Source of the DNA: Candidatus Sulfotelmatobacter sp.
GTDB taxonomy: Bacteria > Acidobacteriota > Terriglobia > Terriglobales > Acidobacteriaceae
Assembly: GCA_017883425.1 (NCBI GenBank)
Contig: JADGNP010000002.1
Span: 1 to 53,207, forward strand
DNA length: 53,207 bases
Reading direction: 5' to 3'
Within the stretch, counting starts at the first letter, position 1; each line of letters opens with the position of its first letter. Shown piece by piece: positions 1-53,207 of this stretch. The notes below the pieces were generated by a model that made no database searches, was not told the origin of the DNA, and saw nothing but the letters and a program-made list of their open reading frames with translations. The translations under genes and the position numbers were made by a program.

Positions 1-53
1 CGGCTAAAGCCGAAACCCGTTGCAGCTCCTGGCGGCACGGCTGAAGCCGTGCC
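1..53. repeat. REP-like palindrome pair
   Basis: Two perfect palindromes lie beyond the 3' end of the molybdopterin gene. CGGC-taaa-GCCG is at 1-12, and GGCACGGC-tgaa-GCCGTGCC at 34-53 has an 8-bp stem and a TGAA loop. The shared core (GGCTnAAGCC) suggests one dispersed palindrome family. No T-run follows on the minus strand, so it is not a clear terminator. Confidence 0.6.
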
Positions 54-96
54 CTTCCCGTTCCTGCCTTCCCTATACAGCAAATCGAGAACTGCG

Positions 97-597
97 CTAG
101 TGCTCCGTCTTCCCGCTCAATAACTCAATCGCATGCGGGACCAGCACAGCCACGGCCTCCAAGGATTCCACCGCCCCCGCAGGACTCCCCGGCAAATTCA
201 GAATCAGCGCTTTCCCCCGCACCCCGCACACCCCCCGGCTCAGCACAGCAAACGGAGTTTTCTTGCTCCCCTCACCTCGCATCCGCTCCGCCACGCCGTC
301 CAGCAGCCGGTCGCACACAGCCACAGTAGCCTCCGGCGTCACGTCGCGAGCGGCAATCCCGGTCCCTCCGGTCGTCACGACGAATCGCACCTCGCGCGCC
401 AGCCGAATCAGCAGGTTCTGAATTTGGATGGAGTCATCCGGAACAACTTCGCGCACCGTAACCGCGAAATGAAGCTTCTGTAGAAGTTGCGCCACGGCCG
501 GACCTGATAGATCCTCGCGTTCCCCGCGAGCACAGGAATCGCTGACCGTCACAACCGCAGCCGTGAGTCCCCGCGGCTCAGCCATCGAGGAGGACAT
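97..597 (-). CDS. moaB: MoaB/MogA-family molybdopterin adenylyltransferase
   Basis: Cytoplasmic enzyme of molybdenum cofactor synthesis; the family adenylylates molybdopterin before MoeA inserts metal. The 166-residue product has the MoCF-binding fold signature: VTVSDSC near residues 17-22, TTGGTG at 75-80 and LPGSPAGA from 135. Length fits MoaB (about 170) better than MogA (about 195), but the two cannot be separated by eye. I chose the ATG at 595-597 because AAGAGG precedes it; another ATG is at 583-585. The longest frame would run backwards into the regulator gene. The gene overlaps the 3' end of the regulator, so the two are probably cotranslated. moaC and moeA follow upstream on the same strand, which supports the role. 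Confidence 0.9.
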   Translation of the reverse strand: MSSSMAEPRGLTAAVVTVSDSCARGEREDLSGPAVAQLLQKLHFAVTVREVVPDDSIQIQNLLIRLAREVRFVVTTGGTGIAARDVTPEATVAVCDRLLDGVAERMRGEGSKKTPFAVLSRGVCGVRGKALILNLPGSPAGAVESLEAVAVLVPHAIELLSGKTEH

Positions 598-1420
598 CTT
601 CCTCTTCTTCCCTTCGGCCTCGGCCCGCAGTGCTGGGAGGCGCACTCGGCGGAGGCGCGGTCGCGGCGGGCGCAGCCTCAGGTTCCGGTTCTCCACCGCC
701 GTCGCGCGAGGATTCATCGAGCAACCGCAACCCTTCCATCAACAGTCCTTGCGTATTGAGTTGCGTGGTCTCTTTGTCCGTCTTGCCTTCGAAGTCGAGC
801 TGAAAATTTCCGCCGGTCCAGCGCAGCACCTTGAACACGGCCTCGTCGCCCACCAGCGCTCCATAGGTCGCATGTTTCACCTGGCCATCTGCAAAAAACA
901 CTTCGCACGCGTCGCCTTCGTTGCTCAGCGAAAGCTGGCAGCTCTTCCGTCCCATCTCGAGCGACTGCATCAAGTCGATCACGTTCATCTGCGAAAGACT
1001 CCCGCGCACCACGCCATCCTTCGGCGCAGTCTTCGCCATCTTTTCCAGCGCGATGCGGTCAATCAGGCGCTTGATGCGACGCGTCGCATCCTTCAGGAAA
1101 AACGGCTTCTCCAGATAGTCATCGGCCGCATCAACCGGCGAAAGCCGCTCCGCAATGTCCGCCTTGCTGGCCATCAACATCGTGGAAAAGTTAGCCGTCG
1201 CCGGCCGGCTCTTCAGTTTCTCGAGAAGCTGCCGTCCATCCATCCCCGGCATTTTGTAATCGCATACCAGCAGATCCGGAGGGTCATCGACCGCCTTCAA
1301 CAGCGCGTCCGCCGCGTCCGTCGCGGTGGTGACCTGCGCCAGCGAAGTCAAGGCCTGCTGCAGCATCGCCAGCACCATCGGATTGTCGTCGACCACCAGC
1401 AGCTTGACGTTCGTTGCCAT
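578..1420 (-). CDS. Response regulator with receiver and PATAN (DUF4388) domains
   Basis: The 280-residue protein has a CheY-like receiver domain (residues about 5-120) with the acidic pair D11/D12, phosphoacceptor D54 in CDYKMPGMDG, and K105 in LEKPF. A PATAN/DUF4388-type domain follows (about 138-250, GSLSQMNVIDLMQSLEMG). The tail is rich in Ala, Pro and Glu. PATAN domains are known in cyanobacterial and deltaproteobacterial regulators linked to motility and signalling and have no DNA-binding motif, so this probably acts through protein contacts. It lies between moaC and moaB and overlaps moaB. No histidine kinase is adjacent. Its place in a cofactor cluster may be incidental. Confidence 0.88.
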   Translation of the reverse strand: MATNVKLLVVDDNPMVLAMLQQALTSLAQVTTATDAADALLKAVDDPPDLLVCDYKMPGMDGRQLLEKLKSRPATANFSTMLMASKADIAERLSPVDAADDYLEKPFFLKDATRRIKRLIDRIALEKMAKTAPKDGVVRGSLSQMNVIDLMQSLEMGRKSCQLSLSNEGDACEVFFADGQVKHATYGALVGDEAVFKVLRWTGGNFQLDFEGKTDKETTQLNTQGLLMEGLRLLDESSRDGGGEPEPEAAPAATAPPPSAPPSTAGRGRREEEEDVLLDG

Positions 1421-1434
1421 GAAGTTTGAAGTCG

Positions 1435-1905
1435 TTACTTCGCTCGCCGATACTCTCCGCTCTTCCCCCCACTCTTTCGTTCCAACACAATCTCCCGAAT
1501 CTCAATTCCTTTGTCCGCGCCCTTGCACATGTCATAAACGGTCAGGGCGGATACGCTGACTGCCACCAGGGCCTCCATTTCAACGCCCGTTTCGGCGGTA
1601 GTCGCGACTTTGGAGGTGATAGCGACGCCATTCTCGCACAGCCGCAGATCGACATCAACGAGGGCGAGGGGGAGCGGATGACACATGGGGATCAGTTCTG
1701 CGGTGCGCTTCGCGGCCATGATGCCGGCGATGCGGGCTACTTCCAGCGGGTCGCCTTTGGGGTTTTGGGGAAGCGCTGCGAGAACTTCGGGGTTGATTGC
1801 CACGAAGGCGCTGGCTTCGGCCTCGCGCCGGGTTGCGGGTTTACCGGAGACATCGACCATCCGGGCGCGGCCCGCGCGATCGTAATGGGAGAGTTTCTTC
1901 GGCAT
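1435..1905 (-). CDS. moaC: Cyclic pyranopterin monophosphate synthase MoaC
   Basis: MoaC works with MoaA to convert GTP to cyclic pyranopterin monophosphate, the first step of Moco synthesis. The 156-residue product has normal family length and the hallmark blocks: MVDVSGKP at 16-23, MCHPLPL at 74-80, TGVEMEAL at 106-113 and DMCKGADKG at 125-133, which contains the catalytic Lys/Asp region. The N-terminal [12 protein letters not shown] block is also conserved, supporting the chosen ATG although the upstream purine run is weak. It lies 69 bp downstream of moeA and 14 bp upstream of the PATAN regulator on the same strand, consistent with one transcript. Confidence 0.95.
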
Positions 1906-1974
1906 GAGGTAGCTCTATCTTACATGGAGAGCGAGGCGTCGAGAGGCGCTTGCCACGTACAGACCACGGCAGAA

Positions 1975-3237
1975 TTACCGCATCATCACCGCTACCCATT
2001 CGCCGGCTGCAATGCACTCGCGGTCCGGAGGGATGACGATGTAGCAATTTGCGCGGGCGGTGGCGGCGATGTCGCCGGATCCTTGCCATGCGACCAACTC
2101 GACCTCCGAGCGTTCGAATTCGCCGGAGAGGATCGCGGGGAGAAAACGCTGGAGGCCAGTTTTGATGCGGATTTCTTTCCTTAGACGTGCATGAAGAAAT
2201 ATCAGGTTGCGCGGGGACTCGCCGGCTAACGACTCAAGCATGGGGCGTGCGAAGAGTTCGAAAGTCACCATGGTCGAAACCGGATTTCCGGGCAGGCCGA
2301 AGAAGTAGGTGGCCGGCCCTTCGCGGGCGGGGGCGCCCTTGCCACACTTGCCGAACACGACCGGGCGTCCCGGCTGAATTTTCGCGCCGGTGAAGAAAAA
2401 CTCAGCGTGCATTTCTGCCAGCGCTTGCTCGACCAGGTCGTAACGGCCCATGGAGACGCCGCCGGTCAGGAGGAGCAGGTCTGACGTCAGGCCGTCTTCG
2501 ATCAGGCGGCGCAGGCCTTGCAGTTCGTCGGGGGCAACGGGCAGCAGCACCGGTTCGCCGCCTGCCTGCCCAATCTGCGCGGCGAGGGAATAACTGTTCG
2601 AGTTGCGAATCTGAGTGGGGCCGGGAGTGGCGTCGACGTCGACAATTTCGTCCCCCGTGGTCAGCACGGCGACGCGTGGGCGCTTGTACACCTGCAACCG
2701 CGATTTGCCCACCGATGCGGCGAGCGCGATGGCCGCCTCATTCAGACGCAGACCGCGGCCGAGCAAAGGCGCTCCCCCTCGCGCTTCGGCACCGCGAGGA
2801 ACAATGTTCTCTCCGGGAACAACGTTCCGGGTGATCTCGACCTGTTTCCCGCGCTGAGAGGTGTATTCGACCATCACGACCGCGTCGGCACCGGCGGGAA
2901 CGGGGGCCCCTGTCATGATGGACGCGGCTTGGCAGTTGCCGATGTTGGGCGGGATTCTGTCGAGGTTCTCGCCGGCTTTGATTTCGCCGATCACATCGAG
3001 CGTTGCGGGGAGTTGGGATAAGTCTGCGGATCGCACGGCATAGCCATCGCGCGTGGATCGCGGAAACGGGGGAAGGTCGCGATCCGCCGCCACGGGCTCG
3101 GCCAGGACGCGGCCAGCGGCGGCGAGCAGATCGACGAACTCCGTGGCACAGGCCTGAACCAGCGCCGCTTGCTCCTCGACCACGCGGCGGGCGTCTTCAA
3201 AGCTCAAGACAGTGGAACTGACGGGCGGGGCGGACAT
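1975..3237 (-). CDS. moeA: Molybdopterin molybdenumtransferase MoeA
   Basis: MoeA inserts molybdate into adenylylated molybdopterin. The 420-residue protein has usual length. Visible blocks are STRDGYA (61-67), TTGDEI (193-198), LTGGVSMG (257-264, the MoCF-biosynthesis domain signature) and GLPGNPVSTM (314-323). The C-terminal beta-barrel domain (about 340-420) is present. The ATG at 3235-3237 fits the family N-terminus. It is the first Moco gene of this minus-strand run, followed by moaC and moaB. Confidence 0.95.
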   Translation of the reverse strand: MSAPPVSSTVLSFEDARRVVEEQAALVQACATEFVDLLAAAGRVLAEPVAADRDLPPFPRSTRDGYAVRSADLSQLPATLDVIGEIKAGENLDRIPPNIGNCQAASIMTGAPVPAGADAVVMVEYTSQRGKQVEITRNVVPGENIVPRGAEARGGAPLLGRGLRLNEAAIALAASVGKSRLQVYKRPRVAVLTTGDEIVDVDATPGPTQIRNSNSYSLAAQIGQAGGEPVLLPVAPDELQGLRRLIEDGLTSDLLLLTGGVSMGRYDLVEQALAEMHAEFFFTGAKIQPGRPVVFGKCGKGAPAREGPATYFFGLPGNPVSTMVTFELFARPMLESLAGESPRNLIFLHARLRKEIRIKTGLQRFLPAILSGEFERSEVELVAWQGSGDIAATARANCYIVIPPDRECIAAGEWVAVMMR

Positions 3238-3293
3238 GGAGAAATGATACGACAGGGAAAGGAGGACGGCGTCGAGGCTGCGGCTTTGAAGAC

Positions 3294-4439
3294 TTACCGC
3301 GCCAATTCCTGGCCGAGAACCGCGGGATTGCTGGCGAAGCAGAGGCCGGTTTCGAGATCGACCACGCGGTCCTGGACGAGTTGAGCGATTTCACCATCGA
3401 AATGCTGCATGCCTTCGGAGGCGCCGGCCTTCATGGCGTCGAGAAGACTCTTGTTTTCGCGCTCGCCTTTTTCGATGCACTCGCGGGTGCGGGCATTGGC
3501 TTTGAGGATTTCGAAGGCAGCAACCCGTCCGCTGCGATCGGACTTCGACATGAGCCGCTGGCAGATGATGTAGCGGAACGACTTGGCGAAACGCTCGCGC
3601 ACCGACTGCTGCTCCGCGGGCAAGAACGAACTGACGATGCGCTCCACGGTCTTGGAGGCGTCCATGGTGTTGAGACTGGAGAACACGAGGTGACCAGTCT
3701 CAGCGGCTTCGAGGACGATTTCGATGGTCTCGCGGTCGCGCATTTCGCCGACGAGAATGACTTTCGGGGCCTGGCGCATCGCCGAACGCAGGGCGTGGGC
3801 AAAGCTCGGCGTGTCGCTGTGCAGTTCCCGCTGATGAATCGTGGAGCACTTGTGATTGTGCAGGAACTCAATGGGATCTTCGATGGTGATGATGTGGTAG
3901 TACTTCTCGCGGTTGATGCTGTCGAGGAGTACAGCCAGGGTGGACGACTTGCCTGAGCCCGCTGGTCCAGTCACGAGGACGATTCCATCCCGCAGTTTGG
4001 TCACATCCGATAACTGTTGCGGCAACCGCAAGGACGCAAAGTCGGGGATGGCGGTGGGAATGACGCGCATCACGACGGCACAACTGCCGCGTTGAATAAA
4101 GATATTGACGCGGAAACGGGCCAAGCCCGGCAGTCCGTAGGAAATGTCGCAAGCGCCATGCTCACGGAGGGTGGTGATGGCCTGCTTGTTGTCGCCAATC
4201 AGGTCGGCGGCGATATGGCGCGTGTCGTCGGGAGTGAGGAAGGTGAGCCCGGGTACTTGCACCGGAATCATCTGGCCGTAGACCTGAACCTGGGGTGGAC
4301 GGCCAGGGGAGAAGATCAGGTCGCTGATCTTTTCCGCGGCGTGCAGCATGGCGCCGAGCAGAGCGGGAGTGGCGACTCTGCCAACTCCAGAAAAACCCTC
4401 TAATGCAACGGAAATCGGAGCAATGGTTGGTGCTGCCAT
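3294..4439 (-). CDS. PilT/PilU-like type IV pilus retraction ATPase paralogue
   Basis: Hexameric secretion-type ATPase that powers pilus retraction at the inner membrane. The 381-residue protein has an N-terminal PAS-like domain, Walker A GPAGSGKS (158-165), the Asp box IEDPIE (186-191), Walker B ILVGEMRD (228-235) and a C-terminal GMQHFDGEIAQLV block like the PilT GMQTFD region. The usual His-box (LVFxTLHTN) reads LVFSSLNT (252-258), so the conserved His is Asn. This suggests a PilU-like or specialised paralogue. The ATG is preceded by GTGAGGACGA. It is 56 bp upstream of moeA with no other pilus genes nearby. Confidence 0.85.
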   Translation of the reverse strand: MAAPTIAPISVALEGFSGVGRVATPALLGAMLHAAEKISDLIFSPGRPPQVQVYGQMIPVQVPGLTFLTPDDTRHIAADLIGDNKQAITTLREHGACDISYGLPGLARFRVNIFIQRGSCAVVMRVIPTAIPDFASLRLPQQLSDVTKLRDGIVLVTGPAGSGKSSTLAVLLDSINREKYYHIITIEDPIEFLHNHKCSTIHQRELHSDTPSFAHALRSAMRQAPKVILVGEMRDRETIEIVLEAAETGHLVFSSLNTMDASKTVERIVSSFLPAEQQSVRERFAKSFRYIICQRLMSKSDRSGRVAAFEILKANARTRECIEKGERENKSLLDAMKAGASEGMQHFDGEIAQLVQDRVVDLETGLCFASNPAVLGQELAR

Positions 4440-4641
4440 TCGTCCTCACACCTCAGGAATCGCACGCACCACAGAATGGGAAGAAGACTTAGATAGTTAA
4501 CTGTACCGCGCCGCGGGCCGGACGCGAAGGACAGCAAGTACATAGACCTTGGTAACCTCGGTCATGGCCAGACGCACAATGGCCAGATGCACAAAGGGCG
4601 GCTCGCTGGAGCCGCCCTGAATGGCTGGATTCCGAAGGCAA
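4440..4641. other. Intergenic region between pilT-like and TPR genes
   Basis: About 200 bp between two minus-strand genes. It holds the stem-loop at 4596-4617 and must hold the promoter of the PilT-like gene, but I see no box pair good enough to name. No ORF with a plausible ribosome binding site was found. Confidence 0.5.
4596..4617 (-). terminator. Stem-loop after the TPR gene
   Basis: GGGCGGCTC-gctg-GAGCCGCCC is a perfect 9-bp stem with a 4-nt loop, 24 bp beyond the stop of the TPR gene. Read on the minus strand it is followed by only three Ts, so it is at best a weak intrinsic terminator. A similar stem occurs at 28878-28897. Confidence 0.5.
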
Positions 4642-5793
4642 CTATTTTTTCGGAGGCTTCTTCTTCGTACCAAAGCTGGTTTCCACGGTGGAACCGATGC
4701 TGGCGAGCAAGGCCTTGGCGCTATCGGCATTGGGGCCGGTGGGTGAAAGTTCCAGGTACTTCTGGAAGGCTTCGGCAGTTCCCGGGGGTGCGACGGTCTT
4801 ATCGCCCTGCAGGGTGGCTTTGCCCAGCAAGTTCAGGCCCTTCTGGTAGTAGGCTTCGGCCTTGGTGGGGTCGGCGGCAATGCACTTATCGAAGGCGGCA
4901 TTGGCCTCGTCCGGCCTGCCGGAATTGGTGAGGACCGCGCCGATATTGAAGTACGACTGTGCGACCGAGGACGGGTCCACCTGCGCCGCCATTTCGTAGG
5001 TCTTCACGGCGTCATCGATTTTCTTGGCCTTGTAGAGAGCATCCGCCAGGTTGTTATAGTAGGCAGCAAGGTTCTTGGCGGCATTGGGATCCTTGTCATT
5101 GGTGGTGGACTGCTTGATCTGCACGGCCTTTCCATAAGCCTCGACGGCGGAGTCGAGGCGTTTCTGTTTTTCGGCCGGATCGGTCTGCTTGGGCGCCGAG
5201 AGCCGGTAATAATCGCCGAGTTTGAACCAGACCAGGTCGCGGGTTGGGTCCATCTGAGTGGCTTCGGTGAGGGAGGCGATGGCGGTATCGAAGTCGCCGG
5301 CGTCGGCGGCAGTCTTGGCCGCGTTCAACTTGTCGTTGAGCGCTTTGACGGTATTAGTCTCCTTGGCCTGCTTGGCCTGGGCCTCCTGCATCTGTTTCAA
5401 CTGCTCGGGCGAGAGCCCCTGGCCCTTGGCGGCACTTTCCTGGTTCTTCTTTATGTCAAAGGACAGTTCGTTCTCGTCGAGATTAACCTGGAAGCCTTTG
5501 ACAAGGTCCATTACCTTGCCGGCCTTCATATCATCCGCGTTCTTGTAGAGAGTCACCACGTACTTGCCTGGAGAGAGTCCCAGGGAAAAATATTCGCCTT
5601 TCTTATTGGTCTTAAGCGTGTATTTTTGGCCATTGTCCATATTGGCCCAGACCACCACTCCGTCGGCGATGGCGTTGCCCTGGGCATCTTTGCATACGCC
5701 CTTGACCGATCCTGAAGCTTGGGCGAAGGCGGGGGGGACACACAGTCCGAGCGCCAGTGTTGCGAATAGAAGAATTGCGAAATACTTTTTCAT
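4642..5793 (-). CDS. Secreted TPR protein with N-terminal carboxypeptidase-regulatory-like domain
   Basis: The 383-residue product starts with a signal peptide (MKKYFAILLFATLALGLC, cleavage near AFAQA). A carboxypeptidase-regulatory-like beta-sandwich follows (about 28-110, SGSVKGVCKDAQGNAIADG), then a helical Gln/Lys-rich linker and about four to five TPR units (about 160-340). The tail is rich in Lys and Pro. Such proteins are common in Acidobacteria and are thought to be periplasmic scaffolds; no enzymatic motif is visible. The ATG at 5791-5793 is certain because GGGAGG precedes it; the longer frame runs into queC. The 12-bp palindrome AAATTCGAATTT sits at 5807-5818, just upstream. Confidence 0.85.
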   Translation of the reverse strand: MKKYFAILLFATLALGLCVPPAFAQASGSVKGVCKDAQGNAIADGVVVWANMDNGQKYTLKTNKKGEYFSLGLSPGKYVVTLYKNADDMKAGKVMDLVKGFQVNLDENELSFDIKKNQESAAKGQGLSPEQLKQMQEAQAKQAKETNTVKALNDKLNAAKTAADAGDFDTAIASLTEATQMDPTRDLVWFKLGDYYRLSAPKQTDPAEKQKRLDSAVEAYGKAVQIKQSTTNDKDPNAAKNLAAYYNNLADALYKAKKIDDAVKTYEMAAQVDPSSVAQSYFNIGAVLTNSGRPDEANAAFDKCIAADPTKAEAYYQKGLNLLGKATLQGDKTVAPPGTAEAFQKYLELSPTGPNADSAKALLASIGSTVETSFGTKKKPPKK

Positions 5794-5863
5794 TTTGCCT
5801 CCCGGCAAATTCGAATTTTGCTGGCCGATTCCTGACGAATCGAAATCCATTCCCAACAAATGT

Positions 5864-6544
5864 CTATTCCGCCGCGTACGGAATTGGATCCGGCACTCCC
5901 GCCGCCGCGAAGGCACGCAGGCGCAACACACAGCTATCGCAGATCCCGCAAGCCTGATCCTCGCGGCTGTAACATGACCAAGTTAAATCGAAGGGCGCAC
6001 CCAGTTCAAGGCCAAGGCGCACAATATCAGTCTTTCGCATGGCGATGAGCGGGGTGACGATTTCAATGAGGCCCTCCTTCGTGCCTGTTTTCGCCACTTC
6101 GTTGAAGGCCTTGTAATACGCCGGGCGGCAATCCGGGTAGCCGGAACTGTCGGGCTCAACTGCGCCAATGTACACCTTTCCCGCGCCCAGGACCTCGGCC
6201 CAGCTCACGGCGACAGCGAGGAAATGCGCATTGCGGAAAGGGACGTAAGTGGCGGGAACGGTGTGGCCGACCTCCTCAGCCGTGGGCACGTCAATGGCGT
6301 CGTCGGTGAGCGCCGAACCGCCAATGGCACGCAGGGCGTCGTTTCGGACCATGAGCTTGTCGTGAATTTTCAGGCGCTGACAGATGGCAAGAAACGACTG
6401 CCGCTCGCGCTCCTCGGTGCGCTGGCCGTAGCTGATGTGGACAGCAGCAGCATCGTGGTCGCGTACCGCCAGGGTGGCGCAAACACAGGAATCCATGCCG
6501 CCACTGAGGAGGACGACTGCGCGGGATTGCTTCGAGGTTGGCAT
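5864..6544 (-). CDS. queC: 7-cyano-7-deazaguanine synthase QueC
   Basis: QueC converts 7-carboxy-7-deazaguanine to preQ0 with ATP and ammonia. The 226-residue protein has the PP-loop motif LLSGGMDS near its N-terminus and the C-terminal zinc cluster CYSREDQACGICDSC. I start at the ATG at 6542-6544 (MPTSKQSRA); the longer frame reads into an AT-rich inverted repeat. No good Shine-Dalgarno sequence is visible, because the repeat ends only 7 bp upstream. It lies downstream of queE and queD on the same strand, the usual preQ0 set. Confidence 0.93.
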   Translation of the reverse strand: MPTSKQSRAVVLLSGGMDSCVCATLAVRDHDAAAVHISYGQRTEERERQSFLAICQRLKIHDKLMVRNDALRAIGGSALTDDAIDVPTAEEVGHTVPATYVPFRNAHFLAVAVSWAEVLGAGKVYIGAVEPDSSGYPDCRPAYYKAFNEVAKTGTKEGLIEIVTPLIAMRKTDIVRLGLELGAPFDLTWSCYSREDQACGICDSCVLRLRAFAAAGVPDPIPYAAE

Positions 6545-6551
6545 CAAGAAA

Positions 6552-6640
6552 GATTGTTGATTGATGATTTTCGATTGTTGATTGAAAACCAAAGTTTGTT
6601 AGGTATTCAATCAACAATCAACAATCAGAAATCATCAATC
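6552..6640. repeat. AT-rich inverted word repeat filling the queC-queE gap
   Basis: The left arm (6552-6584) is built of GATTGTTGATT-like words. The right arm (6608-6640) is its near reverse complement, with 24 of 26 positions matching from 6558. The 23-bp spacer holds no gene. The repeat begins 7 bp from the queC start codon and ends 6 bp from the queE stop codon, so it occupies almost the whole gap. It resembles an empty version of the IVP elements at 7337-7782 and 31514-31993. Confidence 0.75.
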
Positions 6641-6646
6641 GCTTCC

Positions 6647-7330
6647 CTAAACTCCCTTTACCGCCGGGTCCCAGATGAACTTGTGCACCTGCAGGCCGAG
6701 CCTGGCGGGAACATTGTCGGCGATCATCCACTCGGCCAGTTCCTGGGGATCGAGCAGGCAGTGCGAGCTGTCGCGGGCCCCGGTCGCGTCTTTGCGGAAT
6801 GCGGGGGAAAACAGAACAGCGTTCACCCGCTCGGCAAGATGGTGCCGGTGGGTAAACTCCCGGGCGAAGTCGTAGTCGGCGCGGCTGCTCAGGACGAACT
6901 TGATTTCATCGTGAGGAGACAGAGTCTCCAGATTCTCCATGCAAAACGTGCCGCCCTCGCCCGAGTTCGGACACTTCACATCGACGATCTTAATGACCCT
7001 GGCCGGAACCCGCTCCAGCGGGCGCTCTCCGCTGGTCTCGAGCAGGACCTTGTAACCGTCATCGAGGAGATGCTGCATCAGGAGCACGACTTCCCGCTCC
7101 TGCAGCATGGGCTCGCCGCCGGTGATCTCGACCAGGCCGCCATCGGGACTGAGGCGCGAGACCTCGTCGAGGACCTCTTCGACCGCCATTTTGTGGCCAC
7201 CCTGGAAGGTGTACTCGCTGTCGCACCACGAACAACGCAGATTGCATCCCGTCAAGCGCACGAAGACACAGGGCAGGCCCGCATGGGTCGACTCGCCCTG
7301 CAGCGATTTGTAGATTTCGGTAACTTGCAT
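6647..7330 (-). CDS. queE: 7-carboxy-7-deazaguanine synthase QueE
   Basis: Radical SAM enzyme that contracts the ring of 6-carboxy-tetrahydropterin to 7-carboxy-7-deazaguanine. The 227-residue protein has the CxxxCxxC iron-sulfur motif at C29, C33 and C36 (GCNLRCSWC) and the substrate motif MQVTEIYKSLQGES at the N-terminus. ITGGEPMLQ is the SAM-binding GGE motif. The ATG at 7328-7330 fits the family. Its upstream sequence is the end of an IVP element 6 bp away, and no Shine-Dalgarno is visible, so translation may depend on the element or on coupling. Confidence 0.93.
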   Translation of the reverse strand: MQVTEIYKSLQGESTHAGLPCVFVRLTGCNLRCSWCDSEYTFQGGHKMAVEEVLDEVSRLSPDGGLVEITGGEPMLQEREVVLLMQHLLDDGYKVLLETSGERPLERVPARVIKIVDVKCPNSGEGGTFCMENLETLSPHDEIKFVLSSRADYDFAREFTHRHHLAERVNAVLFSPAFRKDATGARDSSHCLLDPQELAEWMIADNVPARLGLQVHKFIWDPAVKGV

Positions 7331-7336
7331 GGAAAA

Positions 7337-7782
7337 CAGTTGCCAGCCGCCGGTTGCCAGTTGCCAGTTTCAGGGGCCCGCTTGTTTCGACACCGATGCC
7401 AAGAGTCCGTTGAGGATACGGCCAACCTCGGCGCACGCCTCCAATAGCCTATTTGTTAGGTTCCTTTTGCAAATAGCCGAGATTGTCGGAAATCTGGAGT
7501 TGAGTTTCGACTTCCATTTAAAGAACCCCTTGCCTGTCCGAGAAAATATCGAAACTCCTTTTCAGAAAGTCTGCCCTGACCTTCAGCAATGTTGCTCGGA
7601 ATGGAAACCGCAGCACGGCGAAGCTGCGAGGTGATCCCGAATAGTTCATCTTTCGGGAAAGTCGCAGTAACTCGATAGATCGTAGTCACAAGTTCCATCG
7701 ACTTCTGCCACGCAACGAGATCTTTATACGATCGTCCCAACCGTTGATCCCTCTTGGTGCTGCCACTGGCGGCTGGCAACTG
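7337..7782 (-). mobile_element. IVP-bearing inverted-repeat element, copy 1 (degenerate)
   Basis: A 446-bp unit bounded by the perfect 15-bp inverted repeat CAGTTGCCAGCCGCC (7337-7351) and its complement (7768-7782). Next to the left arm the same word repeats in tandem (TTGCCAG units, 7352-7370). Between the arms lies a frameshifted IVP gene. The unit starts 6 bp from the queE start codon and ends 2 bp from the queD stop codon. The layout is that of 23S rRNA intervening sequences, but it sits in a biosynthetic operon. No target duplication or transposase is visible. Confidence 0.7.
7370..7740 (-). pseudogene. Frameshifted four-helix-bundle (IVP/S23-like) gene
   Basis: Four-helix-bundle proteins of this family (TIGR02436) were first seen as ORFs inside 23S rRNA intervening sequences. 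From a TTG at 7738-7740, preceded by AAGAGGG, the frame reads the family N-terminus (SYKDLVAWQKSMELV), the core RRAAVSIPSNIAEGQGR and FLGQARGSL. One extra base after GGTTCTTTA shifts the conserved continuation MEVETQLQISDNLGYLQK into the next frame. A second +1 shift then leads to LLEACAEVGRILNGLLASVS and a stop at 7370-7372. All three pieces together give a full-length protein. This is a decaying gene or contains sequencing errors. Confidence 0.85.
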
Positions 7783-7784
7783 GG

Positions 7785-8162
7785 CTAGTCGCTGTATTTC
7801 GCGGTCGTCGTGTCGGTCTCGAAGACGGTTACGTCCTTCACGCGCACCCGGCCGTTGGTCACGGTTTGCAGCTTGGTGTTCGACTCGTCGTAGAAATACT
7901 TTGCCAGGTTCTCGGCCGAGGGATTGATCACGGTGAACGGCTCAATCTCGTTGATCATCTGGTGGTCGAGGCGCTCGATGACTTGCTTCATGACTTCGCG
8001 CAGGTCTTTGAAGTCGAGCAGAAGGCCGGCCTTGTCCAATTCCGCTCCGGCCAGCGTCACCCGGATCTTGTAGTTATGGCCGTGCGGATTCTCGCACTTG
8101 CCCTTGTAGTTGCGCAGGTAGTGCCCTGCGGCAAAGGTGTCTTCGACGGTGACTTCGAACAT
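7785..8162 (-). CDS. queD: 6-carboxy-5,6,7,8-tetrahydropterin synthase QueD
   Basis: QueD converts dihydroneopterin triphosphate to 6-carboxy-tetrahydropterin, the step before QueE. The 125-residue protein carries the zinc ligands H14 (FAAGH), H27 and H29 (NPHGHN), the catalytic C23, and the LDHQMIN block. The ATG at 8160-8162 has GGGGGAT upstream and gives the normal family length; the longest frame adds 19 unlikely residues. It is the first que gene of the minus-strand set. No folE is in the window. Confidence 0.94.
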   Translation of the reverse strand: MFEVTVEDTFAAGHYLRNYKGKCENPHGHNYKIRVTLAGAELDKAGLLLDFKDLREVMKQVIERLDHQMINEIEPFTVINPSAENLAKYFYDESNTKLQTVTNGRVRVKDVTVFETDTTTAKYSD

Positions 8163-8224
8163 GATCCCCCAGCAGCCCGGGCGTGAATACAGGGCGGGCT
8201 GCGCTCCATGGCGAAACATCCATT

Positions 8225-8245
8225 GTACCGCTGGAATGGCGGTAC
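8225..8245. promoter_or_regulatory. Inverted repeat between divergent queD and cocE
   Basis: GTACCGC-tggaatg-GCGGTAC is a perfect 7-bp inverted repeat with a 7-nt centre in the 158-bp gap between two divergent genes. It could be an operator or an RNA hairpin. Neither promoter can be named with confidence, so the function is open. Confidence 0.4.
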
Positions 8246-8320
8246 TGGAGCCATCCGCTTGACTCGATTCCCCGGCGGAATGTAGCTTGCCTAATCGTCA
8301 CTACATCTCAAGGAGCACGC

Positions 8321-10273
8321 ATGCTGTGTCGGAAATCCTGGATTCTGTTGCTGTTTACCCTGACCACGACGGCGGGTCTTTGGGCTCAGAACCGGCCCGA
8401 GGCGCCGGACTTCGACGTCAAAGAGCACTATACGAAGTACGAGTACAGGATTGCGATGCGCGACAGCGTTCACCTGTTTACGTCCGTCTACGTGCCGAAG
8501 GACAGTTCGCGCCCTTACCCGTTCCTGATCGACCGCACGCCTTATAGCGTCGGCCCGTACGGGGTCGACCTGTACCGCACGCAACTCGGCCCTTCTCCGG
8601 ACTTCGACAAGGCGGGATACATCTTCGTGTTCCAGGACGTGCGCGGGCGCTACATGTCGGAGGGGCAATTCCTCGAGATGCGTCCGCACATCGACAACAA
8701 GAAGTCGAGCCAGGATGTGGACGACAGCAGCGATCTTTACGACACCATCGACTGGCTGCTCAAGAATGTGGCGAACAACAACGGGAATGCCGGGATTTGG
8801 GGAATCTCGTATCCGGGATTTTTCACCTCGGCCAGCATCATCGACTCGCATCCGGCGCTGAAGGCCGCCTCGCCGCAAGCTCCGATGACCGACCTTTTCA
8901 TGGGAGACGACGCGTATCACGGCGGGGCGTTCATGCTGGCGGCGAACTTCGGTTTTTACAGTTCGTTCAAGCCGCAGGAAAACCCTCAGCTTCCACCGAA
9001 GACTTTCGTGCCCTTCGACTGGGGAACCAAAGACGCCTACGCGTTTTATCTGAAAGCCGGTCCGCTGTCGAATTTGCGGGAGTATCTGGAAGGCAAGAGC
9101 GCGCTTTGGGACGACCAGGTCAAGCACGACACGTATGACGACTACTGGAAGGCGCGCAATCTGGCGCCGCACATGAAGAACATTCATTGCGCCGTGCTGA
9201 CCGTGGGCGGATGGTTCGACGCCGAGGATCTGCAAGGGCCCTTCACTACATTTCATTCGATCGACAGGAACAATTCCGGAATCTTCAATGCACTCGTGGT
9301 CGGACCCTGGGTGCATGGCGGTTGGGCCCGGTATGACGGGGAACATCTTGGGCGGGTGGACTTTGCTTCGAACACCGGCGAGTACTACCGGAAAAATATT
9401 CTTTTCCCGTTCTTTGAGCAGTATCTCAAAGGCAATGGCGATGCCAAACTTCCGAAGGCTTATGTCTTCGAGACGGGCACGAATGTATGGCGGCAATACT
9501 CTGCGTGGCCGCCGAAAAATGCTGAGCCAAGAACCCTCTACTTCCACGCCAATGGAGGACTGTCGTTCGACGCGCCTGCGGCGGAGTCTCCGTCATTCGA
9601 CGAATATGTGAGCGACCCGGCCAAGCCTGTGCCCTTTGTGAATTACGCGGCGCTGAATGTGCCGCAGGAATATATGCTCTCGGACCAGCGCTTCGCCGAC
9701 AGCCGCTCGGATGTGGTGGTCTACGAGACGGCAGTGCTGCAGGAAGATGTGACGCTTGCGGGGCCGATCTCGCCGCGGCTTTTCGCTTCGACGAGTGGCA
9801 CGGATTCCGACTGGGACGTGAAGTTGATTGACGTGTATCCGCCCGATTATCCGGACAGCAAGCAGGACGCGCCCCGACCCGAAGACCGGGACAAACCCAG
9901 GAAGGACGTGCCCGCGCCGGCGTTCACCATGGGTGGATATCAGCAACTGGTGCGCGGCGAGCCCTTCCGCGGAAAATTCCGTCACAGTTTTGAAAAGCCG
10001 GAGGCGTTCACGCCCGGGAAGGTGGAAGAGATCGATTTCACCATGCAGGACATCAATCACACCTTCCGCCGCGGACACCGCATCATGGTGCAGGTGCAGA
10101 GCTCATGGTTCCCGCTCACGGATCGCAACCCGCAGACTTTCGTCAACATCCCCGACGCCAAGCCGGCGGACTTCGTGAAAGCCACCGAGCGCGTGTATCA
10201 CACGAAAGGGGAGGCGTCCGGAATCGTGGTGGGAGTGCTACTAGGGCCGCGGACGGCAGAAGAGAGCAAATGA
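8321..10273 (+). CDS. Secreted CocE/NonD-family hydrolase (X-Pro dipeptidyl-peptidase S15-like)
   Basis: The 650-residue protein is an alpha/beta hydrolase of the CocE/NonD (peptidase S15) type, acting on esters or acyl-peptide bonds outside the cytoplasm. It has a signal peptide (ILLLFTLTTTAGLWAQ), the nucleophile S163 in GISYPG, the Asp region GGWFDAEDLQGP, the His block GPWVHGGWA, and a C-terminal jelly-roll domain (about 430-640, with RRGHRIMVQVQSSWFP). AAGGAG lies just before the chosen ATG. It is divergent from queD. The true substrate cannot be told from sequence; alpha-amino acid ester hydrolase and glutaryl-7-ACA acylase are relatives. Confidence 0.88.
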   Translation: MLCRKSWILLLFTLTTTAGLWAQNRPEAPDFDVKEHYTKYEYRIAMRDSVHLFTSVYVPKDSSRPYPFLIDRTPYSVGPYGVDLYRTQLGPSPDFDKAGYIFVFQDVRGRYMSEGQFLEMRPHIDNKKSSQDVDDSSDLYDTIDWLLKNVANNNGNAGIWGISYPGFFTSASIIDSHPALKAASPQAPMTDLFMGDDAYHGGAFMLAANFGFYSSFKPQENPQLPPKTFVPFDWGTKDAYAFYLKAGPLSNLREYLEGKSALWDDQVKHDTYDDYWKARNLAPHMKNIHCAVLTVGGWFDAEDLQGPFTTFHSIDRNNSGIFNALVVGPWVHGGWARYDGEHLGRVDFASNTGEYYRKNILFPFFEQYLKGNGDAKLPKAYVFETGTNVWRQYSAWPPKNAEPRTLYFHANGGLSFDAPAAESPSFDEYVSDPAKPVPFVNYAALNVPQEYMLSDQRFADSRSDVVVYETAVLQEDVTLAGPISPRLFASTSGTDSDWDVKLIDVYPPDYPDSKQDAPRPEDRDKPRKDVPAPAFTMGGYQQLVRGEPFRGKFRHSFEKPEAFTPGKVEEIDFTMQDINHTFRRGHRIMVQVQSSWFPLTDRNPQTFVNIPDAKPADFVKATERVYHTKGEASGIVVGVLLGPRTAEESK

Positions 10274-10298
10274 ACCTAGCGAAGGCGGAAGGGGCCGC

Positions 10299-10333
10299 TT
10301 GACGACCTGAATACCCCTTACTATAATGTAAGG
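10299..10333 (+). promoter_or_regulatory. Promoter with palindromic operator for the vapBC-type operon
   Basis: TTGACG (10299-10304) and TATAAT (10322-10327) are separated by 17 bp, a near-perfect sigma-70 promoter. The -10 box is the centre of the perfect palindrome CCTTAC-TATAAT-GTAAGG (10316-10333). A repressor bound here would block RNA polymerase, as expected for toxin-antitoxin autoregulation. The antitoxin start is about 30 bp downstream. Confidence 0.8.
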
Positions 10334-10362
10334 AACAGTGAAATTGGAAAGGATGGTTAGCC

Positions 10363-10608
10363 TTGGCCGCCGCGACCATTACTTCGAAGGGTCAGATCAC
10401 AATTCCGGTACGGGTACGCGCCGCGCTGGGCGTCGAGGCCGGGGACCGTTTGGAATTCGTGGAACTGAAGAAGGGGCAATTCGCTATCATGGCCGCCACT
10501 CGATCTTTGAAAGAGCTTAAGGGCATGTTTCAAGGCAGGCGGAGCAAACCTGTATCCATTAAGGAAATGAATTCAGCGATCGCCCGGCGCGCATCCGAAT
10601 CCCGATGA
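10363..10608 (+). CDS. AbrB/MazE-family antitoxin (VapB-type)
   Basis: The 81-residue protein has the swapped-hairpin AbrB fold signature ATITSKGQITIPVRVRAALG at residues about 4-23, followed by VEAGDRLEFVE. This domain binds DNA as a dimer. The helical C-terminus (KGMFQGRRSKPVSIKEMN) is the expected toxin-neutralising part. The start is a TTG, with GGAAAGGATGG upstream; an ATG in a different frame at 10353 is not used. The stop overlaps the toxin start by 4 bp (ATGA). The palindrome in the promoter is its likely operator. Confidence 0.9.
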   Translation: MAAATITSKGQITIPVRVRAALGVEAGDRLEFVELKKGQFAIMAATRSLKELKGMFQGRRSKPVSIKEMNSAIARRASESR

Positions 10609-11000
10609 TCGGTCTCGACACAAATGTCATTGTCCGCTACCTGACCCACGACGACCCCATCCAAACGTCCGCTGCGGTAAAAATGCTCGACTCTCTCGCA
10701 CCCGACGAACCCGGATTCCTTTCACTGGTTGTCATCGTTGAACTGGTTTGGGTACTCGAGTCTTTCTACAGCGCCAGGAAGAGCGAGATTGAGCGTGTTC
10801 TTGAAACATTATTGAGCAACGATCGCTTAGTCGTGGAACGATCGGAAATCGTCTGGCAGGCGTTGCGCAAATTCAGCACCAGCCGTGCCGGCTTTTCCGA
10901 TTGCCTCATCGAGCATTGCAGCCAGGCGGCAGAGTGCGAGTACACCGTTACGCTCGACAAACACGCTGCAGCCGCAGGAATGCGATTACTTGAAGTTTGA
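10605..11000 (+). CDS. PIN-domain ribonuclease toxin (VapC-type)
   Basis: The 131-residue PIN-domain protein has the acidic active-site set D5 (GLDTNVIVRYL), E46 (IVELVWVLE), D99 (GFSDCLIEH) and D118. VapC toxins cleave tRNA or rRNA when the antitoxin is degraded. It overlaps the antitoxin by 4 bp and is cotranslated. It ends 44 bp before the convergent helicase gene. Target RNA is unknown. Confidence 0.92.
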   Translation: MIGLDTNVIVRYLTHDDPIQTSAAVKMLDSLAPDEPGFLSLVVIVELVWVLESFYSARKSEIERVLETLLSNDRLVVERSEIVWQALRKFSTSRAGFSDCLIEHCSQAAECEYTVTLDKHAAAAGMRLLEV

Positions 11001-11044
11001 CGTACCGTGGGCGCTCAATTTTGCCAGCCTAGCGAAGCGACGAC

Positions 11045-13195
11045 TTAAACATCGGAGTGATTTCCTTCCGCTCCGAACCATCTCTCCACCACGCACATGT
11101 CGGTAGTCCGCTTGTAGTTGGGGAGGCTTTCGATGAAGACGCGGCCGTATTGCTTCTTCAGAATGCGGTTATCAAGCAGCACGAGGAGACCGCGGTCGTG
11201 CAGCGAACGGATCAGCCGGCCGAAGCCCTGTTTCAGCGTAATCACGGCCGCCGGCACTTGATATTGAAAAAAGGCGTTTCCGCCGTCGGCGTCGATGGCT
11301 TTCACTCGCGCGGCTACCACCGGGTCGCTGGGCACGGCAAATGGAAGGCGGTCAATGATGACGCAACTCAGTTGCTCGCCCTGCACGTCTACGCCCTGCC
11401 AGAATGACGATGTGGCGAACAGCACCGCGTTCGGAGTCAGGCGGAACTCCTCGAGCAGCGCGCTTTTCGGAGCGTCACCTTGCCTGAGGATCGGGAACTC
11501 GACTTCGCCCAGCAGCCGCTGATAAATGTCATTCATCTGCGCGTAGCTGGTGAAAAGGACGAACGCCCGGCCGCGCGTGATTTCGAGGAGCCTGCGAATG
11601 CGCTCTGCCGCCTTGGCGGTAAACTGCGGGGTGCGCGGATCGGGCAAGTCCGGCGGCACGTAGAATAGCGCCTGGCTTTCATAGTCGAAGTGCGAGGGCA
11701 GCACCGATTCCCGCGCATGCTCCACGCCAAGCCGTTGCCGGATGTATTCAAACCCGCCGCCGACGGCCAGCGTCGCTGAAGTGAGCACGGCGCACTCCAG
11801 CTTCGACCACAGGCACTCGCGCAGGATGGGGCCGACATCGATCGGCGTCGCCTGGAGAAATACGTTTTGTCTTCCGCGAGCAGATCCTTCAGCAGCCGTT
11901 TTCGGGCCGCCTCGGGATCCCCAACGTCCGCCGCGGCGCTCAATCCAAAAGACAGTGTTGCGATCTTCGGATTCCAACGCGAATCCAAGCTGCGCCTGAA
12001 TCTCCTGCGCGCGGCGGACGAAGTTGAATACTTCTTCCGGTTTTTGCGGCAAGCCGTCGAGTTCGCCTGCCAGCCGGGTCAGCGCCTGATTCAGCGCCAC
12101 AAACTCGTCTCCGTTTTCCTCCAGAAATTCGCGGCGGGTCTCGAACGCAAACCGTCCGTCCCCGGGAGGCAGCAGAGAGAAGAAGAATTGCGAGCGTTCC
12201 CGCAAACTGCCAAGGGCTCCTGAAAGCGAAGCCGAAAGCATGCGATTGTGCTGCAGCGAATTCTCGACGTCGCGCGCCAGATCTTCTACGCGCAGATTGC
12301 TGACTGAGATGCCGAAATAGTTCCCGGCCACATCTTCCAGTTCGTGGGCTTCATCGAAAATCACGGCGGCTGCTTCTGGCAGGATTCCCGCGTCGGCCGC
12401 TCCCTCCGCCTGCAGCTTGATGGCGAGATCGGCAAAGAACAGGTGATGGTTGACGATGATGATGTCGCTCTCCATGGCCTTGCGGCGCATTTCAGTGATG
12501 AAGCAGCGCTCCCACTCGCTGCACTTCTGACCAGTGCAGGCGTCGGCGCGGGCATCGAGCTTGTGCCAGAGCAGGCTAGCCTCGGGCAGTTCCGCCAACT
12601 CGGCGCGGTCGCCCGTTCCAGTCGTCTTCTCCCAAGCTGCGATGGCGCGATACTGCTCGATCTCTTGCAGGCCGCTCAGGACGGGCTGATCCGTCAGGTC
12701 GTACAGTTTCTTGCGGCACAAATAGTTATTGCGGCCCTTCATGTAGCAGACCGAGAGCCGGCCGGGGCCGTGACCTGGCTGGACGGCCGAGGCGGCTGTC
12801 GCCACAGGATCTCCGTACAACGCCTGCTCGAGAAAAGGGACATCCTTGTAGAAGAGCTGTTCCTGCAGATTTTTTGTGCCGGTCGAGATGATGACGCGTT
12901 TGCCAGAACGGATCACCGGCATCAGGTATGCCAGCGTCTTGCCTGTGCCGGTGCCCGCTTCCACGATCAGGTGGCGCTTTTCTTCCAGCGCTTGCTCGAC
13001 GGCCTGTGCCATCTGCAGTTGGCCGCGGCGGAATTCATATGCCGGATGCGTGCGCGAGAGCACTCCGCCGGGAGCGAAGAATTGGTAGAGCGAAGCGTCC
13101 TTGCCGCTGGGAGCAGAGCGGTTCGGGGAGGCGGGAGACGCGGGCTGGGAACGTAAAGCCACCGGAGTCTCTATAATAGCTAGTTCCGGCTGCAT
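11045..13195 (-). CDS. DinG-type ATP-dependent helicase (XPD-like)
   Basis: Superfamily 2 helicase with 5'-3' polarity in the DinG/XPD group, acting on damaged or structured DNA. The 716-residue form has Walker A EAGTGTGKT, four cysteines between motifs I and II (YLC, ACTGQKC, RCF) that match an iron-sulfur cluster, the DEAH box VIFDEAHELED, and the C-terminal motifs LFTSYAQMNDIYQRL and SFWQGVDVQGE. The frame stays open to 13339 through a palindromic repeat. I use the ATG at 13193-13195; an ATG at 13205-13207 is also possible and neither has a clear ribosome site. It is divergent from der. Confidence 0.9.
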   Translation of the reverse strand: MQPELAIIETPVALRSQPASPASPNRSAPSGKDASLYQFFAPGGVLSRTHPAYEFRRGQLQMAQAVEQALEEKRHLIVEAGTGTGKTLAYLMPVIRSGKRVIISTGTKNLQEQLFYKDVPFLEQALYGDPVATAASAVQPGHGPGRLSVCYMKGRNNYLCRKKLYDLTDQPVLSGLQEIEQYRAIAAWEKTTGTGDRAELAELPEASLLWHKLDARADACTGQKCSEWERCFITEMRRKAMESDIIIVNHHLFFADLAIKLQAEGAADAGILPEAAAVIFDEAHELEDVAGNYFGISVSNLRVEDLARDVENSLQHNRMLSASLSGALGSLRERSQFFFSLLPPGDGRFAFETRREFLEENGDEFVALNQALTRLAGELDGLPQKPEEVFNFVRRAQEIQAQLGFALESEDRNTVFWIERRGGRWGSRGGPKTAAEGSARGRQNVFLQATPIDVGPILRECLWSKLECAVLTSATLAVGGGFEYIRQRLGVEHARESVLPSHFDYESQALFYVPPDLPDPRTPQFTAKAAERIRRLLEITRGRAFVLFTSYAQMNDIYQRLLGEVEFPILRQGDAPKSALLEEFRLTPNAVLFATSSFWQGVDVQGEQLSCVIIDRLPFAVPSDPVVAARVKAIDADGGNAFFQYQVPAAVITLKQGFGRLIRSLHDRGLLVLLDNRILKKQYGRVFIESLPNYKRTTDMCVVERWFGAEGNHSDV

Positions 13196-13210
13196 GCATT
13201 CGCACATCTC

Positions 13211-13329
13211 ATGTGGGGACAGCCGCCCTCGGCTGTCCGGCCGACTCAAAGAGTCGGCGGTGGCCGCCACAAATGCAGAAACCATTGGGCCTGCGGCCCA
13301 AGGACAGCCGAGGGCGGCTGTCCCCACAT
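13211..13329. repeat. 119-bp palindromic element with 28-bp perfect inverted repeats
   Basis: The outer arms (13211-13238 and 13302-13329) are perfect 28-bp reverse complements beginning ATGTGGGGACAGCCG. Nested inside are CCGACTC-aaa-GAGTCGG (13241-13257) and TTGGGCC-tgc-GGCCCAA (13285-13301). It lies between divergent dinG-like and der genes and ends 11 bp before the der start. Half copies occur at 14815-14831, 27287-27310 and 32727-32753. It looks like a small non-autonomous element. Confidence 0.85.
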
Positions 13330-13340
13330 TAAGACTCATT

Positions 13341-14801
13341 TTGACTCAGCCGACTTACAATTCGACCAGCACTCTCGCCACTACCGCCGCAGGCATTCCC
13401 ACAGTCGCTATTGTGGGACGGCCGAATGTAGGGAAGTCCACGCTCTTCAACCGCATTGTGGGCTCACGGCGCGCCATCGTCGGTGATGAACCCGGGATCA
13501 CCCGCGACCGGCTTTATGGAGACGCGGAATGGGAAGGGCGGCGGCTGCGGATCGTTGACACTGGCGGCATTCTGCCGGAAGAAAAAGATCTGATCCCGTC
13601 GGAGATCTATCGCCAGGCCCGCGTCGCGCTCGACGAGGCTGCGGCCATCATCATGGTGATCGACGGACGCACCGAGCTCGCCGGTCCCGACCTTGAACTG
13701 GTCCGGCTGCTGCGCAAGGCCAACCGGCCGCTCTTCCTGGCTGTCAACAAGGTCGACTCTGAGAAGCAATCGTCGCTCGTGGACGACTTTCACCGCCTCG
13801 GCATCCAGAAGATGTTCCCTATTTCCGCGGAGCATGGGCGCGGGATCGACGATCTGCTCGACGCGGTGCTGGAGAGTCTGCCGGCAGAAAGCTCAACCAC
13901 AGAGAACACAGAGGAGCCGACAGACGCAAAGACAACTTCAGAGGCAGAAGATGTTCATGAGGTAAAAGTTGCCATCATCGGGCACCCCAACGTGGGCAAG
14001 TCGACGCTGCTGAACTGTCTGACTTCTTCGGACCGGGCCATTGTCTCGCCGATTCCCGGCACCACGCGCGATGCGGTCGATGAGATCGTCGAGCACAATG
14101 GTCGCCGCTTCCGCTTTATCGACACTGCTGGCATCCGCCGCAAAGGCAAGACGCACTTGATGGCCGAAAAGCTTTCGGTTGTGATGGCGCGCAAGCACCT
14201 GGAGGGCGCGGACATCGCCCTTCTAGTCATCGACGCCACAGAAGGTGTGAGCCAGCTCGATGCCGCCATCGCCGGATACGCCCACGAGAGTGGGCGATCC
14301 CTCATCATCGTGGTCAACAAGTGGGATCTGGTGATCAGCGGCAAGGAGAAGGATGCGCGGCCCACCAAAGCCGAGCGCATGCGCGAGAGCAAGCGCCCCG
14401 GCGACCGCGACGCCTACGAGGAGCGCCTGCGCTATGAGCTGAAGTTCCTGAATTACGCACCCATCGTTTTCATTTCCGCCGAGAGCGGCAAGGGAACGGA
14501 GAAGATTTTTCCATTGCTGGAAAAAGTTGCCACCGAGCGCCGCAAGCGCGTGACCACATCGCAAATGAACCGCTTCATCGAGCGCGTGGACTTTGAACGG
14601 GCATCCGTCCCGGTGCGCTCGCGCGTGAAAATTCTCTACATGACGCAAGCCTCGGTCGCCCCGCCCACGTTCGTGCTATTCACCAACCGCGCCGTGAAGC
14701 TGCATTTTTCCTACCAGCGGTTTCTGGAAAACCAGATCCGCGCGGCCTTCGGCTTCGTAGGCACACCGATCTGGATTAAGAACAGAGCGAGAGATTCCTA
14801 G
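13341..14801 (+). CDS. der: Ribosome assembly GTPase Der (EngA)
   Basis: Double-GTPase needed for 50S subunit assembly. The 486-residue protein has G1 GRPNVGKS (26-33), DTGG and NKVD in the first G domain. The second has GHPNVGKS, DTAGIRRKGK and NKWD, and a C-terminal KH-like domain follows (about 380-480). The conserved N-terminus (IPTVAIVGRPN) leaves only a TTG at 13341-13343 as start, with no clear Shine-Dalgarno and a palindromic element ending 11 bp upstream. The linker between G domains is long and acidic; part of it (TTENTEEP) is encoded by a CCACAGAGAACACAGAGG-type repeat. Confidence 0.93.
   Translation: MTQPTYNSTSTLATTAAGIPTVAIVGRPNVGKSTLFNRIVGSRRAIVGDEPGITRDRLYGDAEWEGRRLRIVDTGGILPEEKDLIPSEIYRQARVALDEAAAIIMVIDGRTELAGPDLELVRLLRKANRPLFLAVNKVDSEKQSSLVDDFHRLGIQKMFPISAEHGRGIDDLLDAVLESLPAESSTTENTEEPTDAKTTSEAEDVHEVKVAIIGHPNVGKSTLLNCLTSSDRAIVSPIPGTTRDAVDEIVEHNGRRFRFIDTAGIRRKGKTHLMAEKLSVVMARKHLEGADIALLVIDATEGVSQLDAAIAGYAHESGRSLIIVVNKWDLVISGKEKDARPTKAERMRESKRPGDRDAYEERLRYELKFLNYAPIVFISAESGKGTEKIFPLLEKVATERRKRVTTSQMNRFIERVDFERASVPVRSRVKILYMTQASVAPPTFVLFTNRAVKLHFSYQRFLENQIRAAFGFVGTPIWIKNRARDS
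13898..13918. repeat. ACAGAG-word repeat in frame in the der linker
   Basis: A short copy of the CCACAGAGGACACAGAGG-type word repeat encodes part of the acidic linker between the two G domains. Related copies are at 17642-17722, 27236-27265, 29861-29886 and 34352-34386. Confidence 0.55.
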
Positions 14802-14814
14802 AGCGAGAAGACTC

Positions 14815-14831
14815 ATGTGGGGACAGCCGCC
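14815..14831. repeat. Half copy of the ATGTGGGGACAGCC element
   Basis: ATGTGGGGACAGCCGCC matches the first 17 bp of the 28-bp arm at 13211. It lies between the convergent der and exbD-like genes and abuts the exbD-like stop codon. Confidence 0.7.
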
Positions 14832-15275
14832 TTACTCCCCCGCCACATCTTGCCCTTTCGTCAGCAAGCCCACCCGCTGGACGCCCGCATGATGCGCCAG
14901 ATCAATCACATCCGCGACGTACAGAAAATCCACGTCAGCGTCGCCGCGGACGAACGCGACTTTCTCCGCGCGCTTCAAATAAATCTGCGCCAGGCGCAAC
15001 TCCAAATTGTCCCAGCGCACATCTTCTTGATTGATTTTCACCGTCGGCGGGACATTCTTCGCCGTCCAGACGACCTGGATCACCACCGTGCGTTCGGGCG
15101 TGGGTTCGGACGCTGGATCCTTCGGTGGCTGCGGAATTTGCACCTTCTCCTGGTATTCCTTGTCCATCGACACCACCAACATGAACATAATGATCAGGGT
15201 CAGCAGCACGTCAATCAGCGGTGTGACATTAATCTGCGGACCGGACGGACCCCCGCCTGCCATTGAGAAAGCCAT
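14832..15275 (-). CDS. ExbD/TolR-family biopolymer transport protein
   Basis: Inner-membrane proton-channel accessory protein that, with an ExbB/TolQ partner, energises outer-membrane transport or the Tol system. The 147-residue product has one N-terminal membrane segment (about 18-40, PLIDVLLTLIIMFMLVV) whose Asp in INVTPLIDVLL is the conserved proton-path residue, and a C-terminal periplasmic domain. GGAGGAG lies 8 nt before the chosen ATG at 15273-15275; the longer frame crosses a repeat. No ExbB/TolQ or TonB is in the window. Confidence 0.9.
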   Translation of the reverse strand: MAFSMAGGGPSGPQINVTPLIDVLLTLIIMFMLVVSMDKEYQEKVQIPQPPKDPASEPTPERTVVIQVVWTAKNVPPTVKINQEDVRWDNLELRLAQIYLKRAEKVAFVRGDADVDFLYVADVIDLAHHAGVQRVGLLTKGQDVAGE

Positions 15276-15360
15276 GGAATTTGCTCCTCCCGGGCACGCG
15301 CGTGTCTGCAACATCAGACACCTGTGGCTGCCAGAGAGTTCCTCGTTCGAGCGGCACACA

Positions 15361-15395
15361 GCGGATTCCTCGTCGCTTCGCGCTCGAATGACAAG
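15361..15395. repeat. ATTCCTCG...GAATGAC dispersed repeat, copy 1
   Basis: GCGGATTCCTCG, a short palindromic middle (CGCTTCGCG) and GAATGACAAG share layout with 28821-28851. It lies in the gap between the divergent exbD-like gene and the exported protein. It is a dispersed intergenic repeat of unknown role. Confidence 0.55.
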
Positions 15396-15509
15396 CGAGT
15401 TGACGCCGCGGTCTTGCATCTTCCCGAAAGGACCGTGCATCATTGGAGTGACGGTCGCACGAGGACAGGCGGCCTGGTGCGCAATCTTCAGAGCATGCCC
15501 GTTAGACCC

Positions 15510-16331
15510 ATGACTCGTTCATCGCGACTCGCACTCCTCGCTCTTTTCGCCGCCTTGATCCTCGCCCCATTCGCACGCGCTCAGGACAATTACGAAATCC
15601 AGGTTTACGGTTCCGACACCGTTCCGCCACGCTCGACCATGGTTGAGATCCATTCCAACTTCGCTGTGGACGGCAGCAAAACCGCGCCCGACGGCATGCT
15701 TCCCACGAACCATGCGATGCACGAAACGCTGGAACTCACGCAGGGAATCAACGACTGGTCTGAAGTTGGCTTTTACGTTTTTTCGAGCATTCAGCCGGAC
15801 GGCGGATGGCAGTGGGTGGGCGATCACATCCGCCCGCGCGTGCGCGCTCCGGAGAAGTGGCACTGGCCCGTCGGCGTTAGCCTGTCGACGGAAATCGGCT
15901 ACGCGCGCGCTGCGTTTTCGCCCGACACGTGGACGTGGGAAATCCGCCCCATCATCGACAAGAAAATCGGCCCCTGGTACTTGAGCTTCAATCCGGCGCT
16001 CGACCGCTCATTTCACGGCCCAGGCGTCAACCAGGGGGTGACATTCTCTCCCGCCGCCAAATTCAGCTACGATTTCACCAAGAAGATTGCAGGCGGGCTG
16101 GAGTATTACGGGGCGTACGGCTCGCTGACCGGCTTTGACGCGCTCCGGGATCAGCAGCAGCAGTTCTTTCCGACGATCGATATCGATTTCGCCCCGCAAT
16201 GGGAGTTCAACTTCGGAGTGGGCGTCGGCACGACCCGTTCCACCAACCATCTCATCGTGAAATGCATTGTGGGCCGGCGATTTTCGTGGCCTCACGGAAA
16301 GAATGCGAAGCTGAAACCTGAGCAACCTTGA
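15510..16331 (+). CDS. Exported protein of unknown function, possible outer-membrane barrel
   Basis: I do not recognise the family. The 273-residue product has a signal peptide (LALLALFAALILAPFARAQ). The mature part is rich in alternating aromatic and polar residues (WTWEIRPIIDKKIGPWYLSF, GGLEYYGAYGSLTGF, WEFNFGVGVG), the pattern of an outer-membrane beta-barrel, but the final residue is not the usual Phe. Two starts are possible, ATG at 15495 and ATG at 15510; neither has a strong ribosome site, and I give the second. It is divergent from exbD and converges on the permease gene. Confidence 0.7.
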   Translation: MTRSSRLALLALFAALILAPFARAQDNYEIQVYGSDTVPPRSTMVEIHSNFAVDGSKTAPDGMLPTNHAMHETLELTQGINDWSEVGFYVFSSIQPDGGWQWVGDHIRPRVRAPEKWHWPVGVSLSTEIGYARAAFSPDTWTWEIRPIIDKKIGPWYLSFNPALDRSFHGPGVNQGVTFSPAAKFSYDFTKKIAGGLEYYGAYGSLTGFDALRDQQQQFFPTIDIDFAPQWEFNFGVGVGTTRSTNHLIVKCIVGRRFSWPHGKNAKLKPEQP

Positions 16332-16369
16332 ATCGGATGGGCCAAGAGGCCGGTCGATACTGCCTGGTT

Positions 16370-17626
16370 TCACTCGTACCGAAGGGCTTCCACCGGATCG
16401 AGTTTCGATGCCCGCATGGCCGGGACCAGGCCACTGATCACGCCCACCACGAGCAAGACTGCGCTGGAAAGGATCACGGTCATGATCGAGATTCGCAAAT
16501 GAATGTCGCCCTGCCCGGAATCGTCTTCAAACAGCGGCCCCATCATGGGCAGCGTACCGACAGACCACGCTATGAGGTAGGACAACAACACGCCGATGGC
16601 GCCACCGATCAGCATGATCAGCAGCGTCTCCGCCAGGAATTGCAGCTTGATGTGGCGCTTGCGCGCTCCCAGCGCGCGGCGCAGGCCGATCTCGCGAATC
16701 CGCTCGTCCACGGACACGAGCATGATATTCATCACGCCTACGCCGCCGATCCCGAGGGTCAAGGTGCCGATGAAGGTCAGCAGCACTTGCAACCCAATCG
16801 TCAGCGCATCGATGACCGGACGAAATTCATCCCGTCCGAACATCTGGAATGCTTTGGGATCGGTGGGTGAAAAATTCTGGCGCGTGGCCACAGCGGCCAG
16901 CACCTGCGCCATCGCCTTCTTTTCGAACTGCGGCGCGATGGGCTCAAAGACCATCACTGCGGCATACCGCGTGTTCCACAAATCACCAGCCGCCGAATAT
17001 GGAATCCAGGACGACTCGTCGTCGCTGGAAAAGTAATTGCTGAGCTGAATCTTCCTCGCCATGACGCCGACCACGGTGAAGCGTACGCCGGAGACTTGCA
17101 CCGTCTCGCCCACTGCCGGACGCCCGCTGAACAACTCTTCCTTCAACCGGCCGCCCAGGAAGATCACGCGCCGGCGTTCGAGTTCGTCTTCGGCATTAAT
17201 CCAGCGGCCTTCCGACGGGACTTCATTGCGCATTTCGCCATATTCAGGACAGACTCCGCGCACCGGCGCGGTCCCCACCATGCGGTCGCCGTACGCAATT
17301 CCCGGGCGCCGGACCGTTTCGAGGCACACATGCTTCACCAAGGGAGCGGTCTGCTTCACCATGTCCAGATCGGCCTGCTCGAGAACTACCTTCTTCCCGG
17401 CGCGCTGGCCGCCGGGCTGCTCGCTGGTCTGCTGTGGCCAGCAAATGACCACGCTCTTGCCGAACGCGTCAAAGCCATGCACCAGAACGCTGCGGAAACT
17501 GCTGCCATACGCGATCAACAGAGTCACCGTCGCAATGCCCCAGACGATCCCCAGCATGGTGAGGAAGCTGCGCGTTACGTTTCTCTTCAACGCGGTCCAG
17601 GCTTCGAGAATGATTTCAATCAGCAT
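16370..17626 (-). CDS. MacB/FtsX-type ABC transporter permease (first of two)
   Basis: The 418-residue protein has the MacB layout: one N-terminal membrane helix (about 20-42, SFLTMLGIVWGIATVTLLIA), a large periplasmic MacB-PCD domain (about 45-260) and three C-terminal helices forming the FtsX domain (about 285-410). Such permeases drive mechanotransmission across the envelope, exporting lipoproteins, peptides or drugs. The FtsX-core signature REIGLRRALGARKRHI is present. It follows the second permease on the same strand across a repeat-filled 102-bp gap. No ATPase or HlyD-type adaptor is in the window. Confidence 0.88.
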   Translation of the reverse strand: MLIEIILEAWTALKRNVTRSFLTMLGIVWGIATVTLLIAYGSSFRSVLVHGFDAFGKSVVICWPQQTSEQPGGQRAGKKVVLEQADLDMVKQTAPLVKHVCLETVRRPGIAYGDRMVGTAPVRGVCPEYGEMRNEVPSEGRWINAEDELERRRVIFLGGRLKEELFSGRPAVGETVQVSGVRFTVVGVMARKIQLSNYFSSDDESSWIPYSAAGDLWNTRYAAVMVFEPIAPQFEKKAMAQVLAAVATRQNFSPTDPKAFQMFGRDEFRPVIDALTIGLQVLLTFIGTLTLGIGGVGVMNIMLVSVDERIREIGLRRALGARKRHIKLQFLAETLLIMLIGGAIGVLLSYLIAWSVGTLPMMGPLFEDDSGQGDIHLRISIMTVILSSAVLLVVGVISGLVPAMRASKLDPVEALRYE

Positions 17627-17641
17627 GCCCTATTAATTCTT

Positions 17642-17722
17642 GAACCACCAAGGGCCCGCAGGGACACGAAGGACAACCCATGCCTCTTTGCTGCTTCGTG
17701 AACCTTCGCGTCCTTCGTGGTT
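17642..17722. repeat. Inverted GAACCAC/GGACACGAAGG word repeat between two permease genes
   Basis: The left arm (17642-17671, GAACCACCAAGG...) and right arm (about 17693-17722) are imperfect reverse complements, about 22 of 30 matching. The repeat fills the gap, 6 bp from the stop of the upstream gene and 15 bp from the start of the downstream gene. The words resemble those at 27236-27265 and 34352-34386. Confidence 0.7.
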
Positions 17723-17728
17723 CAACTC

Positions 17729-18988
17729 TTATCCCCCTGCCTCATACCGTAACGCCTCGATCGGATCGATCGAGGCCGCTCTTCGCGCGGGGTATAGCGC
17801 TGCTCCTACCGCGATCGCTCCCAGCAGTCCAGCAGCAATCAAACCTGAGCTCCAACTCGGGATCAGTCCGGCGAAAAAGTCGGGCATGGGCAGCATGTTC
17901 ACCAGAGCGCAGAATCCAAACGCGACGCCCAGGCCGATTCCTCCGCTCAGCAGAGCGATAATTAACGCCTCAATAAAGAACTGCCGCAGAATCGTCCCTG
18001 CCGGAGCACCAATCGCCTTGCGGACGCCAATCTCCCGGGTCCGCTCCCGCACGGCGACCAGCATCACGTTCATTACGCCGATGCCGCCCAGGAGCAGGGT
18101 CACGATCCCAACCGCTCCCAGGAAGAATTTCATGCCATCGGTCATCGTCTTGAAGGCCTGCGCTTCCTGCACCGTATCCCAGATCGGACACGCTTCCTTG
18201 TCGTTGGGATCGTAGCGATGCATGCGCGCCAGCGCCACGCGCACTTCGCGCTTGCAGGCAGAGTGTTGCTCGACCGATTTGGGCGTCACCAGCAGTTGGT
18301 CGAACGTCGAATTCGTCCCGGGAGGCTTGTCGGGAAAGTCACGGCGCATCGCGGCAAAGGGCACGAAGACTTTGTTCACGTCCCAGCCGTCATAGCTGGA
18401 GTCCTGTTTCTTCTTCGCCATGACACCGATGACGGTGTAGGGGAAGTCATTCAAGTAAATGTTGTCGCCCACCGGATTGCGCCCGGGGAACAACTGCTTG
18501 GCTGCGTCCGAGCCTAGAAATGCCACGCGCCGGGCCTCGCGCATGTCGTCCCAATCGTAGAAACGTCCGGCGCCGACATCGAGGCTGCGAATGTAGCCGA
18601 ACTGCGGATACGATCCCGTCACCGTGAAAGCCGCATTGTTGAAGTTGGAGTGGGTGCGCACCGTGTCCTGCTCGAGTTCCGGAATCGCATACTCGCAGTC
18701 CGGGGACTCCGCCTGCACCACCGGGACGTCCTGATCTTCCCAGTGCACGACGCGTCCGGCGTGGGTGCCGCCCGCCTGCAGGCTGGTGCGGCCGTGGAAG
18801 ACGATCATCACATCCTTGCCGAGGTTGCGCGCCTGCTCTTCCTGGCCTTTGCGCAGTCCTTCGCCGGCTGCCACCATGAGCACAATCGAGACGATGCCCC
18901 AGGCGATCCCGAACATGGTCAGAAATGCACGCAGCTTGTGCGACCAGAGCGTTCGCAGGACGTCGAAGATGAGATCGCGCACCGTCAT
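17729..18988 (-). CDS. MacB/FtsX-type ABC transporter permease (second of two)
   Basis: A 419-residue paralogue of the downstream permease with the same order: N-terminal helix (about 20-42, AFLTMFGIAWGIVSIVLMVA), MacB-PCD periplasmic domain, and three C-terminal helices with REIGVRKAIGAPAGTI. The two may form a heterodimer with an ATPase coded elsewhere, or be separate transporters. Both end in the same PxEALRYE block. The start ATG at 18986-18988 gives a normal family N-terminus. The 164-bp region upstream (18989-19152) shows no gene. Confidence 0.88.
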   Translation of the reverse strand: MTVRDLIFDVLRTLWSHKLRAFLTMFGIAWGIVSIVLMVAAGEGLRKGQEEQARNLGKDVMIVFHGRTSLQAGGTHAGRVVHWEDQDVPVVQAESPDCEYAIPELEQDTVRTHSNFNNAAFTVTGSYPQFGYIRSLDVGAGRFYDWDDMREARRVAFLGSDAAKQLFPGRNPVGDNIYLNDFPYTVIGVMAKKKQDSSYDGWDVNKVFVPFAAMRRDFPDKPPGTNSTFDQLLVTPKSVEQHSACKREVRVALARMHRYDPNDKEACPIWDTVQEAQAFKTMTDGMKFFLGAVGIVTLLLGGIGVMNVMLVAVRERTREIGVRKAIGAPAGTILRQFFIEALIIALLSGGIGLGVAFGFCALVNMLPMPDFFAGLIPSWSSGLIAAGLLGAIAVGAALYPARRAASIDPIEALRYEAGG

Positions 18989-19152
18989 GACACTGGGTTG
19001 GACGCAAGCGGAGAGAGAAGGTAATCCCCCGGGCCCGGCTTACCGTTAGATACGTAGCGGGTAGGGCTTTTGTTGCAGGAAAAAGAGAAGGCTAGAAGGC
19101 AATCCCGATCGCGTTGGGCCGGGCTCAGTTTGGCTGCGATAGACTCAGAACC

Positions 19153-20553
19153 TCAAACTCGAACGGGAATCAGCGCAGCACGTTCTATCCACCCATCGAA
19201 CTCTTTGAGCGCCAGTTCACATTGCACTCGATGCCGCTCCTTGCGATCGCGAATCTTCTTCTCCAGCGGAGGAAGGAGATCAAACGTAATATTGGCTGGC
19301 TGAAAGTTCCTTGCATCGGCGTGCGTCACATAGTGCGTCAGCGATCCGAAGGCTGAAGCCCGCGGAGCGGGGGCCATTTCGACCCCGACAACCAGCGCGG
19401 CAGCGTGCATCCCGGCCAACAGTCCGGTCGCGATCGATTCGACATAGCCTTCGACCCCGCAAATCTGGCCAGCGAAGAAAACCCGCGGATGCGCCTTCAT
19501 CTGAAGAGTCTCCTGCAGCAACGTCGGCGCATTGATGTAAGTATTGCGGTGAATCTGCCCGTAGCGCAGGAAGCGCGCATTCTCCAGACCCGGAATGAGG
19601 CGCAGCACGCGCGCCTGCTCACCAAACTTCAAATGATTCTGGAATCCGACCAGGTTGTAGGAATCCGCCCGCAGGTTCTCCTTCCGCAATTGCACTACCG
19701 CGTACGGCATCCTGCCCGTGCGCGGATCGATCAGTCCCACCGGCTTCATCGGGCCGAAGCGAAGCGTATCGCGCCCGCGGCGCGCAATCTCCTCAATTGG
19801 GAGGCAACCCTCAAAGTAATTCAGCCTTTCCCAGTCGCGTTCCTCGACCGATTGCGCCGCCAGGAGCGCGTCGTAAAAGCGGCCATATTCGTCCGGCGTC
19901 ATGGGGCAGTTGATGTAATCCGCAGATCCTTTGTCGTACCGCGCCGCCATGTACACTCGCCCCATATCAATCGAGTCCGCCTCCACAATCGGGCTGATTG
20001 AATCGTAGAAATGCAGATGTGGACTGTGTGGAGCGGGCGCCCCTTCGGCAAGCTCAGGGCAGGCTCCCGCCCGCTCTGGTTTTGACCCGCCGATGCCTTC
20101 ACTCAGCCGCGTCACCTCCTGGGTCAGTCCCTCCGACGTCAGCGGACCAGTGGCAATGATGGTCAGGCTCTCCGTCTCATCCACCGTTGTCACCTCTTCC
20201 CGACGTACTGTAATGCGTGACTCCCGTGAGATCGCATCGGTCACGCGAGCCGCGAAGGTGACGCGGTCGACCGCCAGCGCATGCCCTGCCGGGACTGCGC
20301 ATTCCCGCGCAATCGCCAACAGCAGAGAACCTGCGCGTCGCATCTCTTCCTTCAGCAGCCACGGAGCCGTGTTCTCACTGTCGGATTTCAGCGAGTTCGA
20401 GCACACCAGTTCGGCAAAATCCGCCGTCTGGTGAGCCGGCGTCGAGCGTAAGGGGCGCATTTCGAACAGTTCCACGTCCAAGCCTCGCCGCGCACACTGC
20501 CATGCAGCCTCCGACCCGGCTAGCCCCGCTCCGATAATTTTGACGATTGCCAT
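19153..20553 (-). CDS. trmFO: tRNA (uracil-5-)-methyltransferase TrmFO
   Basis: FAD- and folate-dependent enzyme that methylates U54 of tRNA. The 466-residue protein has the dinucleotide-binding motif IGAGLAGSEAAW (7-18), the ELFEMRP block, CSNSLKSDS, and GQICGVEGYVESIATGL near the C-terminus. Family length is about 440; the excess includes a repeat-encoded insert, residues about 160-174 (CPELAEG and flanks), between the first domain and the LHFYDSISPIVE block. The insert lies at a surface loop position and does not break the frame. The start ATG at 20551-20553 fits. Confidence 0.94.
   Translation of the reverse strand: MAIVKIIGAGLAGSEAAWQCARRGLDVELFEMRPLRSTPAHQTADFAELVCSNSLKSDSENTAPWLLKEEMRRAGSLLLAIARECAVPAGHALAVDRVTFAARVTDAISRESRITVRREEVTTVDETESLTIIATGPLTSEGLTQEVTRLSEGIGGSKPERAGACPELAEGAPAPHSPHLHFYDSISPIVEADSIDMGRVYMAARYDKGSADYINCPMTPDEYGRFYDALLAAQSVEERDWERLNYFEGCLPIEEIARRGRDTLRFGPMKPVGLIDPRTGRMPYAVVQLRKENLRADSYNLVGFQNHLKFGEQARVLRLIPGLENARFLRYGQIHRNTYINAPTLLQETLQMKAHPRVFFAGQICGVEGYVESIATGLLAGMHAAALVVGVEMAPAPRASAFGSLTHYVTHADARNFQPANITFDLLPPLEKKIRDRKERHRVQCELALKEFDGWIERAALIPVRV
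20031..20076. repeat. Palindromic CCTTCGGCAAGCTCAGGG repeat inside trmFO
   Basis: Outer arms GAGCGGGCG (20031-20039) and CGCCCGCTC (20068-20076) enclose a CCCTTCGGCAAGCTCAGGGC core, which in this frame encodes CPELAEG. The core is a recognised dispersed palindrome in many environmental bacterial genomes. It is inserted in frame. Confidence 0.75.
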
Positions 20554-20581
20554 TTTGTCTATTTGGACGGCCGACGCGTTG

Positions 20582-21028
20582 TCAGCGGTTCGTGAATCCT
20601 CTCGTTCCTCTCCAGCATTTTGACAAACTCCCCGAATCTTTCTGGCTCAACTCGATCGCTTTTTCGTTCCAGTCGAGAACTTCCCAGTGTATTCCGTAAC
20701 AGTGCTCGTCGATCGCAAGGCGTGCGACCGCGGCCAGCAGCGCCTTCCCAACGCCGCGCCTGCGAAAGGCCTCCCGCACGAACAAATCTTCCAGAAACAA
20801 TCTACGGCCCGCCCACGCCGAATAGTATCCAAAAAAGAGAGCGTATCCCGTTGGGCGTCCGTCCCACTCGGCGATGAGTGCCTGGAAACGCGGGTTCTCC
20901 CCCAATCCATCCCGCACGAGATCTTCCTCGCGTATGGTCAGCAGATCGAGTTGGCGCTCATACTCCGCCAGTTCGCGAATCATGGTCGGGAGCAGCGCCG
21001 CATCATGGACGGTTGCGGGACGAGGCAT
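20582..21028 (-). CDS. GNAT-family N-acetyltransferase (spermidine/diamine acetyltransferase-like)
   Basis: The 148-residue product has the GNAT acetyl-CoA site VREAFRRRGVGKALL (motif A, about 86-100) and the SAT-like start RPATVHDAALLPTMIRELAEYERQ. Relatives acetylate polyamines or amino-acid side chains; the substrate here is unknown. After HWEVLDWNEKAIEL the usual FYxxLGA block is missing and the tail (SQKDSGSLSKCWRGTRG) looks unrelated, so the C-terminus may be frameshifted or eroded. I chose the ATG at 21026-21028 to match the family N-terminus; its ribosome site is weak. Confidence 0.8.
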   Translation of the reverse strand: MPRPATVHDAALLPTMIRELAEYERQLDLLTIREEDLVRDGLGENPRFQALIAEWDGRPTGYALFFGYYSAWAGRRLFLEDLFVREAFRRRGVGKALLAAVARLAIDEHCYGIHWEVLDWNEKAIELSQKDSGSLSKCWRGTRGFTNR

Positions 21029-21247
21029 TGTCCAACGCCAGGATCTTGGCCTGCTTCGGCATCTGGCTGGGGCGGCGCTTGTGCCGCCGGTTGCGGCGTC
21101 GCCCAATAAGGAAGGAATACGGAGAGCAGGATAGTCATCGCGAACCACTCCCTGCCCGCACTTTAAGAACAGGTCTGCGACATGACAAGTATCTCTGTTC
21201 TATGCGGTTTGGGCCGCTCGGTGGGGCGTTGTGCGGCAGGCTCTTTG

Positions 21248-21691
21248 CTACCTCGCTACGGGCGCGGCCGCCGCCGCGACCAGCACCCAACCTCCTCTCT
21301 TGTAGACCCAGGTATCAATAAAGCGCCAGCGCCTCAGGACAGGCTTGCCGTTCTTCATGCTTTTCTCGCGATAGGTCCCAACCACGATGGCAGTCCTTCC
21401 AAAGGTGCGCACCGTCATGGGTTCCATCACGACCTGCTGCAGGCTAGGGCTTTCCGCGCGTATCCTCGACAGGTATTCCCCCTTCGTCACCAACCTGCCG
21501 TATTCCACATACACCAGGGCATTATCGAAAATCATATCCAACACACGGTTGTCCTTGCGCGATTGCCCTACAGTCCATTCGCGCTCCAGAGCACGGATAG
21601 CCGTTGCAGCGTCGCCCTCGGTACGCTCTTGGGCGGAAACAGATAGTGACGTCGCACACACCAGAATCAACAACAGGTCCGTCGTTCTCAT
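21248..21691 (-). CDS. Exported DUF4440/NTF2-like protein, copy 1
   Basis: The 147-residue protein has a signal peptide (LLLILVCATSLSVSAQ) and a DUF4440 (SnoaL/NTF2-like cone) domain: IRALEREWTVGQSRKD, FDNALVYVEYGRLVTKGEYL, FGRTAIVVGTY, WRFIDTWVYKRGGWVLVA. No catalytic role is established for most exported members. A paralogue lies directly upstream; the pair looks like a tandem duplication. GGCAGAGAG lies before the chosen ATG at 21689-21691. Confidence 0.83.
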   Translation of the reverse strand: MRTTDLLLILVCATSLSVSAQERTEGDAATAIRALEREWTVGQSRKDNRVLDMIFDNALVYVEYGRLVTKGEYLSRIRAESPSLQQVVMEPMTVRTFGRTAIVVGTYREKSMKNGKPVLRRWRFIDTWVYKRGGWVLVAAAAAPVAR

Positions 21692-21708
21692 GAGATTGAC
21701 TCTCTGCC

Positions 21709-22149
21709 TCACTCCCCGGTCGGTGTTGCCAGGCTCGCGATCGAGACCCACATCCCGTTCTTGTAGAGCCAGGTATCCACGAACCGGCCACGTCGCACAA
21801 ACGGCTTGCCGCGTTCCACACCGCTCATCTGGTAAGTGCCGGTGATGACTGCCGTGTCCCCATGCACATGCACTACCAGCTGCCCCGATATCAATTGCAT
21901 CGCTCCCGATGCCTTCACGTCCGCCAGCACCTCCGGTTTGGTCAGCAATCTGCCGTCCGCATCGACGAAGACGAAAGCGTCGTCAAGGACCCTGTCCAGC
22001 GCCTTCAGGTCCTTGAACTGACAAGCCTGGTTCCACACGTGCTCCATCGCAACGATCTTCGATCTGACATCGGAATCAGAGGCCCCTTGCCCATACCCTG
22101 CTGGCATTCCCGCGCAAGCCAATAGCACAACCAACGTCAACGTTCTCAT
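21709..22149 (-). CDS. Exported DUF4440/NTF2-like protein, copy 2
   Basis: The 146-residue paralogue of the gene 17 bp downstream has the same layout: signal peptide (LTLVVLLACAGMPAGYGQ), then a DUF4440 domain with IVAMEHVWNQACQFKD, LDDAFVFVDADGRLLTKPEVL, GDTAVITGTYQ and GRFVDTWLYKNGMWVSIAS. AAGGAAGGG lies 8-10 nt before the ATG. The two genes probably share a promoter in the 140-bp gap to the divergent AhpD-like gene. Confidence 0.83.
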   Translation of the reverse strand: MRTLTLVVLLACAGMPAGYGQGASDSDVRSKIVAMEHVWNQACQFKDLKALDRVLDDAFVFVDADGRLLTKPEVLADVKASGAMQLISGQLVVHVHGDTAVITGTYQMSGVERGKPFVRRGRFVDTWLYKNGMWVSIASLATPTGE

Positions 22150-22289
22150 CGCAGGGACCCTTCCTTCGCTTCTATCGGCGAGCGATGTTTTTTCTTGAGG
22201 GCACGCCCCCTGCCGTTCTGCGCGAACCCGGCTAATCTGCGATGATGAGGACTTAAGACGTTCAACTCTCTCAATCTTGGAGACTTTCG

Positions 22290-22817
22290 ATGGCTCGCAT
22301 TGGCCTGATCAGTCCTGAATCTGCAAACCCGGAAGTGAAGGAAATCTACGAGAAGACTCTCCGTGGCAAACCTGGCAACGCACAGAAAGCTCTGGCACAT
22401 CGCCCGGAGATGCTTAAGCATTTCCTAAGCTTCTACGCCAGCGTGGGGCGCTCCCTGGATCGCAAGCTCTATGAACTGATCTACCTTCGTGTCTCGCTCA
22501 TCAACGGATGCCACTACTGCGCCCAGCACCATATGGCGTCTTCGAAGCGGGTGGGACTCGCCGCAGAAGATTGGTCCGCGCTCAAGGCAGGAGATTATTC
22601 ACGCTACACCGAGAAAGAACGCGCCGCACTCACCTACGTCGAGAAACTGACGCGTACGCCGCACGACATCACCGACGGCGACTTCGTGCCCCTGAGCAAG
22701 CAGTTCTCTGAACCGGAAATCGTCGACATTCACCTGCTGGCGGGCCTCGCCAACCTCACCAACCGCTTCACCGCCCCGCTGGGACTGGAAGTGGAGTTCC
22801 CGGAAGAGAAGATCTGA
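22290..22817 (+). CDS. AhpD-like / carboxymuconolactone decarboxylase family protein
   Basis: The 175-residue alpha-helical protein has the AhpD-type redox motif CxxC with following His (NGCHYCAQHH, about 73-82), as in peroxidase-related enzymes that reduce hydroperoxides. The family also includes gamma-carboxymuconolactone decarboxylase, but the CxxCxxxH pattern favours the redox branch. GGAGA lies 8 nt before the ATG. It converges on selB; the stop codon lies in an inverted repeat. Confidence 0.85.
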   Translation: MARIGLISPESANPEVKEIYEKTLRGKPGNAQKALAHRPEMLKHFLSFYASVGRSLDRKLYELIYLRVSLINGCHYCAQHHMASSKRVGLAAEDWSALKAGDYSRYTEKERAALTYVEKLTRTPHDITDGDFVPLSKQFSEPEIVDIHLLAGLANLTNRFTAPLGLEVEFPEEKI

Positions 22818-22886
22818 GAAATTGGGTGATTTTGTGATTTGGCAATTGAAGCGAGGCCTTTCAATTACCCGATTGCCCAATTTCTC
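22816..22886. repeat. Inverted AAATTGGG word repeat between convergent genes
   Basis: GAGAAATTGGG (22816-22826) pairs perfectly with CCCAATTTCTC (22876-22886), and GGCAATTGAA (22841-22850) pairs with TTCAATTACC in 9 of 10 positions. It overlaps the AhpD-like stop codon and ends 5 bp from the selB stop codon. It could stop transcription in both directions, but no U-run follows either arm. Confidence 0.7.
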
Positions 22887-22891
22887 AATTC

Positions 22892-24790
22892 TTAAAGGAT
22901 CTCTCGCACATCCCCCACGCGCTTCGTCACGCGCTCCCGGTCCAAATACTCAAGCAGAGGAATGGCATATTTACGGCTGACCCCCGTCAGTTCCTTGAAC
23001 TTCGCCACGTCCATCTTCGGCGACTTGGCTTTCTGCGCCGCGACTAATCGGCGCAACTCTTCGAGCGCGCTGCGGTGAAACACCAGTTCTTCGGAAATCT
23101 TGACCAGCACCTTGTCCCGCAGCAGAAGGGTGACGATCTTCTGCGCACGAGTCTTGTCCACCTTGAGCCCCGCGATCACCTCGTGGAGCGCAGGAACTTT
23201 CAAGCCCGCCACCGCAAAGGCCTCTTCGATCTTCTTCTTTGACTCGGCTTCTTCGTCCTTCATGATTACGCCGTGACCGGCCAGTCGTACCAGGTCGCCG
23301 GTAGCCTCGATTTTCTTGTCACTGGCCAGCAGATCGAGGGATGCGGTGAAGACGTCTGAGGACGCTTTGACCTGCTCGCGTAGCGCTTCCCTGGCAATCC
23401 CGCCCACCAGGGAGTTTTTCCTGTGAAACCCCTCAACCGAACTCACTATGAGTTGTTGGAGTCGCTCCATTGCAGGCGCGTCCACGAATAAGTCACCGAT
23501 CCGCAGCACTCGCCCTTCTTTCACTGCTTGAGCGAGTCGAGTTTCGAGGGAATTCCTGGTCCACCCAGTTTCAGCAATGAGTCGCGACATCGAGATTCCG
23601 CCGTGACCACGCCTTGCGATGCGTGCTCTCAGCATTGGCTCCGGATCACCGCCGGCCAGAATCTGCAGGAAGCTTTCATGTCCCGGCATGCGCAGGATCG
23701 GAGCAGGATCCAGCACAACTCCGCCGCCGATCGTCACGACCGGCGAGAACTGGCGGATAATAAACCGGTCTCCGGGCAGCAAGAGGGCTGCCTCCGGCAG
23801 CTTCAGCCGCGCAAACGCCTGCAAGCCCTGAGCAAGTTGCTTGACGGCATGAAGCGCGATCTCCGCCACCGTCTCCATCGTGTTGGAATGGAAGTGCACC
23901 CGTGTCCGAGATTTCAGCGGGCGCGGCGCAGAGGACAGCAGGCTCAGCCGCACATCCACCCGACGCGTCACCGCAAACGTCGCGACTGGCGCCAGCGTCA
24001 TGCCGCGCGACAAATCTTCCGTGCTCGCACCAGCCAGGTTGAGCGCAGTACGTTGCCCAGCAACCGCCGCCTCGGCAGCCTGTCCGTGCACCTGCACTCC
24101 GCGCACGCGAACTTTTCGGCCAGAAGGAAAAACTTCCAACTCTTCTTCGCGATGAATCGTTCCTGCCACCAAGGTTCCGGTCACCACTGTCCCAAAGCCC
24201 TTCATGGTGAACACGCGATCGACTGGCAACCTAGCCAGGGCGTGCGAATCGCGCGGCAGCACCTCCGCCGCGGCTGCGATCATCGCCCGCTTCAGATCGT
24301 CCAGCCCAGCACCGGTCAGCGAACTCACAGAAACGACAGGAGACTTCGGAGGCTCCAGGAACGTCCCGCGCAGAAACTCCTCGACCTCCAAGCGCACCAC
24401 ATCGAGCGTCTCTGCATCCACTGCGTCCGACTTGGTGAGCACCGTGATGCCACGTTGGACGCCGAGCAATTGCAGAATGTCGAAGTGCTCCCGGGTTTGC
24501 GGCTCGATCGACTCGTCGGCCGCGATGACCAGCAGCACCAGATCGATGCCACCCACCCCGGCAAGCATGTTGCGCACAAAGCGCTCGTGGCCCGGGACAT
24601 CTACAAAGCCCAGGTGCAGCGGTTCTCCATTCGCGCCCGCCAAGTCCATGTGAGCGAAGCCCAGGTCAATGGTGATGCCGCGCCTTTTTTCTTCCTCCAA
24701 CCGGTCGGCATCAATGCCGGTCAACGCCTTCACCAGCGCCGTTTTCCCGTGGTCGATATGGCCAGCCGTGCCTACGATGATCGATTTCAT
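22892..24790 (-). CDS. selB: Selenocysteine-specific translation elongation factor SelB
   Basis: GTPase that delivers Sec-tRNA to UGA codons marked by a SECIS hairpin. The 632-residue protein has an EF-Tu-like core: GHIDHGKT (10-17), [13 protein letters not shown]. Domains II and III follow, then a C-terminal half of winged-helix domains (about 390-632) that bind the SECIS. Length is normal for SelB. It implies a selenoprotein system (selA, selC, selD, fdh or similar) elsewhere; none is in the window. It is divergent from purL, 119 bp apart, with no gene between. Confidence 0.94.
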
Positions 24791-24909
24791 GTGCCCTGAG
24801 ATCTTACCGGAAAGGAACTGCGAAGGATCTCATGTGGATTTCCCCCGACAAATGATCGTGTTGGTCCTACCCATCCGCCCCGCCAAATGCGACAATAGAA
24901 GCTCTTCCC

Positions 24910-27219
24910 ATGGCCACCTCTTTAACCTCTGCCTTTTCTCCGGAGACCCTCCGGCAGCACGGCCTCACGTCCGATGAGTACGAGAAGATCAAGCAACTTC
25001 TCGGGCAGCGCGAGCCGACGCTTACCGAACTCGGCATTTTCAGCGTGATGTGGAGCGAGCACTGCTCGTATAAGTCGTCGCGCGTGCATCTGAAACGCCT
25101 TCCCACGCGCAGCAAGCTCGTGTTGCAGGGGCCCGGCGAGAACGCCGGCATCATCGACATTGGCGACGGCTGGGCCTGCGCCTTCAAGATCGAATCCCAC
25201 AATCATCCGTCGTTCATCGAACCTTTTCAAGGCGCGACCACCGGCGTAGGCGGGATTCTGCGCGACATTTTCACGATGGGCGCAAGGCCGGTCGCGGTGA
25301 TGGATTCGCTGCGGTTCGGACCCATCACGGCATCGAAGGATATTTCCCAGAAGGAACTGCACAAGAATCATTCCGTCCTCGAAGGCGTGGTCAGCGGGGT
25401 CGCTTCTTACGGCAACTGTTTCGGGGTGCCGAACCTGGGGGGCGAAACGAAGTTCGAGCCCTGCTACTCCGGAAATCCGCTGGTGAACGCGTTTGCGCTG
25501 GGCCTGGTCCGAAAGAATGAAATTTCCTACGCGAAGGCAGCCGGCGAAGGCAATCCGGTGATCTATGTGGGCGCAAAGACCGGACGCGACGGCATTCATG
25601 GCGCGACCATGGCCAGCGAAGAGTTCAGTGAAGCCTCGGAAGCGAAGCGGCCGAATGTGCAGGTCGGCGATCCGTTCCTGGAAAAACTCCTGCTCGAAGC
25701 GTGTCTGGAAGCCATGCAGACGGGCGCGATCGTCGGCATTCAAGATATGGGCGCTGCCGGACTCACATGCTCGACCTGCGAGATGGGCGGGCGCGGCGGC
25801 GTGGGTATTGAAATCGAACTCGACCGCGTGCCACAGCGCGAAACCGGCATGACTCCGTACGAGATCATGCTGAGCGAGTCGCAGGAGCGCATGCTGCTGG
25901 TGGCGCAAAAAGGGCGCGAGGGCGAGGTATTTCGCGTTTTCGAAAAATGGGGACTCGATGCGGTCGAAGTGGGCAAGGTTACGACGGATAACAAACTGCG
26001 CGTGCTGGAGCACGGCAAAGTCGTGGCTGAGATTCCGAATCCGGCGCTGACGGACGATGCTCCGGTGTACAAACGTCCGCTGTCGCGATGGGAACCACCG
26101 GTGCCGCGGGAGATGCCGGAACACATCGAGCTCGGCGGGGCCGGCGACTTCACCGCGAATCTGAAGCAGCTGCTGGCCAGCCCTAACATCTGTGGCAAGC
26201 GCTGGGTGTGGCAGCAGTACGACCACATGGTGCAGACCAACACGGTCGAAGCGCCGGGAGCAGGCGATGCGGGCGTGATCCGCATTAAGGGCTCGCGGCG
26301 CGGTCTTTCGATGGCGCTCGACGGCAACGGGCGCTGGTGCTATCTCGATCCGCGGCTGGGCGCGATGCACGCAGTCGCCGAGGCGGCGCGCAAAGTGGCG
26401 TGCTCGGGAGCAACTCCGGTGGGCGCGACGAATTGCTTGAACTTTGGCAATCCCGAAAAGCCGCACATCATGTGGCAGTTCTCGCAAACGATTGATGGGA
26501 TCACAAAGGCTTGTGAGAAGTTGGAGATTCCCATCACCGGGGGCAACGTCAGCTTCTACAACGAGACGCTGGGCGAAGGCATTTATCCCACGCCCGTGCT
26601 GGGAGTCGTGGGAATTCTCGAAGACGTGCACAAGACCGCGAAAATGCATTTCGCCGCGCCCGGACGCACGATCGTGCTATTGCGCGCGGGGGAAGCGGGC
26701 GATATCACCGATGCAGAGAGCGAGTTTGGGTCGTCGGAGTACGCCAAGGAAGTTCTGGGCACGCTGTGGGGATATCCGCCCGAGTTGGACTTGGAAAAGG
26801 AAGCCGGGTTGCAGAAGGCTGTCATCGAATTGATTCAGCTTGGGTTGGTGGATTCGACGCATGACTGTGCCGATGGCGGCATGGCCGTCGCGTTAGCGGA
26901 GAAAGCATTGCCCAAGGGCGTGGGCGCGCGGGTGAACCTGGCATCTGGCGGCCTGTTTGCGGAGTTTGCCCTGTTTGGGGAAGATGCCAGCCGGATTGTG
27001 ATCTCTTGCGACCCGGGGCAGGTAGCGCGAATCAAAGAAGTAGCGGAGAAGCGCGGCGCGGCTGCAGAAGTGATCGGAGAGACGATTCCGGGACGGCTGG
27101 AAATCTTGCTCGATGGCAAGGTTGTCATTTCGACGGCGGTGTCGGAGTTGAGCGATGCTTACGAAGGCGCTTTGGAGTCGGCGTTGCGGACGGATCCGGA
27201 GTTAGTGGCTGCGGATTGA
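24910..27219 (+). CDS. purL: Phosphoribosylformylglycinamidine synthase subunit PurL
   Basis: PurL converts FGAR to FGAM in purine synthesis together with PurQ and PurS. The 769-residue protein is the short multi-subunit type. The N-terminal [13 protein letters not shown] block, [28 protein letters not shown] (nucleotide and Mg sites), [12 protein letters not shown] and [14 protein letters not shown] are clear. Length is near the 740-750 norm. The ATG at 24910 has a weak purine run upstream. purF follows on the same strand after a 153-bp gap full of repeats; purQ and purS are not in the window. Confidence 0.95.
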
Positions 27220-27359
27220 TTCAAGCCAAAAGCTTGAACCACAGAGGACACTGAGGAGCACAAAGGCTGCCGAGCTTTGCTCGGCCGGACAGCCGAAGGC
27301 GGTTGTCTCCAGAGGGTTTGAGGTGGGGTTAATCTAAAAGCTAAAAGCTAAGAGCTAAG
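27220..27359. repeat. Mosaic of five repeat types between purL and purF
   Basis: The gap holds, in order: palindrome TTCAAGC-caaaa-GCTTGAA (27220-27238), an ACAGAGGACACTGAGG word run (about 27236-27265), hairpin CCGAGC-ttt-GCTCGG (27270-27284), a diverged half copy of the GGACAGCCG element (27287-27310) and a tandem CTAAAAG word run (27334-27359). purF begins 14 bp later. No ORF is seen. Confidence 0.75.
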
Positions 27360-27372
27360 GGCCAGGAGCGAA

Positions 27373-28800
27373 ATGCTTTCTTCCGACAAATTTCATGACG
27401 AGTGCGGTGTGGTGGCGATCTTTGCCCATCCGGAGGCGGAGAAGCTGGCTTACCTGGGACTGCACGCGCTGCAGCACCGCGGGCAGGAATCGGCGGGGAT
27501 TGTCACTTCCGACGGCCTGACTTCGCGGGCGCACAAGGCTATGGGCTCGGTGGCGGATATTTTCACCGAAGATGTGCTGTCGAAAATGCGGGGCACGCTG
27601 GCCATCGGCCATACGCGCTACTCCACGGCGGGAGACTCGGCGCTGCTGAATGCACAGCCGATCCTGGTGCAATCGAACAAGGGGTCGATTGCCGTGGCGC
27701 ACAACGGCAATCTCACCAACGCGCTGCAGGTCCGCGCGCGGCTGGAAAGTCAAGGTTCGATTTTTCAAACCAACAGCGATACCGAGGTAATCGTTCACCT
27801 GATCGCGCTTTCCAAGGAGCACACGCTGCCGGAAGCGGTGGCAGATGCGCTGCGGCGGGTCGAGGGAGCGTTTTCGCTGGTGATGATGAGTAATGACCGC
27901 GTCTTTGCGGTGCGCGACCCGCGCGGGTTCCGGCCACTGGCCATGGGCCGTATCGCGGCGCTGGAGGGTCAGAAGCACGACACCATCGTTTTTGCGTCGG
28001 AAACTTGCGCGTTCGACCTGATCGGCGCCGAGTACATACGTGATGTGAAACCGGGGGAACTGATCGTGGTAGGGCCGGAAGGCGTGAGTTCGCGCTTCTA
28101 TTCGACGGCGGCAGCGCAATCCAGCTGCATTTTCGAACATGTGTACTTCTCGCGTCCCGACAGCATCGTCTTCGGCCGCGCGGTACAGACCAGCCGCGAG
28201 GAACTGGGGCGCCAACTGGCGCGGGAAGCGGGTGTGGATGCCGATCTGGTGGTTCCCGTGCCGGATTCCGGGGTGACGGCGGCAGTCGGCTATGCCGCTG
28301 AGAGCGGACTCCCGTTTCGCTTTGCCTTGATCCGCAACCACTACGTCGGACGAACGTTTATCGAGCCCAGCCAGAGCGTGCGGGACTTTGGGGTGAAGCT
28401 CAAGCTCAATCCGGTGCGCTCGCTGCTGCAAGGCAAACGCGTGGTGCTGATCGACGACTCGATCATACGCGGCACCACCAGCCGCAAGATTGTACGCATG
28501 ATCCGCAACGCGGGAGCGAAGGAAGTGCATATGCGCGTCTCATGCCCGCCGACGATTTCGCCCTGCTATTACGGAGTGGACACCCCTTCAAAGAAGCAGC
28601 TCATTGCCGCCAACAAGACGGTGGATGAGATTCGCGACTATATTGGCGCGGATTCGCTGGCTTATCTCTCGCTGGAGGGTCTCAAGAAAGCTTGCGGCGA
28701 GGGAGAGAAAATCTCTTACTGCTCGGCTTGTTACACGGGAACTTATCCGACCGACATCATTGATGTCGAGGAGATTCAGCCGGCGGCGGTGAGACGCTAG
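27373..28800 (+). CDS. purF: Amidophosphoribosyltransferase PurF
   Basis: First committed enzyme of purine synthesis; transfers glutamine nitrogen to PRPP. The 475-residue protein has a ten-residue propeptide before catalytic C11 (ECGVVAIF), so processing is expected. The class II glutaminase domain (HALQHRGQESAGI) precedes a phosphoribosyltransferase domain with the PRPP motif VVLIDDSIIRGTT. C-terminal cysteines (YCSACYTG) and internal ones fit the iron-sulfur type seen in Bacillus. CCAGGAGCGAA precedes the ATG. Confidence 0.95.
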   Translation: MLSSDKFHDECGVVAIFAHPEAEKLAYLGLHALQHRGQESAGIVTSDGLTSRAHKAMGSVADIFTEDVLSKMRGTLAIGHTRYSTAGDSALLNAQPILVQSNKGSIAVAHNGNLTNALQVRARLESQGSIFQTNSDTEVIVHLIALSKEHTLPEAVADALRRVEGAFSLVMMSNDRVFAVRDPRGFRPLAMGRIAALEGQKHDTIVFASETCAFDLIGAEYIRDVKPGELIVVGPEGVSSRFYSTAAAQSSCIFEHVYFSRPDSIVFGRAVQTSREELGRQLAREAGVDADLVVPVPDSGVTAAVGYAAESGLPFRFALIRNHYVGRTFIEPSQSVRDFGVKLKLNPVRSLLQGKRVVLIDDSIIRGTTSRKIVRMIRNAGAKEVHMRVSCPPTISPCYYGVDTPSKKQLIAANKTVDEIRDYIGADSLAYLSLEGLKKACGEGEKISYCSACYTGTYPTDIIDVEEIQPAAVRR

Positions 28801-28820
28801 AAGTTGGGCGGCAGCGAACA

Positions 28821-28851
28821 GCAGATTCCTCGCTTTGCTCGGAATGACAAG
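28821..28851. repeat. ATTCCTCG...GAATGAC dispersed repeat, copy 2
   Basis: GCAGATTCCTCG, a middle with GCTTTGC and GGAATGACAAG share layout with the copy at 15361-15395. It lies 20 bp after the purF stop codon. Confidence 0.55.
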
Positions 28852-28877
28852 AAAACTTTAGAAGTAGAAAGCAATCG

Positions 28878-28897
28878 GGGCGGCCTTACGGTCGCCC
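28878..28897. terminator. Stem-loop between convergent purF and prmC
   Basis: GGGCGGCC-ttac-GGTCGCCC gives an 8-bp stem with one G-T pair. On the plus strand it is followed after five bases by a run of five Ts, so it could end purF transcription. The same stem type with CCGCCCTGAA follows the TPR gene at 4596. Confidence 0.6.
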
Positions 28898-28921
28898 TGA
28901 AGTTTTTGATGGACGACTCGT

Positions 28922-29851
28922 TCATTGGTGAGTGAAGGCAGTCGGCTTTCGCGCCTGCGCGACGCGTGGGATGGACTGCAGGTCAGCGATGATGCGAACG
29001 TCGTCCCAGGCTTTCAGAAGTTCGCCGACCGATCCGGCAATGGTGCCGCTGATTTCCAGGACGAGCCATCCGCCGGGGCGCAGCGCTGCGTGAGCCTGCG
29101 GAAGCAGACGGGCAATGACCTCGACTCCTGTTGGTCCGGCAAACACAGCGTTGCGCGGCTCAAATTTGCGGACCTCCAGTTGAACCTGATCTTCTTCGGA
29201 TTCGCCGACGTACGGCGGGTTCGAGACGATGAAATCCAGGCCGGTGACGTTGAGGCCTTCCAGCAGGTCCGCTTGATGGAACTGGATGCGGTGCTCGAAC
29301 TGATGGCGAGCGGCGTTGGCGCGGGCGATTTCGAGCGCCGCAACAGATATGTCGGTGGCGTGGATTTCGGCGTGAGGAAATTCTTTGGCTAGCGCCAGGG
29401 CAATGCAGCCTGAGCCGGTACCAACGTCGAGAATGCGGAGGACCCCAGGCGTCGGACCTCGGCCCTCGGCCCTCGGCCCGGGAGTGGCGGCTTCTAAGGC
29501 CGAGGTCTGAGGTCTGAGGTCCGAGGTCCGCAGTTCGAGCACGGTTTCGATTACGTGTTCAGTCTCGGGGCGCGGAATGAGGACCGCGGGGGTAACGATC
29601 AGGTCCATGCCCCAGAATTCCTGATGTCCGGTGATGTACTGCGCCGGCACCCCGCGGGCGCGTTCGGCGAGAGCAGATTCATAGCGAGTTTGCTCGTCCG
29701 ATGTGAGTTCGCGCTCGGGATGCGCGAAGAGGTAGGCTCGGTCACAGTTGAGCGTGAACATAAGAAGCAACTCGGCGTTCAACCGCGGGGAGGGAACGTG
29801 GTCTGCGGTGAGGCGGGTGATGGCGGAGGTGAGAGCTTCGCGGAGGTGCAT
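28922..29851 (-). CDS. prmC: Peptide chain release factor N5-glutamine methyltransferase PrmC
   Basis: PrmC methylates the Gln of the GGQ motif in release factors. The 309-residue protein has an N-terminal helical domain, the family block PAQYITGHQEFWG and VLIPRPETEHVIE, the SAM motif RILDVGTGSGC and catalytic NPPY. Between ETVLEL and LRILDVG lies an extra stretch of about 26 residues encoded by an inverted GGTCTGAGG-type repeat, inserted in frame. I use the ATG at 29849-29851; a GTG 15 bp upstream is possible. prfA, whose product is the substrate, lies nearby on the same strand, a common pairing. Confidence 0.93.
   Translation of the reverse strand: MHLREALTSAITRLTADHVPSPRLNAELLLMFTLNCDRAYLFAHPERELTSDEQTRYESALAERARGVPAQYITGHQEFWGMDLIVTPAVLIPRPETEHVIETVLELRTSDLRPQTSALEAATPGPRAEGRGPTPGVLRILDVGTGSGCIALALAKEFPHAEIHATDISVAALEIARANAARHQFEHRIQFHQADLLEGLNVTGLDFIVSNPPYVGESEEDQVQLEVRKFEPRNAVFAGPTGVEVIARLLPQAHAALRPGGWLVLEISGTIAGSVGELLKAWDDVRIIADLQSIPRVAQARKPTAFTHQ
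29453..29530. repeat. In-frame inverted word repeat inside prmC
   Basis: The left arm (29453-29478, CGGACCTCGGCCCTCGGCC-type words) is complementary to the right arm (29498-29530, tandem GAGGTCTGAGGTCTGAGGTC words). The repeat spans exactly 78 bp, 26 codons, so prmC stays open. It codes for a linker rich in Arg, Pro, Thr, Ala and Gly before the SAM-binding motif. Confidence 0.85.
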
Positions 29852-29860
29852 TGCTTCATT

Positions 29861-29886
29861 CACCACGGAGGCACTGAAACACGGAG
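29861..29886. repeat. CACGGAGG word repeat upstream of prmC
   Basis: CACCACGGAGGCACTGAAAC and CACGGAG belong to the same word family as the copies at 27236 and 34352. It starts 9 bp upstream of the prmC ATG. Only one arm is seen. Confidence 0.5.
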
Positions 29887-29911
29887 AAAAACAAGCCTTG
29901 GCTGCGAGTTC

Positions 29912-30391
29912 TTACTTGGGATTTGTCCCCGTCTGCTGCCATTGATAGCCAAGATAGATCATCTGGCCGATGTGGTGCTGCATGTGGGCCGCGCACTGCA
30001 TGATCATGTCGAGGCGATTCTGGGCAGTTGTGCCAACACCTGAGTACTCTCTCGACCAATCGTCAGGTGCTTGCGCGCGGATGGTTTGCTGCACCAGGGC
30101 GACCGCTTCGTCGAAACGTCTGAGGGCCTCCTCTTTCGACGGAGGATTTGGGTCGCTGAATTCGCGGGGGCGGTCGCGGACGTAGCCGGTCTTTGCGATC
30201 TGCGCGCCAATGTAGTAATTCAGGTTGCCTGTCAGGTGCAGGACCAGATGGCCAAAGCTGTTCCCGTAGGGGAACGGCCTTTGCCAGAACTGTTTGTCGG
30301 TGAGCGGAGCGGCCAACTCGCGGACGCGGGCGGCATTCGTGGTATAGCGTTCGGCGAGAACGGATGCGAGCGTCCCATCAAGTCTGGACAT
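29912..30391 (-). CDS. DinB-like / DUF1572-type four-helix protein
   Basis: The 159-residue product has the DinB-superfamily pattern: a first helix with LAERYTTNAARVRELAAPLTD, a His in NSFGHLVLHLTGNLNYY, and a late His pair in MQCAAHMQHHIGQMIYL, which form the usual metal triad. These proteins often act as thiol-dependent transferases, but no substrate can be given. GGAAGAG lies before the chosen ATG at 30389-30391. It is 42 bp downstream of prfA and 60 bp upstream of prmC on the same strand. Confidence 0.83.
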   Translation of the reverse strand: MSRLDGTLASVLAERYTTNAARVRELAAPLTDKQFWQRPFPYGNSFGHLVLHLTGNLNYYIGAQIAKTGYVRDRPREFSDPNPPSKEEALRRFDEAVALVQQTIRAQAPDDWSREYSGVGTTAQNRLDMIMQCAAHMQHHIGQMIYLGYQWQQTGTNPK

Positions 30392-30433
30392 ATTCTCTTC
30401 CACTTCGCGGGCGAGAACGCCCACGTCCTTCCC

Positions 30434-31513
30434 CTAAACCAGGCTCGTAGCTTCCTGCCTCAGCTTTTCTGCCTGGTAGTAGGTCGTGAGCGCCTCGATG
30501 AGCGGCTGCAGTTTGCCGTCCATGACCGCTTCGAGCTGGTGGATGGTGAATCCGATGCGATGATCGGTGAGCCGGTTCTGCGGGAAGTTGTAGGTGCGGA
30601 TTTTCTCGCTGCGGTCGCCGGATCCCACCATGGCCTTGCGTTCCTTGGCCAGGGCCTGCTGCTGCTTCTCCATTTCGATTTCGTAGAGACGGGAGCGCAG
30701 CACGCGCATGCCTTTTTCGCGATTCTTGATCTGGGATTTTTCGTCCTGGCAACTGACGACCGTGTTGGTTGGGATATGCGTGATGCGGACGGCGGAGTAA
30801 GTGGTGTTCACGGATTGGCCGCCGGGGCCGGAGGAGCAGAACGTATCGATGCGCAGGTCTTTGGCTTCGATCTTGATGTCAACGTCTTCGGCTTCGGGCA
30901 GCACCGCGACCGTGACAGCCGAGGTGTGCACCCGTCCTTGCTGCTCGGTGGCGGGCACGCGCTGCACACGGTGAGTGCCGCTTTCGTACTTCAACTGGGA
31001 GAAGACGCGGTGGCCCTCAATGATGGCGATGACTTCCTTCAAGCCGCCGGCGGAGGATTCCGAAGACGAAAGCACTTCGACCTTCCAGCGCTGGGTTTCC
31101 GCGTAGCGGGTGTACATGCGGAAGATTTCGGCCGCAAAGAGGGTGGCCTCATCCCCGCCGGTGCCGGCACGGATTTCCAGGATGATGTTCTTTTCGTCGT
31201 TCGGATCCTTGGGCAGGAGCAGCACTTTCAACTCTTCCTCAACCGCCTTGACCCGGCCTTCCAACTGGTTGAGCTCATCCTGAGCATAGGCGCGCATGTC
31301 GGCATCTTTTTCATCGACGAGGACGGCCCTACTCTCCGCAATTCCTTTGGTCAGATCTTTGTATTCGCGGTACTTCTCGACCATGGGCGCGATTTCAGCA
31401 TGGGCCTTGGCGGTCTTCTGGTATTTCGCCGAGTCGTTGACGATATCCGGCGAGGCGAGAGCGTTGGTCAGCTCTTCGTAGCGGGCTTCGATTTGGTCGA
31501 GTCGTTCAAACAT
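30434..31513 (-). CDS. prfA: Peptide chain release factor 1 (RF1)
   Basis: RF1 reads UAA and UAG and triggers peptide release. The 359-residue protein has the codon-recognition tripeptide PAT (187-189, in RVPATE, the RF1 type) and the catalytic GGQ (231-233, [14 protein letters not shown]). Length is typical. The ATG at 31511-31513 is directly abutted by the inverted repeat of the IVP element, so its 5' leader is repeat sequence with no Shine-Dalgarno. It shares strand with prmC, its modifier. Confidence 0.95.
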
Positions 31514-31993
31514 CGTCGTTGGTCGTTCGTCGGTAGTCGTTAGCCTCTCGCCTCAAGCGGTTTTCTCGCGCAGCGAATTGATCAGGCTATTGAGACTTCT
31601 GCCTATGGCGTCTGCCGACGCCAAAATGCGCCCGGCATCTTCGCCGCTCATGTATTGTAATTCCTTCGCGATCAACAGTTGTGTTTGTGCCTCCAAGAGC
31701 GATCCTCGTGCGTGCAGGAGGAAATTCCCAAACTCACGGTCGGATCGGTGTCCCTTGCCCTCCGCAATATTGCTTGGGACCGATACCGCAGCCCGACGCA
31801 ATTGTTGGCATAAGCCGTACACCTCGTGTTTCGGAAACTGCCCCGTTACTCGATAGACTTCGACGGCAAATTTCATCGCTTCCTGCCAGACGCGCAAATC
31901 CTTAAATGATGCTGACATGTTCGACACCTCTCAAAGAGAACTGTAATGCCTGAGTTGTGAGAGGTAACGACTAACGACGAACGACTATCGACG
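31514..31993 (-). mobile_element. IVP-bearing inverted-repeat element, copy 2 (intact)
   Basis: A 480-bp unit. The left arm (31514-31551) is made of GTCGTT/CGTCGG words and is matched by the right arm (31957-31993) in about 33 of 38 positions as reverse complement. Between the arms is one intact IVP gene on the strand of the surrounding genes. The unit abuts the prfA start codon and ends 20 bp from the stop of the DUF1385 gene. The arms differ in sequence from copy 1 but share the layout. Confidence 0.75.
31553..31918 (-). CDS. Four-helix-bundle protein (23S rRNA intervening-sequence/S23 family)
   Basis: The 121-residue protein has the family pattern FKDLRVWQEAMKFAVEVYRV near the N-terminus, then RRAAVSVPSNIAEGKGHRS, FLLHARGSLLEAQTQLLIA and the final helix IGRSLNSLINSL. 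Homologues (TIGR02436) are coded in 23S rRNA intervening sequences of Leptospira and Coxiella and are close to the accessory Avd of diversity-generating retroelements; a basic bundle that binds nucleic acid is likely. GAGAGG lies 8 nt before the ATG at 31916-31918. The gene fills an inverted-repeat element. Confidence 0.9.
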   Translation of the reverse strand: MSASFKDLRVWQEAMKFAVEVYRVTGQFPKHEVYGLCQQLRRAAVSVPSNIAEGKGHRSDREFGNFLLHARGSLLEAQTQLLIAKELQYMSGEDAGRILASADAIGRSLNSLINSLREKTA

Positions 31994-32013
31994 GTTTCCC
32001 AGGATGGGATCCC

Positions 32014-33132
32014 CTAGGCAATCACCAACTCGCCCCCGCGTTCTTTTTCGAGCAACATCGCGTGGTCGAGGGCGGTGATGGCGCATTGCGCCATCTCGTC
32101 GGACGGAGGTTTGGTGGTAATGCGCTGCAGCCAAAGGCCAGGCGCGGTGATCAACGCAAACAGCGATCCCCGGTGCTTGGCCGCGAAGCGGATGATCTCG
32201 TACGAAACTCCGGCGATGACCGGCAGCAGGGCGATGCGCGAGGCGAAGCGCGCCCAGAACGTGGTGAACGGGACCAGCATGTAGAAGCCGATCGAGATCA
32301 GCATCACGGTCATCAGGAAGCTGGTGCCACAGCGCGGATGATAGGTTGAATATTTCTGCACGGACGCGATGTTGAGCGGGTCTCCATTTTCGAAAGCGAA
32401 GACCGTTTTGTGCTCGGCCCCGTGATACTCGTAGACGCGCCGAATATCCTTCCAGAGCGACACTCCCCAAATGAAGAGGAGGAACAGCAAGAGGCGGATA
32501 CCGCCGTCGATCAGGTTGAAAACAATCCGGCCGCCGAGAGCGGGGTCGATCTTTTTGAGTTCGGTCGCCGCCAACAGCGGGACGTATTTGTACATGAAGA
32601 TGAAGAACGCCAGCGAGAGCAGGAGATTACCGGCGGCCAGCCAGTTGCTGACGGTGGCAGCCTTGTCGCGAGCCTGGGAAGAAGATTTCTGCGACTCGGA
32701 AGAGTCCGCCGCGCTTCGCGCTGGCGGGACAGCCGAGACCGCTGTCCCCACATGATCTTCCTTCTGGCCTTCCTGCATCATGTCTTCGATGGCGACGTTG
32801 GCTGAGAAGCGCAGGGCGCGGTAGCCGAGATTCATGGCATAGCCGAGCGTCATGACGCCGCGCACGATCGGCCAGGCCATCCATTTGTGTCTTTCGGAGG
32901 GGCGCTCGAGCGGTTCGCTCATGGTGACAACTTCACCGGAGGGTTTGCGGCAGGCGATGGCCCAGGCGTGGGGGGAGCGCATCATCACTCCCTCGAGCAC
33001 GGCTTGTCCGCCGACCAGAGTTTCTTCCCCACTTTCCAGGGCGGGCAGAAGTTGGACGGCGGCGAGGAATCGCAGGTAATTTCGTAGGGTACGCACGACT
33101 ATTTTGATGCTCCTAACAGAGACACGACGCAC
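32014..33132 (-). CDS. DUF1385 membrane protein
   Basis: The 372-residue protein has the DUF1385 blocks VGGQAVLEGVMMRSP, YHGAEHKTVFAFE and HPRCGTSF, and about four to five membrane segments (for example LLLSLAFFIFMYKYVPLL and LLLFLLFIWGVSLW). Metal-dependent enzyme activity has been proposed from the conserved His and Cys, but no function is established. An extra hydrophilic stretch (VGTAVSAVPPARSAADSSES) between helices is coded by a half copy of the GGACAGCCG element. The start is uncertain: GTG at 33130-33132 or GTG at 33094-33096, the latter with AGGAG upstream. Confidence 0.85.
   Translation of the reverse strand: MRRVSVRSIKIVVRTLRNYLRFLAAVQLLPALESGEETLVGGQAVLEGVMMRSPHAWAIACRKPSGEVVTMSEPLERPSERHKWMAWPIVRGVMTLGYAMNLGYRALRFSANVAIEDMMQEGQKEDHVGTAVSAVPPARSAADSSESQKSSSQARDKAATVSNWLAAGNLLLSLAFFIFMYKYVPLLAATELKKIDPALGGRIVFNLIDGGIRLLLFLLFIWGVSLWKDIRRVYEYHGAEHKTVFAFENGDPLNIASVQKYSTYHPRCGTSFLMTVMLISIGFYMLVPFTTFWARFASRIALLPVIAGVSYEIIRFAAKHRGSLFALITAPGLWLQRITTKPPSDEMAQCAITALDHAMLLEKERGGELVIA
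32727..32753. repeat. GGACAGCCG half element in frame in the DUF1385 gene
   Basis: This 27-bp sequence matches the right arm of the element at 13302-13329 apart from one missing base and two changes. It encodes part of VGTAVSAVPP. It is in frame. Confidence 0.75.
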
Positions 33133-33216
33133 CTTCTAGGGTAACACAGGCTGGCAGTCGTTTAGGATTGGGTTGTGGGCGCGCTAAGTCGAAGTAAGGG
33201 CGAGGGTTAGGCCAGG

Positions 33217-33265
33217 CGCAAGGGCGAAAGCTGGATGCCCTTGCGACAGCCGGAGGGAAACCGGC
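33217..33265. repeat. Hairpins upstream of the DNA ligase gene
   Basis: CGCAAGGGC (33217-33225) pairs perfectly with GCCCTTGCG (33237-33245). GCCGG-agggaaa-CCGGC follows. Both lie in the 150-bp gap between divergent genes and end about 18 bp before the ligase ATG. They resemble dispersed REP-like sequences more than an operator. Confidence 0.55.
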
Positions 33266-33282
33266 GCTACGATCGGAGATTC

Positions 33283-35004
33283 ATGCAGCGGTTGGCGGCA
33301 GCTTGCGAAGCGATTGCGGGGACGACGAAGAAACTGCTGAAGACGGGGATCGTCGCGGACTATCTGAAGTCGCGCACAACCGATGAGGCGGCCGTGTCGG
33401 CGGTATTCCTTTCGGGGCGGGCGTTTCCGGCATGGGAAGAGACCACGCTGCAGGTCGGCGGTCGGTCGCTATGGCAGATTGTGGCGGAGTTGTCGGGGAG
33501 CGATGAAGGCGAGCTGACAGCTACTTACCGGCGTCACGGTGACCTGGGAGCGGTCGCAGGCGAAGTCCTTTCCGAACGCGCCGGTCAGGGTTTGGGCGTG
33601 TTGGACGTGGAGGCAACGTTTCGTCAGATTGCCGCGGCACGCGGGCCATCGGCAAAGGCAGCCATCGTGCGCGATCTGATTTCACGCGCGACGCCGCTCG
33701 AAGCTAAGTACATCGTCAAGATCATTACTGGCGATCTACGGATTGGACTGAAGGAGAGCCTGGTCGAGGAAGCGATTGCCAGGGCCTATGGCGGAACTCC
33801 GGCTGATGTGCAACGCGCCAACATGCTCGTGGGAGACATCAGCGAGGCGCTTCGATTGGCCTCCGAGGGTAGGCTGGCCGAGGCAGCGATGCGGATGTTT
33901 CATCCGCTCGGGTTCATGCTGGCGAGTCCGATCGAGTCGGCGGAGGAGGGGCTGAGTTACTTCGCGGAAGCGGCGGTAGAGGATAAGTACGACGGCATCC
34001 GCGCACAGGCGCATGTGGCGAACGGCGAGGTGAAATTTTTCTCGCGCACGCGGGATGAAATCACGGAATCGTTCCCGGAGTTGCCGGACGCGCTGGCCGG
34101 GCTGCCGCAGGACGCCATACTGGATGGAGAGATTGTGGCGTGGGACTATCCCGCGGGACGCGCGCGGCCGTTTAGCGTTTTGCAGCAGCGGCTGGGAAGG
34201 AAGAGAGTCAGCGACAAGATGCTGCGGGAGACTCCGGTCGCGTTCCTGGTGTTCGACGTTCTATATGCGGGAAGAGAGCTAGTGATGGATCGTCCGCTGC
34301 GGGAGCGGGCGCGGATCCTCGATGAGTTACTAACGACGCCACGGAAAACCTTGAACCACAGAGGACACGGAGGTTCGCAGAGGAGAGCGCCGGTCCAAGG
34401 AGCGCTTGCCTTCGATGCAGAGCAACACGCAGAAGAAAGGATCGCTGAGGCGAGCATCATTCGCGCGCCGGTATTTCGCGCCTCGTCCCCCGAGGAATTG
34501 GAGGAGTTGTTTGCCGCGGCGCAGGAGAGAGGGAATGAAGGGTTGATGATCAAGGATATCGATTCGCCATATACGCCCGGCAAGCGTGGAAAGTCGTGGC
34601 TGAAGATGAAGCGTGAACTGGCCACGCTGGATGTCGTCGTGACCGCGGTCGAGTACGGGCACGGCAAGCGCGTGGGTGTGCTCAGCGATTACACCTTCGC
34701 GGTGTGGGATGGTGAGCGACTGGTGAACATCGGCAAGGCGTATTCCGGCCTGACCGACGGCGAGATCGCCGAGATGACACAGTGGTTCCTCGATCACACG
34801 TTGGAAGATCAGGGATTCCGGCGGATGGTTGAGCCGAAGATCGTGCTGGAAGTGGCCTTCAACAACATGATGCAATCCGACCGGCACGAGAGTGGATACG
34901 CTCTGCGCTTTCCGCGCATTGTGAGGTTGCGGCCGGATAAGTCGGCGGAAGAGGCGGACACGATTGAGCGGGCGCGGGAGATTTTCGAGAAGCAACAAGC
35001 ATAG
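33283..35004 (+). CDS. ATP-dependent DNA ligase (archaeal LigB/Lig1 type)
   Basis: The 573-residue protein has an N-terminal helical DNA-binding domain (about 1-200), the adenylation motif with lysine nucleophile K235 (EDKYDGIRAQ), motif III FLVFDVLY, motif IV NEGLMIKDIDSPY and motif V SWLKMKR, then an OB domain. It seals nicks with ATP and probably supplements the NAD-dependent LigA. After RKTL the stretch NHRGHGGSQRR (about 357-370) is coded by a word repeat inserted in frame between motifs. GGAGATTC precedes the ATG. Confidence 0.92.
   Translation: MQRLAAACEAIAGTTKKLLKTGIVADYLKSRTTDEAAVSAVFLSGRAFPAWEETTLQVGGRSLWQIVAELSGSDEGELTATYRRHGDLGAVAGEVLSERAGQGLGVLDVEATFRQIAAARGPSAKAAIVRDLISRATPLEAKYIVKIITGDLRIGLKESLVEEAIARAYGGTPADVQRANMLVGDISEALRLASEGRLAEAAMRMFHPLGFMLASPIESAEEGLSYFAEAAVEDKYDGIRAQAHVANGEVKFFSRTRDEITESFPELPDALAGLPQDAILDGEIVAWDYPAGRARPFSVLQQRLGRKRVSDKMLRETPVAFLVFDVLYAGRELVMDRPLRERARILDELLTTPRKTLNHRGHGGSQRRAPVQGALAFDAEQHAEERIAEASIIRAPVFRASSPEELEELFAAAQERGNEGLMIKDIDSPYTPGKRGKSWLKMKRELATLDVVVTAVEYGHGKRVGVLSDYTFAVWDGERLVNIGKAYSGLTDGEIAEMTQWFLDHTLEDQGFRRMVEPKIVLEVAFNNMMQSDRHESGYALRFPRIVRLRPDKSAEEADTIERAREIFEKQQA
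34352..34386. repeat. ACAGAGGACACGGAGG word repeat in frame in the ligase gene
   Basis: AACCACAGAGGACACGGAGG followed by TTCGCAGAGGA encodes NHRGHGGSQRR. The same words occur at 27236, 29861 and 17642. The reading frame is kept. Confidence 0.75.
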
Positions 35005-35024
35005 CAGTGACGTGCAGTGCCATC

Positions 35025-35969
35025 TCAGTGGCTGTGGTGATGATGATGTTCTTCACTCTCCGCCACCGGGATCACGCAGCCGTGGGCCACTTCGCACACC
35101 ACGTGCTCGAACTGGATCGTCGTATGGTCGATGCGGAAGTCGTGCAGCAGGCACTCCTTCACGTCCCGCAAAATGCGTTCGCTGACCGAAGGAGGAATGT
35201 CGGCAATCGAAATGTGGCAGGACAGCGCGTGGGTCTCCGATCCGATGCTCCAGACGTGAAGATCATGCACGTCATTGACTCCGCCGACCGAACGGATGGC
35301 GGACTCGATCTTCTCCAGCTTCATGCCACGCGGCGTGCCTTCCAGCAAAATGTTGAGGGTCTCGCGGACAATGCCGAAGCCCGACCACAGGATCAGCACG
35401 CCGATGCCGAACGAGAGCGCGGAATCAATCCAGTAGTTCCCCGTAACCAGGATGGCCCAGCCACCGGCGATGACGGCTGCGGTCGAAAGCGTGTCACCGA
35501 CCTCGTGCAGTAGCGCGCTGCGGATGTTGACATCGCCGCCGGAGCGCCGGCTCGAGCGATAAAGCAGAAGCGCGATCACCCCGTTCATGACCACGCCCGC
35601 AGCAGCGACCCACATCATCACGCTGGCCTGCACATGCACCGGATGCTGCAGGCGACGGAAGGCCTCGTAGAAAATGAAGAATGAAACGGCGACCAGCGAG
35701 ATCGCGTTGACCAGGGCGGCCAGCACTCCGGCGCGATGATAGCCGTACGTCTTGGTGGAGTTAGCGGGGCGCGACTGGAAATAGACCGCGACCAGGGAGA
35801 GCAGCAGTGCTAGGAAATCGGAAAGATTATGTCCGGCTTCGGAAAGCAGCGCCAGGGAATGTGCGCGTATGCCCGCCACGACCAGCAGCACGATGTAGGC
35901 CAGGGTCACGGCGAGCGATATCTTCAAAACCCGCGTGGGACCGCCCGCGCCATGAACGTGCACGTGCAT
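35025..35969 (-). CDS. Cation diffusion facilitator (CDF) metal exporter
   Basis: Proton-coupled exporter of Zn2+ or related metals in the inner membrane. The 314-residue protein has six membrane segments (about 16-200). The paired HxxxD metal sites are in SEAGHNLSDF and HEVGDTLS, the pattern of Zn-type CDFs. A cytoplasmic C-terminal domain contains VHDLHVWSIGSETHALS. Both ends are His-rich (MHVHVHG; EEHHHHHSH), likely metal buffers. CTGGAAGC precedes the ATG at 35967-35969. The metal is not determined by sequence. Confidence 0.93.
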   Translation of the reverse strand: MHVHVHGAGGPTRVLKISLAVTLAYIVLLVVAGIRAHSLALLSEAGHNLSDFLALLLSLVAVYFQSRPANSTKTYGYHRAGVLAALVNAISLVAVSFFIFYEAFRRLQHPVHVQASVMMWVAAAGVVMNGVIALLLYRSSRRSGGDVNIRSALLHEVGDTLSTAAVIAGGWAILVTGNYWIDSALSFGIGVLILWSGFGIVRETLNILLEGTPRGMKLEKIESAIRSVGGVNDVHDLHVWSIGSETHALSCHISIADIPPSVSERILRDVKECLLHDFRIDHTTIQFEHVVCEVAHGCVIPVAESEEHHHHHSH

Positions 35970-36187
35970 GCTTCCAGTGTAAGGGCGTATACGGCGGGCT
36001 TCAAGCGTGTGCAGGCGCCAGGCTTGCATCCGGCAGAGAAAACACAAGCGCAAAACTTAAGTTGTCTTCGCGAATGCCGATGTGGCGTAGAGACGGAAGG
36101 CAGGCGCGAGCCGGAACACGAACCAATCCAAAGCCTGGCCGCCCACACCGGAAGATGAGGGAGCGCGCCGAAAAGGAGGCCCGGCTA

Positions 36188-37288
36188 GTGCCGGAAGCCA
36201 TAAAGAGGCGAGTACTCCTGGTCGATGATGCCGTGGTGGTTCGCAAGGCACTGTCCCTGGCCATCTCAAAAGACCGGGATCTTGAGGTCGCAGGCACGGC
36301 GGTCAACGGACGCGTGGCGCTGGCGAAATTCGCCGCCCTGAAGCCTGACATTGTCCTCCTCGACTTCGAAATGCCGGAAATGGACGGGCTGGCAACAGTC
36401 CGCGAGTTGCGCAAGATCGACACCCGCGTCCCCATCATCATGTTTAGCAACCTGACGGAGCGCGGGGCTTCGGTCACGCTGGAAGCTTTGTCGCTGGGCG
36501 CCACCGATTACGTCACCAAGCCGAGTAATGCAGATATGACGGCCACTCTCGAGGCCTTCTCGCGGGAACTCATCCCCAAGATTCGGGCGCTTTGCCTTCT
36601 GCCCGAGATACAAACCAGTTTCGCTCCGGCGGCCAAACCAAGAGTGCAGACTCCAGGTATAGCCATCCCTCATCGACCACGATTGCTATCCCCGGTACAA
36701 ATAGTGGCGATCGGAGTCTCCACCGGTGGTCCGGACGCACTGGCCCGGGTTCTGCCATCGTTGCCGGCGAACTTTCCCCTGCCGATCGTCATCGCGCAAC
36801 ATATGCCGCCTATCTTTACCTCGCTGCTGGCGGCACGATTGTCGGCGAAGTCGGCGTTGCCGGTGCGGGAGTGCGTCTCTGGTGAACCGCTCACGCCCGG
36901 TTGTGCGGTCATCGCTCCGGGAGACTTTCACATGGTGGTCAGCCAGGAAGATGGACTGCTTGTCCTCAAGACCCATCAGGGCCCGAAGGAAAATTTCTGC
37001 CGTCCGTCGGTGGATGTGCTCTTCCACTCGATTGCCCGCCTGTACGGAGCCCGTGCGCTCGCTGTGGTTCTCACCGGCATGGGACAAGACGGGCTGAGGG
37101 GGTGCGAAACGCTGCACGGGTTAGGGGCCCGGATCTACGTGCAGGATGAAGCCAGCAGCGTGGTTTGGGGCATGCCAGGCTTGGTAGCACGGGGCGGTCT
37201 GGCGGACAAGATACTGCCGCTCGATCAGGTTGGCGCGGAGATTGTTCGCGCGGCCACCACGCAAATTGCTGCGCGAACTCAATCCTGA
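36188..37288 (+). CDS. cheB: Protein-glutamate methylesterase CheB
   Basis: CheB demethylates and deamidates chemoreceptors when phosphorylated. The 366-residue protein has a receiver domain with D13/D14, D59 in LLDFEMPEMDG and KPS near 112-114, then a methylesterase domain with Ser in GVSTGGPDA, His in AQHMPP and Asp in GMGQDGLRG. I start at the GTG at 36188-36190: AAGGAGG lies 8 nt upstream, a perfect ribosome site, and earlier ATGs lack one. No cheR, cheA or receptor gene is in the window, so it is an orphan. Confidence 0.9.
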   Translation: MPEAIKRRVLLVDDAVVVRKALSLAISKDRDLEVAGTAVNGRVALAKFAALKPDIVLLDFEMPEMDGLATVRELRKIDTRVPIIMFSNLTERGASVTLEALSLGATDYVTKPSNADMTATLEAFSRELIPKIRALCLLPEIQTSFAPAAKPRVQTPGIAIPHRPRLLSPVQIVAIGVSTGGPDALARVLPSLPANFPLPIVIAQHMPPIFTSLLAARLSAKSALPVRECVSGEPLTPGCAVIAPGDFHMVVSQEDGLLVLKTHQGPKENFCRPSVDVLFHSIARLYGARALAVVLTGMGQDGLRGCETLHGLGARIYVQDEASSVVWGMPGLVARGGLADKILPLDQVGAEIVRAATTQIAARTQS

Positions 37289-37312
37289 GATGGGCTTCGC
37301 CTGCCTGACGAA

Positions 37313-40105
37313 TCAGCTCTTGGTCAGACTATCGAGGTAGCGGTTGTTGTAGAACGTGGTTGTCTTCTGCACGAACTCGAGAATCCTGAACATCCGCTCG
37401 CGGCCTTCCCGGTTCATCTCCCGGAACTGGACGGCAACGCCGGAGCCGGGATCGAGTCTCGCCACCACACCCTCAGCCGACAAGCTGGCATCATCCATCG
37501 AGAATCCCAGCTTGATTTTGCTGCCCGGCGCAAGGATGGTGCTGGTTTCCACGAAGCAGCCGCCCAGGCTGACGTCGGTAACATTGGCGAACAAGGGAGT
37601 CCCTCCCTCCTCGGTTTGCAGTTCGATCGTAACCCGGCACTTCATGCGCGGGTGGGAACGGCGGTCCTTATAGGAAAGCTGCTTCTGCTTTTCCATATAC
37701 ATACGGCGGTCGGCTTTGGCCAGAAGTTGTTCCGCATCTTTCCCGTCTTCCGGAAACATCGCGCGTCCGACGCTGAGCGACAGAATATCTTCGCCACAGA
37801 CTTCGCTTCCGGCCTGGCTGGCCAAGGCCCGCATTTGCTCCGCCTTCTTACCCGCCGCATCGGCTGCGAGCCCGGGGGCGATGACCACAAATTCGTCTCC
37901 GCCCATGCGCGCGACGTAATCATATTCGCGGCAACTGTCTTTGAGCGCCTGGGCGAAGAGGCGCAACACGCGATTGCCCTCCAGATGGCCGAAGCGGTCG
38001 TTGATCTGTTTGAAGCCGTCCATGTCGGAGACCATGACCGTCAGCAACGAGTTGTCGCGCTTGCAGCGGGCCAGTTCACGGTCGAGTTGCAGGAAAAGAG
38101 AGCGGGCATTGGGCAGACCCGTGAGGTAGTCGGTGGTTGCCGAATTTTCCGCCTGCTGGTATTTGAGCGCGTTCTCGATGGACAGCGCCATCTTGCCGCT
38201 GACCGCAAGCAGTATGCGCAGGTGATCGGTGGCGAAGGCGTCGCGTTCGCCACGGTAGAGCGCGAGAACGCCGATGACTCCGGAAACCCCCTCCAGTGGC
38301 ACGGCCAGAGCAGAACGCAATGTGCTGAACTTCGAAGGATCGTTCAGGTATCCCGGTTCCACCGACGGGTTACCGTTGATGATCGGCTTGCGATTGTGCG
38401 CCACCCAGCCGGAGAGTCCCTGCCCGATGGGGATACGCAAGGACGAAAATAGCCGATAGTTGTCCCCATTCACATATTCGGGGACCAGTTCATCTTCGCG
38501 CTTGATATAGATGGCGATGGCATCGTAAGGCACCATCGGCTTGAGCTTTACGGAGAACACGGACAGCGTCTCGGTCAAACTGAGCGAAGCGCCAAGGTCC
38601 TGGCTCAGTTCGAACAACGATTGCGCCTCCTGCCGGGCCGCTGCGATGGACGACAGGAACGTGGTTTCACGTCCCGCATAATCCTGCACGGTGGCGTTCT
38701 CGAAGCCGGCTGCCGGCTCGAGGCCACGCTCGATTTTGATCGAGGTGGAGAGCGGACCGTTGGGGTCCTGCGCTGACTTAGCCACGGCGAGCCGTTCCAG
38801 GTACTGATAGCGCTTTTGCAGAACGTCGACGACCTTCGGATCAAATGACTTGCCCGATTCGGCAGCCAGTTTCTGCATCACATCCCGCAGTGGCAAGGCG
38901 CGCCGGTACTGGCGATCGGACGCCAGGGCATCGAGATAGTCGACGGCCGAGAGGATGCGCGCTCCGATGGGAATTTCGGCTCCCTTCAGTCCCATCGGGT
39001 AGCCGGAGCCGTCCCACTTTTCATGGTGGGCGCGCACAATGGGCACGACGGGATAGGGGAAACGCACGCGTTCTAGAATCTCGGCGCCAACTAGCGTATG
39101 TATCTTCATCTTCTCAAATTCTTCCGGCGTAAGTCGGCCGGGCTTCGAGATGATGTGCTCAGGCACCGCAAGTTTACCGATGTCGTGCAGGAGCGCGGCG
39201 GCGTGCAGAGCCTCGAGTTCGGCTCCGGTCACCCCCAGTTCCTTGGCCACTTCGATGGCATAGACGCGAACGCGCTGTAAGTGCTCGTGGGTGGTATGGT
39301 CCTTGGCTTCAATGGCCAGTGCCAGAGCCTCGATGGTCCGCAGATGCAGGTTCGCCATTTCCTCGACGTGGCGTTTTTCGTCCTCCAGTTTGCCCAGGTA
39401 AAGGCGATACGAGCGGTAGATGACGTAAACCGCCGGCACAAGCAGCAGTGACGTTTCCCAGTTGAAAGTGTGGTTGAGCCAGGCAACTGCCCCGGCGATC
39501 CCGGCCCCTACCAGGTAGTAAGGAAACGACCAGAAGTAACAGCCCACCAGAATCCGCATGAGAGGCCGGCGCTCCGTCAGCGAAATGACGGTGGCGATCG
39601 AGCCCGCATTGGCGATGAAGTAGACGGTCGCCGCCAATCCCAGCAAGACCGGGCGGCTGCCCACTAGCAGGTTCGCGACTGGCAGGTGATAGACCGCGTA
39701 TGCCAGCGCCGTCGAAACGGAACCGGCGCACACGTTGAACGTCACCTGAATCGCCTTGGGGCGCTCCGGATACAGGCACTGTGCCAGCATTGAGATCGCG
39801 CCCAGAATCAGGGTTTCGCTGAAGCTGAGTTCCAGGATGCCGATCAGGATGAATAGAAAATTCACCGACAGCGTGCCGGTAATGCCTGGCAGGTTCACCT
39901 TGAGCCGCGACGCCAGAACGGCGATGCCCAAGTAGCAGATGAACTCCGCAATGTTCTTACTGCTCTGGTGAACTCCGCCGTAAAGCAACGTAGCCAGTCC
40001 CGCTATCACCACCAGGCTGATGAACAGCTTGGCAGGGAGAGACAGAACTCTCCACGAATGGGAGTGCGACGGCAGACCTGTGGCAACGCTTGTGGCACCA
40101 GTCAT
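37313..40105 (-). CDS. Membrane HD-GYP, GAF, GGDEF and PilZ protein (c-di-GMP turnover)
   Basis: The 930-residue protein combines about seven membrane segments (about 25-235), an HD-GYP phosphodiesterase domain (about 245-440; LLHDIGKL, HHEKWDGSGYP), a GAF sensor (about 500-650), a GGDEF cyclase with intact MGGDEF (about 665-825) and a C-terminal PilZ domain with RRSHPRMKCRV and DVSLGGCF, the c-di-GMP site. It can plausibly make, break and sense c-di-GMP. The start is uncertain: ATG at 40103-40105 or an upstream TTG at 40175-40177. It converges on cheB, 24 bp apart. Confidence 0.9.
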   Translation of the reverse strand: MTGATSVATGLPSHSHSWRVLSLPAKLFISLVVIAGLATLLYGGVHQSSKNIAEFICYLGIAVLASRLKVNLPGITGTLSVNFLFILIGILELSFSETLILGAISMLAQCLYPERPKAIQVTFNVCAGSVSTALAYAVYHLPVANLLVGSRPVLLGLAATVYFIANAGSIATVISLTERRPLMRILVGCYFWSFPYYLVGAGIAGAVAWLNHTFNWETSLLLVPAVYVIYRSYRLYLGKLEDEKRHVEEMANLHLRTIEALALAIEAKDHTTHEHLQRVRVYAIEVAKELGVTGAELEALHAAALLHDIGKLAVPEHIISKPGRLTPEEFEKMKIHTLVGAEILERVRFPYPVVPIVRAHHEKWDGSGYPMGLKGAEIPIGARILSAVDYLDALASDRQYRRALPLRDVMQKLAAESGKSFDPKVVDVLQKRYQYLERLAVAKSAQDPNGPLSTSIKIERGLEPAAGFENATVQDYAGRETTFLSSIAAARQEAQSLFELSQDLGASLSLTETLSVFSVKLKPMVPYDAIAIYIKREDELVPEYVNGDNYRLFSSLRIPIGQGLSGWVAHNRKPIINGNPSVEPGYLNDPSKFSTLRSALAVPLEGVSGVIGVLALYRGERDAFATDHLRILLAVSGKMALSIENALKYQQAENSATTDYLTGLPNARSLFLQLDRELARCKRDNSLLTVMVSDMDGFKQINDRFGHLEGNRVLRLFAQALKDSCREYDYVARMGGDEFVVIAPGLAADAAGKKAEQMRALASQAGSEVCGEDILSLSVGRAMFPEDGKDAEQLLAKADRRMYMEKQKQLSYKDRRSHPRMKCRVTIELQTEEGGTPLFANVTDVSLGGCFVETSTILAPGSKIKLGFSMDDASLSAEGVVARLDPGSGVAVQFREMNREGRERMFRILEFVQKTTTFYNNRYLDSLTKS

Positions 40106-40254
40106 AGGCGTGAGCACACTGCGGCCGGGAGGAATACCCAGCCACCCATGAATACCAGCTAACACGTTTAGAAACAATGATTTGGACGATTTCCAGCAAA
40201 CTTCGGTAACTTGCGGACGTTACAAAGAGGGGGGATACCGACGGACCCGTGAAA

Positions 40255-40320
40255 CACTGGGCTGCGCTAAATCTAACAGCCGATTAGGCTTCAGTCCCTC
40301 GGACGCGGTTTTGCATTTTT
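40255..40320 (-). promoter_or_regulatory. GEMM-like leader, possible c-di-GMP riboswitch
   Basis: On the minus strand the leader of the c-di-GMP protein reads ATGCAAAACC, then GGGACTGAAGCCTAATCGG and CAGCCCAG. These resemble the GEMM-I (c-di-GMP-I) blocks CAAACC, GGGACGCAAAGCC and the 3' CAGCCGGG. The conserved loop is changed (CTGA for CGCAAA) and the first hairpin is short. It may be diverged or a chance match. It lies about 150 nt before the start codon. Confidence 0.3.
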
Positions 40321-40360
40321 TCTGCCCAATCCGACTGGGTATCGGAGATCGGTTCGCGAC

Positions 40361-40906
40361 TCAGACCGAGTGCGATACATCTTCTTCGGCCACGTCCTGA
40401 TCCGTGCTTGTCGCGGAGGCAGCGGCCGAAGATTTCCCACGCCGCATGGCTACAATCCCCGTACGGACCATCTCCAGCACGCCGTAGGGGCGCAGCACTT
40501 CGAGCAGGCCATCAATCTTGTCTTCGGCTCCGGTGATTTCGATGGTGAGCGAGTCGGGGGCTACATCGACCACGCGCGCACGGAACACGCTGGCCAGTTC
40601 CAGCACATGCGAGCGCGCCTCGTGTGTAGCCGCGACCTTGATCATGGCCAGGTCGCGAACGATGGCAGGCTGGTTGGTGATGTTCTCCACCAGCAGCACG
40701 TTGACGAGTTTATACAGATTGGCCTCGATGCGGCGTGCCTGGTCGTGATCCGCGTCGACCGTAATGGTCATGCGCGAGACCTCCGGCTTTTCCGTGCGAC
40801 CCACCGTCAGCGAATCAATATTGAAAGCGCGGCGGCGAAACAGCGAGGCCACCCGCGTCAGCACGCCCGGTTTGTTTTCCACGTACACCACGTATGTGTT
40901 CAGCAT
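40361..40906 (-). CDS. ilvH: Acetolactate synthase small (regulatory) subunit IlvH
   Basis: Regulatory subunit that binds Val and activates IlvB. The 181-residue protein has an ACT domain at the N-terminus (VVYVENKPGVLTRVASLFRR, FNIDSLTVGRTE) and a second ACT-like domain (about 80-160). The tail is Ser/Ala/Asp-rich. AGAGAAG precedes the chosen ATG at 40904-40906, and only 7 bp separate it from the ilvB stop codon, so the two form one operon. Confidence 0.94.
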   Translation of the reverse strand: MLNTYVVYVENKPGVLTRVASLFRRRAFNIDSLTVGRTEKPEVSRMTITVDADHDQARRIEANLYKLVNVLLVENITNQPAIVRDLAMIKVAATHEARSHVLELASVFRARVVDVAPDSLTIEITGAEDKIDGLLEVLRPYGVLEMVRTGIVAMRRGKSSAAASATSTDQDVAEEDVSHSV

Positions 40907-40913
40907 GTCTTCT

Positions 40914-42653
40914 CTATTCGTCGGTGGCGGTCTCCACAATTTTACTGGGCCGCCGGATCATTTCGTGCAACGACGCCCCTGCCGCCACCATGGGATACAC
41001 CGTGTCCTCTTGTTCCACCCGGAAATTGATGAGCACCGGGCCGTCATGCTGCCGCGCCGCCTGCACCGAGGGCACCACCTGCGAGCGCTCCGTGACGGTC
41101 ATACTGCGAATGCCATAGGCCTCGCCGAGTTTGGCAAAATCCGGGTTCAGCAGCGGCGTCGCGGCGTAGTTGCGCTCGTAGAAGAATTCCTGCCACTGGC
41201 GCACCATGCCGAGAAAACCGTTGTTGATGATGGCGATGTTGACCTTCAGATTTTCCTGCACAACAGTCGCAAGTTCGCACAACGTCATCTGGAAGCCGCC
41301 ATCGCCGACCACGACCCACACTTCGGCTTCCGGCCGCGCGACCTTTGCGCCGATGGCTGCGGGCAAGGCGAAGCCCATCGTGCCCAAACCTCCCGAGGTG
41401 ATCAGGCTGCGCGCTTTCTCATGCTTGTAGTATTGCGCCTCCCACATCTGATGCTGGCCCACGTCCGTCACCACCACGGTGTCGCCGTCGCGAGTCTCGC
41501 GCCACAGATCGTTAATCACGTGGGCCGCGTAGAGATGCCCGCTGTCAGGCAGGTTCTGGATGTCGCGCACGGCGGCATCGCCCTTCAGCTTGTCGATGGA
41601 ATCGAGCCACTCGCTGCGGTCAATGGATTCGATGTGCGGCAACAGCTCATGCAGAACTTCCCGCAGGTCGCCGACGAGGGGAACATCCACTTTGACGTTC
41701 TTGTTGATCTCCGCAGGATCAATCTCGATGTGAATTTTCTTGGCGTTGGACGCGTAAGTCTTCAGGTTGCCGGTCACCCGATCGTCGAAGCGCATGCCGA
41801 AAGCCAATAACAGGTCGGCTTCCTGAATGGTGTGATTCACCCAAGCCTCGCCGTGCATGCCCATCATCCCGAGATTGAGGGGATGAGACGCTGGGAACGC
41901 GCCCAGTCCCAACAGGGTAAGCGCTACCGGAATGCCCGCCTTCTCGGCGAATTCGCGAACTTCCGCCATGGCTCCGGAAATGATGATGCCGTGCCCTGCC
42001 AGGATCACCGGCCGCTTGGAGTTGTGGATCAACTCCAGAGCCTGCTCATATTCCCTCCGCTCCGGCGAGAGATCCGGACGATACCCCGGCAGTTGCGGCT
42101 TGGCGGCTTCCCAGTCGAATTCGCAGGTCGTCTGCTGCGCATCTTTGGTGATATCGACGAGCACCGGCCCTGGCCTGCCGGAACGCGCCACATAAAAAGC
42201 TTCCCGAATGGTTCGTGCCACTTCGCTGGCGTGGGTCACCAGATAATTGTGCTTGGTGATGGGAAGAGTGACGCCGGTGATGTCGGTTTCCTGAAACGCG
42301 TCGGAACCGATCAGTTTGCTCCCCACCTGTCCGGTAATGCAGACGATGGGCGACGAATCGAGCATGGCCGTGGCAATTCCCGTGACCATGTTGGTGGCGC
42401 CCGGGCCAGAAGTGGCGACAGCAACGCCCACCTGCCCGCTGGCGCGCGCGTAGCCATCCGCCATGTGGGTCGCACCCTGCTCGTGGCGTACCAGAATGTG
42501 ATGGATTTTGCTGTGCTTGAGCGCGTCATAAGCGGGCAAAATAGCCCCGCCGGGATAGCCGAAGACGACTTGCACGCCCTCCCGTTCGAGGCATTCCCAC
42601 AGGATGCTTGCCCCAGTCATGCTTTTGACAGAGATGGATGTCTTGTCCTTCAT
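40914..42653 (-). CDS. ilvB: Acetolactate synthase large subunit IlvB
   Basis: ThDP-dependent enzyme joining pyruvates (or pyruvate and 2-oxobutyrate) in branched-chain amino acid synthesis. The 579-residue protein has VFGYPGGAILPAYDAL and catalytic Glu in VRHEQGATHMADGYA, the central domain, and the ThDP motif GDGGFQMTLCELATV with NNGFLGMVRQWQ. GAGGAAGGGTCGC precedes the ATG at 42651-42653. The 400-bp region upstream holds an attenuator-like terminator and a broken VOC gene. ilvC is not in the window. Confidence 0.95.
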   Translation of the reverse strand: MKDKTSISVKSMTGASILWECLEREGVQVVFGYPGGAILPAYDALKHSKIHHILVRHEQGATHMADGYARASGQVGVAVATSGPGATNMVTGIATAMLDSSPIVCITGQVGSKLIGSDAFQETDITGVTLPITKHNYLVTHASEVARTIREAFYVARSGRPGPVLVDITKDAQQTTCEFDWEAAKPQLPGYRPDLSPERREYEQALELIHNSKRPVILAGHGIIISGAMAEVREFAEKAGIPVALTLLGLGAFPASHPLNLGMMGMHGEAWVNHTIQEADLLLAFGMRFDDRVTGNLKTYASNAKKIHIEIDPAEINKNVKVDVPLVGDLREVLHELLPHIESIDRSEWLDSIDKLKGDAAVRDIQNLPDSGHLYAAHVINDLWRETRDGDTVVVTDVGQHQMWEAQYYKHEKARSLITSGGLGTMGFALPAAIGAKVARPEAEVWVVVGDGGFQMTLCELATVVQENLKVNIAIINNGFLGMVRQWQEFFYERNYAATPLLNPDFAKLGEAYGIRSMTVTERSQVVPSVQAARQHDGPVLINFRVEQEDTVYPMVAAGASLHEMIRRPSKIVETATDE

Positions 42654-42668
42654 GCGACCCTTCCTCGT

Positions 42669-42729
42669 GGCTCCCAAAAAAGGAAAACCCACCAGGCCAG
42701 CGTTTCTGGCGGGGCGGGATTCGGGAGCC
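42669..42729 (-). terminator. Attenuator-like terminator in the ilvB leader
   Basis: On the minus strand CCCGCC (42708-42713) pairs with GGTGGG (42688-42693), followed by TTTTCCTTTTTT (42676-42687): a good intrinsic terminator, only 23 bp before ilvB. An outer pair GGCTCCC/GGGAGCC (42723-42729 with 42669-42675) would compete with or enclose it. Upstream lies a coding stretch with VRVLV and a 6-bp hairpin GGGTAC/GTACCC (42778-42797), as expected for a leader peptide. Confidence 0.55.
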
Positions 42730-42747
42730 TTTAGGATTTCTTGTTTC

Positions 42748-42993
42748 TCAGCTCACTGCTTCCCTCCACACCGAGAAGGGTACAAGAACTCGTACCCCGC
42801 GGGCTTTAACACTCATTCGGTGTAGATACCGGTCATTCATAGCTGTTTCAAGACGTGCAGAGAATGGTATCGAAGCCAGGGGCTTGCTGCAAGTGGAAAC
42901 GATGGAAAGGCCCAGGACGTCGCCAAAGAAGCTCGCGGCGGATTGCAAGTCTGCAGTTCGCACACCCGCCCATGTGTACCCAAGTACCCGCAT
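42748..42993 (-). pseudogene. Truncated VOC (glyoxalase-like) gene; possible ilv leader frame
   Basis: The 81-codon frame starts with MRVLGYTWAGVRTADL and ASFFGDVLGLSIV, the N-terminus of a VOC-family (glyoxalase/bleomycin resistance) protein, with AAGGGA upstream of the ATG. After about 32 residues the match fades and the rest of the family (about 120 residues) is missing. The last 30 codons, from an internal ATG (MNDRYLHRM), contain KARGVRVLVPF and end 19 bp before the attenuator arm, so a remnant may now serve as leader peptide for ilvB. The 43 bases between 42994 and the next gene hold nothing notable. Confidence 0.55.
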
Positions 42994-43052
42994 TGCGATT
43001 TCCCTTTTTTCTTGCAGTCAGCGTCGCCTTCTGATTCTCGGTCCAACTCCGC

Positions 43053-43802
43053 CTATAGCTGCAGAACCTGCTGGTCCACATCATGGGTAGCTTGCGCCAC
43101 GTTTTCAGGGCGGCCAAGATCCCGCCAGTAATACTCATCCGTTCGGAAGCCCATAATTCTTTCGCCCTGGCCAGCGAGCCGCAGATAGGAAGGAATGATG
43201 GAAAAAATGCCCTGTTCCGTCATCAGGGGCAGAAAACGCGGAGAAATTACATGCACGCCAGAAAACGCCAGAGCCTGCGTTTCGCGTGAGGGCCGCACGA
43301 TTTCTGGAGCCTGATCACGCCCGGTTCTCCGACCGCAGAGTTGATTCCGCTCGTTGAACAGCAGGTATCGCGACGTCTCGCGATCCTGCACCGCCAGCGT
43401 CGCGAGCGCCTGATTCTGCCAATGAAATTGCACCATGCGGTCCAGATCAATGGTGCTGATTACATCGACGTTGTGCAGAAGAAACGGCTCTTCCAGATGG
43501 TTGGAATCCTCGAGAAAGAACCAGCCTGCTTTCTTGAGCCCGCCGCCGGTGTCGAGCAAGACGTCTTCGCGCGAGATTTCAATCCGCATGCCGAAGTTGT
43601 CGTTCTTCTTCAGATAATCGACGACCATGTCGGCGAAGTGATGCACATTGACGATCACTTCGCGAATCCCAAACTGGCGCAGGCGACGCAGCGTGATCTC
43701 CAACAGCGTGTGCCCGGCCACCTCCACCAGGGCTTTGGGGCGATCGTCAGTGAGCGGACGAAGGCGCGTGCCCAGGCCGGCGGCTAGAATCATCGCCTTC
43801 AT
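43053..43802 (-). CDS. Sugar nucleotidyltransferase, MurU-like
   Basis: The 249-residue protein has the nucleotidyltransferase signature LAAGLGTRLRPLTDDRPKAL (7-26), the Asp of LHNVDVIS and late WRDLGRPEN. In Pseudomonas MurU makes UDP-MurNAc from MurNAc-1-P after AmgK. The neighbour, overlapping by 4 bp (ATGA), is an AmgK-like kinase, the strongest argument for this role; mannose-1-P guanylyltransferase is the alternative. No murein hydrolase is in the window. Confidence 0.85.
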   Translation of the reverse strand: MKAMILAAGLGTRLRPLTDDRPKALVEVAGHTLLEITLRRLRQFGIREVIVNVHHFADMVVDYLKKNDNFGMRIEISREDVLLDTGGGLKKAGWFFLEDSNHLEEPFLLHNVDVISTIDLDRMVQFHWQNQALATLAVQDRETSRYLLFNERNQLCGRRTGRDQAPEIVRPSRETQALAFSGVHVISPRFLPLMTEQGIFSIIPSYLRLAGQGERIMGFRTDEYYWRDLGRPENVAQATHDVDQQVLQL

Positions 43803-45256
43803 GGCGCGGATTTCTCCGCTCCGGCAGTTTCCGGCGCCATTTTCTCCAACTCGCGATGCTGCACAACAACCTCGACGCCGTTCCGTCCTCGCAGACGTTT
43901 CGCCGCTTGCTCGGCCAGGTACACTGAACGATGCTGCCCGCCCGTACAGCCGAACGACACCATCAGGTTCTTGAACCCGCGGCGCTGGTAGTTGCTCACA
44001 CTGGCATCCACCAGCGACATCACGCTGGCGAGAAACTGATGCACGCTCTCCTGTTGATTGAGGTAATCGATCACCGGTGCGTCCCTGCCCGTGAGCACTC
44101 TAAAGCGCTCCTCGCGTCCGGGGTTCGGCAGGCTGCGTCCATCAAAAATGAATCCACCGCCATTCCCACTCTCATCTTTTGGCAGACCGCGATGAAAAGA
44201 GAAACTGAAAATCCGCACGACCAGATTGTCCGCATCCGACGCGAGACCCTGCAGTTTCTCCGAGGCCAGCATGCTATGAAACGCATCCATCAGAGTCGGA
44301 AGGGCGATGGGCAGCGTGACGTTGTGCAGCAGCCAGCGCAGGTTTTTCAGCGCATACGGCACGCTCTGCAGAAAATGCACTTTGCGTTCGTAAAATCCGC
44401 GAAACCCGTAAGCCCCCAGCGCTTGCATGATGCGGATGTACACGTAGGCGTAGTAATGCTGCATGAACGCTTCGCGCTTCAAATCGACGAAGCCGCCCAG
44501 CGTGTCGAGATAATGATCAAGCAACTGCTGGCGCAGTTCCGGCGGCAGATCGGCCTTGGCGTCGTACAGAAGAGAGGCGACGTCATACTGCAGCGCGCCC
44601 TTGCGCCCGCCCTGATAATCCAGGAAAAAGGGCTGCCCTTCGCGCAGCATGATGTTTCGCGACTGGAAATCCCGATAGAGAAAGTAATCTCGTCCCGCAC
44701 TCAACAGGAACTTCGTCAAGCGGCTGAAATCGTGTTCCAGCGCCTGTTCGCCGAAAGGAATGCCCGCCAGCCGCAGGAAGTAGTACTTGAAATAATTCAA
44801 GTCCCACGCGATCGACTGCCGATCGAAACTCCCGCGCGGATAGCACACCTTGTAGTTCACGTCGCGGCCCGCCTCCACCTGAAACCGTGGCAACGTAGCG
44901 ATGACCCTGCGGTAGGCTTCGACCACCGGAGGCGCGATCTGTTCGCCCTCGCGATGCTTGGAAAGAAACTCAAAGAGCGATGTGTCCCCCAGATCCTCTT
45001 CGAGATAAGCCCCATGATCCAAATCTTCGGCATAGATCTCCGGCACAGGCAATCCATGTTTGCGAAAATGCCGTGAGAATTCCAGGAAGGCAGCGTTCTC
45101 CTCGCGCACGTCGTAAAGAATGCCGATTGCGCTGATTTTCTCGCCCGCCAGTCGGATAATCTTGCGCCCCGAACCGCCGAGCTGCCCTTGCAACGGCTGC
45201 ACCTGCTCGACCGGTGAGTGGAAGTGCTGCTCAAAGAGATTTTTGAGAATATCCAT
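43799..45256 (-). CDS. AmgK-like sugar kinase fused to a RapZ C-terminal domain
   Basis: The 485-residue protein has two parts. Residues about 1-320 are an aminoglycoside-phosphotransferase-like kinase with the catalytic loop LYRDFQSRNIML and metal-site FLDYQGG; the AmgK family phosphorylates MurNAc/GlcNAc at the anomeric position. Residues about 340-475 match the RapZ C-terminal domain (FDGRSLPNPG, TGRDAPVIDYL, GCTGGQHRSVYLAE), which in E. coli binds glucosamine-6-phosphate. The RapZ N-terminal P-loop domain is absent. The stop overlaps the MurU-like start (ATGA). It probably senses amino sugars while salvaging wall sugars. The start at 45254-45256 fits. Confidence 0.88.
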   Translation of the reverse strand: MDILKNLFEQHFHSPVEQVQPLQGQLGGSGRKIIRLAGEKISAIGILYDVREENAAFLEFSRHFRKHGLPVPEIYAEDLDHGAYLEEDLGDTSLFEFLSKHREGEQIAPPVVEAYRRVIATLPRFQVEAGRDVNYKVCYPRGSFDRQSIAWDLNYFKYYFLRLAGIPFGEQALEHDFSRLTKFLLSAGRDYFLYRDFQSRNIMLREGQPFFLDYQGGRKGALQYDVASLLYDAKADLPPELRQQLLDHYLDTLGGFVDLKREAFMQHYYAYVYIRIMQALGAYGFRGFYERKVHFLQSVPYALKNLRWLLHNVTLPIALPTLMDAFHSMLASEKLQGLASDADNLVVRIFSFSFHRGLPKDESGNGGGFIFDGRSLPNPGREERFRVLTGRDAPVIDYLNQQESVHQFLASVMSLVDASVSNYQRRGFKNLMVSFGCTGGQHRSVYLAEQAAKRLRGRNGVEVVVQHRELEKMAPETAGAEKSAP

Positions 45257-45437
45257 GCAGTGTGCCGCGCGGTTCAGGGTTGACGATTCACCACAAAGAT
45301 ATCATCGAAGTGCGTTAGCAAAAACGAAAGGGCCTCCCCGAACGAAACACCGGGAATCTTAGGAGCGTGAAGCCATGAAAGGGATACGCAGGCTCACGAG
45401 TTGGCAAGAAAAGGAAACACGCAAGAATCAGTCGACG
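45257..45437. other. Intergenic region upstream of the AmgK-RapZC gene
   Basis: About 180 bp with no ORF of note. It should contain the promoter of the murU-amgK pair; no convincing box pair is seen. With the YceI remnant and the promoter at 45625 it makes a 564-bp stretch without an intact gene. Confidence 0.4.
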
Positions 45438-45563
45438 TTATTCCTGCTCGCGGGCCACGATGTCGAACGTACACTTCACTTCATCCTTGATCCTGATCGC
45501 TCCAGCGGCGGCCGTAACCGGGGCAATTCCATACTCGCTTTGCCGGACTGAGTCTGGAAGCCC
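45438..45563 (-). pseudogene. C-terminal remnant of a YceI-family gene
   Basis: The last 41 codons of a frame read SEYGIAPVTAAAGAIRIKD, then EVKCTFDIVAREQE, which resembles the final strands of YceI-like lipid-binding proteins. Nothing upstream in that frame is YceI-like; the rest overlaps the signal-peptide region of the next gene and is noise. It is probably the end of a gene cut off by rearrangement. Confidence 0.55.
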
Positions 45564-45624
45564 CCAATCCGCCGCCGCATAGCCCGGAAGCCTTTCGGCT
45601 TCTCGAAGTTCGCGCTTTTGCCTG

Positions 45625-45652
45625 TTGACATTCGGCTCTGTTCCTCTACAAT
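45625..45652 (+). promoter_or_regulatory. Sigma-70 promoter for the beta-helix protein gene
   Basis: TTGACA (45625-45630) and TACAAT (45647-45652) are 16 bp apart. Transcription from here would give a leader of about 160 nt before the ATG at 45821. No named riboswitch is recognised in the leader. Confidence 0.65.
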
Positions 45653-45820
45653 TACGCGACTTAAGAAAACGAGCCGAAGGACGATTCGACCCCGGATCCG
45701 CGAACTCTTGTGATCGCAATACAGTTGTAGACATCGCGAACCAAGCTTCTTCCCTCCCTCTCAAGTCTCGCGCGCGTGTCCCGCGACAATGCACGATCAA
45801 ACTACGATTTTGGGGTTCAA

Positions 45821-48800
45821 ATGAAGATTGGATCCAACGTCCTTTGGTCGCTCCTTGCCTGCCTTGCTGTCTTAGCCGCGGTACCGGCATTTGCCCAGAC
45901 GGTGACACTTTCCCCCACCAGTCTCTCCTTCGGGAACCAGGCTCAAGGCACGTCCAGTTCGGTTCAGAAGATAACACTGAAAAACGGTCAGCGCACGGCC
46001 ATCACCGTCACGAGCATCCAAACGAGTTTGTCGGACTACACGCAGACCAATAACTGTCCCTTCAGCCCTTCGACCCTTGCGGCGGGCGCGAGTTGCACCA
46101 TCTCGATCACGTTCACGCCGTCCGCCCTTGGGTCTCGCAGCGCAGGGCTGACGGTCAATGACACTGGAACGAACAGCCCGCAAATGGCCTTCCTGAGTGG
46201 AACCGGCGTAGGCGCCGTCAGCGTTTCGCCGACGAGTCTTTCGTTCGGAAACCAAGTGATCAGGGTGAGAAGCGCCGCTCTGAATGTGACGGTGACCAAC
46301 AATCAGAACACACCCCTGAGCATCACGAAGATTTCTACGAGCCTATCGGATTACAGCAACAAATCCACATGTCCGATCAGCCCGAAGACGCTGCCTGCCG
46401 GAGCTAGTTGCAACGTGTCGGTCTTCTTTACCCCTTCGGTCATCGGAACCCGAAGCGCCACTCTCACGATTGCGGACAACGCGAACGTAAGCCCAACGGT
46501 CAGTCTCACTGGAAGCGGGGTTCTCGCCGCTGTCGCCAGTCCTGCGACCCTGACGTTTGGCACTCAGACGTTAGGCACTTCAAGCCCCGCGCAAACTGTG
46601 ACCCTCACGAATAACCAGTCCACGACGCTGTCGATCACGGGGATCACGAGCAGCCTTGTTGATTATTCGGTGAATTCGAGTTGTCCCATCAGCCCCAGCA
46701 CATTGGCCGGCGGAGCCAGTTGCACGGCGTCGGTGACCTTCCAGCCCACGGCGACGGGCAATCGGCCCGGCACCCTGAGTTTTGTAGACGGTGCAAACAA
46801 CAGTCCGCAGAAAGTGTCTCTGAGAGGTAGCGGCACCACCGCCGCTCTGGCTTCCATTTCGGTGAGCCCCTCGCCTGCATCCGTAGCGCTGGGAGGGACT
46901 CTGCAACTCACGGCCACAGGAACCTATTCGGATGGCAGCAAGCAGAATCTCACCAGTTCGGCTACGTGGACCTCGTCAGAGTCGGGGATAGCCAGCGTAA
47001 GCACTGCAGGGTTGGCTACTGGAGTAAGCATTGCAAACACAACGATCACAGCCGCCCTGAATTCGATTTCCGGCTCGACCTCGATTTCGGTGACGCAGGA
47101 CAACGTTGCGTATTACGTGTCTCCCACGGGCAGCGACTCCAACCCCGGCACACTCGCCGCTCCTCTGCTCACGGTCCAAAAAGCAGAGTCCCTGGTGATC
47201 GCCAATTACCTGGGCACTCATTGCTCGTTGCAAACGGCGCCGATTGTGGTTCAGTTCCGCGAGGGAAGGTGGGACAGTCTCGCCTTGACCATGACCTCGG
47301 TGGACAGCGGTTGCGGCAGCACCGCCCCCGTAGTCTTCGAAAATTATCCCGGAGAAACTCCCGTATTCTCCGGGGGTGTGCAAGTACTGAATTGGACCAA
47401 TACAACCGGCTCCACCTGGCAGACGAACCTGCCCCCGGGCACGGTAAATTTTGAAGCCCTGTACTACAACGGCGTAAGACGGTTGCGCCCGCGCCTCGGT
47501 TCTACAACATCATCAGGACCGCTGGGGACCTACTACCGCGTGGCGGGGAACGTTGCGGGCTCGTACGACCGGTTTTACTACAATCCGATCGACCCCATCA
47601 GCGCGAGCTGGCAAAACTACGCTCCGTCCACAGGAAACCCATGCGGCCAGCCCCCCGGCCCAGCCGATTTGCAGGGAGATATCCAGGTGGGCATATTCGA
47701 GCAGTGGGATCTTTCCTGGGAGCGAATCAGCTGCATTGATACGGTCAACCATCTGGTGTATCTCACCGGCGCCACCGCCAGTGGCGCTTCTCATGGATAC
47801 ACTCTGAACCACCGCTACATCGTCGAGAACGTTAAGGACGAGCTGACCCTTCCTGGGCAATGGTTCCTGGACCGTTCCGTAGCCGGGGCTTGGGTGCTCA
47901 CCTATATCGCCAATCCCGGTGAAAATCCCAACACTGACACTGTCATTATTCCCCAGCAGCCTCAGGTGCTCAGCGCGACCGGGTTAAAATACCGGACCTT
48001 CAATGGCCTCACGTTTTCTTATGACGACTACGTCGTCGGAGCGAAGGGCTATGTTGGCTCCCAAGCGGAAAACCGAGTCCCCTCCGCCGTGCAATGCGGG
48101 GACTGCAGCTACGTGACCTTCGACAGCGACAGTTTTACCAACATCGAAGGCTACGGCCTGGGATTTCCCACGGATAACAACGGACCCGCCACCGACGACG
48201 TAATTCAAAACAATGCATTTTGGGATGTGGGGGCCGGCGGCCTTCTAACCGGGCGCGTTGCCACCGGGGCGGAGACAGACGCGAATGTCTTTCAGTTTGC
48301 GACGATCCAAAACAACCTGATCCAGGGGTACGGGCGGAGGTTTCCGGGCGCGGCGGGCATCGCGAATCTGCTGGGCCACGATGTATCCACTACGCACAAC
48401 GACGTAACCGATGGATACAACCAGGGGATCATGATCTGCTTCCCCAGTTTCGCGTCTAGTTGCGCCGGGCACAGTAATTCAAGCGGAGGCTTTAACCAGA
48501 CCGTAACCTACAACCACATTTGGAACCTGGGCCAGGGGATTCTCAACGACTTCGGTGGGGTTTACTTCGCCACTTACAATGCCGTGGGGGATACGGCAAA
48601 CAATAACAAGATTCACGACCTAAGCGACGCCTCGTCTCAAGACGCAGACGGCTACGGCGGCAACGCCTTTTACATAGACCGGGGCGGCCCCATCCAGATC
48701 AACAACAACCTGATCTATCGCACGGTCAATGCCTTTAACGTAACCATGGGCCCACCGTCCGTCGGGCAGGTCATCAGCGTAGACAATAACATTTTCGCCT

Positions 48801-49318
48801 TTTCGCGAGAAAGGGTAATTAACACATTTACCTGCGCCAAGGCTGGCTACTCTCAGTTCTCTCTCAGCAATAACATCTTTCTTCAGGACCGAACCCGTGC
48901 GTCGGTCCCGGCGTCGAATTTGCAAGCTGGCGCCAGCTACATTGGTACACCGGTAGGCGCGGCCCAGGCGTTCGCGAGTAACGACTACTGGAATACTGCG
49001 GAAGTATTCTCCACAGACCTCCAGGCTTTTAGCTCCCAGCCGTCTACGTGTCAGACTAGAACCTACTCCACGCTTGCCGCGTGGCAGGCGCTGGGCGAAG
49101 ATGCGGGAAGCCTGTCCGTGGATCCCGGGTTTACCGCGCCAGTTTATCCGACGGACGACTATAGCTTTTTGGCAGGGCCACCCGGCATAGGCTTCATTCC
49201 GTTTAACACAACCGGAACGTGCCCCACTTGTCCGGGCCGTACCGCTCCGCTGATCGCGCCGGGCCCGGTACCTGCCGGGTTCCCTACGGCTCCGTTCAAC
49301 CCAGCAAGCGATTATTAA
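45821..49318 (+). CDS. Secreted protein: choice-of-anchor repeats, Big_2 domain, parallel beta-helix
   Basis: The 1165-residue protein has a signal peptide (NVLWSLLACLAVLAAVPAFAQ). Three choice-of-anchor/ASPM-like beta repeats follow (about 26-345, each starting SPTSLSFGNQ or similar and containing AGASC). Next is a Big_2 Ig-like domain (about 350-430) and a large parallel beta-helix (about 435-1100) beginning with the DUF1565 pattern YYVSPTGSDSNPGTLAAP and rich in NN ladders (NNNLIYR, SVDNNIFAF). It probably binds or cleaves polysaccharide outside the cell; catalytic residues cannot be assigned. GGGGTTCAA precedes the ATG. A good terminator lies about 140 bp downstream. Confidence 0.88.
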   Translation: MKIGSNVLWSLLACLAVLAAVPAFAQTVTLSPTSLSFGNQAQGTSSSVQKITLKNGQRTAITVTSIQTSLSDYTQTNNCPFSPSTLAAGASCTISITFTPSALGSRSAGLTVNDTGTNSPQMAFLSGTGVGAVSVSPTSLSFGNQVIRVRSAALNVTVTNNQNTPLSITKISTSLSDYSNKSTCPISPKTLPAGASCNVSVFFTPSVIGTRSATLTIADNANVSPTVSLTGSGVLAAVASPATLTFGTQTLGTSSPAQTVTLTNNQSTTLSITGITSSLVDYSVNSSCPISPSTLAGGASCTASVTFQPTATGNRPGTLSFVDGANNSPQKVSLRGSGTTAALASISVSPSPASVALGGTLQLTATGTYSDGSKQNLTSSATWTSSESGIASVSTAGLATGVSIANTTITAALNSISGSTSISVTQDNVAYYVSPTGSDSNPGTLAAPLLTVQKAESLVIANYLGTHCSLQTAPIVVQFREGRWDSLALTMTSVDSGCGSTAPVVFENYPGETPVFSGGVQVLNWTNTTGSTWQTNLPPGTVNFEALYYNGVRRLRPRLGSTTSSGPLGTYYRVAGNVAGSYDRFYYNPIDPISASWQNYAPSTGNPCGQPPGPADLQGDIQVGIFEQWDLSWERISCIDTVNHLVYLTGATASGASHGYTLNHRYIVENVKDELTLPGQWFLDRSVAGAWVLTYIANPGENPNTDTVIIPQQPQVLSATGLKYRTFNGLTFSYDDYVVGAKGYVGSQAENRVPSAVQCGDCSYVTFDSDSFTNIEGYGLGFPTDNNGPATDDVIQNNAFWDVGAGGLLTGRVATGAETDANVFQFATIQNNLIQGYGRRFPGAAGIANLLGHDVSTTHNDVTDGYNQGIMICFPSFASSCAGHSNSSGGFNQTVTYNHIWNLGQGILNDFGGVYFATYNAVGDTANNNKIHDLSDASSQDADGYGGNAFYIDRGGPIQINNNLIYRTVNAFNVTMGPPSVGQVISVDNNIFAFSRERVINTFTCAKAGYSQFSLSNNIFLQDRTRASVPASNLQAGASYIGTPVGAAQAFASNDYWNTAEVFSTDLQAFSSQPSTCQTRTYSTLAAWQALGEDAGSLSVDPGFTAPVYPTDDYSFLAGPPGIGFIPFNTTGTCPTCPGRTAPLIAPGPVPAGFPTAPFNPASDY

Positions 49319-49457
49319 GTGCGGTATGCTCACGCCCGGGATTGCGGGCGCTTGTCTGTTGATCACTTCCGCAATAGCCCATCCGCGCCATTTCCATGCG
49401 CCACCTCAACCGTTAGTCTGGTTGTGAGCAGACTTCGGGGGAGGGCTGTTCGACGAG

Positions 49458-49489
49458 CGTCCCATGACTCAATGAGTCTGGGACGTTTT
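49458..49489 (+). terminator. Intrinsic terminator after the beta-helix gene
   Basis: A 12-bp stem with one bulged T (CGTCCCA-t-GACTC paired with GAGTCTGGGACG) and an AAT loop spans 49458-49485 and is followed by TTTTG. Transcription of the long plus-strand gene should end here, before the minus-strand tRNA. Confidence 0.85.
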
Positions 49490-49526
49490 GTCTTGAGATC
49501 TGCTCGTCTCGGGTTTTGACTGAATT

Positions 49527-49603
49527 TGGTGGCGGCGGTAGGACTCGAACCTACGACCTACGGATTATGAGACCGTCGCTCTAACCACCTGAGCTACGCC
49601 GCC
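49527..49603 (-). tRNA. tRNA-Met (anticodon CAT)
   Basis: On the minus strand a 77-nt cloverleaf with GGCGGCG/CGCCGCC acceptor stem, D arm TAGCTCAGGTGGTTAGAGC, anticodon loop CTCATAA (CAT), T arm with GGTTCGAGTCC, discriminator A and an encoded CCA end. The D arm is of elongator type. A CAT anticodon could also belong to tRNA-Ile2 whose C34 becomes lysidine; that cannot be excluded by eye. Confidence 0.92.
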
Positions 49604-49818
49604 ACTTGCCTGCAAATCGGGAAGGATGCGCGAAAGGAACCTTGCCGCCGGGACGGCCCCGGCACTCGCAGCATGGAAGCAACGAACCCAGCGGAGCGTT
49701 ACATCCAATTATCAATTCTAAGAGCGCTCGCGAAATAGGTCAAACGCCGGCGCATCAACCCGGATATACTCCAACAACACAACGGCTCTCAGTCTCAATT
49801 CAAATGTCCGGAACGTCG

Positions 49819-50538
49819 ATGAAAGCGATCGCTGTCATCCCCGCCCGTTTGGCTTCCACGCGTCTGCCGCGCAAGATGCTGCGCGAGATCGCGGGCAAGC
49901 CGCTGATCGGCGTGGTCTACGAAGCGGTGCGTTCTTCGCCGCTGCTCGCGGACGTCCTCATCGCCACGGACTCCGAAGAGATCATGCAAGTCTGCCGCGA
50001 ACGCGGCTGGAATGCTCAGATAACCTCGCCTGCGCACCGCAGTGGTACTGAACGAGTGCACGAAGTGTCCTGTCGCGAAGCAGCCGATGTTTACATCAAC
50101 GTCCAGGGAGACGAGCCTCTCACCCGCCCCGAGCACATCGCGACCTTGCTGCAGGTCATGGAAAATCCTGCCGCGCTGGTCGGGACGCTGATGACCCCCG
50201 CCGCCGAGGTTGACATCCCGAACCCGAATGCGGTGAAAGTGGTGACTGATCTCGGCGGACGCGCCCTGTATTTCTCCCGTGCCACCATACCCTTCGATCG
50301 GGACGGCACGCGGCCGCCTTATTGCAAGCACCTCGGGCTCTACGCCTATCGCAAATCCGCGCTGGACCGGTTTGTTACATTACCGGAGTCCTCGCTCGAA
50401 AAAAGTGAACGTCTGGAGCAATTGCGCTTTCTGGAAAATGGAATTCCGATCTTCGTGGGCGAGACTCCGCACGACAGCATCGGAGTCGATACTGAAGAAG
50501 ATCTGCAGCGCGTGCTCGAGATCCTGCGAAAACGCTAA
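49819..50538 (+). CDS. kdsB: 3-deoxy-manno-octulosonate cytidylyltransferase KdsB
   Basis: KdsB activates Kdo with CTP for lipopolysaccharide synthesis, so the organism is Gram-negative. The 239-residue protein has the family start IAVIPARLASTRLPRKML, INVQGDEPL, VKVVTDLGGRALYFSRA and HLGLYAYR. GGAA lies 5 nt before the chosen ATG at 49819-49821; the ATG at 49804 and the much longer frame through the tRNA region are unlikely. The 214 bp between it and the tRNA hold no gene. Confidence 0.94.
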   Translation: MKAIAVIPARLASTRLPRKMLREIAGKPLIGVVYEAVRSSPLLADVLIATDSEEIMQVCRERGWNAQITSPAHRSGTERVHEVSCREAADVYINVQGDEPLTRPEHIATLLQVMENPAALVGTLMTPAAEVDIPNPNAVKVVTDLGGRALYFSRATIPFDRDGTRPPYCKHLGLYAYRKSALDRFVTLPESSLEKSERLEQLRFLENGIPIFVGETPHDSIGVDTEEDLQRVLEILRKR

Positions 50539-50548
50539 CCGGCGGAGT

Positions 50549-51700
50549 TCAAATCTGCGGATCCAAGTTCTGCTTTCGGCCCCATTCCTTCGCGGCCGCC
50601 AGACGCCTCGAGATGGCAGGATGCGAATGAAAAAACCATTCCACCCACTTCGAGGGCGTTCGTTCCGCGAGATTCTGCTCCGCCAGCTTGTTCATCGAGG
50701 AAATAAAAGGCTCAACGCTGGCGATAGACTCGAAAGCATACCGGTCCGCCTGCCGCTCGTTGAAGCGGGAATACGCATTCAGCGCGGGCATCAACAAAAA
50801 TGAAAGCACCACGGAAACCAACGCGAGCAGAGGAAGGTTGGCGAAGTCAGACAGTTCCTCAAACATGTGCTGGTCCACCGCGTAATGCAGGGCCCAGTTG
50901 GCCGCCCAGAAACCGAGGAGCGTGATCGCGGCCTGCACGAAAATGCTCTTCAGAATGTGGCGATGCACATGGTGCCCGAGTTCGTGGGCCAGCACCGCTT
51001 CGATCTCTTCCGGCGTGTAGTTGTCGAGCAGGGTGTCGGCCAGAATGATGCGGCGGGTCGCACCCAGTCCGGTCAGAGCCGCATTCGCCTTCTTGCTCTT
51101 TTCCGAGAGCTTCCAGCGGTATACGCCACGCACCCGCGTGCCCGCGCGCTCGCTCAGCACTACCAAACGCCGCCGCAGGTCTTCGTTATCGAGCGGCTCG
51201 AACTTATAAAAGATCGGAAACAGCACGACCGGCGCAAGCTGAGCTAGAACGATGAACAGCCCCATGAAAAGCGCCCAGGCCAGAACCCACCAATGCTGCG
51301 GCCATTGCCGGAGGGTGAAGTACAGCACTTCCACCACCACGGTTCCCAGCACCAGTCCGACCAGAAAGCCTTTCACCTCATCCCAGACCCACGAGCGGAA
51401 TCTCTGCGTTGAAAGCTCGAATCTTCGCTCCAGCGAGAAGCCGTAGTAGTCGAGCCCCATACCCAATGCTTTGCTGATTACAAGCAACAGCAGCAGATAC
51501 ATGAAAAGCGACAGAGAATAGTTTTGAAATCCCAGCCGGTAAGCCAGGTCCCGCAGCCAAGCCGACCATCCAGTGACCAATAAAACAATCAGAAACGCGA
51601 ACCCAACCAAGAAATCGGCGATGCCCAGCCACCGCCGAATACGGTTGTAGCGGCGGGCTTCAGGCGAATCGGCCTGTGCGGGATTGAGATCGTCTGCCAT
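50549..51700 (-). CDS. M48-family metallopeptidase (Ste24/CaaX protease-like)
   Basis: Integral membrane zinc protease. The 383-residue protein has about seven membrane segments, the zinc motif HELGHHVHRH (239-248) and the third ligand in NERQADRYA, with the WKLSEKSKKANAALTGLG block of the Ste24 branch. This fits a full-length Ste24-type enzyme rather than HtpX, which is shorter. Substrates in bacteria are unclear. It converges on kdsB, 10 bp apart. A GCTATCGAT word repeat lies 8 bp before its start. Confidence 0.9.
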   Translation of the reverse strand: MADDLNPAQADSPEARRYNRIRRWLGIADFLVGFAFLIVLLVTGWSAWLRDLAYRLGFQNYSLSLFMYLLLLLVISKALGMGLDYYGFSLERRFELSTQRFRSWVWDEVKGFLVGLVLGTVVVEVLYFTLRQWPQHWWVLAWALFMGLFIVLAQLAPVVLFPIFYKFEPLDNEDLRRRLVVLSERAGTRVRGVYRWKLSEKSKKANAALTGLGATRRIILADTLLDNYTPEEIEAVLAHELGHHVHRHILKSIFVQAAITLLGFWAANWALHYAVDQHMFEELSDFANLPLLALVSVVLSFLLMPALNAYSRFNERQADRYAFESIASVEPFISSMNKLAEQNLAERTPSKWVEWFFHSHPAISRRLAAAKEWGRKQNLDPQI

Positions 51701-51708
51701 GATCTGTA

Positions 51709-51728
51709 GCTATCGATCGCTATCGATG
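51709..51728. repeat. Tandem GCTATCGATC words upstream of the M48 gene
   Basis: GCTATCGATC and GCTATCGATG lie in tandem in the 45-bp gap between two minus-strand genes, 8 bp from the M48 start and 17 bp from the next stop. Together they also form the palindrome ATCGATCGCTATCGAT in part. Confidence 0.55.
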
Positions 51729-51745
51729 TCTAGCCATGAGAAGCG

Positions 51746-53167
51746 CTAGCCACCGTTCCTCACGAAGCTTTCGCCAGTCGTCAGGAGTTCGGTGACCAAT
51801 TCCGGCGAGGCAGCCTCGGTGTAAAGCCGCAACAGCGGCTCTGTCCCGGACGCGCGAAATAATACCCACGCTTCCGCTCCATTTCCGTTGGTCGGCGCAT
51901 CGAGGAAAAACTTTACTCCGTCCAGATGCTCTTTCTTGAGCACACGGTAGCGGCCCAGAGCCTGGGTACCCTCCGCCCGCGCGCGCTGAATCGCATTCTG
52001 CTTCATGTCTTCGGGAATGTGCAGGTCGCGACGCCCGTAGTAATGCGGGCCAAACTCGCGCTGCAGGTCGGCCACCAACTGTCCCAGTGGCTTGCCTTCC
52101 TCCGCCATCGCATTGGCCAGCAGCAAGCAGTTCAGCACGCCATCGCGTTCCGGCAGAAACCGCGAGTACCCAATACCGCCGGACTCTTCTCCCCCAATCA
52201 GGATTTCGCCCTCCATCATCAGATCGGCAATATATTTAAATCCAATGGAAGTCTCATGCAGCTTGCGCCCATACTTTGCTGCGATGCGGTCGAGCATGCG
52301 CGTCGTGTTGAACGCGCGCACCACGTCGCCTGGCCATTTCTTGCGCTCCAGTAACCAGCGCAGCAACACGCAGAAGATTTTGTGCGAATCCACGAAGCTG
52401 CCGTCTTCGGCAACCGCGCCGATGCGGTCAGCGTCCCCGTCGATGGCCAGTCCGGCATCGCATTTCTCACGAACCACGATCTGCTGCAGCATCGCCGTGT
52501 GCGGTTCGATCGGCTCAGGATTGATTCCGGGAAACAGCGGGTTCAGTTCCTGGCGAATCGCCACGTACTGCACCCCGCGCTCGGCAAATACTCCGGTCAG
52601 AATACCGCGTCCTGAACCGTACATGGCATCAACCGCAAACTTGAACTTGGTTTTCGCAATGAGGTCCATGTCGGCGAAACGGCAAACGGCATCGACGTAG
52701 GGTTTCTTGAGATCGACTTCCTCAATCGCGGCTTTGTTTCCTTTTGGCGCGGCGCCCGAAGCAAGTTCCTCCTCGATCTTCTTCATGATCGCGGGCGTAG
52801 CCGAACCGCCAAACTTGCCCTTGAACTTCACTCCATTCCAGTTCCACGGATTATGGCTCGAGGTGACCATCACCCCACCCGCCGCGCCTTGATGTTTCAC
52901 CGCATAGGAAACCGCGGGCGTGGGGGTGTAATCGTTGGCAAGTTTCACGGGGATTCCGGCAGCAGCAATGACTTCGGCCACAATTTGCGCCGCCCGGGGA
53001 GAAGCAAAGCGCGCGTCATACCCCACGATCACTCCCCGTTGCGCCTCCTCGTATTTCAATACGTAGGAGGCGATCGCGCCGGCAACCCGGCGAACGTTGT
53101 CAAAGGTAAAATCATCCGCGATGATTCCACGCCAGCCGTCAGTTCCGAATTTGATCTCTTGCGCCAT
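51746..53167 (-). CDS. Phosphoglucomutase/phosphomannomutase family protein
   Basis: Alpha-D-phosphohexomutase interconverting sugar 1- and 6-phosphates. The 473-residue protein has four domains: the phosphoserine loop VTSSHNPWNWNG (S104 catalytic), Mg loop DGDADRIG (about 240), sugar-binding GEESGGIGY, and phosphate-binding RASGTEPLLRLY. GTDGWRG at the start is the usual N-terminal signature. Substrate could be glucose or mannose (or glucosamine) phosphate; the family position cannot be set by eye. The gene is complete; its start codon lies at 53165-53167. Confidence 0.92.
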   Translation of the reverse strand: MAQEIKFGTDGWRGIIADDFTFDNVRRVAGAIASYVLKYEEAQRGVIVGYDARFASPRAAQIVAEVIAAAGIPVKLANDYTPTPAVSYAVKHQGAAGGVMVTSSHNPWNWNGVKFKGKFGGSATPAIMKKIEEELASGAAPKGNKAAIEEVDLKKPYVDAVCRFADMDLIAKTKFKFAVDAMYGSGRGILTGVFAERGVQYVAIRQELNPLFPGINPEPIEPHTAMLQQIVVREKCDAGLAIDGDADRIGAVAEDGSFVDSHKIFCVLLRWLLERKKWPGDVVRAFNTTRMLDRIAAKYGRKLHETSIGFKYIADLMMEGEILIGGEESGGIGYSRFLPERDGVLNCLLLANAMAEEGKPLGQLVADLQREFGPHYYGRRDLHIPEDMKQNAIQRARAEGTQALGRYRVLKKEHLDGVKFFLDAPTNGNGAEAWVLFRASGTEPLLRLYTEAASPELVTELLTTGESFVRNGG

Positions 53168-53190
53168 TAGTTACCAAGTGGTTCGTGGTT
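53168..53190. repeat. GTGGTTCGTGGTTAG words abutting the phosphomutase start
   Basis: The bases directly before the start codon read as GTGGTT/CGTGGTTAG words, like other word repeats in gaps of this window. The window ends at 53207, so a second arm cannot be checked. Confidence 0.4.
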
Positions 53191-53207
53191 AGAAAAAGAC
53201 AAGTTGC

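Follow-up and report, generated by a model that had tools for sequence, protein, structure and literature searches.

A heptad-armed 23S rRNA IVP gene in the que operon of Candidatus Sulfotelmatobacter sp. and a possible mobile system of IVP genes and 7-nt words

The window analysed here, a stretch of 53,207 nucleotides of Candidatus Sulfotelmatobacter sp. (contig JADGNP010000002.1, positions 1 to 53,207), carries the genes queD, IVP, queE and queC in that order on its minus strand, the neighbours being identified by Pfam as PTPS (queD, 7785-8219, upstream), radical SAM (queE, 6647-7330, downstream; present in 59 of 61 genomes searched) and QueC. The 23S_rRNA_IVP gene (PF05635), of a small bacterial kind met chiefly in interrupted rRNA genes, lies within 7337-7782, likewise on the minus strand, and is enclosed by inverted arms of CAGTTGC-type words. 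Read on the plus strand, the arm beside queE (7337-7357) and its inverted copy beside queD (7762-7782) are 21 nt long and 90% complementary, at a spacing of 404 nt. The left arm continues as 7-nt words of the same type up to 7371 (lag-7 region, 7341-7371), abutting the IVP stop codon (7370-7372), and CAGTTGCCAG occurs four times within the window versus 0.09 times expected from shuffles. The right arm starts 2 nt beyond the queD stop and the left arm stops 6 nt short of the queE start, which bears out the remark of an earlier note on this DNA that the arms nearly touch the stop and start codons of the neighbours. The gene itself (7370-7740) has a TTG start at about 7740, and only its residues 19 to 88 are matched by PF05635 (E = 1.7e-28; profile positions 1 to 70 at 7516-7725), with a score of 99.4 bits against a curated cut-off of 33.8; the four helix bundle protein family TIGR02436 was also matched above its cut-off (91.9 versus 24 bits). 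Because the reading crosses three frames, the gene is broken in two places and is a pseudogene, so that its description as a frameshifted IVP gene between queE and queD inside inverted repeats was correct. At the gathering threshold, Rfam returned one tRNA only in the whole window, and the que IVP lies outside rRNA. On balance, the feature is probably the degraded remnant of a mobile element in which inverted arrays of 7-nt words flank an IVP gene on either side.

A second IVP element (31512-31995) adjoins a release-factor gene. Its arms are 29 nt long and 90% complementary (on the plus strand, 31514-31542, with CGTCGTT words, beside the release-factor gene, and 31965-31993 opposite), and its gene (31586-31903, minus strand; profile match, E = 1.9e-36) has no internal stop. 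The arms of the two copies had been said to share no sequence; this holds for their letters, which differ, and fails for their 7-nt period, which is common to both. Heptads without an IVP gene were also present in the window, as a hairpin of GATTGTT words in the queC-queE spacer (6552-6640; 26-nt arms, 92% complementary), a hairpin of GGACCTC words (29440-29538) and a single AGCTAAN array found by lag-7 detection, for which no clear partner was seen (27328-27369). The words of the first hairpin are of the class carried by an IVP of subfamily c in the same genome (L006). Six IVP genes were found in the source genome, five of them with inverted heptad arms and each of these with a different word (CTAGCTN, TGACTNC, CGACTAA, CAGTTGC and ATTGATG); the sixth (L004) had no inverted heptad arms by the arm score described below. 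In a check suggested by the note, arm words were seen to recur elsewhere in the genome, CAGTTGCCAGTTGCCAG having six matches in its own genome and its reversed control none.

The arm score compares the 220 nt ahead of a gene with the 220 nt that follow it, the latter taken as reverse complement. From 158 matches in 45 genomes of the genus, 115 IVP loci were chosen, weak or partial matches being mostly omitted; two lacked 100-nt flanks, and the 113 tested represent only 27 sites, one of which supplies 29 loci. Scores of at least 12 were obtained at 109 of the 113 loci (with four below this value) and of at least 16 at 95. A score of at least 16 was reached in 194 of 4520 swapped-partner comparisons, orthologous sites included, and in 0 of 1130 shuffles. 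When the window was tiled with 318-nt pseudo-genes, 10 of 541 tiles scored at least 12 and 5 at least 16, and 3 of these 5 fall on the two IVP copies. The mean best identity at lag 7 was 0.675, and that at its multiple, lag 14, was 0.666, versus 0.39 to 0.49 at lags 3 to 6, 8 to 13 and 15 and 0.427 for lag 7 in the far-flank control.

A scan of named genomes yielded 80 IVP loci (76 usable), which by their record titles come from Acidobacteria, Bacteroidetes, Firmicutes, Proteobacteria and Planctomycetes, among others, and further from Spirochaetes, Chloroflexi, Verrucomicrobia, a CPR bacterium and an archaeal MAG (L254). Scores of at least 14 were found at 61 of the 76 loci, the other 15 lying below this value, versus 93 of 2280 swapped controls. 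The best period of the 61 armed loci was 7 in 52, 8 in 5, another value in 3 and none in 1. The dinucleotide order AG>CT prevailed at 56 of 109 genus loci (reverse, 24; ties, 29) and at 45 of 61 named loci (reverse, 5; ties, 11), and a universal dinucleotide motif was rejected as too loose across both sets for a general claim. Among 15 plasmid loci (from 15 of 26 plasmid records), 13 of them cyanobacterial, 11 scored at least 14, and at least two armed plasmid loci use 8-nt words (L222 and L224). Plasmid locus L221 scored low as its flank began at the annotated end of the CDS, inside an arm, both arms being present; the low scores of L218 and L219 probably arose likewise, and L216 had no clear arms. 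IVP loci on viral contigs scored at least 14 in 24 of 30 cases, with period 7 in 23. At one of the 15 plasmid loci, from Azospirillum lipoferum 4B (L225; NC_016586.1, 13695-15430), an IVP gene with heptad arms lies inside the LSU rRNA as a classical intervening sequence (IVS). Three cyanobacterial IVP genes (L214, L215 and L217) lie between CRISPR genes (cas10 and cmr3 in one, cas6 and cas4 in two), and in Nostoc edaphicum (NZ_CP054697.1) an IVP element lies antisense between the beta and alpha genes of ribonucleotide reductase.

At the queD-queE site of sister species, IVP genes were again present, some with an open frame. By-eye scoring of heptads in 29 sister spacers gave 6 with an IVP gene or its remains (an IVP or clear IVP-derived stretch in L009, L011, L016, L025 and L034, and a remnant in L018), 10 with heptads only and 13 with neither, a distribution that rules against the arms being ancestral operon sequence, as the note had allowed they might be. 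On the QueE tree, IVP presence is scattered, with seven changes for seven IVP rows (window included). In the IVP tree, five que IVPs form a single clade, which holds four of those seven rows together with L087 (G031), a locus outside the 30 spacers. Scattered presence together with a single clade points to one old insertion and many losses; the insertion between queD and queE was thus probably a single one, older than most of the species sampled and many times lost or eroded.

Genus loci were grouped into 33 sites at first, with inverted copies kept apart, and into 27 after these had been merged; the Mantel and inversion figures below use the merged sites and the arm-likeness figures the first grouping. 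With one locus per site, arm similarity fell with distance on the IVP tree (26 sites; Mantel r = -0.45, a value reached by none of the 200 permutations in any of 50 draws). This held when subfamily c was left out (r = -0.40, 20 sites; permutation P, mean 0.0003 and maximum 0.01). Pairs from different sites at an IVP distance below 0.6 had an arm similarity of 0.69 (n = 11), versus about 0.2 for distant pairs. When arm words were read in reverse, similarity was also near 0.2 (first grouping), indicating that word polarity is kept. Site 3 is home to two IVP lineages, one with GGCTTCC words and the other with GACCTCA words, and each of them occurs in both orientations; AGTTCTC arms are common to related elements at three different sites, and a leader before the gene is common to five of the six aligned elements of that lineage (three merged sites), L062 being the one without it. 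Breaks of the rule that words go with the lineage were seen at L094/L110 (opposite polarity), L132/L135 and L134. By these comparisons, arm words evidently differ between copies and track the IVP lineage more than the site, and the arms seem to be inherited together with the gene rather than made from the site. The claim that the copies follow one plan without fixed transposon ends was upheld in that words differ between IVP lineages.

If the two arms diverged independently after insertion, an arm should match its own partner as well as it matches the opposite arm of an ortholog. The match to the own arm was higher in 893 of 1080 ordered pairs (lower in 181, equal in 6), and the mean difference was positive at 14 of 16 sites (first grouping); homogenisation was not seen at sites s05 and s12 (slightly negative) or s11 (near zero). 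The two arms of one locus thus appear, quite consistently, to be kept alike. The IVP gene was reversed between the same neighbours in 43 locus pairs at 6 of the 27 merged sites, 16 of which contain more than one locus; to judge from these alignments, the gene can evidently sit inverted between the same neighbours. Recombination between inverted arms would both produce such inversion and homogenise the arms, and independent insertion in the opposite orientation may explain some of the inverted pairs.

Filled and empty sites were compared in an operon of hypothetical genes common to ten plasmid records, eight of which, all from Nostoc, were used; L423 and L424 were excluded since they have an extra gene. 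At junction 3, an IVP element is present in L418, L420 and L426, versus a 3-nt spacer in L417, L419, L421, L422 and L425. Comparison of L426 with L425 (records also numbered L221 and L226) gave identities of 94.4% (342 nt) and 99.7% (292 nt) for the flanks of this junction. Junction 4 holds an IVP element with the word GGGAAAA in L425 alone, and is otherwise a bare TAATG stop/start overlap (L417, L419, L420 and L426) or a spacer of 2 to 3 nt (L418, L421 and L422). Junction 2, between genes 2 and 3, carries an IVP-free heptad hairpin of CAGGAGT words in L417 to L421, versus 15 to 22 nt in L422, L425 and L426. In L417 and L418 an extra hairpin is nested inside this one; the arms are similar but the middles differ, which looks like a swap of the middle. 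The arms lie within a few nucleotides of the unit ends at junctions 2 and 3, and at junction 4 there are 35 nt outside the right arm. Repeats at the insertions were ATG at junction 4 and possibly TTCTA at junction 3, where it is inseparable from the arm word; junction 2 had no clear target duplication, and duplication was not constant over junctions 2 to 4. Filled and empty sites at these gene junctions indicate that arms enter together with the inserting unit, being situated, as the aligned records have it, at or near its ends.

In the 45 genus genomes, the six carriers of the AGTTCTC lineage of IVP had 203, 159, 33, 32, 17 and 8 matches to that word, versus a median of 1 and a maximum of 52 in the 39 noncarriers (P = 4e-4, phylogeny ignored); genome G033 had 11 matches, and no IVP was found in it. 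The word GACCTCA was weakly tied to its own IVP lineage (carriers, 3, 20, 0 and 2; P = 0.01, phylogeny ignored), the highest count, 23, belonging to a noncarrier; counts of both words take in overlapping units of long arrays. One long array, of about 17 GACCTCA units (G022:C116:51394-51516), comes from a genome none of whose studied loci had an IVP of the matching lineage. Among 49 distinct AGTTCTC loci (a nonrandom sample), 10 had an array of another word within -250 to +400 nt, and 6 had both polarities by the lag-7 detector. In the pieces read by eye, an array often begins just past a stop codon or ends just ahead of a start, and its length varies, up to about 20 perfect units being present on one side. 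The middles of the IVP-free hairpins listed were unrelated by eye, and a plain MITE with a conserved middle was rejected on this ground. IVP-free arrays and hairpins with words of this kind are evidently dispersed between genes, and for one of these hairpins the aligned records include both filled and empty sites.

An alternative, which takes up the view of the earlier note, is that every site builds or selects its own arms; the IVP gene would then enter existing hairpins and adopt their words. The many IVP-free heptad arrays offer places for such entry, composite arrays with another word nearby (10 of 49 loci) are in keeping with it, and so is the nested hairpin of L417 and L418, with its two different middles at one place. 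It is countered by site 3, where two IVP lineages keep two different words in both orientations, by the fall in arm similarity with IVP distance across sites and by the leader common to AGTTCTC elements at three sites. The claim of local building or selection was not supported: words follow the IVP lineage across sites, with AGTTCTC arms at three of them, and arms enter with the unit in the plasmid pairs. The same pattern would arise if units entered arrays that already had their word, so that the alternative is only weakened by these results, and we regard it as unlikely, at roughly one chance in five.

A second alternative, that the arms are an RNA device (a processing stem or a terminator, comparable to the 23S rRNA IVS cut by RNase III) under selection in the transcript, is still less probable. 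RNase III is described as cutting the stems of classical IVSs (PMC4990558), and at the que site taken alone, arm mismatches were of the GU type in 13 cases versus 1. Were a single RNA strand under selection, GU pairs should prevail, whereas mismatches on the IVP strand, counted over all loci, were of the GU and AC types about equally often (125 versus 129 in the genus and 72 versus 81 in the named set), so that no single RNA strand appears to be conserved, and an RNA stem was rejected on this symmetry. The heptad units are very unlikely to owe their movement to the RAYT transposases of these genomes, even though RAYT genes are present in 41 of the 45 genus genomes. When 20 of 30 fetched RAYT loci were checked, 17 had REP-type inverted flanks (scores, 23.6 to 68.6) and 3 none that was clear, and lag-7 identity of at least 0.75 was found on both sides at 0 of 20 and on one side at one locus (L353); this candidate was rejected on the flanks of these 20 loci. 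With REP flanks at RAYTs and heptads at IVPs, two systems of small genes and terminal words coexist in the genus. The palindromes at RAYT loci L342 to L363 of these genomes are of several kinds. Ordinary microsatellite slippage with the IVP as a bystander, which has been proposed for heptamers (PMC4692102) and would suit the variation in array length noted above, is just as improbable, as it leaves unexplained the inverted pairs around IVP genes in many phyla, the insertion of whole units, the words tied to IVP lineage and the low rate in the tile control (only 10 of 541 window pseudo-genes scoring at least 12).

The IVP gene had a median dN/dS of 0.075 in 93 unsaturated same-site pairs, rows with stops being left out, which indicates purifying selection on the gene where it is intact. 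A catalytic domain was not found in the IVP, which was the sole Pfam match of the que ORF. The only solved relative found was 2gsc (XCC0516), a five-chain entry, and the Xanthomonas S23p is described as a homopentamer in a paper on the Coxiella IVS (PMC4990558). The IVP of the second window copy matched the Avd profile NF033474 below its cut-off (E = 3.9e-5; 23.9 bits versus 80), and that of the que copy did not match it; this subthreshold similarity is the only hint, and a weak one, of a nucleic acid partner for the IVP.

That IVP genes are carried in heptad-armed units which insert, take either orientation and bear lineage-specific words is well supported, and the best reading of the results is a mobile system of IVP and heptads, similar to that of RAYT and REP, which would work without a known catalytic enzyme. 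We infer that the words are recognised, and movement is driven, by the IVP protein itself: it would bind arrays with its own lineage's heptads and draw the array ends together, whereupon arrays would recombine at the DNA level, with insertion beside or into existing arrays or at stop/start junctions. The same recombination could invert or exchange the middle, and exchange between arrays would homogenise the arms as well. Cutting and joining of strands might be supplied by host recombination or replication or by an unrecognised activity of the IVP. More broadly, and tentatively, IVP genes and heptad arrays may form a mobile class that is widespread, being present in many phyla of bacteria and in one archaeal MAG or more. 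In this class, a small four-helix protein with no known nuclease would recognise arrays of 7-nt units word by word and spread them, with or without the gene, by exchange at the DNA level; its products would be the 23S rRNA IVSs and all the orphan heptamers described in Xanthomonas, in Nostoc and in Beggiatoa and other cyanobacteria, a proposal to which we give about one chance in three. A general link between IVP and heptads was not found in earlier reports in the open-access literature. Both the IVSs of 23S rRNA and the heptamer repeats scattered through genomes are long-standing puzzles with no agreed mechanism, the heptamer papers giving possibilities only, such as slippage or a regulatory role (PMC4692102 and PMC4679880). 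Heptad arms at IVP genes in many phyla, together with visible insertion and inversion, connect both puzzles and supply a protein that can be tested. If the proposal is true, a process resembling transposition would be linked to a protein in which no catalytic domain is known, and operons would be entered between stop and start codons by a mobile agent; insertion of IVP units between genes may account for the scattered 7-nt repeats described earlier, the cause of which was unexplained.

Among known systems, the 23S rRNA IVSs with an S23p/IVP ORF (Coxiella, Leptospira and others) resemble the que element in protein family, size and inverted-repeat ends, and complementary ends around such an ORF are present in the que element. 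The Coxiella IVS measures 428 to 444 nt and has tandem GACAGAT heptamers in variable number ahead of the S23p ORF, and IVS mobility has already been proposed there (PMC4990558); in CPR bacteria, IVP ORFs are described within rRNA insertions (PMC11270868). The que copy differs in that it is intergenic in a protein operon and in that the arms overall have no RNA-strand bias. Unlike classical IS elements and MITEs with fixed terminal inverted repeats, IVP units have words that differ between IVP lineages. Diversity-generating retroelements resemble these units in the weak profile similarity of the IVP to Avd (NF033474), but the score lies far below the cut-off, and the one ORF recognised in the element is the IVP. 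REP and RAYT co-evolve, and they resemble the IVP units in having a small gene whose terminal words are specific to its lineage and also occur in many copies without the gene, whereas IVP units end in 7-nt arrays and RAYTs in REP palindromes, and a Pfam search of the que ORF returned no Y1_Tnp (HUH) domain. Cyanobacterial STRRs are 7-nt tandem arrays in intergenic space, as are the lag-7 regions found here. Orphan heptamers have been described between genes in Nostoc (GGGGA(C/T)T) and Xanthomonas (GGGAATC), X. campestris having 70 inverted pairs (PMC4692102), and TAACTGA in Beggiatoaceae, Cyanobacteria and Bacteroidetes, mostly immediately upstream of start codons in one Beggiatoaceae genome (PMC4679880). 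The term "four helix" does not occur in these two papers, which do not name the IVP by it. These intergenic tandem heptamers resemble the arms of IVP genes, and we hypothesise that they belong to the IVP system.
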